64,000 bases of DNA from positions 843,501 through 907,500 of the forward strand of contig NC_058499.1 of the NCBI RefSeq assembly GCF_020382885.2. The letters run 5' to 3'. Below the pieces are notes generated by a model, which worked only from the letters and a program-made list of their open reading frames with translations, ran no database searches and was not told the DNA's origin. Position 1 is the stretch's first letter, and every line of letters begins with the position of its first letter. This DNA comes from Scatophagus argus (taxonomy: Eukaryota; Chordata; Actinopteri; Scatophagidae). Below, piece after piece: positions 1 through 64,000 of the stretch. A program made the position numbers and the translations under genes.

Positions 1-8
1 TCGGTGAA

Positions 9-275
9 GTGACAATACAGGGAGATGAGTCAGACACAGTGGAGGACTTGGAGGAAAATGTGGAGAAGTGTTTACCGCAGACAGCAGGCGAACAGTTTGA
101 ACGCACAGGAATGGAGGAAATGGATGTGGAGACAATACAAGTGAGTGTAGGAGGAGAGCAACATGTAACGGCCAGGAGCACCAACTCGCCTCCCAGGCCC
201 AATGTTCCAAGGAGGAACTCGCCCAGAAATCCACGTCCCCCCAAGAAACTGTCCTATGAGTCACGAGCCGTGTAA
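9..275 (+). other. Possible C-terminal tail of a retroelement polyprotein
   Basis: This is an 88-codon open frame at the left edge. It is acidic at the start and ends in a proline- and arginine-rich tail (PPRPNVPRRNSPRNPRPPKK) followed by a stop. Such basic, proline-rich ends resemble the integrase tails of some fish LTR retroelements, but no catalytic motif lies in the window and the upstream part is cut off. It could equally be a chance frame or the end of a host gene. No function is assigned. Confidence 0.22.
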
Positions 276-1806
276 TCAGAGGAGGACCAATGGAAGTTGT
301 GGCAGAGGGCCAAAGCAAGAAGAGCAGCTGGACACATACAGCATAAAAAAAAGCAAGTGCACCCAGGTTAATATGAGGTACCTGTACACACCTTCATCAC
401 ACACCACTACACACCACACAGTCATTTATTCTCCACATTTATTATGATGGTTGTCATTGTTTATGTCTAGTAGGTGGTCCTTTAATTTCATTTGTTCCTT
501 CATTTGTTCATTGTTCCTCTGGAAAATTATGCAAAAGCCGTGAAGTCAGTTCTCTGAAACACCACATGGGGGCAGTAGAACAGCTAGTTTAAATGTCACT
601 TTCCAGCAGTAGGTCAGCATTACTCAGAGTAAACAAATGCAGGTAAACTCACATCTCATCTTTAATCATTTCCAATCATTAGGGATGATGATTGAATCAG
701 GTGTTGAAGGTCTCACTGCTCTGGTCTGCCCTCAGATCATTTTAGGATTCAGTGTTAACGTGGATCTGCCAGAGCAGGAAGAACACAGAGGAATTACAAG
801 TTTGGACCAAGTGACGTCTGACCTCATAGCTGATCCCTGATCAGTTGGGCTGTTAAACCTCCTTAATCCATCAGGAAACCTGCACAGGTAAACAACCGTT
901 TCTCTGTTCACCTCTTTCACGTTCATTCTTTTAAATGTATTCAGAACCACCAACTGCATACTACAGAAACTGCCTTTAATACTAGCATGTATTATGAAAC
1001 TGTTGGATTTATATTTCAGTATGCCAGGCCAGCACGTCTGATGGCAAACCAGCAGTACTGACGCTCTGAAGCAGGAAAAGTTCAAAGCAGCTGCTCTCCA
1101 GCAGGTCGACCAGCTCAGCCTGGTCCTGCTGCACTGCGTTGTGGGTAATCCAATTAAAGCAAGGTTAACGTCTGACAGCACAGTCACAGTCCGGGCTGTG
1201 ACCACACGGCACTGCGACTCACCTGTGCTGTCCACGAGTGAAGAAAACACAGTTAAGCGGTAACATGTTGAATTAAACTTTATTGTTCATTGACAGACCT
1301 AAAAGAGAACATGTTAACACGACCCGAGCACAACCACAGCCTGATCCCGGATCAGTGCTGCTGCACTTTAGTAGACAGCATAGTCACTGGTTCAGAGAGT
1401 CTCTCAGTACAGATCCAGTACCGCCTGCTGGGAGCTGTGGGTCTGACCACTTCCACACTCCAGTTTCCTGTCTTGTTCTCTCACTTCCTGTTTCTTGTAC
1501 TGTCCTGCAGTTTTTCCTGTCCTGTCCTGTCTTTAACTGCTCATTCATGTCACTTCCTGTCATACTCACTCCTATGTCTTGTCTGTGGTTTCCTGCTGCT
1601 CACATTTGTTTCCTGTCCTGCTATCCATTTTCTTGTCCCATCTTGTTTTTTTTTTTACTTCCTCCCCCGTCTCATTATTTCTGTTCTCTCATACTTTATT
1701 ATCTTGTCAGGTTCTGACTGCTCGTGTACTCATTTTTAATTCCCATAATGTCCTGTTATTTCCAGTCCCCCTCCTCGCGTGTCCACTGATTCGTTAGCTG
1801 CTCCAG
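276..1806. other. Gene-free stretch with CT-rich low complexity
   Basis: No exon with convincing family similarity was found. From about 1440 to 1700 the plus strand is dominated by repeats of the type TCCTGTCCTGT, which keep several short frames open by composition alone. An AATAAA on the minus strand (plus 1695-1700) is a plausible poly(A) signal for prr5l, about 107 bases past its stop codon. Confidence 0.5.
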
Positions 1807-4800
1807 CTAGCAGATGACTCCTCCCCTTGGAGATTCCACCATGTCCGGTTGGCTGGAAAACGGCCTGGGACTCAAAAACCTCACACCTGCCTCACCCGCT
1901 CCCGGCCCATCGTCCTTCTCCGTCCTGGCACGCATCCTGCCCGATGCCGACAGCAGCCGGACATCAGAGTGTGCGTTGGCCACCGTGTGCCGCCGCACGC
2001 CGCCAGACTTCTCCAGGTACGCCTCGCCCTCCTGCTCCACCAGTGGGGCCAGAGACGACGAGTCGGACGAGTTGTGATGCTGAGTGACGGTGATTTCCGG
2101 CTGGGACTGGTCGCCTAGCAACGAGCCTGACGTGCGCAGATGGCGGGATTCTGGATGAGGAGACAGGAAATCGACACCATCTCAGACAACTTTTACGGAC
2201 TACACTGCAGCAGCTTTTTGTGAAGCTACCACTAAATCTGCAGATGTACGTGTAGGTGTCTACACCTCCTGATGGCTGCGCTGCATGTCCTGCACCATCT
2301 GGAGCATCGGCACACAAGGTGCAATACACCCCTGACCAGTGAGGGCAGTGTTGGGTCATCTGTGTGACGTGACAATGAGTCAAGGACAAATAAAACTTCC
2401 TTTTTCTGCCATGATCTCAGAATGAACAAAATAGATTCGCCCTCCAGTGTGGCCACGTTTATTGTTTACACCGTGCAAATCCAGAAGTTCTAAATGGTCT
2501 GAGTTCTCCAATGTGCCCTCTGGTGGAGAACTCCAGTAATGAAAAGAACAAATCAAACGAGTATCTGTCCAGACTGTGACATAATGTCATCCTACACAAC
2601 AGCACTTTAAAGGAGCAGTTCAAAAACATTGAGCTCACACGTCATGTTTCTCATCACTTCGTGTTCACTTTGACTTTTTATATTTGCCGGTTCTAATGAA
2701 GGAAATAAAACGTGTGTTCCTGCTGCTTCTCCTGAGCTCCATAGGATTAACTCTTCAGTGAAATATTCATATATTAATATTACATAACAGTGCAGTATTG
2801 TTGAGTCGGCTGAGTGGCCTCCTGCAGGAAAAGCTCACTGCTGGACTGGCTCAAGTCACAGCAGGGATTAGGACTATAATCTAATCAGGCTTTGCCAGCC
2901 GTGGGGACTTCACGAGAGGTTTAGAGTTGGTTTGTGAACCCCGGCTGGAGGAATTACACATTCCCTCCATGGAGCAGAGCTGCTGCGTTCACTGACTGAG
3001 CTCTGCAACGTTTACTTTGTAGTTCTAGTAGCATCTGTTAGCTGCACAGCTAAAAGTCAACAGTACAGAAGTGAGGAAAGAAGACAAAAACTCTCACTGA
3101 ACCCAAACAAACGAAAGTTTTTCCTCATTAAATCATTTAAATCATGTTCAGTTTGTTAGAAAGTCTGGACTGTGACAGCAGCACAAGGTTTTAAACAAAA
3201 ATAGAAAAGGTGATAAAGACCTGGTTTTAGGCAGTTTCAGTATTTCCTCTGATTATATTTTGACTGGTGAAGGCTGCTGAATCTTTTAAAGGAGCATTTA
3301 AAGGGAATCTACCGTGCGAATGAATATGATTTGTTTCATTTTCAAAACTTTTCCCGACACAGATGTGGACAAACCTCACACCTGATGAGTCGATTGACAG
3401 AAAACTAATCGGCAGCTGATTTGATCATCGTTCATTTTTGGAAAAAGGTCATTATTTTGGGGTTTTTCATATGGTTTTAGTCAGAATTCCTTTATTTATC
3501 CCTGGAGGGAAATTCTTGATGATTCTCCATGTTTACACTGTCACCGCTTTCACTAACAGCTGAGTGGGAGTTTACATTTTATACGCAGACCGAGTCACCA
3601 TGTGGAGCCACGACCTCCGTTTGACTTTAGTTTGGCTTAATTAAACTCGCACTACTGTGGCTTCCCTTCAGTCGTATATAATACTATGACACTGCATGTG
3701 ATACTTTTGCCTTAGAGTACTTTAATTCTTACGAGATCCTACTGACATACACCTTCAGAAGTATGAAGTCAGTAAAACGTGAATGCTTCCTCCATCACTG
3801 ACCTAACAGGAGCTGGTTTCTGTTTTGCAGAACGTTGCTGAGGTACGGAGACACGACGACCTCCACCAGACGCTCCAACCGGTAGTACTCCACACTGGGA
3901 CCTCCAGACTCGTGGATTCCCTGAGACGCAGACGGAGAGACAGCAGATGTACACAGAGCTGTTTGCTGCTACAGACAGTAAGAGCTGAGGAAAAGTAAGG
4001 TGAAAAAAATGTGCCCGATCAGATGTGAACTGGTGAAGCTGGTGTTCAGGGTTCGCCTGTGGAGAATCGGTGAACACAAGTTAACGACATCCTGGTGAGT
4101 GTGAGCAAGCAAAACAAGCCACCACACTAACATCCCACTTAACAAACTGATTAATTAATTGCTCAAATCTGGAAGTGAAATGACAACATTGGGCGGGCTG
4201 GAACAAACTTTTGTTGGAAGACAAAACAAATTTAAAACGCAAACTATGTGTTTCAAACATCCCTCACAGCCTCCTGTTTGACCTTCTGTACTTGCTGTAG
4301 TTGATAGATGAACTGACTGCTCCTGGTTCATGTTCTCGGTTTCTCAGCTCACTGTTACAACTGAGGGAAGTGACGGCTGAAACTGAGACGGCACATAACC
4401 GAAATGCGTGTTCACCTGCAGCACCAGCAGCATCTGTGTGACAGCTGGAGGGATGGAGGCTGCAGTTCCCAAAGTTTCCTCCAGGTGGAGCTTCAGTAGC
4501 ACCAGATCTCTGAAGGCCAGCAGAGCCATCTGCCTCACCGTCAGCTCCTGACCCTGAACAAACACACACAGACAGTCAGGCACCTCAGGAGTCCAGAGCT
4601 CAGGATGTTAATCCACTGACCTCTGCTCGAATGATCCAAGACGATTTAAGGATTTGAATCAGCAAATTTAGTTCCTTCTTTAACCTGAGTAATGGGTCAT
4701 GAGTTCAGGACAGAGACTTTCTGATGCGTTTTTCAAATGCACAAGTGAAGTCATGTAGTTTCATCACACTGAATAGACATCAAACATGGATAAACAGCAC

Positions 4801-5027
4801 GTCAAGCAGCAGGAGACGCCTGTAGTTTGAATTCTGGATTCTGGGGTGGACTGTCCCTTTAAGGCGATGCTTCATCTCAAGTAACACAAGAAAGTTTCCC
4901 AGATTAGCATAAAGACTAGAAAGAGGGGGGAAACAGTTAGCTTAGCATAAAAACCTCATCTGCTATGATATCATGCTGTTAATGAAATCACAAACACATT
5001 CTGACGCCATGAGTGGCGTAATCAGTG

Positions 5028-5081
<54 letters not shown>

Positions 5082-8000
5082 ACCTGGACCGGGTAGAAGA
5101 TGGCCTGCAGGGTGGGGAGAATCTCTGTGAAGAATCTGTCCCACATGTCGGCGAGGACGGCAAGCTGCTTGTCACCTGTGGGACACTACAGGTGGTTACC
5201 ATGGAAACACATCGTGGTAACATGTTGAACATCTCTGATCCACCAAGGAGGAAATTAGCTTGTTAAACTTAATGTCTCAGCTGCTGTCTGTAAACACAAA
5301 CAGACTGATGTCACCGTCTGAGCTGATTCCTCCAACAGAAACACAATATGGATGTCAATAGGACACACGATGGAGAGTCAAGTTTTACACTCTGAACTCT
5401 GAACTTACCAGAGTGGAGGAGGACCTGGTCCAGGACTTCAGACAGACCACGAGTCAGCAACTGGTTCTGAAACACACACACACACACAGTTTATACATGA
5501 TGTCATCCAGGCACAAGATGTCCGTGTGATGCTGCACAACATCCGGACTTGTTACTGTTTATTATCTCTTTTACTGATTTTTAAATCCTCTTTATTTAAT
5601 CCATTTCTTATTTGGTTAACTACATTTTTTCATAGTTTTGCTTGCGGTGTGCAAACGAATGTACTTATTATTAACCAGTCAGTCGTCCTGCAGGGGTCGC
5701 TGTTGCAGAGCTCCATTCAGAAAAACCAAGAGAAGATGTGAGTTTGAGAGAAACCTGAGTGTCAAAGTTGTCAAAGTTCAAAGACAGACGCTGAGCTGTC
5801 TCAGGATGTGGACGGGAAAGACATGTCCGCTCTGAGGAGACAGCTCCGTGACAGGAGGACATGTTGTTGTCTCTGAAGAGGAAGAGGATGTTTGTCCACC
5901 TCTGGCTCATCATCATCTTCTGATCTGCAGCTCAGTACCTGAAGCCCGGGCTCATTAGTTAAAACGTTCGTCTTGTGTGTTAGTGAATTTTTAACCATTA
6001 AACGGCCGTCTATCAGCTGACCTGCGACCGTCGAGTCACGTGACCACACAGACTGAGGTGGCCTGCAGCTGAACTTCTACAGTATGTGGGGATAAAATCA
6101 ATTGAGTCCAGCAGTTGGGAGCTCAACAAGTTGATGCATGCACAGCTGTTGGAGAGAACGATGACGGACGGATAAACATCTTCACGGTGTGCAGACAACT
6201 GTGAGCCCCACATCAGGCCATCAGTTCAGACTCAGAGTTGCGTCTTGCTTCCTTAACAAGAACACCAAACAAAACGTTAAAAACGACACTATGGTTGGAT
6301 ACGCATCAGACTGGTTCTTGGCCGGGACCAGTGACTTCCTGGAGGCTCTGCTGGTTGCATGACAACTGCCCAGGTGCAGGAAATATTCTGGCTTTTAGTT
6401 AAACTTACAGAAACTAAAACAGACCGAAAGTGTTCATCAGTGAGCTTTGGAGCTGCTGGACGAGGCTAACGGTTTCCTTATGTTTCCAGTCATGATGCTA
6501 AGCTAAGATACCTGGCTAGTGGCTGAAAAAAACTCACACATTTTAACATGTATAAACTGTGAGTGGATTATTTCATACACAAATATGAGCCAACACGTCG
6601 CTATCAGACCAGCAGATGATCAGGCTCTGGCAATTAAAGGTGAACTGTAATAAATACCGACACAGGAAGTGTCACTTGGACATCAGCTGATGTTTCCTCT
6701 CATTGTTGAAAACAAACAGACTTCTAGATGAAGCTGCTGGTGACATCAGACTCGGTTAAACTGTTGGGCTTTAGTACATTAAACACAGGAAACAAAGAGT
6801 GAAAATACCTGGAAGTAGTCAGTGATGAAGGATCCCATTTCAGTTTTCAGGAGCCACCTGCAAAGACACGAGGGAGTTCGGAAAGTTAGACTGACAGCCG
6901 CCATCTTCCTCTCCTTATATTCACACAGCAGAGATCAGGTGGGACCTCACACTGACTTCAGATCAGCACACACAGTCTGTCACACTTCTGTCCAACCAAC
7001 AGCCCAACAAGTTCAATTCAGTTTATTTATATATGTGTCAATTCACAACAAAATTTATCTCATGACACTTTCCAATCAAAGCGGGTCGAGACCAAACTCT
7101 TTAATTATTTGTAATACAGAAAACCCAACATTCCCTCTTGAGCAAGCAGTTGGTGACAGCGGAGAGGAAACACTGACTTTTAACAGGCAGAAACCTCAGA
7201 GCAGACCCTGACTCAGCATGGACGGCCAGAGGGACAGACAGACAGAGAGAGAGACAGAGTCAGAGAGGAGACCAACAGGCAGAGAGAGAGAGAGACAGAG
7301 TCAGAGAGGAGACCAACAGGCAGAGAGAGAGACAGAGAGAGAGAGACAGAGTCAGAGAGGAGACCAACAGGCAGAGAGAGAGACAGACAGAGAGAGAGAG
7401 AGAGACAGAGTCAGAGAGGAGACCAACAGGCAGAGAGAGAGACAGACAGAGAGAGAGAGAGAGACAGAGTCAGAGAGGAGACCAACAGGCAGAGAGAGAG
7501 ACAGACAGAGAGAGAGAGAGAGACAGAGTCAGAGAGGAGACCAACAGGCAGAGAGAGAGACAGAGAGAGAGAGAGACAGAGTCAGAGAGGAGACCAACAG
7601 GCAGAGAGAGAGACAGACAGAGAGAGAGACAGAGACATGGGGGTGGGGGGTGAGAGATGCGTAGCAGCAGTAATAATACCAGAAGTATTGGAACTGTGGA
7701 TAATGATGAAGTATACAGAAGGTACTATGGTGAATTTAAACAAATTATGACTAAACAGTTTTAATCGCAATCAGTTTCGAGCAGGACCACAGCAGCAGGT
7801 CCAACCACGATCCATCAGAATCTGAGAGACCAGAAAGCACAAGGACTCCAGGGAAGAAGTTCATCTTCTGATACAAATGACAATCCCAGCATTTAAAGAA
7901 GCAGATTCAGCAAATTGTGACACTAAAATGATTAATCAATTATCAAAATAGATGGCAGCTGATTTTCTTTTGATCAATTAATGGCAGCAGCTCGGTGTTC

Positions 8001-9114
8001 TTTTGGTTTGTCTCAGATTGTGCCGGCGATCAGGCATCTGCCCAAACTGAAAAGATTTTTAGTCACGTCTCTGAAGGCTGGGCTAAAGAGAAAAAGAGGA
8101 AGTCTTCATCACCTGATGCTCTCGTTAAGCGTGTACAGCTCGTTAGACTGCAGCGCTCCACCCTGGAACACCTTGATCACAGCCGATTGGACGCTGAGGA
8201 CACACAGACAAACACAGGTGAGGTCAGAGGTCACCAAGTCCCACACTTCCGGGTAGGAAGTTCATGTTTACATCACAATTCACTTCAGGCAAAACTAATA
8301 ACAAATCTGTGAGCCGTCTGCTCTGTGGTGTCTGAAGACGCCTCTTCTGTGATCAGTTTGTGAAAATCTGGACCAATCGGAGGTTAAGATTTCAGTTCCT
8401 GGACATCTGGCCTCCTGCTACATCAGACTCTGATTTATTCTGAGTTAATGTGCGACACACAGCGGAGGAGGACGCAGTCAGATCCTCAGTATTCAGTTTT
8501 AACATTAGTGCGCCTGCAGATCTCCGTGATGCTGACGGCTCAGAGTGTGATGGGCCTCGTCCACGACTCGGCTGGCTGACAGGACATGGCCCGGCTGCCA
8601 CCTCCACTTCCCGCTAAACATCCTGCTGGCCGCTGAGGAGGGCAGGAAACAGAACGAGGACTCCGAGGAGCCGTGAGTTCCTACTGCCAGAGCTGAAATA
8701 CCCCCAATGCGCTGAGAAACTGAGCCGCAAACACGCACGAGGCTCGGGAAGTATCCTGAGCCGACCGGGACGTTTTCACGCTCCGTGCTTCCACCTGACG
8801 ACACCGCAGGCCCAAAGCCTCGCTCATGTGGTCTCAGGCTGACATTCAAAGAAACTCTTCATCACCATTTATGACACAGGAAGTGAGTCCTGACAACACG
8901 CCAGTCACACGCAGCTGAGACAGAAGGCCAGAGCTGAAACAATAAAGCTTACCCTTACCTTACCTTAACAAAGTGGAATAAACACACACACTTACAGCCT
9001 GATCAGTTCAGAAACTGATCTGAGGGCAGCCTCACAGCCTGACCTTCACCACAACCTGCTATGGAAAACACGAGCCAGCACTTTCCCCTCAGTTTATAGC
9101 TAATGTTTGGAACC

Positions 9115-9152
<38 letters not shown>

Positions 9153-9421
9153 TCCAGTGACATATCGTGTCTGAAGATAACATCTGTACTTTGTTGTGGG
9201 ATTATGGAGTCGACATGAACCAAGTTCAAATTTCCTCAATCTGCAGAAACTGACTTTTTGTCCACTAGGGGGCAGCAGGAATGTTTCTCTGCGGCTCACC
9301 TGTTCCACACGCTGGTGTTGGAGATCTGTAGTGCAGGTGAGCTGGCGTGGAACCGGGCGAGGTCCGACAAAACAGGGGAACTCATAAACCGAGGCCTGGG
9401 ACGCCGGAAAGATCCCATCAT
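1807..9421 (-). CDS. prr5l: Proline-rich protein 5-like (Protor-2), mTORC2-associated
   Basis: Eight coding exons read on the minus strand: 9421-9300, 8193-8113, 6857-6809, 5466-5409, 5175-5084, 4553-4416, 3920-3803 and 2180-1807. All junctions are GT-AG, phases agree, and the total is 343 residues against about 368 in human. The N-terminus reads MGSFRRPRPRFMSSPVLSDL, the middle has LPTLQAIFYPVQGQEL (the HbrB-like core), and the tail has EQEGEAYLEKSGGVRRHTV, all close to human PRR5L. Two adjacent ATGs (9421, 9418) could start it; the second matches the human start. The family binds Rictor in mTORC2 and affects PKC and AKT signalling. The paralogue PRR5 is less likely because the EQEGEAYLEK block is PRR5L-like. 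Intron 5 begins in a (CA)n tract. Confidence 0.93.
5031..5080. repeat. (TG)n microsatellite against a prr5l splice donor
   Basis: About 25 uninterrupted TG units on the plus strand, read as CA in the prr5l transcript. The repeat begins within a few bases of the donor of the exon ending at 5084 (CAG|GTCCACACAC). Confidence 0.97.
7009..7212. repeat. Dispersed teleost repeat in prr5l intron
   Basis: The stretch contains GTTTATTTATATATGTGTCA, a block ending CAACATTCCCTCTTGAGCAA, and AACAGGCAGAAACCTCAGAG. This order (poly-T-rich start, GAGCAAGCA, AGGCAGAAACCTC) is that of a very common interspersed repeat in percomorph fish. A distant cousin is at 15345-15600. Class assignment is from memory. Confidence 0.6.
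7218..7650. repeat. Purine-rich minisatellite (GAGAGAGACAGAGTCAGAG…)
   Basis: At least seven tandem units share the core GAGTCAGAGAGGAGACCAAC followed by AGGCAGAGAGAGAGACAGAC and variable runs of GA. The array immediately follows the dispersed repeat ending near 7212, whose own AGGCAGAAACC motif resembles part of the unit, so the array may have grown from its edge. It holds open a 148-codon frame of R, E, D, Q and T residues that I do not treat as a gene. Confidence 0.9.
9119..9150. repeat. (CA)n microsatellite
   Basis: About 16 CA units on the plus strand, in prr5l intron 1 about 150 bases from the first coding exon. Confidence 0.95.
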
Positions 9422-9433
9422 GCACCCTGGGTC

Positions 9434-12400
9434 CTGAGGAGAAAGGAAACAAACGGTTAATTAAAAAGCATCATCAGTGTAAGTCATCCAATCAGAAAAC
9501 AGGATCCATTTCAAGAGTCTGTGGCATTTATACAAAGTCAAGGTCCAGATGCAGCTGCTCAGTCTGAAGAGTGAAGCCAGTGTATTCTGTTTAATGTCCA
9601 GCAGGGGGCAACTGCACTGGTTTCAAATAGAAGTCTAACTGTATGTGAGTGTGTGAGAAAATGAGCTCAGTTGATTCATGACCTCAGTCAACAGTTTCCT
9701 GATGAGTTTATGGTCTCAGTCGCTGGTTTCACATCTTCTTCACTACAGCTTGATGTCCATGATGTGAATTATGATCACAAGTGATGCCGAGCTGTTGAGA
9801 GACAGTTTGACTGACACGGCAGCACACAGACAGGCAGGCAGGTTCTGTGCAGGTTTTTACTTCCTGTTGTCAGTAGGCAGAGCAAAACAGCTTCAGCAGC
9901 GTCTGATTCATTTAGAAACAGAGAAACATCGGCTTCCTCCAGACCGCAGCTTCCTGTGGAACAGCGCTGACCCGAGATCAGCCTGTTTGTTTACAGCACC
10001 GAGGTCTCACTCTGTCTCGCTTTCCACAAACCACAGAGAGAGACAGCCGGGCCCTGCTCTCGGCTCCGACTCTGTGCAGGGCGACGGCTTTCACGCTCGG
10101 GTGTCACCACGCGTATTCACGAGTATTTCAGTACATGTACATCTGAGTTTCTTTGAACTGGAGTCAGCGTCTTGTCTGTTATATATTTAGTCTCTTTTTT
10201 TCACTGAAACCGACACAACCACAGATTTAATTTTGTCAGTATGAGAAGCTTTCAGTCTGAATGAGCGACTGTACATGCGTGTGTGTGTACAACAGAAAAC
10301 AGCAAATAAAAGCTTGTCGAGTAAAATGCTGGTCATGATTACAGAGTGGCAGAGAAGTTTGTTGTGGGCAGCCAATGACTCCACACTAATTGTACTCTGA
10401 ATTTAAAGGAAACATGCCTCCTTCATACGAGTTTTGGTCTCAGTCTGCTCTGTCACCGTCAAACTTACTGTGGTAACTTTGCACAGACGTTAGGAGAAAT
10501 GCAGGTTTTATTATAAGGAGGATTTTATCTGGACTAATAGAAATGTTCACCAGCCACAGGTTAGCGCAACAAGTTCACACCTTCAGCTGAGGTTCAGTCT
10601 CCATCAACACAAACAAACAGTTCGACAGCTGCAGAGCTCAGCTTCGACCAGCGACCTCGGAGGTCTGTCACCATGTGACTCAGTCCGACTCAAGGTCCAC
10701 TTGCTCTGCTTGTTCTGGAGCAGAATCAGGAGTCTTTGTGGAACTACTCAGGTCAAGAATCAATCTGAGTTAGAAGCTGAGTTGGAACTCCACGTTATTC
10801 CATCGGTGTCTTGAAGCTTTGCGTGAGATGAGGTTAATGAAAACGTTTTTGCGCTCACTTCGGCTCGTGTTTCCCTTTTCAGCAAAAATAATGTGCTTAA
10901 CAGGAGACGGAAACACTCAAACGAGTGATCAGCAGTTTCCCCTCCGAGGAGGAGACGCAGCAGCTCACATTAATACTTTCACTGGTCGAAAGCCTCTCTC
11001 TCTGTTTTGGGTTTTTTTTGGTAAACTGGTTTTGTTTTCTGTCCACGACATCAACTTCTGCTATATTATGTATTATGGCCTTGTTGTCTATAGCTGAAAG
11101 GAATCTTTGTGGAGCCTAATTTATTGGCTCCAAACCACACTTCAAAAGCTCACACAGCTGTGGAGATCCTGGTCACAAAAATCTGCTCTCTTTTCTGAGA
11201 AACATACCTGCAGGAAGGCCGGCTGTTGAGCACGACCGCCTTTCAGCACCCGCTTGCACAGAAATTACTGCAGACATCGTGACCTCCACTCAGTCCCGAG
11301 TCGACCTCGGAGCCGCTCCCGTCCCGGGTCTGCTCTCTGAGCGGGATGCCCAGGTGGCTGATGGGATCTCACAGCCCAGCGGGCGTCCCACAGACACTCA
11401 CTGTGCCATCTCCGCTCATCGCAGCCAATGGGAGGCCTCACGCTGACAGTCAACACAAACACGCTATTGTTTGTTCGGCTGCGTCCTGCCAGTTTCAGAG
11501 GAGGTCAATAAATACAGATTTCTTCCTCACTGGCAGGAGGCTCAGCGACTCCGACTCGGGTCAGAAGTGACAGAGGAAAAATAAAAAGACCCAGAAAGGA
11601 CTCGGCTGCCCTGGGGAGGCTCGTGCTCCTCTGCTGTGGAGTTTTCACAGTTTGAAAATCCATCTCGTAACAGAAATGAACCAGAAAAAAGAGAAAAGGG
11701 GGAGATGGTGGACAAAAGGGAAGTAAAAGATCATTCCTTTGTAAGGCCTTCATTCCATCACTAACACAGCACCAACACACCACAGCTGCTGCAGCCTTTA
11801 ATCCTGTTAGCGCTGAAGGGAAACTCTGCAGGATCTGACGGTTTCCGCTCGTAAACGCACCACAAGGCGACTCAGCAGAAAACGACCGCGACGATCCATC
11901 GACCTGAATCGATACACCAATTCAATGACCGACGATCCAATTTGATCGACATGACAAATGTGACACTTTCCCAGCAGGTCTGCGTCACCGTTTCCATCAA
12001 AGCTTCTCCTTCCGAAACGTTCAAACAGTGTGAGCATCAGGCGGCGGTGGAACATTTTGGAGAAACGCCGAGTCGTTGGGAGATCAGGAGACACGACAAA
12101 CCTGACAGCAGCCTAACGTCAGGCCGCTCAGGCATATCAACGGTAATCCAGCTTAACAACTTTAGGCTGTTTTTATATTCTATCAGCCCACAGTGGAAAA
12201 TATTTATATGAACGCATCTTTTCATTATGATGTGAGAGCGTACGGCCTTCTGCACTTTGTAAAAGAGCTGCTGCCGTTACTGCAGCCGGACAGCAACATC
12301 AGAGCTCCTCGGGACTTCCTGAACCTGAAAAAGCAGGTAGTGAATAAAATAAAGTGCAGCAGTGATCAGTTGTTTTAATGGCATGTGAATCAATAATCTG

Positions 12401-12496
12401 TTGTCCTCCAGAGCAGAGACATGTTTAAGACCCGAAGTGTTGGCGGGGAGGTTTAACAGCTCAACACCCGGAAGAGTGTGGGAGGGTGACACCTAA

Positions 12497-12566
<70 letters not shown>

Positions 12567-14860
12567 CTCAGGCCATGCCACACACTACAGGTTGTGTGTG
12601 GGAACAGGACCATGTGTGCACAGTTCACCACACGTAGTGTTCACAGGACGTGGTGGTATTAATACACACACGCACGCACGCACACACACACTCTTTGAAG
12701 AATTACGAAGTTGCTCGGTGTGACTTGGACGAAGGTCTCTCTGTGTCGTGTCCCCATAACGCAAAGAGCATCTACGTTTGAGAAGATGATTCACTCGGCA
12801 GGAAGAACAACCATCTCACCTTCTGCTCCGCAAAAAGTGGGCGTCTAGGCGTCACCATGTGTGTAAGCATCACCATGGTGACCCATCTGGTACACACCAA
12901 AACCAGTCATCAAAAAAAGGTCACCCCCTCCACCACCTGATCCTGCCCTCTGTCAGATCCTCCTCCAGTCTGTGATGCTGGGTTCAGGCCGGCAGGTGTT
13001 TTGTGACTGGATGCCTGACGCCTCAACATGATGATGAGCTGATGATGATGATGGAAGTTTACATGTTGGTTACACTGCGACAAACTTCCATCACAGCACA
13101 AGTCTGAACTGAATGCAAAAGGAAAAGTTTGTCTCTTAGTGAAATCATCAGCGTGTCCAGACATGAAGCTACAGCCCAGCTGGTTAGCTTAGCTTAGCAT
13201 AAAGACCGGAAAGGGAGGGATTAGCCTCGCTCTGTCAGAAGGCAACATAGTCCACCGCTAACTGTGAAGATCACAGATAAACATTTGATATCTCGTTTGC
13301 CAGTCCGTCAACCCTTAGTCCAGACCCATGGATCAATACACCAGTAGTTGCTGGGCAACCCCAGAGACCCCAAGTTAGTGGTTCCAGCCAAGAAAACAGT
13401 CTGTATCCCCACTGAAAGCACAAACAAACAGGGTGTATTCATCAGTGAGCTCCAGACTGGGCCAGCCTAGCTGTTTCCCCCAGCCTCCAGTCTTTAAGCT
13501 AAGCTAAGCTAAGCAGCTGTGGGCTCACACAGACATAAGAGTTAAATCTGTGTTTCTTCTCCTTTAATGTAAAGGCGAGAGCAGCACGAGGCTAACGCTC
13601 TGTGGGCTCACACTTTAAGCTGCTGTAATCCTGAGACTGCAGGTCGCCACACAAAGCAAAGCAGCTCTGCTCAGTCACACTCAAAGTTTACCCACCAACT
13701 GCAAAACCAGAGAGGCAAGAGGACATCGAACGTCTCCTGAAACGATCGGCGACAGGCCGACTGCGTGCTCCACGTCCAACAGAAGCCCCCGTCATGAGGA
13801 AGCACTCAGACAAACTAATGCAATTACACACAGAGAGACACACGGAGGTACAGGACGTTTAGTCTGAACTGGGATCAGTTCTGACAGTCAGCGATTCATC
13901 ACTCAACGTCAGTCACACATTAAAACTGAACTGTGAAAAGAGTTTATTCAGTCAGCTGAAGCTGCTGACCAAAACGGTTTACAATCACCAGAATCAGACA
14001 TCTGAGGCTCAGTTATGGCAGCAGCAGCTTTGTGAGGTGTTTGTTGATGTGAAAATACTGAAGCTAATCTGATGAGCGAGACATCACAGCACGATCACCA
14101 CAACGTCCCTGTCAGCCCGCGAAGGCTTTGACATGGAACACCAGTCTGCAGCTAACGTTTTCCTCTCACTGATTTGAATCATCTGAATGCGTTTGTGATG
14201 ATGTTGAGTTTTAGGCTGCTGGTTGGACTAAACAAACAGTTTGACAAAGCAAACAATCAGTGGATTCATGGAGAAAATAATCAGCAGATGAATCATCAGC
14301 TGCAGTCAAAATGAGCTCCAACAGGAAACTCCTGCAGGAGCCACAGCCAGCTGATCTGAGGTCAGACAGGACAGGACAACAGGGACAGACACGTTACTGC
14401 GTACTGAGTACTTTTACTTTCAATACTTTAAATATTTTAAGGGCTATACTTGTATCATTTTACTGCAGTAATATTTCCAGTGCAGGACTTGGTGGTTTTA
14501 ATACTTTTACTTCAGTAAAGGACCTGAATGTCAGGGAAACTCCCCAAAAAGCCCCTCAAACTTTTATCTCTCGACATCAACACTCGTCAGTGTTTTTTTT
14601 TTCAGTCAAACCCAAAATTCTGCAGCGTCTCTTATCGAGCTGCGCTTCTGCCTCTGACTTCCTCCACGGTCACAGAGCGCCTTTTGACAATATCCACATA
14701 ATGACAGGAAATGGTTGTATGTGCGCATCCACGGTCACAGTGATGTAACGATTCAGACTTTCCTCAAGCTCCTCCTCCTTCACACAAACTCCACGCAGTC
14801 CTGTAGCCGCAGTGCATTCTGGGCTTTTACCTCTCAAGTGGCCACAGAAACTGCTCTCTG
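9434..14860. other. Prr5l first-intron sequence, no coding exon seen
   Basis: No exon with family similarity was recognised on either strand. Contents seen: a (TG)n tract at about 12499-12560 followed by CGCGCGC, copies of the dispersed teleost block AGCTTAGCATAAAGAC (about 13180-13520), and a block of unusually even composition at 11800-12150 of unknown origin. A further upstream exon could be hidden here. Confidence 0.5.
12499..12566. repeat. (TG)n-(CG)n microsatellite
   Basis: About 30 TG units run into a short CG alternation. The purine-pyrimidine alternation could form Z-DNA. It lies within the presumed first intron of prr5l. Confidence 0.95.
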
Positions 14861-14867
14861 GAACCCC

Positions 14868-15292
14868 TGGCCACCAGAGGGCCACCAGAGGGCCATCAGC
14901 CACCAAAAGGCTACCAGGGGGCCACCAGAGGGCCATCAGGGGGCCACCACAGGGCTGCCAGAGAGACCCCCAGCCACCAGAGAGGCCCTCAGCCACCAGA
15001 GGGCCATCAGCCACCAGAGGACCACCAGGGAGCCACCAGGGGGCTGCCAGGGGGCCTCCACAGGGCTGCCAGAGAGGCCCTCAGCCACCAGAGGGCCATC
15101 AGCCACCAAAAGGCTACCAGGGGGCCACCAGAGGGCCATCAGGGGGCCACCGCAGGGCTGCCAGAGAGGCCCTCAGCCACCAGAGGGCCATCAGCCACCA
15201 GAGGACCACCAGGGAGCCACCAGGGGGCCACCACAGGGCTGCCAGAGAGGCCCTCAGCCACCAGAGGGCCATCAGCCACAAGGGGGCCAGCC
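14868..15292. repeat. GC-rich minisatellite of CCACCAGAGGGCCATCAG-type units
   Basis: Imperfect 9- and 18-bp units (GCCACCAGAGGGCCATCAG, GCCACCAGGGGGC, GGGCTGCCAGAGAGGCCCTC) are arranged in longer blocks that recur about three times. Because the periods are multiples of three, frames stay open on both strands. The right flank (15280-15345: TGTTTTGGCATCACTTTTCT, CATCCATCTTTATGTACGGT) matches the dispersed repeat at about 59980-60065, where a single GCCACCAGGGGGCCATCAAG occurs, so this is probably a tandem expansion inside such a repeat. Confidence 0.88.
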
Positions 15293-15344
15293 AGATGTTT
15301 TGGCATCACTTTTCTCATGTCATCCATCTTTATGTACGGTCGGT

Positions 15345-15600
15345 GGTGTCAAGACAAGACAACTTTATTTGTACAGCCCATTTTTACAAGCAGTTTGTCT
15401 CAAAGGGCTTAACATAACATCACAGCAACATCCCCTGCCCTTCGACCCTCACATCGACTAAGGAAAAACTCCCAGAAAAACCTTTAACAGGAAACACTGG
15501 GAGAAACCTCAGGGTGAGCAGCAGAGGAGGGATCCCTCACCCAGGACGGGCGGACGTGCAGTGGATGTTGTACAGGCAGGAGAGCAGTTAGCAACATGAG
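15345..15600. repeat. Dispersed teleost repeat
   Basis: It begins AAGACAACTTTATTTGTACA and continues with GAAAAACTCCCAGAAAAACC, ACACTGGGAGAAACCTCAGG and GAGGGATCCCTCACCCAGGA. These blocks in this order are typical of a high-copy interspersed repeat of fish genomes. Class is not determined. Confidence 0.65.
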
Positions 15601-15844
15601 ATGTGGGATAGATGGGGAATGTTCAGGCAGGGGAGAGCTGATGGAGGCTGATGGAGGCTGATGGAGGCGCCTGGTGGGCAGGCTGGGCCCTGAGCAGGGA
15701 AAGCAGGAGCAGCAGGACCTAGACTAGCTGCGAGGTCATATGCAAACACCAAACTGCGGGTGGGTCTGAATACGAGCTGAAAACTCCTGCAGACTCTGAA
15801 CTGCCCGTAACTCTGCTGACAGGATCTAAACAAGCTGGCAAACA

Positions 15845-16030
15845 TGTTTATTTCTGCTGTAAACCTGGACATTTTAACATGGGCTCTCATGGGGACTGAC
15901 TCACTTTTGGAGCCAGCCTCAAGTGGCCAATCGAAGAAGTGCAGTTTCTGTCACTTCCTCGTTGGCTTCATTTTTCAGCCCCTGAGGCCTCCACCTGTTT
16001 TTCCTACAGGAACTAACCTGCCTGTGGGCG
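15845..16030. repeat. Second dispersed teleost repeat
   Basis: The blocks CATTTTAACATGGGCTCTCA, TTTTGGAGCCAGCCTCAAGT and GGCTTCATTTTTCAGCCCCT follow the usual order of a widespread fish repeat, recognised from memory only. Confidence 0.55.
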
Positions 16031-17159
16031 GGGCTTCCCAAACGACTATTTTGATTATTGATTAAACTATTGATTATTTTCACAACTGTTTGTTTGTAAA
16101 ATGTCAAAATAAGTGAGAACAATTGTCATCACAGTTTCCCAGAGCCCAACGTGACGTCTTCAGGTGACTTCTTTTGTCCAACCAGCAGTCAACAAGCCAA
16201 AGAGTCCTCAGTACCTGTCAGAGCTGACTGACCAGCAGCAGATCCTGACATTTAGGAAGCTGGAAGCAGCAGACGTTCGACTGAAAATATTCAGCGATTA
16301 TTAAAATAGCTGGTGATCAATCGTCTTTTCGTCTAATAGATTAATCGACTAATGTGGGTCCTTGAGAACTTAATCTATCTACAGGTGTGACAGGAACTAC
16401 CTACCAGTAGGTCTTTGTATGCTCCTGACACACCTGTGGGTCCACCTGTTGGACCTCAATCTGCATCCAGTCCAGTCTTAACTTGCAGTGTTACTTACAA
16501 AACAAAACCACCTGTCGACATGCCGGACTCCCTGCAGTCCACCTCTAAATCACACGCATCTTCAGCATTTAAAGCACCTGCAGGTCTTTCAAAGGTCCAC
16601 CTGCAAACTCTGAACTACCTGCATGCTTCCTACAACACAAACCACCTGGAGGTCCCCTTACAGCAGCTCGACCACCTGAAGGCGAGTCATCTACAAAACC
16701 AGAACCACTTGGACGTCTGTCGACAAGAACTAGACTTCTAAAAGTCTCTTTTCAGGAACCAAACCACCTGTGGACCTTTTTGCAGACTCTAATCTATCTT
16801 GAGGTCAGGATTAAAACCTCCAAAAGCCACCTGTACGTCTGGCCACAGACCGCCAAGACTTCAGCCCAGTCCACGTCCCCTCTTCTGTACTCGGGGTCTA
16901 CTTTACAAGACCTTCACGACCTGTAGGACCATTAACGGGTCGTCATCTGCAGTTCTGGAGTCTGTTTACGAGGACTCCGTAGTTTTTATGTTTTTGTGCT
17001 ACTTTCGAGTCCGTTTCACACGCCGACTGTTTGTTTCAGTTAGCGCTTCTGCTCGGCTGAAAACGCCTGCAGCCTCGCGGTGTTTGTGCAGGTAAATGAG
17101 CTTGGAGGACCGTGTGAAGTCAACCGCCATGCCGGACTCGTGTCGGTGTGTGAGCTCAC

Positions 17160-17455
17160 CTCTGCTGATGAACAAAACGCGTCCTCGGTCCTCACAGGAG
17201 ACAGTCAGCCGCTCCTCGTCGGCTCTCCTCCTGAACTCATCGCGTCACGTCCCGCCTCGGCAGACAAACAGCAAACGGTCGTGTTTGTTTGTGCCTTCAC
17301 CGAAACTCTCAAAGTGACTCAGTGAGTTCACATCACACGGCGCTTCAGCTGGGATCGAGAGCAGCTGCCCCTTCTGCCGCCGCTCAACAGGCTGGAGGCT
17401 GCGGCTGACGAGCTACACGAGCTACCCGCCGACACTTCCGGTCAACGCCTTCAAA
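17160..17455 (-). promoter_or_regulatory. Candidate CpG-rich promoter and non-coding first exon of prr5l
   Basis: CpG density rises sharply compared with the flanks. On the minus strand an ETS-like CCGGAAGT lies at the upstream end (plus about 17437-17444), and reading downstream the sequence meets a good splice donor, AGCAGAG|GTGAGC, with the exon ending at 17160. The next recognised downstream exon is the prr5l first coding exon with an acceptor at 9434, so this would be a 5' UTR exon followed by an intron of about 7.7 kb. This is inference without transcript evidence. Confidence 0.4.
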
Positions 17456-17459
17456 GTAA

Positions 17460-18000
17460 AAGCCGAGCTTCTCGTACACACGACGTTAGCGGTAACATTT
17501 TTATTTCTCCAGAGGAGGTAGAACTACTTAGATCTTGTACTTAAGTAGAAGTAGCGATATCACAGTGTAAAAGTCACGTATTTGCATACACAAGAATGTG
17601 TGTTACGTTATTGGATGCGTTCATGTGTTCATCACATTAATGCTGCAGCTGGTAAGGATGGTTAAACTGCTGCAGTTTATCTGCTGAGTAGCTTGTGAAT
17701 TTTATATTAAATGTTAACTCACAATAATACAAGCAAGAGTATGACACAATATGACCACAAATACAGATCTAAGTGAAAAGGAAATAAAGTGTTGCAGAGA
17801 TTACTTAAATTGTACTCATGGGATTCAAATTGGTTTTATGAATTTTTGACTGTTAATATGATTTTTTTTAAATGGCCGTTTTGTTTTGTTGCACACGTTC
17901 ACCTGCCCAGTGAACATCCAGCGTGATGTGGAGCAGCTGGGGGTTCAGTGTGGTGTTACCCCACGTCGTCTGCCGTCACCCTCACTCGTGCAAGTCACTT
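17460..18000. other. AT-rich spacer upstream of prr5l
   Basis: No exon, RNA gene or clear repeat was seen apart from a short AGTACTT-type block near 17540 that resembles dispersed repeats elsewhere in the window. Confidence 0.4.
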
Positions 18001-18004
18001 CAAA

Positions 18005-18243
18005 CTTTAAACTTTATTTGGTCGGTATTTTATGTATACACCGAAATTCTTTCTCTGCATTTAACACATCACCACGCCCACCACTGACTGAACACATGTC
18101 AGGCGCCCGGGGAGCAATTTGTGGGGGTTAAGTGCCTTGCTCAAGGGTATACCAGCCAACTAATAGCGGGCCACGTACAAATTTTGCCTGCTAGCCGGCG
18201 TGGAATCGAACCGGCGACTCTCCGGTCACAAACCGCTAGGCCC
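18005..18243 (-). mobile_element. tRNA-derived SINE (copy 1)
   Basis: On the minus strand the head reads CCTAGCGGTTTGTGACCGG … GGTTCGATTCCACGCC, an A-box-like and a good B-box, i.e. an internal Pol III promoter. The body contains the block whose plus strand is CGCCCGGGGAGCAATTTGTG and TTGCTCAAGG, shared with the copy at 23712-23945. It lies immediately downstream of the tRNA-Glu gene in the same orientation. Confidence 0.8.
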
Positions 18244-18254
18244 CAAAAGAGACG

Positions 18255-18326
18255 TTCCCATACCGGGAGTCGAACCCGGGCCGCCTGGGTGAAAACCAGG
18301 AATCCTAACCGCTAGACCATATGGGA
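18255..18326 (-). tRNA. tRNA-Glu (anticodon UUC)
   Basis: The minus strand gives a full 72-nt cloverleaf. The acceptor stem TCCCATA pairs with TATGGGA, the D-arm holds the A box TGGTCTAGCGGTT, the anticodon stem CCTGG/CCAGG encloses the loop TTTTCAC (anticodon TTC), and the T-arm holds GGTTCGACTCC. The discriminator base is A and no CCA is encoded, as usual in eukaryotes. TTTT occurs about six bases downstream (plus AAAA at 18245-18248), a proper Pol III terminator. No stem mismatch was seen, so it is probably functional. Confidence 0.96.
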
Positions 18327-18329
18327 CTG

Positions 18330-19786
18330 ATTGCTAAGATTAGCATGAGTTTATGTTCCAATGACGAGGAGGAGAAGGGAGAAAAAGTGAAATGATGAGA
18401 CCAGACCAGCTAACAGTTTATTCACTGTTATTGTTCCATATGAGAGGAACAAATATATTTTGTTCTTTCTTTCATTGCCTGTCGTCTCTGCAATAAAATA
18501 ATTGTCGTGTTCACTGGACACGAGGTGAAATGATGTTATACTTTTAATACGAAGGTAAAGCAATACATTTCCGGCGTGGCTGTGATTTCAGCTTGACGCA
18601 GCGACCTGCAGCTTATGAATATTCCTGACGTGGTCACCAAGTTAACGATCAAGATGAAAAAGTTTGCTGTGTTTGTGGCCTGATCACACGTCACCGTGTC
18701 ACTGTTTTGTTGTTGTTTGGATGATAAAGAAAGAAGACAAGAACCTCCAATTAGCACTTAAACCCATAAACTGCGGCTGTACTTCTGATCCGACCCGATC
18801 CGATCCGATCCGAGTCTTTTAAAGGGTTCACAGTGTGGCGGTTCGACGCCGGCAGGACGTCAGCACAGGCAGACTGCGGAGTGTGAGATGATCCACATGC
18901 AAACAGCCGTTAAAGAGGAGGCTTCAGGTGAGCAGGTGAGCAGGTGACCTCACCGCACTGCTGAGCACCTTAACGTGGTCCACACCGAGACGCTTCTGTA
19001 CCGGCAACAGGTCGGCATCACGTTCAGACTGTAAGGAGAGTAATCACAAACAAACAAACAAACAAACAAACAAACAAAGCTGGAAGCTGCTGTTTGTTTG
19101 CACTCGGATGAACAGAAGAGTCAGATGAAAGAAAACTTGTCTTCACTCTTCTGTTTCTGCCACAACAGAAGATAAGACAGTTTGGAGGACTTTGTGTTTT
19201 CCAACGCGTTTTCCTTCTTTTATTCAAGACTTCACATCCAGAGTTTGCAGGTGTTTCACTGAATGCTCTTCTCTTGCGTTTTATTTGTTTTCCAAAGAAC
19301 ATCATCATGTATGTTGTACATGTTCAGACACGTTAAAGGCTCAGCTGACTGAAAACCACCTCACTTCTGTGGCCGTCTTCAGCTTTTAACCGTGAAACAG
19401 CGAGCGAGTCCACAGCAGGAGACCACGTTTCCCTCGGCAGAAACAAAACGCTGCAGCCTTTTCTCATCAGCAGAAAAGAAGCTCGCGTGGACAGAATATT
19501 AATCATCCCTCGAGTCGGGCCAACCGGGAGCTGCTTCCAGTCCTCACAGGACCTCACAAGTCTAACAGCAGTCCCTTCCTTATAAAATAATGTGATTTGG
19601 TGACTAAATGGACCCGCCGTCCCTGAGTCTGGGACATGGACAAGGTTTGAGTCGGCAGAGGTACCCTGACCGCTCAGTAAACCTGTTTGACTCTCCTGTC
19701 ACATGTCCCACACTTCCACCTTCTGTTTTTGTTCATCACTCTGTTGACAGGTCAGAGGTCAGAGGTCAGATTACAGCTGTGTGGGG
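18330..19786. other. Intergenic stretch before the glsl 3' end
   Basis: No coding exon was recognised. A (CAAA)n run is at about 19048-19077. The part nearest 19786 is expected to include the glsl 3' UTR; I did not fix its poly(A) signal. Confidence 0.4.
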
Positions 19787-22334
19787 TCACATGGCTCCCT
19801 GCAGCAGCTGGACAGCAGCCTCCTTGTTGTGCCTCCGGGCCTCCTGCAGAGGAGAGCTCCCCCATCTGGTGGGAAGACAGAACTACATCACACACTGTCT
19901 CACACACTGTGCCCCACACCGTCACACACACTGTCCCACACACCATCACACACACTGTCTCACACACTGTGCCCCACACCGTCCCACACACCATCACACA
20001 CCGTCCCACACACTGTCCCACACACTGTCACACACCGTCCCACACACTCTCCCACACACCGTCACACACAGTCCCACACACTGTCACACACACCGTCACA
20101 CACACAGTCCCACACACTGTCACACACACTGTCCCACACACCGTCACACACACTGTCCCCCACACTGTCCCCCACTCTCCCCCACACCGTCCCACACACT
20201 GTCCCCCACACCGTCACACACACTGTCCCACACTGTTCAAAGTAACAGAAAATGCATCACCTAAATGAACAGGATGGAGAAACCTGAGGAGGTGTGACTA
20301 CAAGCCCACAGTAGTACTGTCATGTAGTACCACAGTATTGCAGGCTTCAGCAGGTACAGTCTCACCTGTCCTTCAGGGTGGCGTTCGCGCCTGCGTTCTC
20401 CAACAGGAAGCGGATCACCTCTGTGTGGCCTTCGGCAGCTGCCACGTGCAGCGCCGACCTGCCGTCATAGTCGACAGCGTTCACATCCACTCCAGACAGA
20501 AAGTACCTGCAGAGCACCACAGAAGAAGACAAACAGCTCTCAGACAGGACGAGAAGCAGCGTCGCAGCTCAGGTTATCGGTCCCTGAACAGCACCGCCGT
20601 TTCGCTGTGAATGTATGACAGTGTGAAACTGTGTTGGGATGTTAAAATGACCTCCTCAGGGCCAGGACGTCTCCTTTGAAGGCTGCCAGCAGGACATTCA
20701 TGATCTGGTATCCCTGCAGAGGGGAAGAGGCTTTGTAAAGCTCAGATAAACTGGTCTGGGATCAGATCAGAGAAGGACAACTAACCTCAGCTTCAGCCTT
20801 CCACTGTCTGTAGGCCAGAATCTGCCTGAACGGAGTCCTGATGTCAAAACTGTGCAGCTGAAATGTTGATATGAGCTCCTGCGAACACAAACTGATGTCA
20901 CTCAGTCATACATCGCATGTCTAAATGTACTGCTGCCTGTCTGAAGACACAGCTGAGACCTGGCAGAAGTGGACGGCCCTCCAGGGGTTTCCACAGGCGT
21001 CCAACTCAGGAGAAAACGCCATCAGACCCAAAACACCAGGGACCACCGCCAGCAGGGGGCCGCGGCTGCTCGACATGGCCGGGACGGACGTCTGCAACCA
21101 GAACCGGTTTCGGATCCATTTACATGATTTGACTCAGACTGAGAGGATGTGAGGAAAAGAAAGTTTTCTTTGCTCACAGACAGCAAAGTCAATCAGAAAG
21201 TCAAACTTAAAATCATTATTATCGTTATCATTTAATGACATGACTCTGCTCTGCTCATCCTCAGCTCCAATAACCACTGAGGGACGGAGACTGGACCTTG
21301 TAGTGGAAGGTTGTGGAGTAATCTTTCATCCCCGCCACCTGCATCATGGACAGCAGGCTCCGCGTTGCCGCCGGCGACAGCACCTGGTCACCTGACAGTG
21401 GACAGAGGCCCCCATTGGCTAACGAAGCAGCCATAGCAGCTCCTGATTCACAGGTGAGCTCTGTTGATGCGCACTGTCAGACAGCAGACACACTGACAGT
21501 AAGTGATCCACAGGGAGTGTGTGTGTGTGTGAGTGTGTGTGTGAGTGTCTTTGTGTGTGCTGACAGGTGTTGTACCTGCAGCATCAGATCCACAGCAGCA
21601 TTAATGTCAGTCTTCTCTGGAAAACACTGGCAGACAGAAGTCAGTTAGAAACACGCTGAGACGCACACACACACACACGTGATCTTTGATGTGTGGAGGA
21701 TGTTCACCTTTTTCTCCTGCAGGTAGAAGGTCAGAGCGTGGAGTCGGACGCTGGCCCTCCTGCTGCTCTCATAACTGAACATCAACACAGCAACAACAAA
21801 ACGCACTTCAGCACAGTCTCAGACAGCGGGTCACTTCCTGTCTCAAACAGCGAGTGATGTTGAGGACCGTTGAGACATTCTGCAGCCGCGTTCGTGTCAA
21901 CAGAAGACAAACGTGATGTTTTCCTAACTCTAACTGAGCCAAACATGCCAGTGCAGTGTGTGTGTGTGTGTGTGTGCGCGTGTGTTTCCAGTACAAATCA
22001 ACAGATTTCATAGGAAACACAGACAAACAGCAATCAGTTTAACTTTCACTGTTTTAACACAAATACATAAATAAATGCATACTTTCATGTTTGAAACAGC
22101 TTCAGTAACGGCTGCTCGCTGTACTTTTTACCAGACAGGAGGCACTTTGTTGGGGACTATTTTGAGTGGCGGATTAATTTGCATGTGGTGCACCAGCGTA
22201 TGTTGTGGGACTGAGTCACAACAAAGTACAACTTGTCTTGGTATGTAACCAGACAGCCTGTCAGCACCTGGTGCACTTCAGGTTGGCGTACTCCTTGTTG
22301 CAGAGCCTCCGGATGACATTCAGCACCTACAGGG

Positions 22335-22390
<56 letters not shown>

Positions 22391-25300
22391 CAGTTCGTCT
22401 CTGGGAGGACATTTACAGGTTCTACCTTCTGTGGATGTCACTCACTGAGTCAAACTTGTCCTCTTCCTCTGCACTCAGCCTCCCCGCCAGCTGGAGACAC
22501 ACAACACACAGCATTAGTGGATGGACGGATGGACAGATGGACAGATGGACACATGGACGGATGGATGGATGGGTTACCTGCAGTAAAGATGCAGTGATGA
22601 TGGCTCCTGTCTCAGTGAGCGGGCTGTGAGGAATTCCTGCACACAGAAATCAAGTCTTACTGTTACTCTGCTGTAGGGTCAGAGGTCGTCGGCCGGAGGT
22701 CAGCTGATGAGCTAACGAGGTAGTTCAGCTCGTCTCAATTCAGTGAAAGAGAGAAGCTTGAGCTCAGAAGGTGAACGGTTGGATTTTTCAGTTTAGTAAG
22801 TGGCTGTTGGTGCCTCGAGAGGTACAAAGTGGTATTACAGACAGGACGGGCCTGGGCTAGCTGGTTAGCATGCTAACCTCAGCAGATACAGTGTTGTTTT
22901 CCAGTAAAATGACACCAGGACCAGGACTGATTTCTGATCACAGCAGAAGAAAAACAGACTCAGACTCAAGACGGGGGGCGACTGTTCCTGGACCTGTTTT
23001 AGTGAGTGTGAACGGAGAGTCGTATCTAGAGTACCCCTCCACGCCAACGTATCTGTGAACGAGGTCAGAGCCCAGCAGGTCCACCGCCACGCCGTACACC
23101 AGTGGCCATGACACCTCGGCCAGAGCCAGAGAGCCGGCCCAGTCGCCCAGAGACAATCTGAAACAGACGGACAGACAGGCAGACGGACACAGAGGAGACG
23201 AATCACATTTACTGTAAATCCACCGTTCTCACACTGCTGGACACTGAAATAAGCCTTTTACTATGGAGAAAATATTTTGCATGATTAAGAGACTCATAAG
23301 CACCCACTGTGTGGCTGTTATGATGACGCATGTAGCACATGACGTAGTTACAAAATGTTCAGGGTTCAGTGAATCTGGACATCACATGAAAACTCATTTC
23401 TGCACTATAAATTTTTAAATTTTCTTAAAAAATTTGAACACATTGTAAATACCTGTACTTTGAGATTTTAGTTTTTGTTTATCCTATTTTTATACTCTTC
23501 ACTTTTCTCCTTTCTTGGTCGGGAATACTGCATGTGCAATGTCTGTAAGAATAAGAATTTCCCTTCAGGGATAAAGAAAGGAATTCTGATTCTGATAACC
23601 AGCGGCAGGCGGTCAACAGAGGGCGCCATCCTCCCTCCCAGCACAAAGACCAGTCACACAGACCTTCAGTGAGTAAGACCTCAAAAATTACTGAGGAAAG
23701 ATGAAAGTGACATATTTTGTCATTGGAGGGAACTCACTCCAACAAAATTCATGCTCTGCATTTAACCCACCCAAGTGACGTGCACACACACACAGCAAAC
23801 CCGGGGCAGTGGGCGACCACGTGCAGCGCCCGGGGAGCAGTGGGGGTTAGGTACCTTGCTCAAGGGTACCTCAGCCATGGACACCGGGACGGGGAATCGA
23901 ACCAGCGATCCACCGCTGATCCACGACTGCCCAGTGTATGTACTGGACAACATACACATTTTTTAATGAGCAACTTAAATGTTATGTGTAGTGAGTAAAA
24001 TGTATAGTAATAAAAATGCATAATAAAATAACAGTGTGTTGTTTAAAGTTACCCCCCTGCCCGCCCCCGCAGAGGGGACAGATTCTGGATCAGGACATAC
24101 CTCTGTCCATCCACAGTGCAGATTGAGACGCCCCACTTGGTGCCGTCCACACTCTCCTTTTCCTTCTCCTGATTCCACAAATGCACAACAGTACAAACAT
24201 CATTTGGGTTCAGTGCTGATGAGCTTTTATTCCCTGGCAGCAACAAAATGATCCTTCAGTTTAATGTACTTGAAATAAATGAATGCGTTGGGGAAAATGT
24301 CATAGAAATTTGCTTCTTTGCTTCCTTCTATTTTTCTCTCAAAATCCCTCAGTCCAGCAGTCTAAGTCTCGGGCTCTTGCATTGGAGCTCACCTGTACAG
24401 ACGACAGCTGACGGCACCTTGAAAACAACTTCTGAGTTTCTTCCGTGAAGGTGGAAAAATCTGGGATGACAAATCGTCCCTGCAGAGCCTTCAGGATCAG
24501 AGAGACGAATCCTGTGATGCATCTACAGCAGCAGAAACAAGACCAGAAACACAATGAGAAACAGGACGACAACCACTGACAACAACACGGCTGCATCCGT
24601 CCATAACGGGCAGAACCAGATTACAGGAACACAATAATAAGAACAGAATACAATAAACCAAAAGACAACAACATCAGAACCAGAAACTGGTGTGAATGTC
24701 AGATTTCAGCTGGGAAAAAATCGGCAAATCATCAGCAAATCAGCAGAGGTGGACTTAAATGAAGAGTGTGAAGAGGTGAACCCAAACAGAAAGGAAGGAA
24801 GGACCTGTGGAAGGCGTTTCTGTCCACTGCTCCCTCAGCGTCCTGCAGTTTCCTCAGGTGGAAGAAACACTCTCGGAGCCGAGGGTCCGACCTTTGCAGC
24901 CCAGAGCTCCAGATGGCCTGACGGGGAAAACAATCGCACCCACAGAGTTCCTTCAACTCCGCAACAGTCACAAACACACAAAGAACACACCAGAGACTCG
25001 TACGAACGACATTTTGGTGCACTTTTGATGTTTTGATGTTGTGTCCAAAAAAATCAGCAGGATAAGCAACAACAAATAAAATGCCTATTTTAGATGTTTT
25101 AATTATTGTATTGTGCTGTATGTATTTATATTATTACTTTTATTAAGATGAACATGATTATTGCTTTGTCCACGGGCGCCCCCTAGTGACTGGGCTCCCT
25201 TGTGGGCAGCCCGGGTCCTTTGTAGGAATCACTTCCCATAATGCAACTTTATAGAGGCCTTCATTAAACCTGCTTCACGTCTTGCAAACATCTTCTGATG

Positions 25301-28300
25301 TCATCACGAGGGCTAATTGATGGATTTTATTGACTTGTTGTCACAAAGCCGTGACTGACGTGTGAGTGTGTTTGTGTGTGTGTTTTCTGAGTGGGGTGAC
25401 CTCAAAGAACTGGCTGACGTTAACTCTTCCGTCTGAAGCGAAGCTGTCAAACAGCACATCAGCAGCCCTGAAGCAGCAGAGGTTCAGTGTTAGCTCAGTG
25501 CGGGTGGCGGGTTCAGCTGACAGTGGACAGCAGTGAGGACACTTACGCCCTGCGTTTGGACGGACTCTGCTGGGGAGGGAACCACAGCTGGGCGGGTGGG
25601 GGTCCTCGGTCCTCTGGCTGGACCACGGCCTGAGGAAGAGGAGGCTTCAGGCAGCCGTTACTGGCTGACACTGGGACCAGTGCACATGAAATCAGAAAAA
25701 AATGTTTCTTTATTATTTCAGTCTTCAACACGTGGCTGCTCAGAACAAACTGTTTGCTTGGAGCTTCCTCAAGATAATCGACCTGCAGAGGCAGAGAGTT
25801 CAAGAGAAAAGGGTCAGTCTGTGGTCTCGCAGACCACATGACTCCCCTCTTCACCGCAGTGTGCAGTACGGCTCATAAGCCCCTCCCCCTCCATGTTAGC
25901 AGATGGGACATGACTCAAACTGAAATCTCAAAAGTACATGTCGAATATTTTTTCCCCAAAGATGGTTTCTGTCATTTTATGTCACTCATATCACATTTTC
26001 AGTTTGGTTTTAATGAGTTATTTGATGCTACAAAGAGGGGCTGAAAAGTCATGACTGACAGCTGAGTGCTGCTCCTGATTGGCTCAGACGGGTGTGTGGG
26101 CGGGACCTCGATACTGTGGCTCCACCTCCACACTGCTCACTTTTTTGTGTCAGATGAAAACATGGGAACACTTTGTGTGTTTGGACTTCACTGCACAACA
26201 AACAGCCAGAAAGACAGGAGGACAATGAAGATGTGCTGGACAGGACGAAGTGCAGGTCCCGAAGCTCCAGTCATACCTGCAGGTCCAGGGCTGACGAGGC
26301 TGATGGGCTTCTGGACTGCAGTCTGGGTCTGGCTCTGGATCAGGCTCCTGGGAGCTGGACGGGGTGCTGTATCCTTTCAGACAACATAAAATCCCAAGGT
26401 ACCCTTAATCTGCCATACACACCTGGATTGTTAAAGTGCTGCAGTGGTGGAGGAAGTACTCAGATCCTTTACTACAGCAAAAGTACTAATACCACACTAT
26501 AAAAAGACCCCGTTACGAGTAAAAGTGCTGTATTGAAAATGTTACATAAGTTTAAGTGCATAAGTATAAGCAGGAAAATGCACTTAAAGGATTCAAAGTG
26601 AAAGTACTCCATGTAGTAAAGGAAAATGGAAAAATGCAAGTATCCCAAATTTGTATATAAGTACATAACTTGAGCACTTGGTGACCCTGCACCCCTCAGT
26701 GTTTCAGACTCCTTTCAGGTCTTTGTAAAGAAAGTCAAAGGTTTCTGTTGAGGAGCTGACTGCGTCGGGGAGGAGCAGACGAGTTTGTCTGAGCGCGACA
26801 CGTTGAGGCGGGTCTACCTGGTGTTCAGAGCTCCTCTGCTGGCCCTCGTCTGTCATCCCTCCATCATCTGCCAGGGAGGAGAAAAGAAGACAAACTCCTT
26901 CAGAAACTCTGGATGTTAAAAACCCAAACGGAGAACACATTACATGTACTGAGTGGAGGCGGGTGGTGGTGGCGGTGTGACGCCTCAGCAGCACACCACC
27001 TGATGACTGGACACCATCAGGCCACTGCATTGTCCCAATGTAACATTAAAACAATGAGACGTAGAGAAACCACAGTAACAGCACAGGAGTCCATTCATGT
27101 GCTGCATATCAGCGCTTATCCTGTGCAGGGTGGCAGCTGGACAGGTGGTCAGGTCATCACACACGTAGAGACACACATCCACTCATGTTCACATACACAC
27201 CTACGGGCAGTTTAGAGTCACCAGTTAACCCAACCTGCACGGAGCCACACAGAGTTAACTGATTCATTGCTGAAGCGCAGCAGCGTCTCTGCAGGCCACT
27301 CAGCGGTCTGACTGAACTGGTCTGAACTGTGGACTCCAGACAAACCTTCTGCTTTTATCACAAAGTTTTCAGAGTAGCTTTGAGACATCACGATGCCCTG
27401 AACTGAAACAGGAATCTGCTGCTGTTTAAAGCAGCGTGGGGTTTCTTATGTTGTTGTTCAGGTGCTGCTCAGACGTGTTGCTGTGTCTGAAGCCATCTGA
27501 ACAGCGTTTTGTTCCTCATGTACAACACAAGCCCTTCGTCTGCTTGTAAAGTGGACTTTCGTCAACCTAAAAGCATGAAGACAGAAGTCCTCTCAGACGT
27601 TGTTGTGCATTTAAGTCATTTTGTACCACAGTGACTGAGCAGTAAATCCTCCTCCCTGAAGGTTATGGCGCTCAGTCCAGAGAGACGTTGGACGAGCACG
27701 CTTTGTGCTGCGGATGGATGACTGAAAAGTCCAAACAGAAAAGAGACAAAATTCTGCTCAATGAAGATGTTCCATTTGGTGAACATGTTAGCTTTTCTGT
27801 CTGTTTGCTGACATGAAGAATGTTTCCTAAACTTAACTCCTCTTTGTTCACTTTCGCAGTCAGCTTGTCTAATTACAGCAGACCAAAGCTGGGAGCAGAC
27901 TGAGCTGTGGTACATGAAATATAAATACAGCCGAGCATCCGGGCAGACCAGCAGTTTGTGTGCTGGGTTTGTCAGGGCGGATCGCAGCCTCAGCCTCTCG
28001 CTGGGACAAATAAAGTTAGAAAAATAGATTCAGAGGCGGAGCCAGTTAGCAGCTTGATTTAGACAGACTCCGCCCACCGAAGGATCCTTCACAGACCACT
28101 AATCACAGGGTGTTACACACACACACACACAAACTCACACAAAAACACACACACACAGACTCACACACACACACAGACTCACACACACACACAAACAGAC
28201 ACACACAGACTCACACTCACACACACAAACAGACACACACAGACTCACAGACACTCACACACACAAACAAACAGACACACACACACACAGACTCACACTC

Positions 28301-29539
28301 ACACACACAAACAGACACACACAGACTCACAGACACTCACACACACACACAGACACACACAGACTCACAGACACTCACACACACAAACAGACACACACAC
28401 ACACACAGACTCACAGACACTCACAAACAGACACACACAGACTCACACACACACACAAACAGACACACACAGACTCACACACACACACAAACAGACACAC
28501 ACAGACTCACAGACACTCACACACACCTTTCATGTCTGGCTCTTTATTGGGCTCCAGCAGCTTGTTGCCGTCCAGGCCGCCGTAACGTTTCCTCCATTTG
28601 CGCCTGAGGGAAGGAGTCCTCTGGAAACTGCAGACACAACGAGAACAAGTTGGAGGACAGAAGTCGTCGTCATATGAAAAGTCAGATGAACCACAATCAT
28701 CAGGACTATGAGGATTATGAGGATTCATCCTGAGGGAACATGAATGAGCCACAGTTCAAAACTCCACAGAGCATAACTAAAATAATGTGTTTTTGTACAC
28801 AGATGCAGCATAAACTACAAACCAGCACCAAGTAAAAGCTGAAAGCTCAATTAAATAAATAAATAAATAAATACCAAAATTAAAAACTCAGGTCATAATG
28901 TTGGATTAGTGCAAATCAAAAGCCTAATACTCTTACGTCTACTAAAACTGTGACGACATGTGACGTTTTCCTCTGCAAGTGAAACTGCAGCTCGTCTTAC
29001 AGTCTGTGATTACACGCAGTATGACTCAGTCTTATTAATGCTTTAATAATTTAAACGTCAGAACATGGAGAAGCGTGTGCACAGCTTCATAGTCGAGCGT
29101 GAACAGGCGGGAGTAACAAAACACTTTTACTCGAGTATTGTGCTCGAGTACCAATTTGAAGCACATGTTGAATTTACATTTTACTCCACTTTCCTCTTCT
29201 ACTGCACCTCGTGTCAGAGGGAAACCAGCGTTCCACCCGTCAGTTACTCCAGCCCTGCCTCTGACCCTCTGAAACGGCCAGTGAGCTGAACTGGGACCAG
29301 CACACTGCAGTGCAGGTGGTGAGGTTTAACCAGAGCCGGACTGAGTCCTGGCTCCGCCACGTCTCAGCCTGCCCTCCGCCATCACAGGAGGAATGTAAGC
29401 CTGGAGTGTTTCCAGCTTTACGGCGGCTTCACTAACTGGCAGATGGAGTAAAACAGCAAATATAAAACAAACCCTCAGCGTGTGTTTCTCACCACAGGTA
29501 AGAGGTGTCCTCTGCCTCCAGGCTCTGGCTCTTCTCCAT
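19787..29539 (-). CDS. glsl: Glutaminase-like protein, probable pseudoenzyme
   Basis: Twenty-one exons join in phase to 641 residues. Boundaries on the minus strand: 29539-29493, 28627-28527, 26867-26818, 26373-26277, 25670-25547, 25467-25401, 24917-24805, 24522-24393, 24168-24101, 23157-22994, 22636-22578, 22490-22446, 22326-22268, 21774-21708, 21626-21576, 21473-21297, 21091-20960, 20878-20786, 20713-20652, 20506-20366, 19865-19787. Family marks: KWGVSICTVDGQR, LVHRYVG, LTCESGAAMAASLANGG, VLSP, and C-terminal ankyrin repeats (DYDGRSALHVAAAEGHTEV). Aligned to remembered human GLS, the catalytic Ser286 and Lys289 become Glu and Trp, and the other substrate-binding residues are also changed. 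The N-terminus (MEKSQSLEAEDTSYL) does not look like a mitochondrial presequence. I recall a teleost locus named glsl; the fourth exon's acceptor is the least certain. Confidence 0.9.
19880..20232. repeat. Minisatellite of CACACACTGTCCCACACACCGTCA units in the last glsl intron
   Basis: About 25 imperfect copies of 10- to 14-bp units built from CACACACTGTC, CACACACCGTC and CCCACAC fill most of the roughly 500-base last intron. The array stops about 14 bases before the acceptor of the final exon (plus 19866-19867). The long frames across it consist of T, H, S, P and V residues and are artefacts of periodicity. Confidence 0.93.
22334..22388. repeat. (CG)n-(CA)n tract at a glsl splice acceptor
   Basis: In the glsl transcript this reads as a long (UG)n tract followed by CGCGCGCGCCC and then the acceptor CTGTAG|GTGCTG of the exon starting at 22326. 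The usual pyrimidine tract is therefore replaced by UG and CG alternation. Confidence 0.95.
23420..23612 (+). mobile_element. LINE 3' tail remnant
   Basis: The end AGGGATAAAGAAAGGAATTCTGATTCTGAT is the familiar tail of fish non-LTR retrotransposons. Upstream it contains TTTTTATACTCTTCACTTTTC and TTGGTCGGGAATACTGCATG. An opposite-strand copy of the same family is at 32612-33045. Only the 3' end is present. Confidence 0.72.
23712..23945 (-). mobile_element. tRNA-derived SINE (copy 2)
   Basis: The minus strand starts GGGCAGTCGTGGATCAGCGG and has the B-box GCTGGTTCGATTCC, then the body block complementary to CGCCCGGGGAGCAGTGGGGG and CCTTGCTCAAGGGTACCTCA. It has the same architecture as the copy at 18005-18243. 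It lies in a glsl intron in sense orientation. Confidence 0.85.
26440..26665. repeat. Dispersed AGTACT-rich teleost repeat
   Basis: It starts GGTGGAGGAAGTACTCAGAT and continues with CCTTTACTACAGCAAAAGTA and CTAATACCACACTATAAAAA, the layout of a very common fish repeat. Shorter or decayed copies are near 14400, 36840, 37975, 38760, 46610, 57020, 61800 and elsewhere in the window. Confidence 0.65.
28114..28527. repeat. Compound (CA)n/CAGACTCACAC repeat reaching a glsl splice donor
   Basis: More than 400 bases of CA repeat are interrupted periodically by AGACTCACA, AAACAGACA and AGACACTCA. It ends exactly at the donor of glsl exon 2: in the transcript the intron begins GTGTGTGTGAGTGTC. Frames across it (T, H, Q, D, R, L) are not genes. 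Confidence 0.96.
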
Positions 29540-30146
29540 TGAAGCCTTCAGGTGTGTTAGTCCAGTTCTCCTCTGAGACGTGTTTTCACGTGCGACGAGG
29601 CAGTTCGTGAAGCGGCTGGCTCCCTCAGTGCGTCTGCAGGCTATAACCTTTCTTTAATGAATGGGATGGCTCGGAGAGGAGGGGAGACCCGTCAGACACT
29701 CCCAGCTTTGACACGGCACTAAACAACAGCTACACAAATGAAAGGAACACACAGTTTATGCTTTGATTCCAAAAGACAAAAGTGTGTGAAACCAGGGGTG
29801 GCCTCAGGCTGTCTGAGGGCAGAGCTGACCTAAAGAGAAGGGCACCAGCAGGGAATTTTCATTTTCATAGGTATGTTACTTATCTGACATGATGGTCAGT
29901 ACATGAAAAAGTATAGTAAGAATATAAAATGATACTTTTAAATAAATGATTAGAAGTCATTTCCATACATTTTCCTCACATGTATAGATGTTTAAACTGC
30001 AGTCACTTGTTTGTCTTTAAAGCTTTTACTCTGAAAAGGGAAGGACAGGAAGTGGTGATTTTGAAAAGCGGAAATCGGCTTGTTTACATCATCATTCCTG
30101 CTCCGTAGCGAAGCTACGAGTTAGCAGGCTAACAGGCGCCAGGTGG
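29540..30146. promoter_or_regulatory. Divergent promoter region between glsl and c15orf40
   Basis: The two start codons face away from each other about 600 bases apart (29539 minus, 30147 plus). No TATA box is evident. CpG content rises towards 30120-30320, within the c15orf40 first exon. Shared regulation is inferred from the arrangement only. Confidence 0.45.
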
Positions 30147-31253
30147 ATGTTTCCCCGCTCAGTTTTATCTGTTCCTGGCAGGTTCCTCCACTGGGCTCAG
30201 TCCACACGGTTACACGGTTCAGGTGACGCCGTCCCGGTGGGCGTTCTTCCCCGGTCCAGACTGCCTCCCCTGCCCGGTGGTCAGCGGTGCAGGAGCAGAC
30301 ACATGCCCAGAAAAGACAAGGCGGTGAGTTGTTGGAGCTCCTCGCATGAGCAGGTGACCGCGGAGATTTAATGTCTGTGTCTTATTAACCAGTGGAGGAT
30401 TAACACGTTGACTCCGGTGCTTTACGTTACTACAGCTTTGAAGTACTTCCGCTGAATTACACTTCTGTGTGTATTTTAGCCATATTGAAGTTTGAACGAA
30501 TTACTTCACGCTTTCATTATGTTCTCGTAGCCTTCAGCTGAGGTTTGTTTACTCTGCTGGTCTTATTCACTGATGGACTGCTTGTCACCTCTGATCTGTC
30601 CTGTCACAGCAGGTGAAAGGACATCCGGCCGGCGGTGCAGCTGCAGAGCCAGCAGCTTCCTGTCCAGTGTCCCGAGACAAAAGTGGTGCTGTTACCATAA
30701 TGGTGCACGCGAAGCCGGGATCCAAACACAGCAGCATAACGGGTGTGCTGCACACTGCTGATTTAAAAGCAAGCCTGATGTTTAATGACCAACCCAATTC
30801 TAATGCTCTTCCGCTGCTTCTCTTGCAGAGGTTTGTGCAGAGGCGGTGGGAGTCGCCATCGCAGCACCTCCAGCAGACGGAGAAGCCAACACTGAGCTCA
30901 TTCGCTACCTGGCTGAAGTTCTGGAGCTGAAGAAAAGTCACATATCTCTTGACAAGGTGCCAGAAGCTGGTTATTATTCATTCAGCAGAAACTTTTTGGT
31001 GACACATGAGCTCACACAGAGTGAGCCATCAGACACAAAGACACAGATTTGTTGAAGGTGAAATGAGAAAAACATCAAGAGGTCTTGGGTGTTTTGTAAC
31101 CCTTTTGTCCTTGTTGAACGTCTTTATCCTGCCTTGTTTTACCTCGTGTCTCGTGTGTCTCAGGGCTGCAGGTCCAGAGACAAAGTCATCAGACTGGACT
31201 CCTGTCTCAGTCCAGAGGAAGTGCTGAGGAGGCTCAGACAGGCTGCAGGCTGA
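30147..31253 (+). CDS. c15orf40: UPF0235 family protein, C15orf40 homologue
   Basis: Four exons: 30147-30323, 30610-30742, 30829-30956, 31164-31253. They join in phase to 175 residues from 30147, or 123 from the internal ATG at 30303 (MPRKDKA), which matches the usual start of the 126-residue human protein. The upstream part ([20 protein letters not shown]) is basic and hydroxylated and could be a mitochondrial leader in a longer isoform. The core has [54 protein letters not shown] and [16 protein letters not shown], the full DUF167/UPF0235 fold. The biochemical role of the family is not established. Exon 2 has a tandem CAGCAG acceptor. A poly(A) signal AATAAA is at 31448-31453. Confidence 0.93.
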
Positions 31254-31453
31254 CAGGATGGAGGAGGTTCTTATCCCACTCGTGTCACGGATTAAAATCA
31301 CTGCAAAACAGTGTGAGGAGCTGAAAAGATGGGAACTGCATGATTAATTATATGACAAATTCTGGGACATTTTATCGTGATGGAACATGTGACTGAAGGT
31401 CTGTGATTTGGCTGTTAATGAAATGAAAAGTTATTGTTATCTGTATGAATAAA

Positions 31454-32600
31454 TTAGCTGCCTGAAACTGTTTGCCACACACACACTGATGGACCACAGC
31501 TGAACCAGTATGACTACTGGGACCCCTGGAAACATCGCCATGGAAACAGACTGGTGAGCAGGATGTGTTTCCCTGACGGATGTAGACTGGACGTGACGTT
31601 AACATGCTGGGACGTTTCATGGTGGAGGGTATTTTTATTTGTTTAAATGATGTGTGGCTCTAAATAAACTGACTATGATTCTGTATGATTAAGTATGAAC
31701 ATGAGTTTTATTTAAGTTTCATAAAGAAAGAATTTCTCTTGCATTTTTCAAGGAAATTTTAAATGAATATTGATGTACAGACTGTACTTAAACTGAGCAG
31801 TAGGTGGCGCTATGTTTCTGTCTCATGCTGAACTCTGCAGGGTGAATGTGCTGTGTGTTGCTGTGAGACCAGAGGGGAAGTGAAGATGATGATGATGGTG
31901 ATGGAAACAGCAGCTCTGTAGGAGTTTAACAGTGGAAACGTTACCGAGGGTTTAAAATCATTTCACACTGAGGTTATGAAATACTTGATTATGTTCTTCA
32001 AAGGGAAATATTTTCTTTTACTCCTGCTGGAGTATCATTGACACAAATTTAAAATATAAATCACACAAACACTGAAAATTTCTGCTTCCACTAAGTGAAG
32101 CATATTGACATCATGATGAGCTGCCTCGGCCGTCTGTTGTCAGTTGTCATCACTGCCGCATTGCCTTATGGGATATTTATGACGGCGAGGTGCCCAGCAG
32201 GCTGTAATATTTCCCCAGAAATAGACTAAAGGCCACTAAATCCTACACACTGGATCTTTAGTATGAAAGTATGAAAACTGGAAGTCCTCAGTGCAGACAA
32301 ATGTCTAATGCTAATATTTAAGAGCCTAAAAATGCAAATGGTGCAGTTAGTATAATGTTAGAATCATGTTGTGCTAACATGTTTAGTCTTAGCCTACTGT
32401 TAGCGCTCAAAGTTAGTGCTGGATACAGTTTGTCCTTTGGCAGCTACGCAGGCTAACATTAGCACACTTATGGTGCGTTCCTTTCCGACTTCCGAAGCAA
32501 GATGGCTGCCTGTGAATAAAAGCTGTGGTTTTGCATTTTTTAGGGCTTTTGTGTTTTTTGTGTCCAGTTTAGTAAGCAGTATACACAACACTGTCTCACT
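31454..32600. other. Gene-free stretch downstream of c15orf40
   Basis: No exon or RNA gene was seen. A second AATAAA (near 31663) could give a longer c15orf40 3' UTR. The rest shows only AT-rich sequence and fragments of dispersed repeats. Confidence 0.45.
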
Positions 32601-32611
32601 GCTGCCTACAG

Positions 32612-33045
32612 AATCAGAATCACGATTCCTTTATTTATCCCTGAAGGGAAATTCTTATTCTTACAGACTTTGCACTTGCAGTGTTCCCGACCAAGAAAGT
32701 TGAAAAGTGAAAAGTATAAAAATAGGATAAACAATATTTAAAACAAGATAAGTGTAAATCGAAAATCTAAAGGTACAGGTATTTACAATGTGTTCACATT
32801 TAAAAAAAAAAAAAAAATTAAAAATACAGGTATGTACATGTGTAAAAAACCAATATATACATTGTATATATAAAGTGAGTGAGTGTGTCCGTCACAGTGC
32901 TGAGTTTAGCAGTTTGATGGCGACAGGCAGGAATGATTTCCTGTGTCGCTCTGTGGTGCATCATGGGAGTCAGAGTCTGTGGCTGAACGAGCTCCTGTAG
33001 CTGATCAATAGGCACACAGCTGTGGTCTCGTAAGGCGTGAAATAC
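32612..33045 (-). mobile_element. LINE 3' end remnant with decayed reverse-transcriptase tail
   Basis: The plus strand begins AATCAGAATCACGATTCCTT TATTTATCCCTGAAGGGAAA, the reverse of a fish LINE tail, so the element lies on the minus strand. Its 3' UTR is followed (towards 33040) by a decayed coding end with RHRKSFLPVAIKLLNSAL-like residues if one frameshift is allowed. It is an inverted relative of 23420-23612. Confidence 0.65.
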
Positions 33046-34390
33046 CACGTGATGTGTTGTTAATCAACTCCCTAACCAGTTATTAGAATACTTGTTTTAG
33101 CTCGATACAATTCAACATCCTGAATTTTTAGCTCTTTTTGCCAAATGTTGACCTTGTGGCTTTACGAGGCTCACCGACGTTCTTGGATCAGGCATACGAG
33201 GTGAGCAGGCAGTGAAGTCTAACGCTTTCATTTATTTAATCACTAATTGCAATTTGTTTCTTCTGTCTCTTGTTTTGCACTTTTTGTCCCGTGTGCAGGA
33301 ACGATCCCCTCAGGGGCCCCGGGCATCAGGGGCCACAGCTACATGAATGCAGCTCAGCAGCGTGTTTTGAGTCGTGATTGTGAACGCCACTTATCAGCAA
33401 GTCTCTGTGGGAAAAAGTTCATTAGCATCAGTCATCAGCCACAGAATCAGACGACTGACGTGAATTAGTGGGGCTGTAATGAGCTCGGTTTCTTGGAGTT
33501 AAAACTAAAAAGCTTCAAAGAGTTTTATCATCAGCATCTGAGCTGACATCAAAGCCTGGGCTGATAATGACTCCCCATCAAACATCACAGCTTTCAGGAA
33601 GCTCCGTCCTCAGACTGTTGAGTTTCACTTTAGATTCCAGCTCCAACAAAGTTTGTGCTTGTGATGCAACAGTGAAGTTTATCTTTACTGTCACTGAGAA
33701 CATTATGTAAGAACTTCTGGACTGAAAGAGGAGTTTGTTTTCAAGTTGGCCTGAATCACACTTCTTCATCCTGGTGATTTTTCATGGTGTGTCTCTTGTG
33801 CTGAGCCTGGATCAGCAGCTTTACGTCTGCTGCTGAGTCCCACCGGAGCTCCTGTCAGGCTCAAGTCGTGTTAAGCCTCTGCTGGCTGGACGGACGTTTC
33901 CCCTCCTAAATTAAAGGGATTCAGAAACATAAATCCTCTTCTGCTCCATGTTGGGTGCTGGAAGATCTCTTTTTGGTCAGTTTGAGAAGATTCCTGAAAT
34001 GTGTCAGCCTAAAATGATTCACAGGTTGCTTTCTGTAAAATAAAATCAAATGACTGAAGTAAACGCATTGCATGTTGACAAACGCTTTTTTGTTGGAGAT
34101 TCTTTTGCTTCTTTTTGCAGTCATCTTCATCATCGGGTTTCATGTCACCAGAATAAAACCTTCTGGCTGGTGAACTGAGACGGGTCACATCAGTTAGGAG
34201 CTCCAATTAAAAGATACCAAGAGGTAATTAGCCGCCCATGCAGATGTGAGAAGAGGAAACTTCTTGCTTCGTTGCATGTTGATGGAAGACACGAGTTTGA
34301 AAGGTTTGAGAGGAAACTTAATGTTGCAGCTGCTTTGTGAGCTCAGGTGAGTCATTCACACCACCTGATGATAAATAAACAGACAGCAGA
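33046..34390. other. Gene-free stretch
   Basis: I see no exon with family similarity, no RNA gene and no clear mobile element. Short open frames near 33250-33470 lack any recognisable motif. Confidence 0.4.
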
Positions 34391-34397
34391 GGAGGAG

Positions 34398-34790
34398 AGA
34401 CTTAGACTTAGACTTAGACTTAGACTTTCTTTATTTGTCATTTGGATTTTCATCACAAACGAAATTTCGGTACAGTGGCTCAAGCATAGCAGGAATTACC
34501 GACATATTCTTTATAAAAGAAAAAGTAAAAAATATAATATATACACAAATAAATATGCAGTAAAAAGTACTTGAAAGTGAGGTAGTTTGTATAAAAGTCA
34601 GTCAGCATATATACATATGTAATTATTATTGCACAGTGAGTATTTGTAATAAATAGTACTTTGTGGATGTACAGAATATAAATATATTGCACAGTAAATA
34701 AATGGGCTGTAGTCCTGAGTGGTGTTTGTGTGGTTGAGGAGGGGAAGTGATCATGTAGAGAGACTGCAGCAGTGAGATTCAGGTACGAAG
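34398..34790 (-). mobile_element. LINE 3' tail remnant with (CTTAGA)n
   Basis: CTTAGACTTAGACTTAGACT precedes TTCTTTATTTGTCATTTGGA and AACGAAATTTCGGTACAGTG. This is the reverse complement of a common fish LINE tail that ends in a short tandem repeat. Downstream there is AT-rich 3' UTR containing several blocks of the type TATTGCACAGTAAATAAATG. Confidence 0.65.
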
Positions 34791-37115
34791 CCGGACCTGC
34801 TGCTGCTGAATGTGCACCACATGTGAACCAGCTCGGGCCACAGCTGGGCTCCGTTAAGGTCAGCACCAAGTCAGAATCTCCACCAACACTCAAAGGAGCT
34901 CTGGGACAGTGTTGGCCCTCAGAGTTTGGCCAAGACGCTTTGGCTCCAGGTGAGGCGCCAGGTGACGGGTTGTCACACACAATAACACAAAATAATCATT
35001 TTAACTGACCGATTCCTGCAGTGTACAGTGCATATGTACATGTAGATGGATGATGAACTTTTACTTGTACATTTAAGAGCATTTACTGTCAAGTACTCTT
35101 CATAAGAGGGTCTTTCACTTTTACAAAAGTAATAATTCAGTACAATACCTTCACTTCGACTCAAGTATGACTTCTGGGTACTTTTCACAACACTGCAGAA
35201 AAGTTGTGATCAGATCATTTAAGTTTATTGTGTGTTTTTGAGGTGCACATTCGTTTCACTTGGACCTTTGGGAGCATTCAGAGTCGGCTACCTGTCGCCG
35301 ACGCACCGCATCCCTCCTGATTGTCCTTACTGTGATCCACCACGGGCAAACGCAGCTGCTGGTATCAGCAACTCCCTGTTAAAAAGAAATTCAAGTTGTG
35401 TCCTGACACAGAGTTAATAGAGGAAGAAGAATGGCCCAGAGCCTGATGGAAGATCAAACACCCACAGCAGAAGAAGGAGGAGGAGCGATGAAAAGATGCA
35501 GAGCTGCATCCTGCTGCACATTCTCTTCTCTCTGCAGTGAATACCAACAGCTTTCATCCTCACTTTCCTAACAAAGAGTCAGCAGTAAGACTGGCTGGCT
35601 GGGACGGTGGGGACGTGTCTTCACGCTCATCCCATCAAACGACAATCACAGGCCAAATCACAGCTGGCAGCCGGACACACCGAGGCGCCGGGCTTTAAAC
35701 CTCTTACCTCGCTTCTCTCTGCAGGTTTACTTAAAGTCAAGTTCCCTGTGGGAGCTGACATAACGCGCCGCTTTATGCTGCGACCATTTCCCTTATTTAC
35801 TGTCTGTTGTCTGTGTGTCCAGCAGCGGCTCCACAGCCACACAAAGCTCTTACTCTCACACTAAGGCCTCGCTGACAACACGAGGATTAAGATGCTGCAG
35901 CTCCGACTCTGCTGGCCGGATGTTTTACCGACAACAAGCCGTTCATCTTATGTCGGAAAGAAAAAGTCTGGGGCCGTCACAAAAACTCTGATACCAGCAG
36001 AAATCGATTAAGACCAGAGCAGCCAGAAAACTCTGAAGAAGAAGGAGGTGAAGTGAGTTTCTGACTCACGTCGTTCTTGACTGATTCATAAAACTGAAAC
36101 ATTTTTTGACAAAAACATGTGCTGGCTCACATCTTTACATTGACAGTGAAAGAGAACTGGACTTTGGTCCATCCTGTCCTAATGAAGTTTAACATTTCAT
36201 TACTTGGAAGCCAATTTTGATTCCCAAAATTTGCCCAAGTTGTTGACAGTCCTTTAATTTGAAGGCTAACACGGGTGGATGTGACCTCCTGTGTGGAAGT
36301 CACGAAGGTCACGTTGTCTCGCAGCCTGTCCCAGCAGTACGTCCTCTGCTAACCTGCTTGTTTAGCAGCAGAGGGACGACGGAGGATTTCACCACGCAGC
36401 TCCTCTGTGTGTCAGGAGGGTTTAAGTTGACTTCAGATGAAGGTTGGGGACATTAATACCTTCATCCCTCCACGCTAATATGAAATATAAATAGAAGCAG
36501 TGAGGGGAAGGAAATAAATTCCAGTGGGATATTTCCCCAGCAGCTCTTTAAAGTTAAATACGAGAAGGAAGTTGGAAGACGCTCTGCGTGTCCTCCAGCA
36601 GCCGTGGCTTTACAGATTCATTCAAGCAATTTGTCTCTGAAATATTGGGCTTGTTTTCAGGCAGGAAGACGTTTATCAAAACAGATCACTTCATCCATAA
36701 GCAATCTACTTGTCCCTCCTGTGGATCAGCGTCCCGACAAACAGCAAGAGGCAGAGACATTCGCCGTCAAACTCTGCACTGACTTGTCTCAGCTCGTCAC
36801 CGCCTCAATAAAAGCAAATTTGTATTTGTAATTTGTGCTCAAAAAGCATTCGGGTGCTTTACTTTAGTAAAAGATACTAAAACCACTGTGTAAAAGTACT
36901 CAGTGCGCAGTAACGTGTCCCCTGTCGTCCTGTCCTGGCTGAGGTGCTGATTATTTTCTCCATGAATCCACTGATTGTTTGCTTTGTCGAACAGGTGAAA
37001 ACAGAGAGACACGTGGCCCCAAAGTGACGTCACCGAATCATCTATCGCTTTGAATGGAAACCTCTCTGAAGCGAGGACATTCATAACTTAATTAATCATT
37101 AATAACAGTAATAAT
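34791..37115. other. Intergenic stretch upstream of the CART gene
   Basis: No exon was recognised on either strand. AGTACT-type repeat fragments occur near 35090-35190 and 36840-36910. Distal regulatory elements cannot be judged from sequence alone. Confidence 0.4.
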
Positions 37116-37278
37116 AATAGTCGGCCACGTCACACCCGTGACGTCGTCCGGACTCTGAAGGGGGCGGGGCGCTGCGTCCAAACATCCCGCGCGCAGCCGG
37201 CGGCGCGGGACAAACACCTGGAGGAGAGCGGAAGCAGCACGCGGACTGGCGGAACTTTGTTCTCCGTTTTCTGGCATC
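37116..37278 (+). promoter_or_regulatory. CART gene promoter with CRE-like site and GC box
   Basis: Upstream of the ATG lie TGACGTCG (37139-37146, one mismatch from the palindromic CRE), another CGTCA half-site at about 37128-37133, and a GC box GGGGGCGGGGC (about 37159-37169), all in a CpG-rich block. A CRE in the mammalian CART promoter that responds to cAMP and CREB is established knowledge; use of this one is inferred. No TATA box is evident. Confidence 0.55.
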
Positions 37279-40020
37279 ATGTGGGCGCGAGCTGTGCTGT
37301 GCGCGGCGCTGCTGTCCGCGCTCTGCCCGGCGGGGAGGACGGAAGCCGAGAGGGACGGGAGAGACGTCCAAGACTACAGCTACTCCAACTCCAACAGACT
37401 GGTGTGTGCGTGAGCTTACTGCTTTGATTTGTACTTTCTGTCCAGACGTGAGCAGCTTGTGTTCGGCTGTGTTGTGTTTACGGACCGTCACAGCTTTAGG
37501 CTTTCATTATAAAGACATGAGATGGTTCATTCTTTAAGGATGTTTGGATGCAGAATGTTTCTCCCGGACAAACTGAGCGACAGAGGACCAAATGAGGATT
37601 AGTTTTAACAATTAGCCGATTAATAAAACGCCCGCAAACTGATCAGCAACAAATAATATGATCGATTTAATTGCTGAAATTGCTGTTCCATCAAAAACAG
37701 CAGCGTTTCTCTGGTGTTGTGAGGACGTTGTGCTCTTCTCTGCCTTAGTTTAAATCATCATTACACGCGTGTTTATGTTAATCTCTCCAGCTCACGTGCT
37801 CTGACAAAATGAAAAGTGTTTTCTGACATTTTGTAGACTAAAACAAGTGATCAGCTGAGAGAAAAAAATCCAACTGAATCAAAGTAATCGATGAGCTGCA
37901 GCCTTAAACGCTGCAGGAAGAAAATGAGCCACACGTCATTAAGATGTCTGATATCTGCTGGTTCGCTTCAGTTGCAGTACTACAGTGTAGAAGTACTGTG
38001 TTTCAAATCAAAGTCCTGCACTCAGAATTTCAGTAGTGCAAGTATTAAATGGCTGAATTTTATATCCCAGTACAGCATCACAAGTACCAAAAGTACTTCA
38101 GTTTTCTAATGTCACATGTGATATTAACCCTCCTGTTGTGTTCATTTGTCAGGAACAGCAGTGGCGTTCCCAGGTCAGTTTGAGCCGGTGCACATTTTAT
38201 TATCCAAAAGAAGTCTGAAAATAAAACAAATCCTAATAAGCATTGTTAACATTTAATTACAAACTCCATTGCTAACTATTCTGTCAATATTTAGTGTATT
38301 ATGGCGTTCCTTACCTCTCACAGATAATGGTTCAATTATCCAAGTATCAGTCGTTTTTCATTAAAAAAAAAAGAAAATAGATGTTCAGTGTTTTGTTTTT
38401 TGTTTTAATGTTTCACTTTTCTGACACACTTTAACCCCCAGTTTGACTGCCGGGTCAAAGTGACCTGAACAGCATCTATGTGACATAAACTGTGAGATGT
38501 GAGATGAACCATTTTCATGTTATATGTTGATTACTCTCATGAAGACAAGCAGAAGAAGTTTCATACTGAAAAATACTATTACTATTATAATGATAATACT
38601 ATTTCTCTTGATCTTCAAACTTCAACACGAGTCAAATTGACCCGTAACATAACAGGAGGGTTAATATTCATACATTAACGTGTTGATCACTTTGATGTGC
38701 AGCTCATTTATCATCAGCAGTATATTTCATCATTAATCTGCCAAGTAAGCAGAGTTAGAAAATAAATGTAGAATTACTCAAGTATAGTACGGATACTTCA
38801 GATTTATACTAAGGTACGACACTTGAGTAACCACTGCAGGTGTCTGTGTGTGATGCAGTGACAATGTTATTCTGTAGGCTTCTGCTCATGAGTGTGTGTG
38901 TGTGTGTGTGTCAGCTCGGTGCTCTGCATGAAGTGCTGGAGAAGCTGCAGACCAAGAGGATTAATCCGTGGGAGAAGAAGTATGGACAGGTCCCCTCTGT
39001 GAGTCCCACACTCATGAAGGCACATTAAAGGAGCAGTTCACCAAATCATCTCAGTACATTTACTCAAGTGCTGCAGTCTGCTTTAATACAGTTTTGAAAA
39101 TCTTCTGTTTCTGAATCTCCGATTCCGATTCCGGTCCCGACCATCGGGGGTTCAGGTTTAAAAATCAGCTGCTGCAGAGCCGTCTGGGCAGGAAGCACAG
39201 CAGTCTGTGATGTCTGTGATGCTTACCAAAAACTCGGCACAGGAATGCGGTCTTGCGATTGTACAGGTGTACCTAATAAAGTGGACACTCACTGTATAGA
39301 AATCAATACATTTCATTTATCAATAGAAACTGAAATTAGTATCTTCCAGGTCTCTGTGGTGCGCTGATGTGCAGTAACAGCCGTTTGCCACAAGATGGCG
39401 CCACTTACCCCACAAATCAACTGAAGCAAACTCAGTCCGAAGCGTCCCACAGCTTTCACGTGAAGACGTCACGAGTCGTTCAGGTGTTGCCGTAAAACTA
39501 AATGCTCTTATAGTCACAACGGAAAGGCCTGCATTCTGTGTTTTTAAAATATTAATATGTACTTTAGTATGAAAAGGCAGCAGTGGGAGGTGAAGTGAAG
39601 CAGTAAGGTCCATGTACAAAGTACCATCGGACACAAGGTACAAGTACATCAGAACTGCTCCTGCAGCACTTGAGTGAATGGACTTTTCTCCATTGACCCC
39701 AATCTTCTGCTTGTATTTATACAAAAATCTTTCATATACTAATACTGTTTACGTACATATACCCAGTTTGTACACACAGTATTTCACTTAATTATACAAA
39801 GTGTTATTAGTTTTTGTACTTTGTACTCACCTCCTTCATGACATCAGACTTTAATGCTTCAGTACTGTGTACGCTGTGTGACTGTGGTTCTCCTGTGGTT
39901 CTCCATCTTCAGTGTGACCTCGGAGAACACTGTGCCGTCAGGAAAGGCTCTCGCATCGGGAAGATGTGCGACTGCCCTCGAGGAGCTTTCTGCAACTTCT
40001 TCCTTCTGAAGTGCTTATGA
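37279..40020 (+). CDS. cart: Cocaine- and amphetamine-regulated transcript (CART) neuropeptide precursor
   Basis: Three exons (37279-37401, 38915-38998, 39913-40020) encode 104 residues. A signal peptide is clear ([19 protein letters not shown]). The propeptide has [12 protein letters not shown], with a dibasic KR cleavage site, and [10 protein letters not shown], with KK, matching the processing sites of human CART. The mature C-terminus has all six cysteines of the knot: [20 protein letters not shown], then [19 protein letters not shown] peptides are secreted neuropeptides acting in feeding, reward and stress circuits. Teleosts carry several CART paralogues; I cannot say which this is. Intron 1 hosts a MITE and ends in a (TG)n tract before the exon 2 acceptor. 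A poly(A) signal ATTAAA is at 40163-40168. Confidence 0.96.
38128..38660. mobile_element. piggyBac-type MITE with TTAA target duplication
   Basis: A 533-bp element in CART intron 1 is bounded by TTAA on both sides (38124-38127 and 38661-38664). The ends are inverted: the left end is CCCTCCTGTTGTG and the right end CATAACAGGAGGG, with one mismatch in 13. CCY…RGG termini and TTAA duplication are the hallmark of piggyBac elements. A subterminal inverted motif is also visible (GGGTCAAAGTGACC within, and CAAATTGACCCG near the right end). No transposase frame is present, so it is non-autonomous. Confidence 0.88.
38892..38911. repeat. (TG)n tract at the CART exon 2 acceptor
   Basis: Ten TG units run straight into TCAG|CTCGG, so the exon 2 acceptor has a UG tract in place of an ordinary pyrimidine tract. 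Confidence 0.93.
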
Positions 40021-40169
40021 GCCCGTCAGATCACGAGTCAGCGAGTCTACTTTGACATGTACATTTTCCAAATATATACGAATCTGAAAAGATGTATAGT
40101 AGCCTTTAGAGTGGAACAAGTCCTCCATGTTGTGTCAACATGTTTGTCCAGTGCTGTGCTGCATTAAAG

Positions 40170-41465
40170 CCATTTTATCTCACTTTTCCCCTCTTTGTCT
40201 CACTTCTGAAATTACAACCGAGCTCAGCTCAAAACCTCGCCTGCGAGTCAGTGGACCAGAACCTGAGGCGAAAACCCGCCGCGTCCTGCACGACGACCAC
40301 GAATTAAACAGGCAGCCTCGTCGCAGATCAAATCAGTGCTGAGGAGCCTTGAATGCTCTGCTGTCCTTCTTTTCTTCAGCTTTTGTCTTTTCTGTGATGG
40401 TGCAAACAGAGCTGCTGTGATGCAGGAAGAGATCCCAACACTTTAAGAATCTCATATTTAAAAAAAAAATGGAGAATTTCTTTTAGTGTCAGTTTTATCA
40501 ACATTAAATTGTTCCCCTCAGGTTTCAGTACATCAGGAAAATAATCTGTGCTGAATTACCTAACGACAGGAAAACAACACTATTGCTATTTCAATCATTT
40601 CTCAAGCAGAAATGTCCAACGTTCTCCGAGTGCAGCTTGTGAATTGGGAGGATTTGGTTCTTTGTTGTATGTGAAACTGAATCTCAGTTAACATCACGTT
40701 GGGCTGATTTTCTGAGCGGAGGAGGGAAAGTCTGCTCGCCTGCAGCCCGACGCCATCGCAGCACTCATCCATCACACCGTAAAGGTGGAGGCTTCAGCCC
40801 ATCAGGGGAACAAACGCCTCACACACTCTGTGGAAATGACATCACAACATGTGGTTGTTAATGACTTCACCCGCCCGACGCCTCGAGAGGGTGAAGCTGC
40901 CTCGTGTTGTCGGTGCAAACGAGTTGATTGTGGTCTGCGTCAGCTCGTTCAGGTTCAGCTTTTCATTTCACAGGTTTGCCCCAGATTCAAACCACACCTG
41001 GAGCAGGTCTGAGACTCATTCTGACCAGGTGTTGAAAAGGTGTGAATGCATTCATCTCTAACACAAACTGTAATTAGCTTTGTGATGTGAGCGCAAATGA
41101 AAAGGTTTTAAATCTCACGTGGACGCGTGAAATCCTGAGGCCAACAATAAAAAGAGTCAAGTGAGACAGAAAACACAACATGTGACCGACTGCTCAGAGT
41201 TTAAGACCCTTAAACATCTCACTGAACAGCTTTTATATTTCACTTAAACACAAGAAGAGGCTGCTGAAAATCAGTCAGAGGACTTGACATCAGGACTGAG
41301 GTAAAAGTGCTTCGATAAAACCACAACCCTTCGTGTTCTCGTTCAATTAGACACGTGTCCCTTGTTCCTCTGAACTGACGTTAGACCTCCGCCAAAGTGG
41401 AGCTTTGACAGATCAGATCGAGACAAATCAACAGTCCAACACGGCAGAGTTTTGTCCCAACGGGT
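40170..41465. other. Intergenic stretch between convergent CART and rps17
   Basis: No exon or RNA gene was recognised. The two flanking genes converge, so this stretch contains their 3' ends. Confidence 0.45.
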
Positions 41466-41492
41466 TTTATTAGGAAGATACTTTACAGACGT

Positions 41493-45553
<4,061 letters not shown>

Positions 45554-47330
45554 GTTGGATCGGCCTGGTAGAAGAGGACAAGCAGACTTCCGGTGGATGA
45601 TTAAATCCACTGGCGGAAGTTGAGCCCAGAAACAAACTGCGGCTACGGCGCCCCCTTTCGACTGGAGGTAAAAACTACAGCAACAACTACTACTCATTTC
45701 ATCATTACCATTTTCTCCTAAATAATTAAAAATATTTAGCTCATAAGAAAATTATCCAGGGTAATAAAATTGGCAAACAGTAAAATGCGATTAAATGTTT
45801 TGGATTGATTGTTCAATGAAATTATGTTACTGACGGCCATTATGACAAAATATTTCTCCTCTACCATTACCTTCAAATCTCAGGTATGGATGGTGAGTTT
45901 TTACTAAGGATTTAATAATTCATTACTCAGAGAAATTACAGATTTATTGCAGAAATACATTCCCAATACATTCTTGCCTTTGTACAACAAACATTTCTGT
46001 GCTTGGAGGACTTCAACACATCACATTCAAAAATTTGGCTGAATTTGGAAACCAGTTAATTTCCCTTGAAGCTAACAGACAAGGGGAAGGGTTTTGGTCA
46101 ATGCTGAAACAACTTTTACCAGAGAAAATTCTACATCACAATGTTATAAAAGCGTTAGGCTCCATCTCCAGGTGCCCGTTTCCCTGAATGAGATCAACTC
46201 AAACTGTTTTCTGCACCTCCTCGTGTCTCTCTGTCATTGTCTTCTGTCTCAAATCAAACAAAACTAAATATGATTCAGATATAATCACACACATTCATGT
46301 TATTTATCATGTAAAACCAAATGCTTTTCACGATTTTCTGCAGTACTTTCATTTAAAGCTGTAAATATCTACAGAAGTCTGCTGTATATTAATGACAGGT
46401 TTTATCCTAATGTTAACTAGTTTACATTAAAGGGTCCATTCAACATTTGGGAGCCAAATGAGAAAACGGATTTCAGTTTCATCTGTGTGTCCTGCACAGG
46501 GACACAGCAGGAGGTGGTATTTAGCCTAGCTTAGCAAAAACACTGGAAACGGAGGGAAACTGCTAGCCTACTGTCAACAAAAGTAAAAAAATACACCTTT
46601 CTACAGCCAGTGATGAACATGTACTAAGTATATTTGCTCAAATACTGTACTTAAGCAGGTATTCATACTTTACTTGACTAATTGCTATTTCCGCTTTATA
46701 CTTATACTTAACTACATCTCAGAGGGAAATTAACTTTTGTACTTTTTATGCTACTACATCTATTTGAACCTTTTAATTACAGGTTACCTAATAAATTCAG
46801 ATCATTTGTTCAAAATCTAAATCAACACATAAATCGTGACGTATTAGTACAGCTGAAAGTACTTTTTTAAAGTTACCTTTTGTTCATTATACTTTTTTGT
46901 GTGTCTCATGGCTGCATCACGTCTGAGCCAGACACACTAAAATGAATGAAGGTCCCTGAAAATGTTGTACTGTTCCTTTAACTATAGCAGTTCAGTTTAA
47001 GTTTCTTACAACAATCTAAAACAGATATTTGAGTTCTATTGTCAAAGCGTGCAGAAAAAACATTACGGGCCTCTGAGTTTGTTCTTTTCTCAAGTTTCAT
47101 AAAGGTTCCTTTATAGCTAATAAACTGCATTGGCAACACATTAAAGCAGGCGTTTCCCTGGGACACCGGGGCCCCACTGCAACATTTAGGGCCCCAGGTT
47201 TTCCATGTGCAGTAATCCAGTAGTAGTAGTAGTCGCGTCAGTTCATCTGTCTGCACAAATTCATCTACAACCACCTGTTTGATGTCTCGGGTCAAAGGCA
47301 AAATGTCATTTCAGTATTTTTTTTGTTGTG
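45554..47330. other. Intergenic stretch between rps17 and sh3gl3
   Basis: The part next to 45554 is the rps17 leader and promoter. The rest holds dispersed repeat fragments (AGCTTAGCA block near 46530, AGTACT-type near 46610-46890). A 62-codon frame at 45999-46187 has no recognised motif. The sh3gl3 3' UTR should occupy the right-hand part. Confidence 0.45.
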
Positions 47331-47907
47331 CATTTGTTTTAACAAATAAACATTTCCTGGCCTGAGTCTCATAAAGCTGCAGATAAAGTGCCAACAATAA
47401 CTTTGCTTTAAGTACATGCAGAATGCAAAACACTGATGACGACTGCAACCCACTCCTGTAGCATCTTATTTAAACTTCTTAAATAGTATTTCTTATTTAT
47501 AATGAAATCATACAGTATAGAGGATGTACCCACATAAACAGTCTACAGTCAGTCTTATCCAGAAATGCAGGTAGTGTCAGACTGACGTGGCTGCGATTCT
47601 CAGGTGTGTTGAGGACACTGCAGAAACGTGCAGTAATGTGAAAGGCAACAGTAGTTTTGTGCAGGACATGAAGCTAAGAGTCTTAAAGGGAAACACACAC
47701 GTTAGTCTAAAAATGGCTTCCTGTAGGGGCTGGTAAAATACAGCAGCAAAAGTAAAGTGTGACATGAGATCAGAAACTATGGCCTTTCTTTCCTGTTCGA
47801 CACGTCGCCCTGCTGATGTGAAAAAGTGCAAATAAAAAGCTGAAAAGTTGCATATCATTGAAAACACACTCATCAGAGTGGCGTGTTCTGCAATGTTTGA
47901 TATGTTG

Positions 47908-50900
47908 TCATGGTAACGGCAAAGGCACCAGCACGTCCACATAACTGATGGGGAACAGTCCTGATTGGCCGCCCAGCGTGCCCTCGTACCAGTTGGCGTC
48001 GATCTGATTGGTGAGGATGATGATGTCGCCCTCATTGAAGTCCAGCTCACCCTCGTGGTTCGGGTGGAAGGAGTACATCGCCCGGCAACAGGGCTGATCC
48101 AGAACCAGCTTACTGTCAGCTGGGCGAGGGACACCGACAGAGACAGGGAAGGTTGTTATTATTAGTTGATTTTTAATAACTGCAAGTGTATGTTTGTTTT
48201 TTTTTCCATTTATCTGTATGTGGTGTATGTACTGTATATAGACTCTATTATTATACAAAATCACAATTTTTCTGCTTATTGAACTTTTTGAATGGAAATG
48301 AATTGATAGCAAAAGGGCGGGAAAGCACAAGAAAATATAAATAAAATAAGACTTTTCTCTTGTAAAACCAGAAAATACTATTTGAAACCATTTGAGATGA
48401 AGTAGAAATGAAACCTTTGGGTTCGCTGTCCAGTTCAAAACATTATTAATGTGAAAGTGAAGCAGTATTTAAACCTGAGCAAGCTGCAGCTGTGATAGAC
48501 GGCTGGTGAAAAAATCCAATGCTGCCGTTGTATTCACTTCTCATTCTGATCTTTGTGGACCTGAAGCGTCGCTCTGGTTTGTTACTGGCAGCCGTCAGCC
48601 TGTTTTCACACAGAAAATCCAAAACTTCATGACATTCAAACCAGACTCTGCAGCCACGCTAGCAGTTGTTCTTAGCATTAGTTAAAAGGACAAAAAACAA
48701 AGTACAACTGATGGGGCATCAGTGTTGGTTTATGACCTGGAGACACTCCCCTGAGCCTTAGCTGCACTTTGTGTTATTCATAACTGGCAAATGTTAGCAT
48801 GTAACATGTTAAACTAATATGGTGAACAATGACTGCTCATGCTGATATGTTAGCATTGTCCTTGTTCACCGTCTTAGTTTAGCCTGTCGTAACTGGTCAA
48901 TGTTGCTATAGCAACAATGGCTGAATAATGTTACAAACGAAGTGTCTTGTGCCGTGGCAAATAAAAAACGCATCCAACTCTGTTTGTAACAGATTTGATG
49001 TCACTCCACGTCCGCAGTCACAACTGGAATGCAGCATAAGTTAGCATGCTGAGGTTAGCATTTAGCTCATCTTTAAACCACTGTGACTGTGATGACTTGT
49101 TTTTACTCTCAAAATGTTCACTCACATAACATGAGTGGCCCTCCTTCCATTTGAATCTCATTTGTGGACTTGTGATTTTAACATTTTTGTTGTGGGTATT
49201 TGAGGTGATGCAGAGATGTGACAGGTGTTGAACCTGGGCTCACCTTGCCTGCAGGTTACCATGGAGACCCAGCAGGATGCAGTGGGCATTGCGGTGAAAG
49301 TCCAGCAGCGCAGCCACAAGAGCTGCCAGACGACTGAGCTGATCGGCCTGCAGGAGCAAACACGATGGCAGCCATCAGTGGACGTGCTTGTCAGGTATGT
49401 GTGGGAAATAATCAGTTGACTTCATATATTAATCAGGATTAACACCATCGCATTTACATCTGTTCAATTCCAGCATTCCAGAAGATTCTACTCATTTTTA
49501 TCAAAGTCAGTTTGTGTCCATCACAAACAACGAGACGCCGTAAATCAGACTCAGATGAAGAGGAAACACTTTTAGCTCACATCGTTCTGCAGCAGGATGA
49601 ACATGCTCCTCTCTGCCACCTCTTTGAACGTGATGAACTTGTCCCAGGCCTGTTGGACCTCCTCCGCTGGGACTTTCCCTCTACGTCTCCTCTTGTAGTC
49701 AAAGTCCAGTCGGCGACCATTCAGCTTCTTCAGCTGGTACTGTGGAGCCAATCAGAACAAAGATCAGAAATGCAGACACAGCTTCTGGACATACACACAA
49801 AATGCTTTTTTCAGATCTGATCATTTTCTATTCAAATCATGTTGTGGGTCCAGCAGTTAATGTTGGACAAAATGTGAACGTGCAAAGATTCCTCACTCTG
49901 ATCTCCTTCAGCTCTGTGTTGTGGAGGTCCTGCAGGGGGTCGATGAAGGTCTGTTTGACGGTGACATCCAGAATGTCCCGGGCCTGGGCCACCTGCTGCA
50001 GAGCTTCACCCACACCAGACAAAGCACCACCTGAAGCCCCAGACGACCAGTCAGAGGACCAACCAGACGACCAATGAGAGGACCAAGTGATGGACGAGAG
50101 CAGAACAAAAAAAAAAAGACACAGAAAGAGGAAAAGCAGCAAGTGTAGACAGATAGATAGATCGATAGATATTTTATTGATCCCAAGGGAAGTTCAACAA
50201 GCATGCAACCATTTCAGTGTTTTGTTTAAGTTTGCACATTTCTGTCAGCACATTTCTGAAGACTGAATTTCTCTCAAACGCCAGCTGCTTATTTTCAGTC
50301 TAAAATAAATGTAGTCCAGTAACAATCTGAAATGCTGTCACAGCTTTGCTTGTATTTGCACAAACAGGCCCTGACTAAAAACTTTACGTATACTTAAAAA
50401 AAGAAAAGGTAAAAAGTTAGTCCCTTTATCACTGTTTGTTACATTTCATGTTTAACATCATGGAAACACCACATGTAACTGACATCGTACCAAATTCAGA
50501 AGCCGCTCCGAGCTCCTGTCCGTAGCGCACCATGCATTCTCCCAGCATGCCTTCTGTCTGCGGGTAACCCACCGACTTCCCCTGTCCTCGAATCCTGGAC
50601 ATGGTGTTGAGCATGTTCAGTTTAGCTCTGTCTGCTGTGAAAAGACATTCAGCCGTTTGATGCACGCGGTCTTCCGGTGTTTCATTTTTCCATAAAGATA
50701 AAAGTGCACTGAAGAGACTTCACGTTGCGTTCCTGTTCAGGGACTTTCTCTCAGTACCTGGATTGGGTTGGAGGAACTCTGTAGTTTTGGACAGCAGCTC
50801 GACCAGCAGAGAGTGGATCACTGCAACGCTCTGACAGACAGACAGACAGACAGGAAGTCAGCTCAAACGTGTTCCTCATTTCAAAGCAGACTGAAATAAA

Positions 50901-52091
50901 GTGCAGCCTTTCGCAGTTTTACCTTCTCCATCTTCACAAAGTCTTCATCCATCTTAGTTCCTTCAGCTCCCATCAGCTTCTCGTTCAGCAGCTGCAGGAA
51001 GTGACATCAGTCGCAGTGTGTAGTGTCACAACGACTTTTATCAGTCATATTCATAGCAGTGTACTTCATGTACCAATTAATAATGTATGTATTAAAGTGC
51101 TGCTCCAGGTTTCTGCAGTATTATTTTGAATGCAGAACTTTTACTTCAAAAAGGAATATTTTCACAGTGTGGTGCTGCTACTGCCATGTAAGTAAAAGGT
51201 CTTAATACATGTTCCACTCAACAGTATACAGAGTGGATAGAATTTGAACCGATAGTACTTCAGTATTGCCCCATGCAGGACCTCCAGCGGAGTATTTTTA
51301 CATATTAACTGGTATATAAGCATATAAGGGTCTGCATAATTCTGGTTAATCGTAGTTGCAGTTTTGTCTGACCAGTACTTTTCAGTAGTGGTAGTAGTAC
51401 TGTCTGAGCTGTGGTACTTCACCACTGCATTTTGACATGTCCACATCAAGATTTTATGATCATTTTATGAACTTATAAAACAATGAAATTAACTCGATCT
51501 GCAGTGCATAATAATAAAAATAATAATAACACTGCTGTACTTTATTTTAAATACAAGCCTTCTACAGAAAGTGTAGTATTTTACATTGTGGTATTTCAGA
51601 TGGAACTAAACAAAACTGTCTAAAGAACCAAAGAACAGCCTGACAGTACCTGTGCAGTACTGCAGTAGTACTGTAGTAGTACTGTCTCAGCTATGACAAG
51701 AGTATCAGTGGTAGCAGAAGTAACACTAGCAGCAGCTGCTGTGTTAGTCATGTGCTGGTAGGATCTTTAGTGGTTGTAGTAGTCAGCAGTAATCTGTAGT
51801 AGTATTGGCAGTAGTAGGAGTACCAGTTATATTGAACAACACAATGCGGTTTGTTTGTCAGGATCGCAGCCATAAATGACGTGTTAAAATGACTAAGTGT
51901 CGTTTAGTGCTGTTCTGGATCGATAGCTTATTGATCAGCTGGATGCGGATGCAGGCCCCGTGTCGCAGTAACAGCACAGACAGCGAACTGAACGGACTGC
52001 TCACCCAGATGTGAGTCCCCTCCCCCGGTCTCACCCGCTCGGTTACCTGGCTGGCTTTGTGGAGCTGCTTCTTCATCCCGGACACAGACAT
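47908..52091 (-). CDS. sh3gl3: Endophilin-A (SH3GL family, probably SH3GL3)
   Basis: Nine exons on the minus strand join in phase to 354 residues: 52091-52047, 50991-50923, 50830-50758, 50634-50491, 50030-49897, 49739-49581, 49347-49244, 48599-48475, 48119-47908. The N-terminal amphipathic helix reads [15 protein letters not shown]. The BAR domain follows ([74 protein letters not shown]). The SH3 domain closes it ([52 protein letters not shown]). Endophilins bend membranes and recruit dynamin and synaptojanin in endocytosis. Choice of SH3GL3 over SH3GL1/2 rests on C15orf40 and RPS17 nearby, which fits human 15q25. The linker exon (48599-48475) lacks the usual proline-rich character and is basic. 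Confidence 0.92.
50146..50215 (-). mobile_element. LINE 3' tail fragment with (GATA)n
   Basis: GATAGATAGATCGATAGATA precedes TTTTATTGATCCCAAGGGAA, the reverse of a common fish LINE tail ending in a tetranucleotide repeat. It lies in an sh3gl3 intron. A sister fragment is at 63697-63755. Confidence 0.7.
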
Positions 52092-52703
52092 GTTGACCGG
52101 CGGACCGGACACGATCAGCGGGGCTGCCGCCGGCTGCCGACGGGCTCCATCCCCTCTGAGACTGACTGCAGAGAGCCGCTCCGCCCCGCCGGCTGGACCT
52201 GCTGCGTTTAGTCTTATTGCTTATTTATGATTTATGGAGGTTTTGTACGCTTTGATAAGGAATATTCATGTTTACATCACAGTCCAAAGGCCACTCAGCT
52301 TTGTACAGGATACAACATGTACGACACTTCAACATTTCATTTTCACACAGTTCATATGAACCGCTTTTCTATTACTGCTTTTTAGATGTACTGTTAGGTT
52401 TATTTTCATACAAATGCTTAACGCATGAGGCAGTGATGAAGTGTAGTGTTTTTATCATTATAATAAATCTTTATTATAACAGGGATTCCTTAAAAAGTAT
52501 TTGCTTGCTTACGGGCTTTAAACAAGTCTGTCCCAGAACGTTTTAGCATTTTTAATGTTGTTGGTTATTAAATTAATTTAATAAATAAATAAAATAACAT
52601 AATTCGTCTGGGAATAGCTCACGATGTGTCTTTAGTGTACTTCATTTCCCATGAGCAGTAGCGCCAACTGTCACATGACCGCCCCCTAACGTCACATGCC
52701 AAC
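52092..52703. promoter_or_regulatory. Shared upstream region of sh3gl3 and commd9
   Basis: The two start codons are 612 bases apart and divergent. Next to commd9 there is GTCACATGAC (52670-52679), an E-box of the USF/TFE type, and GTCACATG again at about 52691. The sh3gl3 side is GC-rich (52100-52200). The middle is AT-rich, so two separate core promoters are as likely as one shared one. Confidence 0.45.
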
Positions 52704-53455
52704 ATGGCCGCCACTGTCGCTGGCGAACATTTCAGCAACTTACAGCTTCTCCTGAAGGTACTGGACGGCGACACAGACACCGTTTAGGCGCTCAGATCTG
52801 AACAGCAGCCGTATCCGCTCTTTGCTCTTGTGCTTTGATTAGTGCAGCTGAAGGCTGGACAACAGCTGAACGTTAGCTTGCTGCTAGCATCGGCGTGTGT
52901 CTCGTCGCTTGACGTTAACGTGTGAATTATATTTTACTGCTGTGCGCGTCTCAGCTCATTCGAACGACTTCCTGTCCTGTAGGCTGGTTTAACCTACAGC
53001 AGTGCACCATATACTATTAAATCACAGTGTGTTTGTCCCCCTGAAACAGCTCGTTTTCAGATTGGTGACGATACATTTTCCCGCTAATCCAACAGATAAC
53101 AAGTTTTAGAAATAATGTAAAGATTAAAAAGATTTACCTCTGAAATGTGTTGGAGAAGAAGTATAAATCCCTCAAAAACACAAAAGCTAAAATAAAGTAC
53201 CTCACTTTTCTGCATTGAAATGCGTCAGGGGTGCAGCGGATGTCGGAGCTGCTCAGCTGGTCACATGACCACAGTGTCCCCAGCTGTTGTTGTTGTTGTT
53301 GTTGTTGTCGACTTTGAGCTGTTTTTGTCCCCCTCGAGGCTCCGTCTAAAGATGCAGTGAGGGACGTTTGTGTTCAGAGTCACAGAGGACCGAGTCGGCG
53401 GCTGGCAGAGACCACAGCAGCCGCATTCAGCATCCCCGCAGCGCAGGCTGCACAG

Positions 53456-53489
<34 letters not shown>

Positions 53490-55051
53490 CCTGCATGTTC
53501 ACACAGTCACATCTGGATTTCAACCTTCTGATGTGCCCAAATAAGATATATGAAGAAACCTAATGTTAGTGCATCACCCTGAAAATCAGAAAAACAAAAT
53601 AATTCAAACTAAATAAATAAATAAATAAATAAATACCACCCTGATGGTGATGATGGGGTAGCTTAAACACGTGATTTAAATGTTGATCGTTAATTAAATG
53701 TAATCACCCATACAGACAACAACAGGTGAAATGTCTGTCTGTTTGTCCCCCAGCTGGTCCAGTCTCTCCACGTTCTGTCTCATCACGTCCTCTTCCACAA
53801 CCTCAGCTCTCCAGAACAGATCCTCCGTCTCTTCCCGGAATCGTTCCACTCCAGTCTGAAGAACCTGATCACCAAGATCCTGCTGGAGAACAGGTGAGCC
53901 GGCCCAGACCCTCCGGCTGGTCCTGACGGGTCCCTTCATTCGCAGCTTCATCACCCTGTTGCTGTCTCTCGTGTCGTGTGCCTGCAGTCGTGCCTTTCAT
54001 TTCAGATGAACGCTTTGCTGTCATTTAAAACTAATTTTGTAGTTCTTCGCTTTGAAGGAAATGATTTATAAAGTTCAGATGCGTAAAATGAAGTATTACT
54101 GATCATCCGTCTTCCTATTGGCTGCCTGAATGTGATGTAACTGCAGGCTGTAATGACATCACGTCTCCCTCTGATTTTTTTCAGTCCAACATGGAGGACA
54201 GAAGCTCTCGGTCGTCAGGGTGAGTCGGATCGGCGCTCCGGTTTTATCATGTTGCACTGTGTGTGTGTGTGTTAGGCTCTAAGGTGTGTGTGTGTGTGTG
54301 TGCGTAGTCTCTCTCCCTCAGCTGAAGGAGTTGGACTGGAGAGTGGACATGGTGACCAGCTCGGACTCGGTCAGTCGGATGTCCGTCCCCACCTGCCTCG
54401 TTCAGCTCAAGGTGGGACCAGCTTTTTGGAGAATTCGGGCACATAAAGATAAGACATACAAAACAAAAACACAGAAAGAACATCATGTGGACAGAAAAAC
54501 ACAAAAATGAGATTCCAGGGAAAAGTTTCATCGTTACTCAGATTGTTACACCTCTTGTTGTTTACTAAACTGAGACTTAAAGGCACAGTTCGCCCTAAAG
54601 TCAGACACGTCTCCTCGTCCTGTCGTGCTGCTCGTCCATCTGGATGGTTGTTTTGAGTTTTGGAGACATCAGCTGCAGAGACGTCTTCCTCCTCTTCAGT
54701 ATTGTGGAATGAGATGACACTTCATCTGTGCTGCTCAAAGCACCAAAAAATAAATGAAAAAATCTCAGCAGCAAGGTCCAAAAACCAGGAGCGGCTCACT
54801 CAGGATGATCCACGCAGCTTGTTGTTAGCAGTTTCATGGAGGAACTGTTTTGTGTGTGTGTCACGGTGCAGAAAGGTGATCTGGTTCAGCTGTCTGATGC
54901 TTTAATCTCGTGCTTTCAGATGGAGGACCCGGCAGCAGGAGGCGAGTCGGTTTCCACGGTGACGGTGGAGCTGAGCAGGGAGTCTCTGGACACCATGCTG
55001 GACGGACTGGGACGCATCAGAGACCAGCTGTCTGTGGTCGCTGGGAAATGA
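52704..55051 (+). CDS. commd9: COMM domain-containing protein 9
   Basis: Six exons (52704-52757, 53339-53455, 53754-53893, 54185-54219, 54308-54411, 54920-55051) give 193 residues in phase; human COMMD9 has 198. Start MAATVAGEHFSNLQLLLK, then ILRLFPESFHSSLKNLITKI, WRTEALGRQVSLPQLKELDW, RVDMVTSSDSVSRMSVPTCL and the end LDTMLDGLGRIRDQLSVVAG. The C-terminal COMM domain mediates assembly of the Commander complex with CCDC22 and CCDC93, which recycles membrane cargo from endosomes. Exon 2 is the least conserved part; its acceptor (CTCGAG|GCTCC) was chosen because it restores APSKDAVRDV, matching human ASSKDVVRQL. A poly(A) signal AATAAA is at 55530-55535. Confidence 0.95.
53459..53486. repeat. (CA)n tract at a commd9 splice donor
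   Basis: The intron after exon 2 begins GTAACACACACACACAC, so the CA run starts three bases into the intron. Confidence 0.95.
54256..54306. repeat. (TG)n tracts at a commd9 splice acceptor
   Basis: Two TG runs separated by TTAGGCTCTAAGG end in CGTAG|TCTCTC, the acceptor of exon 5. Confidence 0.95.
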
Positions 55052-55787
55052 GGACTCGGCTGAGACAGCTGATTGGCTTGTCTGTATGGTGACATCACAG
55101 CTGTGTCTCTGGACTCTTTAAACAGACTGTGATGTTTGGATATTTTGTGCCAACGTCAAAGATGTGACACGACGTTGGAACTAATGAGCTAATCAGTTAA
55201 TAGATCGACAGAAATCAGTATTTTGTAGTAACTGATTTACCGTTTCAGTCAGGTGGTAAAATTGCAGAATGTTTGGTTGTTAAAACTCATATGTGTCATA
55301 TGATGGTTTCAGTTTTGGGGCTGGAGATCATCAGGACGAGAAAGAATTCACACGTGGCAGCCTGTGACATTCATCAGTACTTTGACTTACTGTACATTCA
55401 GTTATTAAGCAAGAAGTTCTGAATGTATTGAAGTTCTCAATATCAGAATAATTACTGTGTTATAGATATTACCCTCAAACCGCAGTTATGTGTTGAAGAT
55501 TATTCCTTTCTCACATCTATGAATATGAAAATAAACTTCTGAGAGTGTTTCCTTCATGTTAGCATTTATTTATTCATAGTTATGAAATAGGATTATATTG
55601 TGTGGAAGCAAATTCACGTTCCATTACAGAGTTCTTTGTTACTACTTTATTCGTTTTACCAAAAAAATGTTCCACTTTGTACACAATCATTACAGACTTT
55701 GAACTTCATTTTGTGGTTTTTCTCTTTCTTGAACAAATCAAGAATCTGTTTGTCGGTCAGTACATTCATATTAAGTGATGCAGTAAA
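55052..55787. other. Commd9 3' UTR and spacer
   Basis: This runs from the stop codon past the poly(A) signal at 55530. The commd9 and fcsk genes converge here. No further exon was seen. Confidence 0.5.
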
Positions 55788-56005
55788 AGTACTAGATTCA
55801 AGATTCAAGAGTCTTTATTGTCATTATGCGAGCATAACGACATTTTGTAGAGATTCTCGGCTTAAAGGCGTGTCTAAAAGAGTGTATAAATAGCACAAAA
55901 TACTTCAAATGAACAAATGAAAATATAAAGATATAAAACACAAGGCAAAATAGTATACTAATAGTAATAGTATATGTAAAATAGTAATACTAATACCACA
56001 CTGTG
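55788..56005 (-). mobile_element. LINE 3' tail remnant
   Basis: ATTCAAGATTCAAGAGTCTT precedes TATTGTCATTATGCGAGCAT and AACGACATTTTGTAGAGATT, the reversed tail of a fish LINE with short terminal repeats. AT-rich 3' UTR follows. Confidence 0.65.
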
Positions 56006-56229
56006 AAAATACTCCGTTAACACTGCACTGCACTGCGCTGGATTTTACTGTCGCGGCTGGTTGAGCCGGAGCTCACGTTGAACCGTTTTGTACCGTTTCA
56101 GTTGGACAAGCAGAAACAGGATGCTGTGGCGTCTCCGTCGTCCCCACGGTGACATCCAGATCAGTGAGACTTCAGTCCTGTGTTTATGAGGTGAAAACCG
56201 TTCAGCACTTTGTGTGTGGGTGTGTGTCC

Positions 56230-59200
56230 TCAGGGTGGTGGTAGGACTGTAATCCCGTCCACGTCCAGCTCCACTGAGTGAACGCTGAAGTCTCCCAGAC
56301 CCTGAAAGAATCATCATCACCATGGTAACTAACCAATCAACCGTCACCACAGTGACGAAACAACAGCTCAGTTCCAGCATACGAGTTGACTTAACGCAAG
56401 CTTTTCCATCAGACACTCACATCTCACACTGAAGTTGTTTTATTATTTCAGATATTCATACTGCTGGACTTCTTAACTGGATGTGTAAGTTTAAGTGAAG
56501 CCTTCAGGCTTTGGATGATAATTCTTTCCATTATGTTCGTGCCTGTTTGACTTAATTCAAACAGAAACGATGTGACGATGTTTGTTGTTTTGTGGTGTCG
56601 TCTGGTTTCACCTCTGTGAGCCTCTAACGCAGCTGTTTGACACCTGTGTCACAGGTGACACTGATGTAAAGGTGATGATGATCTGTGTGCGTGTGCTTTA
56701 GGGACCAGGATCCTCACCGGCGTCCTGTTGAGGACCTGCAGCACCTCCCGCTGCTGTCGAGGCTCCCGGGTCAGCAGGTAGAGGAAGCCGCCCCCTCCGG
56801 CCCCGGCCAGGCTCTGGCCCAGGACCAGCGGCCTCAGGGCCTCCATCATGGCTCTCACTGAGGCCGGTTCACAGCTGGGAGCCATCAGCTTCTTCTGCTG
56901 CCACGAGCGCTCCAGACACACACCCAACCTGCTCAGAGAACCTGCAGGAAGATCACCTGTTTAGGCTTCTGGGAAATGGAGGATGTGAGTAACTGAAACT
57001 GGGAGTCAGTTTGAGGTGTACAGAGTTGAATCTGGTTGAAGTACTTTCTTTTACATTAATGTGGGAGTCAGAATCATCTAATGAGATCAAATTAACACAA
57101 CATTTTCAGTGCATGACTTTTACCCAACAGAGTAACAGGGTATTTCTTCAGTGGGGTATTAGTACTTTTACTGCAGGGACACCAAGGTGTTTCTGGGCCA
57201 CTGCCGTCTGTGGTGAACGGCCTCACCGTCTGAACAGGCTCTGGCACAGTCCTCAGAGTTGGCCACCAGCTGCTGGGCGTTCTGGACCATCGGGGGCAGA
57301 CGGCTATACCAGCTACGGACCACATCCTGCAAAAAACCAAAAAAACCAGCAACATGATCCTCCTCCTCCTCAGAAGCCGGACTAACTGTCCCACACTGTC
57401 ACACTGTGCTGCTTTGAAGTCAAACAAATCAGCGTACTTTAGCCATTTTGTGTCAGCTGGGTGTTTTAATTGTATTTGACATTTCGGTGTGGAGCATTTC
57501 AGTCAACTCCTGCTGTGTGTTCAACGTGTTTCAGTGTGCAGACTGGAAGTGGGACATCATCCTTATGACATTTCTTACAGAACGGTTTTCTTCTGATTCT
57601 TCCGTGATCGATTGTAAAATAAAAGACTTAAACTGCTGAAGAGACTTGTGGACAGACGGACCTGCAGCAGGTTGCGAGCCAGACGTGTTTTGCCGGTGTA
57701 GACCAGCAGGAGGTGCTGCTGCAGAGAAACCAGAAAGTCCTCTGGAGGACTGAGACGTTCCACCTCAACCCGCAGGGGCAGGGACGCTCTGGAACGACCC
57801 ACCTTGACTCCGCCCACCAGACCCCCCACCTGGTCCTGCCAGCCTCCACCTGAGGAGAAGAAGGAGGAGTCCAATCAGAACATCTTAAAGAAATGAGAAG
57901 GCAGCATCTCTGAAGTAACGGACAACCTGTGGTGAGAAGCTGTTCCAGGTAGAGGACGCCGTGAATGAGTGAGTCTGTGTCGTAGCTTCGACCAGTACAC
58001 CTGTAGACTGCAGCCAGCAGCGCCCCCGCCAGGATACTGCTGGTACCTGCGGGGCAAGAACTGATTAACCTCTGACCTCTAACCTCTGAGTTTCATAAAA
58101 CTGGAACATTTCTTTTACTTCCTGTGCTCGTCTGTCACGGCTTTAAAGGATTAATAAAGTTTTATCTTGTATATCATGCTGCTGGTCTCTCACCCAGTCC
58201 AGATCCAGTGGGCAGTGCTGACCAGCTGTGGAGCTCCACCCCTCCTCCCCACTGCTGCATCAGCTGATCCTGCAGAGGACGCCGGGAGGAGAGGGACACC
58301 AGATCGCTGCACACACACACGGCCTTCAGCAGGGCTCCTGCAGCACGCAAAACCACACACATAAACACACACACCCAGTCGTCCCATTAAACGAAAACGC
58401 AGGGTCGGCCTCCTACCAGGAGCGTGAGGCTGACAGTAGTCCCTCAGGTCATCCAGGCTGACACACGTTGTCTCCGTGGAAACCCCGCTGTCCCGCCCTC
58501 CGGTGTAGCTGACCAGCAGGAGGCGGGGCTCTCTGATGCGACGGGCCCTGGCACCAATAGGACGTTTCCCGTCAACCTTCACGGCGATGTTGGTCACGGA
58601 GCCGCCGTGCTCAAAGGCGATGGGCGGCGTGTCGCTCCAGCCGCCTGAAACACAAAGAGGCAGCTGTTCACTGTGAACGTGTTCGACAGTCAGCTCGGAG
58701 TCAGCTGTAAGACAACTTAAAGCTTAGAGAACTGACATGTGGTAAGAAAAGCACACTTTTCTTTGTGTACAAAAGCACCAGACTGTGACAAGCCCCAAAG
58801 TCTGTGAACCCGTGTTTTAACTGCACTGACGGCTGCGTCTGGTCCCCCTCGGGTTCGGACAGACCTCCATCCGTCCTGGTTCACGTTGGCCAGTGAAAAC
58901 CTGTTGCCTAATGTGTCTGACACAAAACAACTGAGATGGGTCCACATGGGTTTTTGAAACACAAAAAATCTCCAAAACATATTTTTGATGGAAGGAAATC
59001 AAATTAATTGTCTGTACTGTAAACTTCATTCATTCGTATCAAGAACCCCTGAACCAAGAGATTTTGTCCCCATCTGATCAGAATGTTGCTTTGGGTGATT
59101 TACTACAGAAAGTGTATGAAACCAACCAAAACAGTCACACATTGAGTCGCTGTGTAAAATTCATGTTCCCCCTTTCAGCTGTGGACCCCCTGGACCTCCT

Positions 59201-62200
59201 CTGAGAACCACTGCTGTAAGCGCTGAAATGAAATATATACAAGTACCTCAAAACTGTGCTAAAGCTCCTGAGTACATGTACTTAGTTACCTTCCACTGCT
59301 GATTTGCTCACCTGCCAGGTCCAGTCTGGCTGGACACTCCACTTCCTGCCACTCCTCAATGGGCGGGATCTCACCCTGGCTAATGGAGATGAACCTCTGT
59401 GATGACATCACAGCTCGTCGTAGGAGCACCTGGCCGGCGCCCTCGTAGTGCCGGGCGGCCCGCACTAGTAGGTCCGGCCTGCAGGGGGCAGTCACAGAAA
59501 TGAACAGATTATCATCCAGCAGAGAACATGAAAATACAGACAGACAGCGAAGCTCACCTGCCCAGCCAACGGTCTCTCTGCGCGGCCAGGGCCTTGACTC
59601 CGCCCCTCACGTTACCCTCCTCCAATAGGCGGTAGGCGGAGCTCCAGGCCTCGTTAGCAGCTGGTCCACTCCTCAGACCTCCCCTCCCCCCCGCCATGCA
59701 CACCAACACGTCAGCAATGCATGAGAGGCAGCGAGCGGCCACGCCCAACTCTGCACCTGACTCTGCCCCCTGCTCGCCACTTCCTGCTGCCACTGGCAAA
59801 AACATAAGACACAGGATGCTGAATAAAGAAACAGGAAATTAGGTGAAGGGTGACTAAGATTTTCATTTTAACCACCACGACCGTCCTTGATTATTTATTT
59901 GATGTGTACTTTGAGTTATTTTTTGGCTCATGTCCCATCTGCTGACATGGAGGGGGAGGCACTTATGAGCTGTACTGCAGCCAGCCACCAGGGGGCCATC
60001 AAGAGGTTTTGGCTTCACTTTTGGAAGCTCTCATGTGGTCCATCTTTATATACAGTCAGTGGTTGTGACTCACTGCTGTCGAGCGTCTCTAGCAGCGCCC
60101 CCTGCTGGCCTCCGAGCACGGCCGCCCTGAAGCAAGGCAGCAGGCAGACGTCTGTGCGACTCCTCAGGACATCGGCCACTCTCCTTCTCCCTGCCAGGAA
60201 CAGTAACTCCTCCCTCCACCGCAGCTCTGCCTCCTGGTGGGTCAGTGCCATCACCTCCTTCAGAGAGAGCCTCCACGCTTCCCTCCACCTCTGCAGACAG
60301 CCACCTCCACCCAGCAGCCAGCCAACACCTTCCTGCAAACCCACAGCGCCTCCCCTTGGGTGGAGGACTGGGAAGAGACGAGCCTCCAGGAGGGAGCGCT
60401 GTTCTCCTCTGACCCACAACTCCTCTGGCCTGAGAGAGAGGTGAGGTCTGGTGTAAACTTTGCCTTTTCAGGCAATTAAAGCGCAGTTTAAAATGTACAT
60501 TTTTAAACTTTATAGAATTACATTTGAAAAACACCAAATAAATATTCAAAAATCATTCATGTTTAACAGTCAAAGCTCAGCTGATGAGTCCTACTGGATT
60601 CCTGTTCTGCCGTAGACGAGGCTCCATCTGTGGTTGAGGAAGGAGGCGCTGCTGTCATCAGAGGAGACCTGAGGAGGAGGAGGATTTGAGGCGATAATCT
60701 TCTGTGATATGAGCTGAGCTGCGGGTGATTTTGATGTCTTGAAGCTAAAACATTCAGTGTTTTAAACTTCTTGATTTGTGGGTTTTGTCTCATTTTATTT
60801 ATTCAGTTTCCTCTTTAATCTCCAGCTGAATTTTGTAATTTCTGTTTTAAAAAAGTTAAAGCCTCTAAAAACAGTCCCTTAAAAAAGGAGGTCAGGTCAG
60901 AGAAGTCAGTTACTCGCTTGTTTCAAGGCTTTCAACAGCAGCTCAGTCTTCCTCAGCAGATGAAGATCATGAGAGGAGTTTGAAAGCTCTGGAAAAATCT
61001 TTTCAGTGACTCTTGAGTTCAATATTTTGTGTTTGTTCACCTCCAGGTGGTCCTGCGCTCCCATCACAGTGAAGACGTTCAGCTTCAGCCCCCCCAGCTC
61101 AATGCGATGTCCCTGGATGATGATGTCATTGGTCAGCTCCAGCTGTCTGACACTCTGTGATGTCATCAGCTCAAGACCTGACAGTAAACAACCCGATGGG
61201 ACCTCCAGAGGACCCTGGTGGAAAGGTCAAAGTTCACATCGGCAGGAGGAAGTATTCACAAGTAAAAATACTCCAGTTCCTTTAAAGCTGCGCTCACATA
61301 CTGAACAACAACAGTAAGCTCCTGACCTGCAGGTGGCAGTGTTGCACCACCACTCCGGCTGCCAGGGCAACGTCTCCCTCCAGAATGCTGTTAATAACCC
61401 GAGCCCCTTCGTTAACCCCGCCGTCCCTCTGAAGGGAAACAGGAAGTGGAGTTAGTGAAACCAAAGAGTCCTCCGCCGTGGTCACATCACAGCTTATAAT
61501 CCGCCAGAGCAAACAAATAGTTCCTGCTAATTAACCCTTCTGTGACCACGGCCCTGCGCATTTAACTCAGAATCTTTTGGTCATATGATGCTGGGAAACA
61601 GGAAGAGGAAGTGTCACCTGGATGTGAGACAAAGTGTTTCTGTTTGTCCAATCACAGCTCAGACGCTCCACGTGCTGCCTTCCAGACAGAGTCAGGTAGT
61701 CATAGCAACCGGCGGGGACGTAGGCTGACAGAGGAAAGAGAGCAAAGCACAGGTGAGGCAGTTAGCAGTTAGTTTTATATCATAATCTGAATCTGCCAAG
61801 TAACAAGTAATTCAACTTATCAAACAAAGACAGTGGAGTAAATATTTCCCTCTGAAATGCAGTGAGAGAATTACTCGCGTAAAAGTACCAGTAAAAATGT
61901 AGCTGGAGTTTAAATTCAGGAATTTCAATCAGTTCTTTTTTGGAACAACAGCTGGAAGTTTTCTCCCCAGTTTATTTAATAAACTTCAGAGATTTTGTTG
62001 TCCTTTAAAAGTTCTTGCACATCATGAAGTCCTAATGACAGCAGTGTGGGTCAAAAGATTTCTGATGAAGGTCTGAGGCAATAAATTGTGTCACAGTAAC
62101 AGCGATGATTTGGTTCATTCTTTCTTAAAAGTGAAGAAAATTATGAAATGCAGTTGAGACAATCATTTGTGGTTGGCACAGTGAAGAAAAGATGAACCTC

Positions 62201-63285
62201 ACACAGAGCAAACAGTACAAATTCACTGCAGACAGAAGCACAAGAATCCACATGGGGGCGCTGTTTTGAGTCTGAAAGACAGGTGTGGCGAGAGACAGGG
62301 GGAGCAGAGACACCCACCAACTGTGAGCGGAGTTCCTCTCAGGATCCTCCACAGCTCCATCCTGCCACTCCTCACCGCCGCCCCCTGTGGTCCAACGGCA
62401 GAACTGCAGCCGTCTCGGTCCTCGCTCACAAACTGATCCTGGGTCAGATCTGAGCAGAGACACTTCAACACATCCAGGAACAAGGAGATCTGAGGATAAA
62501 AGAAGAGGACAGTGCTGGTTTCAGATCAGAACCCGACCCGACTACGGTTTACTACAATATGTTGAATGTTTCTTCTTCTATGACATTGTGATTGGGTTGC
62601 GTGATGATGTTTATATTAGCACTTCAAGTATCAGTAGTAAAAGTATTTAGTTACGGGTGTCTGTCCACTCTTTGTCTCGACAGACAGACAGACAGATGGA
62701 CGATACCTGGAGGGGCGGTGCTCCGGAGTCCAGGCCCAGGTAGGTACAGCCGTCCAGAGGAGGACTGACGTGAGTCTGAAGTAACTTCTCTGATACACAC
62801 CTGCTGAAGAAGACCAGACCTGACACCTGACAGACAGACACCATAAGTTAAGAATGTAAAGTTTATTAAATATCAAATCAAACATGAAATATCACATATC
62901 AACTCTGCAGAAATTTCAGTAAAGTTCTGTTTAAAATCAGCATCACACACCAGTGGAACTTTCCCATCAGGCATCACAGCTTGTTGAATCTGCTCCTGCG
63001 TTCCCTTGTAGATGATGTCCCTGACCTTCCCCTGAGAGACAAAACAAGCGCACCTTCAGTCCAAAGGCAACAACAAAATGATCGTCACAGATAAAAACAA
63101 GAATGTTACGCTGGGACGTAAACACAAAAAAACATAAACATAAAATTTCAAAAAGGATAAAAAGAGAGTGTAGATGACGAGAGAACCTGCTGGTCGGACA
63201 GGTAGACGCCGTGATTGGCTGCGAAGGAGACATCACCCGGTAACGCCAAAACCCGAACACCAGAGAAACCCTCCCAGGACAACAC

Positions 63286-63332
<47 letters not shown>

Positions 63333-63835
63333 GATTTCAGCAGAAAGTCATGGATACGAGTCAGGATGAAGAAGGTAAAAAACAGTAATTCCATACAACA
63401 CGGCTTGGCCTCCATTTAGACTGCAGCCTGAATGTTGAGGTACAACATTCAGAAAAACGTGCTGAACCAAAGAAATAAAAACAAAAAAGGCAAAAATCAA
63501 AAAAATGTTTTTTTTTCCCAACTTCACTAAGCTAACGTTAACTGCCATTAAGTTTAAACATTAACTATTAGTTTTTACTTTCTAACATTTTGAATCATGA
63601 ATAAACCTGCCAGCCAATCAGAAAAGAAGCATTTTTCATTCCCACAATGCAACAGTACAGTTCATAGTACTCTTAAAAGGATGCAGTGGTAGTTCGCAGT
63701 AGATAGATAGATAGATAGATACTTTATTGATCCCGAGGGAAATTCAAGAGTACTGCACCAACCGAAGTCAGGGGGGACGCTGAGGATCATGTCGGTGCTG
63801 CAGACCCAAACGCCGGGAGGAGAACCAGGACAGAT
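56230..63835 (-). CDS. fcsk: L-fucose kinase (partial; N-terminus beyond window)
   Basis: Twenty exons, 939 residues to the stop; human FCSK has 1084. Boundaries (minus): 63835-63763, 63284-63187, 63031-62951, 62826-62707, 62489-62318, 61724-61618, 61428-61327, 61214-61193, 61177-61041, 60668-60595, 60429-60074, 59792-59558, 59478-59312, 58644-58417, 58337-58194, 58046-57927, 57849-57662, 57326-57227, 56941-56718, 56301-56230. The N-terminal pyrophosphorylase-like part has [14 protein letters not shown] and [20 protein letters not shown]. The C-terminal GHMP kinase has [33 protein letters not shown], the ATP loop [14 protein letters not shown], and [16 protein letters not shown]. It phosphorylates free fucose for the GDP-fucose salvage pathway in the cytosol. 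One exon is only 22 bases long. Confidence 0.96.
59930..60068. repeat. Dispersed teleost repeat in an fcsk intron
   Basis: It contains TGTCCCATCTGCTGACATGG, GCCACCAGGGGGCCATCAAG, TTTTGGCTTCACTTTTGGAA and GTCCATCTTTATATACAGTC. The same ending is seen at 15295-15345, and the first block reappears inverted near 25845-25915. Confidence 0.65.
63284..63329. repeat. (CA)n tract at an fcsk splice acceptor
   Basis: In the fcsk transcript this is a (UG)n tract running into TTAG|TGTTGTCC, the acceptor of the exon starting at 63284. Confidence 0.95.
63697..63755 (-). mobile_element. LINE 3' tail fragment with (GATA)n
   Basis: Five GATA units precede ACTTTATTGATCCCGAGGGA AATTC. It belongs to the same family as 50146-50215. 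It ends only about 10 bases from the fcsk exon at 63763. Confidence 0.7.
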
Positions 63836-64000
63836 CTGAGTCCGACAAAGCCAACAGCCATCAACAACATTCAATAAACAACATGTTTACAAACATGTTA
63901 AACTGTCAGCTACAAAGTTACAAAGTAATTGATTTTTTGATATTTCTTTTGGCAGTAAAGACAGATCCTTTTGGCCTGCTGGTGGTTCCTGTAGGTTTGG
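63836..64000. other. Fcsk intron running off the right edge
   Basis: The acceptor AG lies at plus 63836-63837. Beyond it I recognise no fcsk exon, so the remaining roughly 145 N-terminal residues must lie to the right of this window. Confidence 0.6.

Follow-up and report, generated by a model that had tools for sequence, protein, structure and literature searches.

Glutaminase is a cancer drug target. The activity of this enzyme is coupled to its assembly into tetramers and filaments, and for GAC and GLS2 a coupling of filament assembly to substrate binding, with involvement of E381 and the lid, was reported (PMC10912226). Within the active site, K289, Y414 and Y466 were described as proton-transfer residues (PMC10770349), and replacement by alanine of the catalytic Ser219 of GLS2, which corresponds to the S286 position, disrupted activity (PMC8130709). 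A further member of the family, glsl, was described in fishes. In zebrafish it does not join any of the clusters formed by the other glutaminases, and glsl as well as glsb was observed in the swim bladder of larvae (PMC6197330). In coho salmon glsl is listed in one region with sh3gl3a (PMC8102513). Literature searches among open-licence papers revealed no pseudoenzyme of the glutaminase family.

Pseudoenzymes originating from homo-oligomeric enzymes partly keep the fold and the assembly surfaces, while the catalytic residues are lost. Here we describe a glutaminase-like gene of the fish Scatophagus argus, the product of which resembles this general class in its partly kept surfaces and lost catalytic residues. 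The gene is located within a window of 64,000 nt, the whole stretch of DNA analysed here (NC_058499.1, assembly GCF_020382885.2, positions 843,501–907,500 of the forward strand), and all coordinates given below refer to this window. Judging from its sequence, this glutaminase paralogue is very probably a constrained, catalytically dead pseudoenzyme.

Gene structure and family relationships

Spliced alignment to human GLS yielded a gene model on the minus strand (25467..19787) consisting of 16 exons with 501 codons plus the stop codon and without internal stops. All acceptors (16/16) are AG and all donors (15/15) are GT, the exon-3 donor being the GT after 24393, while three of the 15 donors, at 22994, 21297 and 20960, are weak beyond the GT according to a simple score. 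GC3 of the coding sequence is 0.689 versus an intron G+C content of 0.461. An earlier note on this DNA had proposed 21 exons and 641 codons between 20366 and 24522. The open frame was confirmed, whereas the counts were not; homology supports those given above, to which two candidate 5′ exons may be added, and the proposed extent covers a part of the gene. The two candidates, one of them Pro/Gln-rich (25547..25664) and the other at 26277..26373, are phase-compatible and without homology support.

The first homology-supported exon (25401..25467) marks the start of an EF-hand_14-like N-terminal domain and, like its paralogue counterparts, begins with one base that is the end of a split codon. It is followed by another exon of the N-terminal domain (24805..24917) and by a 130-nt exon (24393..24522), the length of which is the same in three paralogues. 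Towards the 3′ end, a 93-nt exon (20786..20878) encodes the end of the glutaminase domain and a linker, the ankyrin region starts in a 62-nt exon (20652..20713), continues in a 141-nt exon (20366..20506) and ends in the last exon (19787..19865) with LLQGAM followed by the stop codon. Most exon lengths equal those of the canonical homologues in the same genome. The 141-nt exon matches two paralogue exons of 77 and 64 nt in fused form, and by this comparison one intron is lost there.

In a Pfam scan of the spliced protein the Glutaminase model (PF04960) reached 202.1 bits against a cut-off of 27 and covered profile positions 12–286 of 286, accompanied by matches to EF-hand_14 (58 bits) and Ank_4 (61.9 bits), which bears out the glutaminase similarity and the intact ankyrin repeats noticed previously. 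The order of an EF-hand-like N-terminal domain, the glutaminase domain and ankyrin repeats is common to this protein and human GLS and GLS2, and the identity within the catalytic domain is about 41% (122/300 to either).

A family search detected four separate glutaminase loci in the S. argus genome. The three canonical paralogues keep 9/9 active-site columns and the exon plan, with one of them having Ile at V484, a position outside the nine; hence, neither the assembly nor the alignment method accounts for the erased site in the fourth gene. Because one scan of genome contigs with the three-paralogue alignment retrieved no bacterial relatives that could serve as outgroup, the tree of six proteins is unrooted. 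Placements of the glutaminase-like protein on the GLS side of this tree were all rejected (4/4, AU p ≤ 0.020), and those at human GLS2, at the C8 paralogue and on the central branch were not. The interpretation of C8 as a plain GLS2 was dropped and it may belong to either class, as it scored higher with human GLS than with GLS2 (905 versus 870 bits) and is GLS-like at 47 and GLS2-like at 34 of 120 columns at which human GLS and GLS2 differ. The C24 paralogue is GLS-like at 87 and GLS2-like at 12 of 119 discriminating columns. One scan of viral contigs gave no viral relatives of the pseudoenzyme.

Ten open frames of the neighbourhood in the window were scanned by Pfam, and six of them had no match. 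An endophilin gene is located at about 47.9–50.7 kb, 22–25 kb from the glutaminase-like gene. Its BAR part scored 106 bits with SH3GL3 versus 98 with SH3GL2, and its SH3 part 101.8 with endophilin A1 versus 96.9 with SH3GL3. The S. argus gene is a vertebrate-type glutaminase paralogue that, like zebrafish glsl, stands apart from the other glutaminases, and the sh3gl3-like endophilin gene may correspond to the neighbour of glsl in the coho salmon region. Based on this one neighbour common with coho salmon and on its distinctness from the paralogues, it is probably the fish glsl. The loss of the active site might be peculiar to S. argus or its lineage.

Active site, lid and activation loop

Residues were numbered according to human GLS, with a reference sequence identical to chain 8gwr_B over 669/669 residues. 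The former Ser-x-x-Lys helix and the activation loop are encoded by a 164-nt exon (22994..23157). Over the S286/K289 stretch the alignment is gapless and the dyad codons (23106..23117) specify Glu instead of Ser286 (S286E, 23115–23117) and Trp instead of Lys289 (K289W, 23106–23108), next to Q285A. The replacement N335E (codon 22611–22613) was found in the exon 22578..22636 (IPHSPLTETGAII), E381S (21762–21764) and N388L (21741–21743) in the exon 21708..21774, and Y414M (21582–21584) in the exon 21576..21626. A 177-nt exon (21297..21473) combines a well-conserved core (ELTCESGAAMAASLANGGLCP) with Y466K (21324–21326), and a 132-nt exon (20960..21091) contains K481M and V484S (21065–21067, within PAMSSSRG), with S482 retained. 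The lid exon (24101..24168) has 68 nt compared to 80 in the three paralogues; its Tyr249 segment is four residues shorter, and as the exon contains no Tyr codon, the lid tyrosine Y249 is lost. None of the six ligand and proton-relay residues N335, E381, N388, Y414, Y466 and lid Y249 is retained. Compared to canonical GLS and GLS2, every tested active-site residue differs, the lid is shorter and R317 and K320 appear changed in the alignment.

All eight replacements that the earlier note had named proved right in the alignment with human GLS, its codon coordinates for S286 and K289 were exact, and alignment to GLS and GLS2 did not restore the Ser-x-x-Lys dyad or the Tyr/Asn/Glu ligands. The S-x-x-K motif has no occurrence anywhere in the corrected protein model. 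When the window was searched by tblastn with five canonical proteins (E up to 0.05), the matches were the modelled exons or their read-through and nothing else, and no alternative exon restoring S-x-x-K was among them. The activation loop had been called unlike that of GLS. It is indeed divergent compared to human GLS2, with 6/18 invariant columns retained in segment 308–334, yet it is present, as the exon, which reads YVGVEGYSRYDSPFTLTKTGIPHSPLTETGAII, is complete and has the same length of 164 nt in all three paralogues, so that the statement was too strong.

Invariant columns were defined across the five canonical glutaminase proteins. The catalytic domain retains 97/201 of these columns and the active site 0/9 (hypergeometric P = 0.002, with columns treated as independent). 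By this measure the catalytic residues are lost beyond background divergence, and from these replacements we infer a loss of glutaminase activity. Two core segments retain 15/19 (420–441) and 13/18 (487–510) invariant columns. In the altered pocket W289 would close the cavity, perhaps together with a salt bridge between E286 and K466 that would replace S286 and Y466. A selected non-catalytic role, as suggested in the earlier note, is well supported at the level of the sequence by the open and constrained gene with an erased active site, in which the framework columns and the ankyrin repeats persist.

Assembly surfaces and candidate functions

A possible function, which we put forward tentatively, is that of a regulatory partner: Glsl would pair with a subunit of an active glutaminase by way of the dimer or dimer-dimer surfaces. 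As one site and the lid would not be functional in such a mixed oligomer, the activity of the partner would be reduced or adjusted. The presence of both glsl and glsb in the zebrafish larval swim bladder (PMC6197330) would place the partner in the same organ. The residues R387, Y394 and K398 of the dimer-dimer and phosphate site, all encoded in the exon 21708..21774, are retained, which is in favour of such pairing. Against it stand the D386V replacement in the same exon, the changes at R317 and K320, although a one-residue shift by eye puts an Arg at R317, and the dimer-dimer segment 386–406, which is not above background (11/17 columns retained, P = 0.12; P values were computed for four segments and are uncorrected).

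Somewhat less probable is an ankyrin scaffold, also proposed before, in which the glutaminase domain would serve for structure or dimerisation only and the ankyrin surface would be selected for protein binding. The intact repeats make this possible, and in a comparison covering one paralogue, C24, three of five shared Pfam models scored higher (Ank_4 61.9 versus 49.7, Ank 45.1 versus 42.5, Ank_5 38.4 versus 28.8 bits), but C24 was ahead in Ank_2 (51.6 versus 45.7) and Ank_3 (31.8 versus 28.2). The ankyrin domain has the highest share of retained invariant columns among the three domains (35/57, compared to 21/40 in the N-terminal domain), but compared to the catalytic domain the difference does not reach significance (35/57 versus 97/201, P = 0.10), and the retention in core segment 420–441 seems higher than required for a purely supporting role. 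It is rather unlikely that the pocket lined by E286, W289, E335, S381, M414 and K466 has acquired a different small-molecule ligand or a different activity. Several of the replacements are bulky or charged, the lid is remodelled and the core 487–510 is largely kept, but there is no nameable catalytic motif in a protein that lacks S-x-x-K.

The residues F355, F373, N375, F378, Q379, D412 and Q416 were described as filament contacts (PMC10912226, PMC10770349). Three of these seven are retained, no more than background, namely F355 in a 45-nt exon (22446..22490; 33 nt in the three paralogues, corresponding to four additional residues) and D412 and Q416 in the exon 21576..21626. The changed positions are F373L and N375C in the exon 22268..22326, and Q379E and the conservative F378Y in the exon 21708..21774. 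A capping subunit, which would dock on a Gls filament or tetramer, block the next unit and thus brake glutaminase assembly, appears unlikely. The "socket" side of the contact is mostly retained (F355, D412 and Q416, with F378Y and F373L) and both "knob" residues are lost (N375C, Q379E), as are E381, which senses the substrate, and the tyrosine of the lid, so that Glsl could dock yet stop the next unit from adding. Capping would act where glsl and glsb co-occur, for example in the swim bladder. A role of Glsl as a positive cofactor that is built into Gls filaments is very doubtful. F355, D412 and Q416 are kept, F378Y is conservative and the Q416A replacement disrupts GAC filaments (PMC10770349), but N375C, Q379E and F373L alter the contacts, the filament element 371–384 retains 1/10 invariant columns (P = 0.012, uncorrected, four segments tested), and the substrate-coupled filament assembly of GAC and GLS2 was described to involve E381 and the lid (PMC10912226), while Glsl has neither E381 nor the lid tyrosine. 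The joining of GLS filaments envisaged in the earlier note gained no support in the form given there.

Selection and implications

The codon model, run on a fixed tree of four genes, gave an omega of 0.117 for the glutaminase-like branch, a branch average obtained with saturated synonymous sites. Both omega = 1 (2ΔlnL = 34.3) and omega = 0.5 (14.6) were rejected, so that the branch test recommended in the earlier note speaks against neutrality. Purifying selection is indicated as an average over a branch that may cover a period of enzymatic activity. A former enzyme dying recently, under relaxed constraint and without function today, seems very improbable. Such decay would be compatible with the higher omega compared to the four other branches (0.018–0.032), the long branch (1.28 substitutions per site) and the three weak donors, but 295/492 amino acids differ from C24 without any stop and all junctions are GT-AG. 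Since approximately 0.05 stops per non-synonymous change are expected under neutrality, most of this divergence must have been filtered. The probability of no stop under neutrality is 0.34 after 2% divergence and 0.07 after 5%, and a very recent loss of function may be compatible with the former value. An ordinary active glutaminase that was misaligned or misassembled is hardly credible given the gapless S286/K289 stretch, paralogues that align without trouble and four separate loci in the genome, and is contradicted by the residue table, the gene model and the 0/9 active-site columns.

The reading as a constrained pseudoenzyme bears on the use of glsl in other work. Fish metabolic studies list glsl among the pathway genes (PMC11546858, PMC9368350), and caution is advised that it should not be counted as a glutaminase there. 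Glutamine was suggested as a fuel of eel gas gland cells (PMC9197889). If our interpretation is true, a natural subunit of this family with an erased site would be a ready tool for separating assembly from catalysis, and a fish lineage would have evolved a non-enzymatic glutaminase partner, for which the swim bladder would be the obvious place to look.

Gene model and exon plan

Refinement of a spliced alignment of the human GLS protein to the minus strand of the window yielded one continuous gene model running from 25467 to 19787, to which further 5' exons may belong. Its 16 exons hold 501 codons and a stop; AG stands at 16/16 acceptors and GT at 15/15 donors, three of the latter being weak beyond the GT. 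The genome (570.7 Mb, 48 contigs), probably that of a bony fish to judge by the genes in the window, was searched using PF04960 and the draft protein as queries. This revealed, among the best candidates scored, three other glutaminase loci, named C24, C11 and C8 by contig, and no duplicate of the window gene. In models built by the same procedure, their aligned parts share 86.5%, 84.4% and 72.6% identity with human GLS, respectively; judged by sequence, C24 and C11 are GLS-type. The C8 gene (G000:C8, about 7.237-7.257 Mb; L013-L015) is of mixed GLS/GLS2 character (47 versus 34 of 120 diagnostic columns) and has one GC donor. No additional GLS2-like locus was found among the best candidates of the family search, whereas the available text of PMC6197330 reports gls2a and gls2b in zebrafish.

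Exon lengths are identical in C24, C11 and C8 (130, 80, 164, 59, 33, 59, 67, 51, 177, 132, 93, 62, 77, 64) and are matched by those of the window gene (130, 68, 164, 59, 45, 59, 67, 51, 177, 132, 93, 62, 141), which is hence their exon-for-exon paralogue. Its lid exon has lost four residues (68 versus 80) and another exon has gained four (45 versus 33). In the ankyrin exon at 20366-20506 two ancestral exons are fused (77 + 64 = 141) with the loss of one intron, which occurred in the window gene alone among the four paralogues.

Active-site replacements and selection

Nine active-site positions (249, 285, 286, 289, 335, 381, 388, 414 and 466 of human GLS) are invariant across five canonical proteins, two of them human and three from the fish loci C24, C11 and C8; V484 is Ile in C8. 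The window gene keeps 0/9 of these, versus 97/201 invariant columns of the catalytic domain (P = 0.002), confirming the loss of the canonical catalytic residues proposed in the earlier note. The replacements are Q285A, S286E, K289W, N335E, E381S, N388L, Y414M, Y466K, K481M and V484S; the Y249 exon encodes no Tyr, and S482 is retained. The sequence rules out the known Ser-Lys chemistry for the predicted protein, and we infer that it probably lacks any activity. Q285, N388, K481 and V484 are likewise assigned active-site roles here. In the available parts of the sources, roles are described for Y249, F318, E381, R317 and K320 (PMC10912226), for K289, N335, Y414 and Y466 (PMC10770349) and, via the equivalent Ser219 of GLS2, for S286 (PMC8130709). 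No mention of the loss of glsl catalytic residues was found in the accessible portions of the open-licence literature searched.

A codon model fitted to 492 codons of the four fish genes, on a fixed topology in which the window gene joins C8, gave an omega of 0.117 on the window-gene branch versus 0.018 to 0.032 on the four other branches, a rough value, since synonymous distances are far past saturation, and an average across the branch's entire history. Neutrality (omega = 1) was rejected (2 delta lnL 34.3), in line with the selection suspected earlier; fits at 0.3 and 0.05 were worse by 5.6 and 2.6, respectively, the latter with a branch length that had reached its bound. About 0.05 stops are expected per non-synonymous change under neutrality; the protein differs from C24 at 295/492 residues without a stop. 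GC3 is 0.689 and intron G+C 0.461. It is conceivable that function was lost only recently, as 1-2% neutral divergence would often leave the gene without a stop.

Origin and genomic neighbours

In an unrooted tree of six proteins, the window gene (branch length 1.28 substitutions per site) groups with human GLS2, with C8 on the opposite side (support 90.2/88). AU tests of seven placements rejected the four GLS-side ones, with p between 0.005 and 0.020, but not the placement beside human GLS2 (0.918), beside C8 (0.151) or on the central branch (0.105). With so long a branch, and with C8 of unsettled class, the tree is a weak guide to origin.

On the same strand, minus, lies an endophilin gene (47911-50719) with matches to the endophilin A family in both its SH3 and its BAR exons; in the PDB its BAR part comes closest to SH3GL3, although the SH3 part taken alone is nearest to endophilin A1. 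Elsewhere in the window, minus-strand exons at 56652-61226 match the Pfam families GHMP_kinases_C and Fucose_pyrophosphorylase, presumably the pattern of fucokinase FCSK. An open frame at 4347-4607 (minus), without Pfam match at E 0.001, resembles a PROTOR/PRR5-type protein. With its endophilin neighbour, the window gene is a candidate fish glsl: in the available part of PMC8102513, coho salmon glsl is listed in the same region as sh3gl3a. Zebrafish glsl is, in that of PMC6197330, an Ensembl prediction outside the clusters of the other glutaminases.

Retained surfaces and possible role

The protein matches PF04960 (202.1 bits), EF-hand_14 (58 bits) and five ankyrin models, and retains 21/40 invariant columns in the N-terminal, 97/201 in the catalytic and 35/57 in the ankyrin domain; the 104 catalytic-domain columns lost comprise 32 conservative changes and 5 gaps. 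Among twelve hand-chosen segments (P values uncorrected), 400-406 (4/4), 420-441 (15/19, P = 0.004) and 487-510 (13/18) are best retained, and the lid 245-256 (0/8) and filament element 371-384 (1/10, P = 0.012) worst.

Our committed guess, a tentative one, is that the protein may be a regulatory subunit of active Gls. Active glutaminases function as dimers, tetramers and filaments, and a same-family partner occurs in the same zebrafish organ, glsl and glsb both having been observed in the swim bladder of larvae (PMC6197330, available text). The phosphate/dimer-dimer site is partly retained (R387, Y394 and K398 kept, R317 and K320 altered), but not significantly above background. An ankyrin scaffold role, also raised earlier, is unlikely, and a new function of the altered pocket quite improbable. 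The boldest reading, a filament cap, would follow from the better retention of the socket side of the contact than of the knob side. Simple joining of GLS filaments, as the earlier note had suggested, was not borne out, since the filament contacts (3/7 kept: F355, D412, Q416), like the dimer-dimer set, show no significant excess over background.
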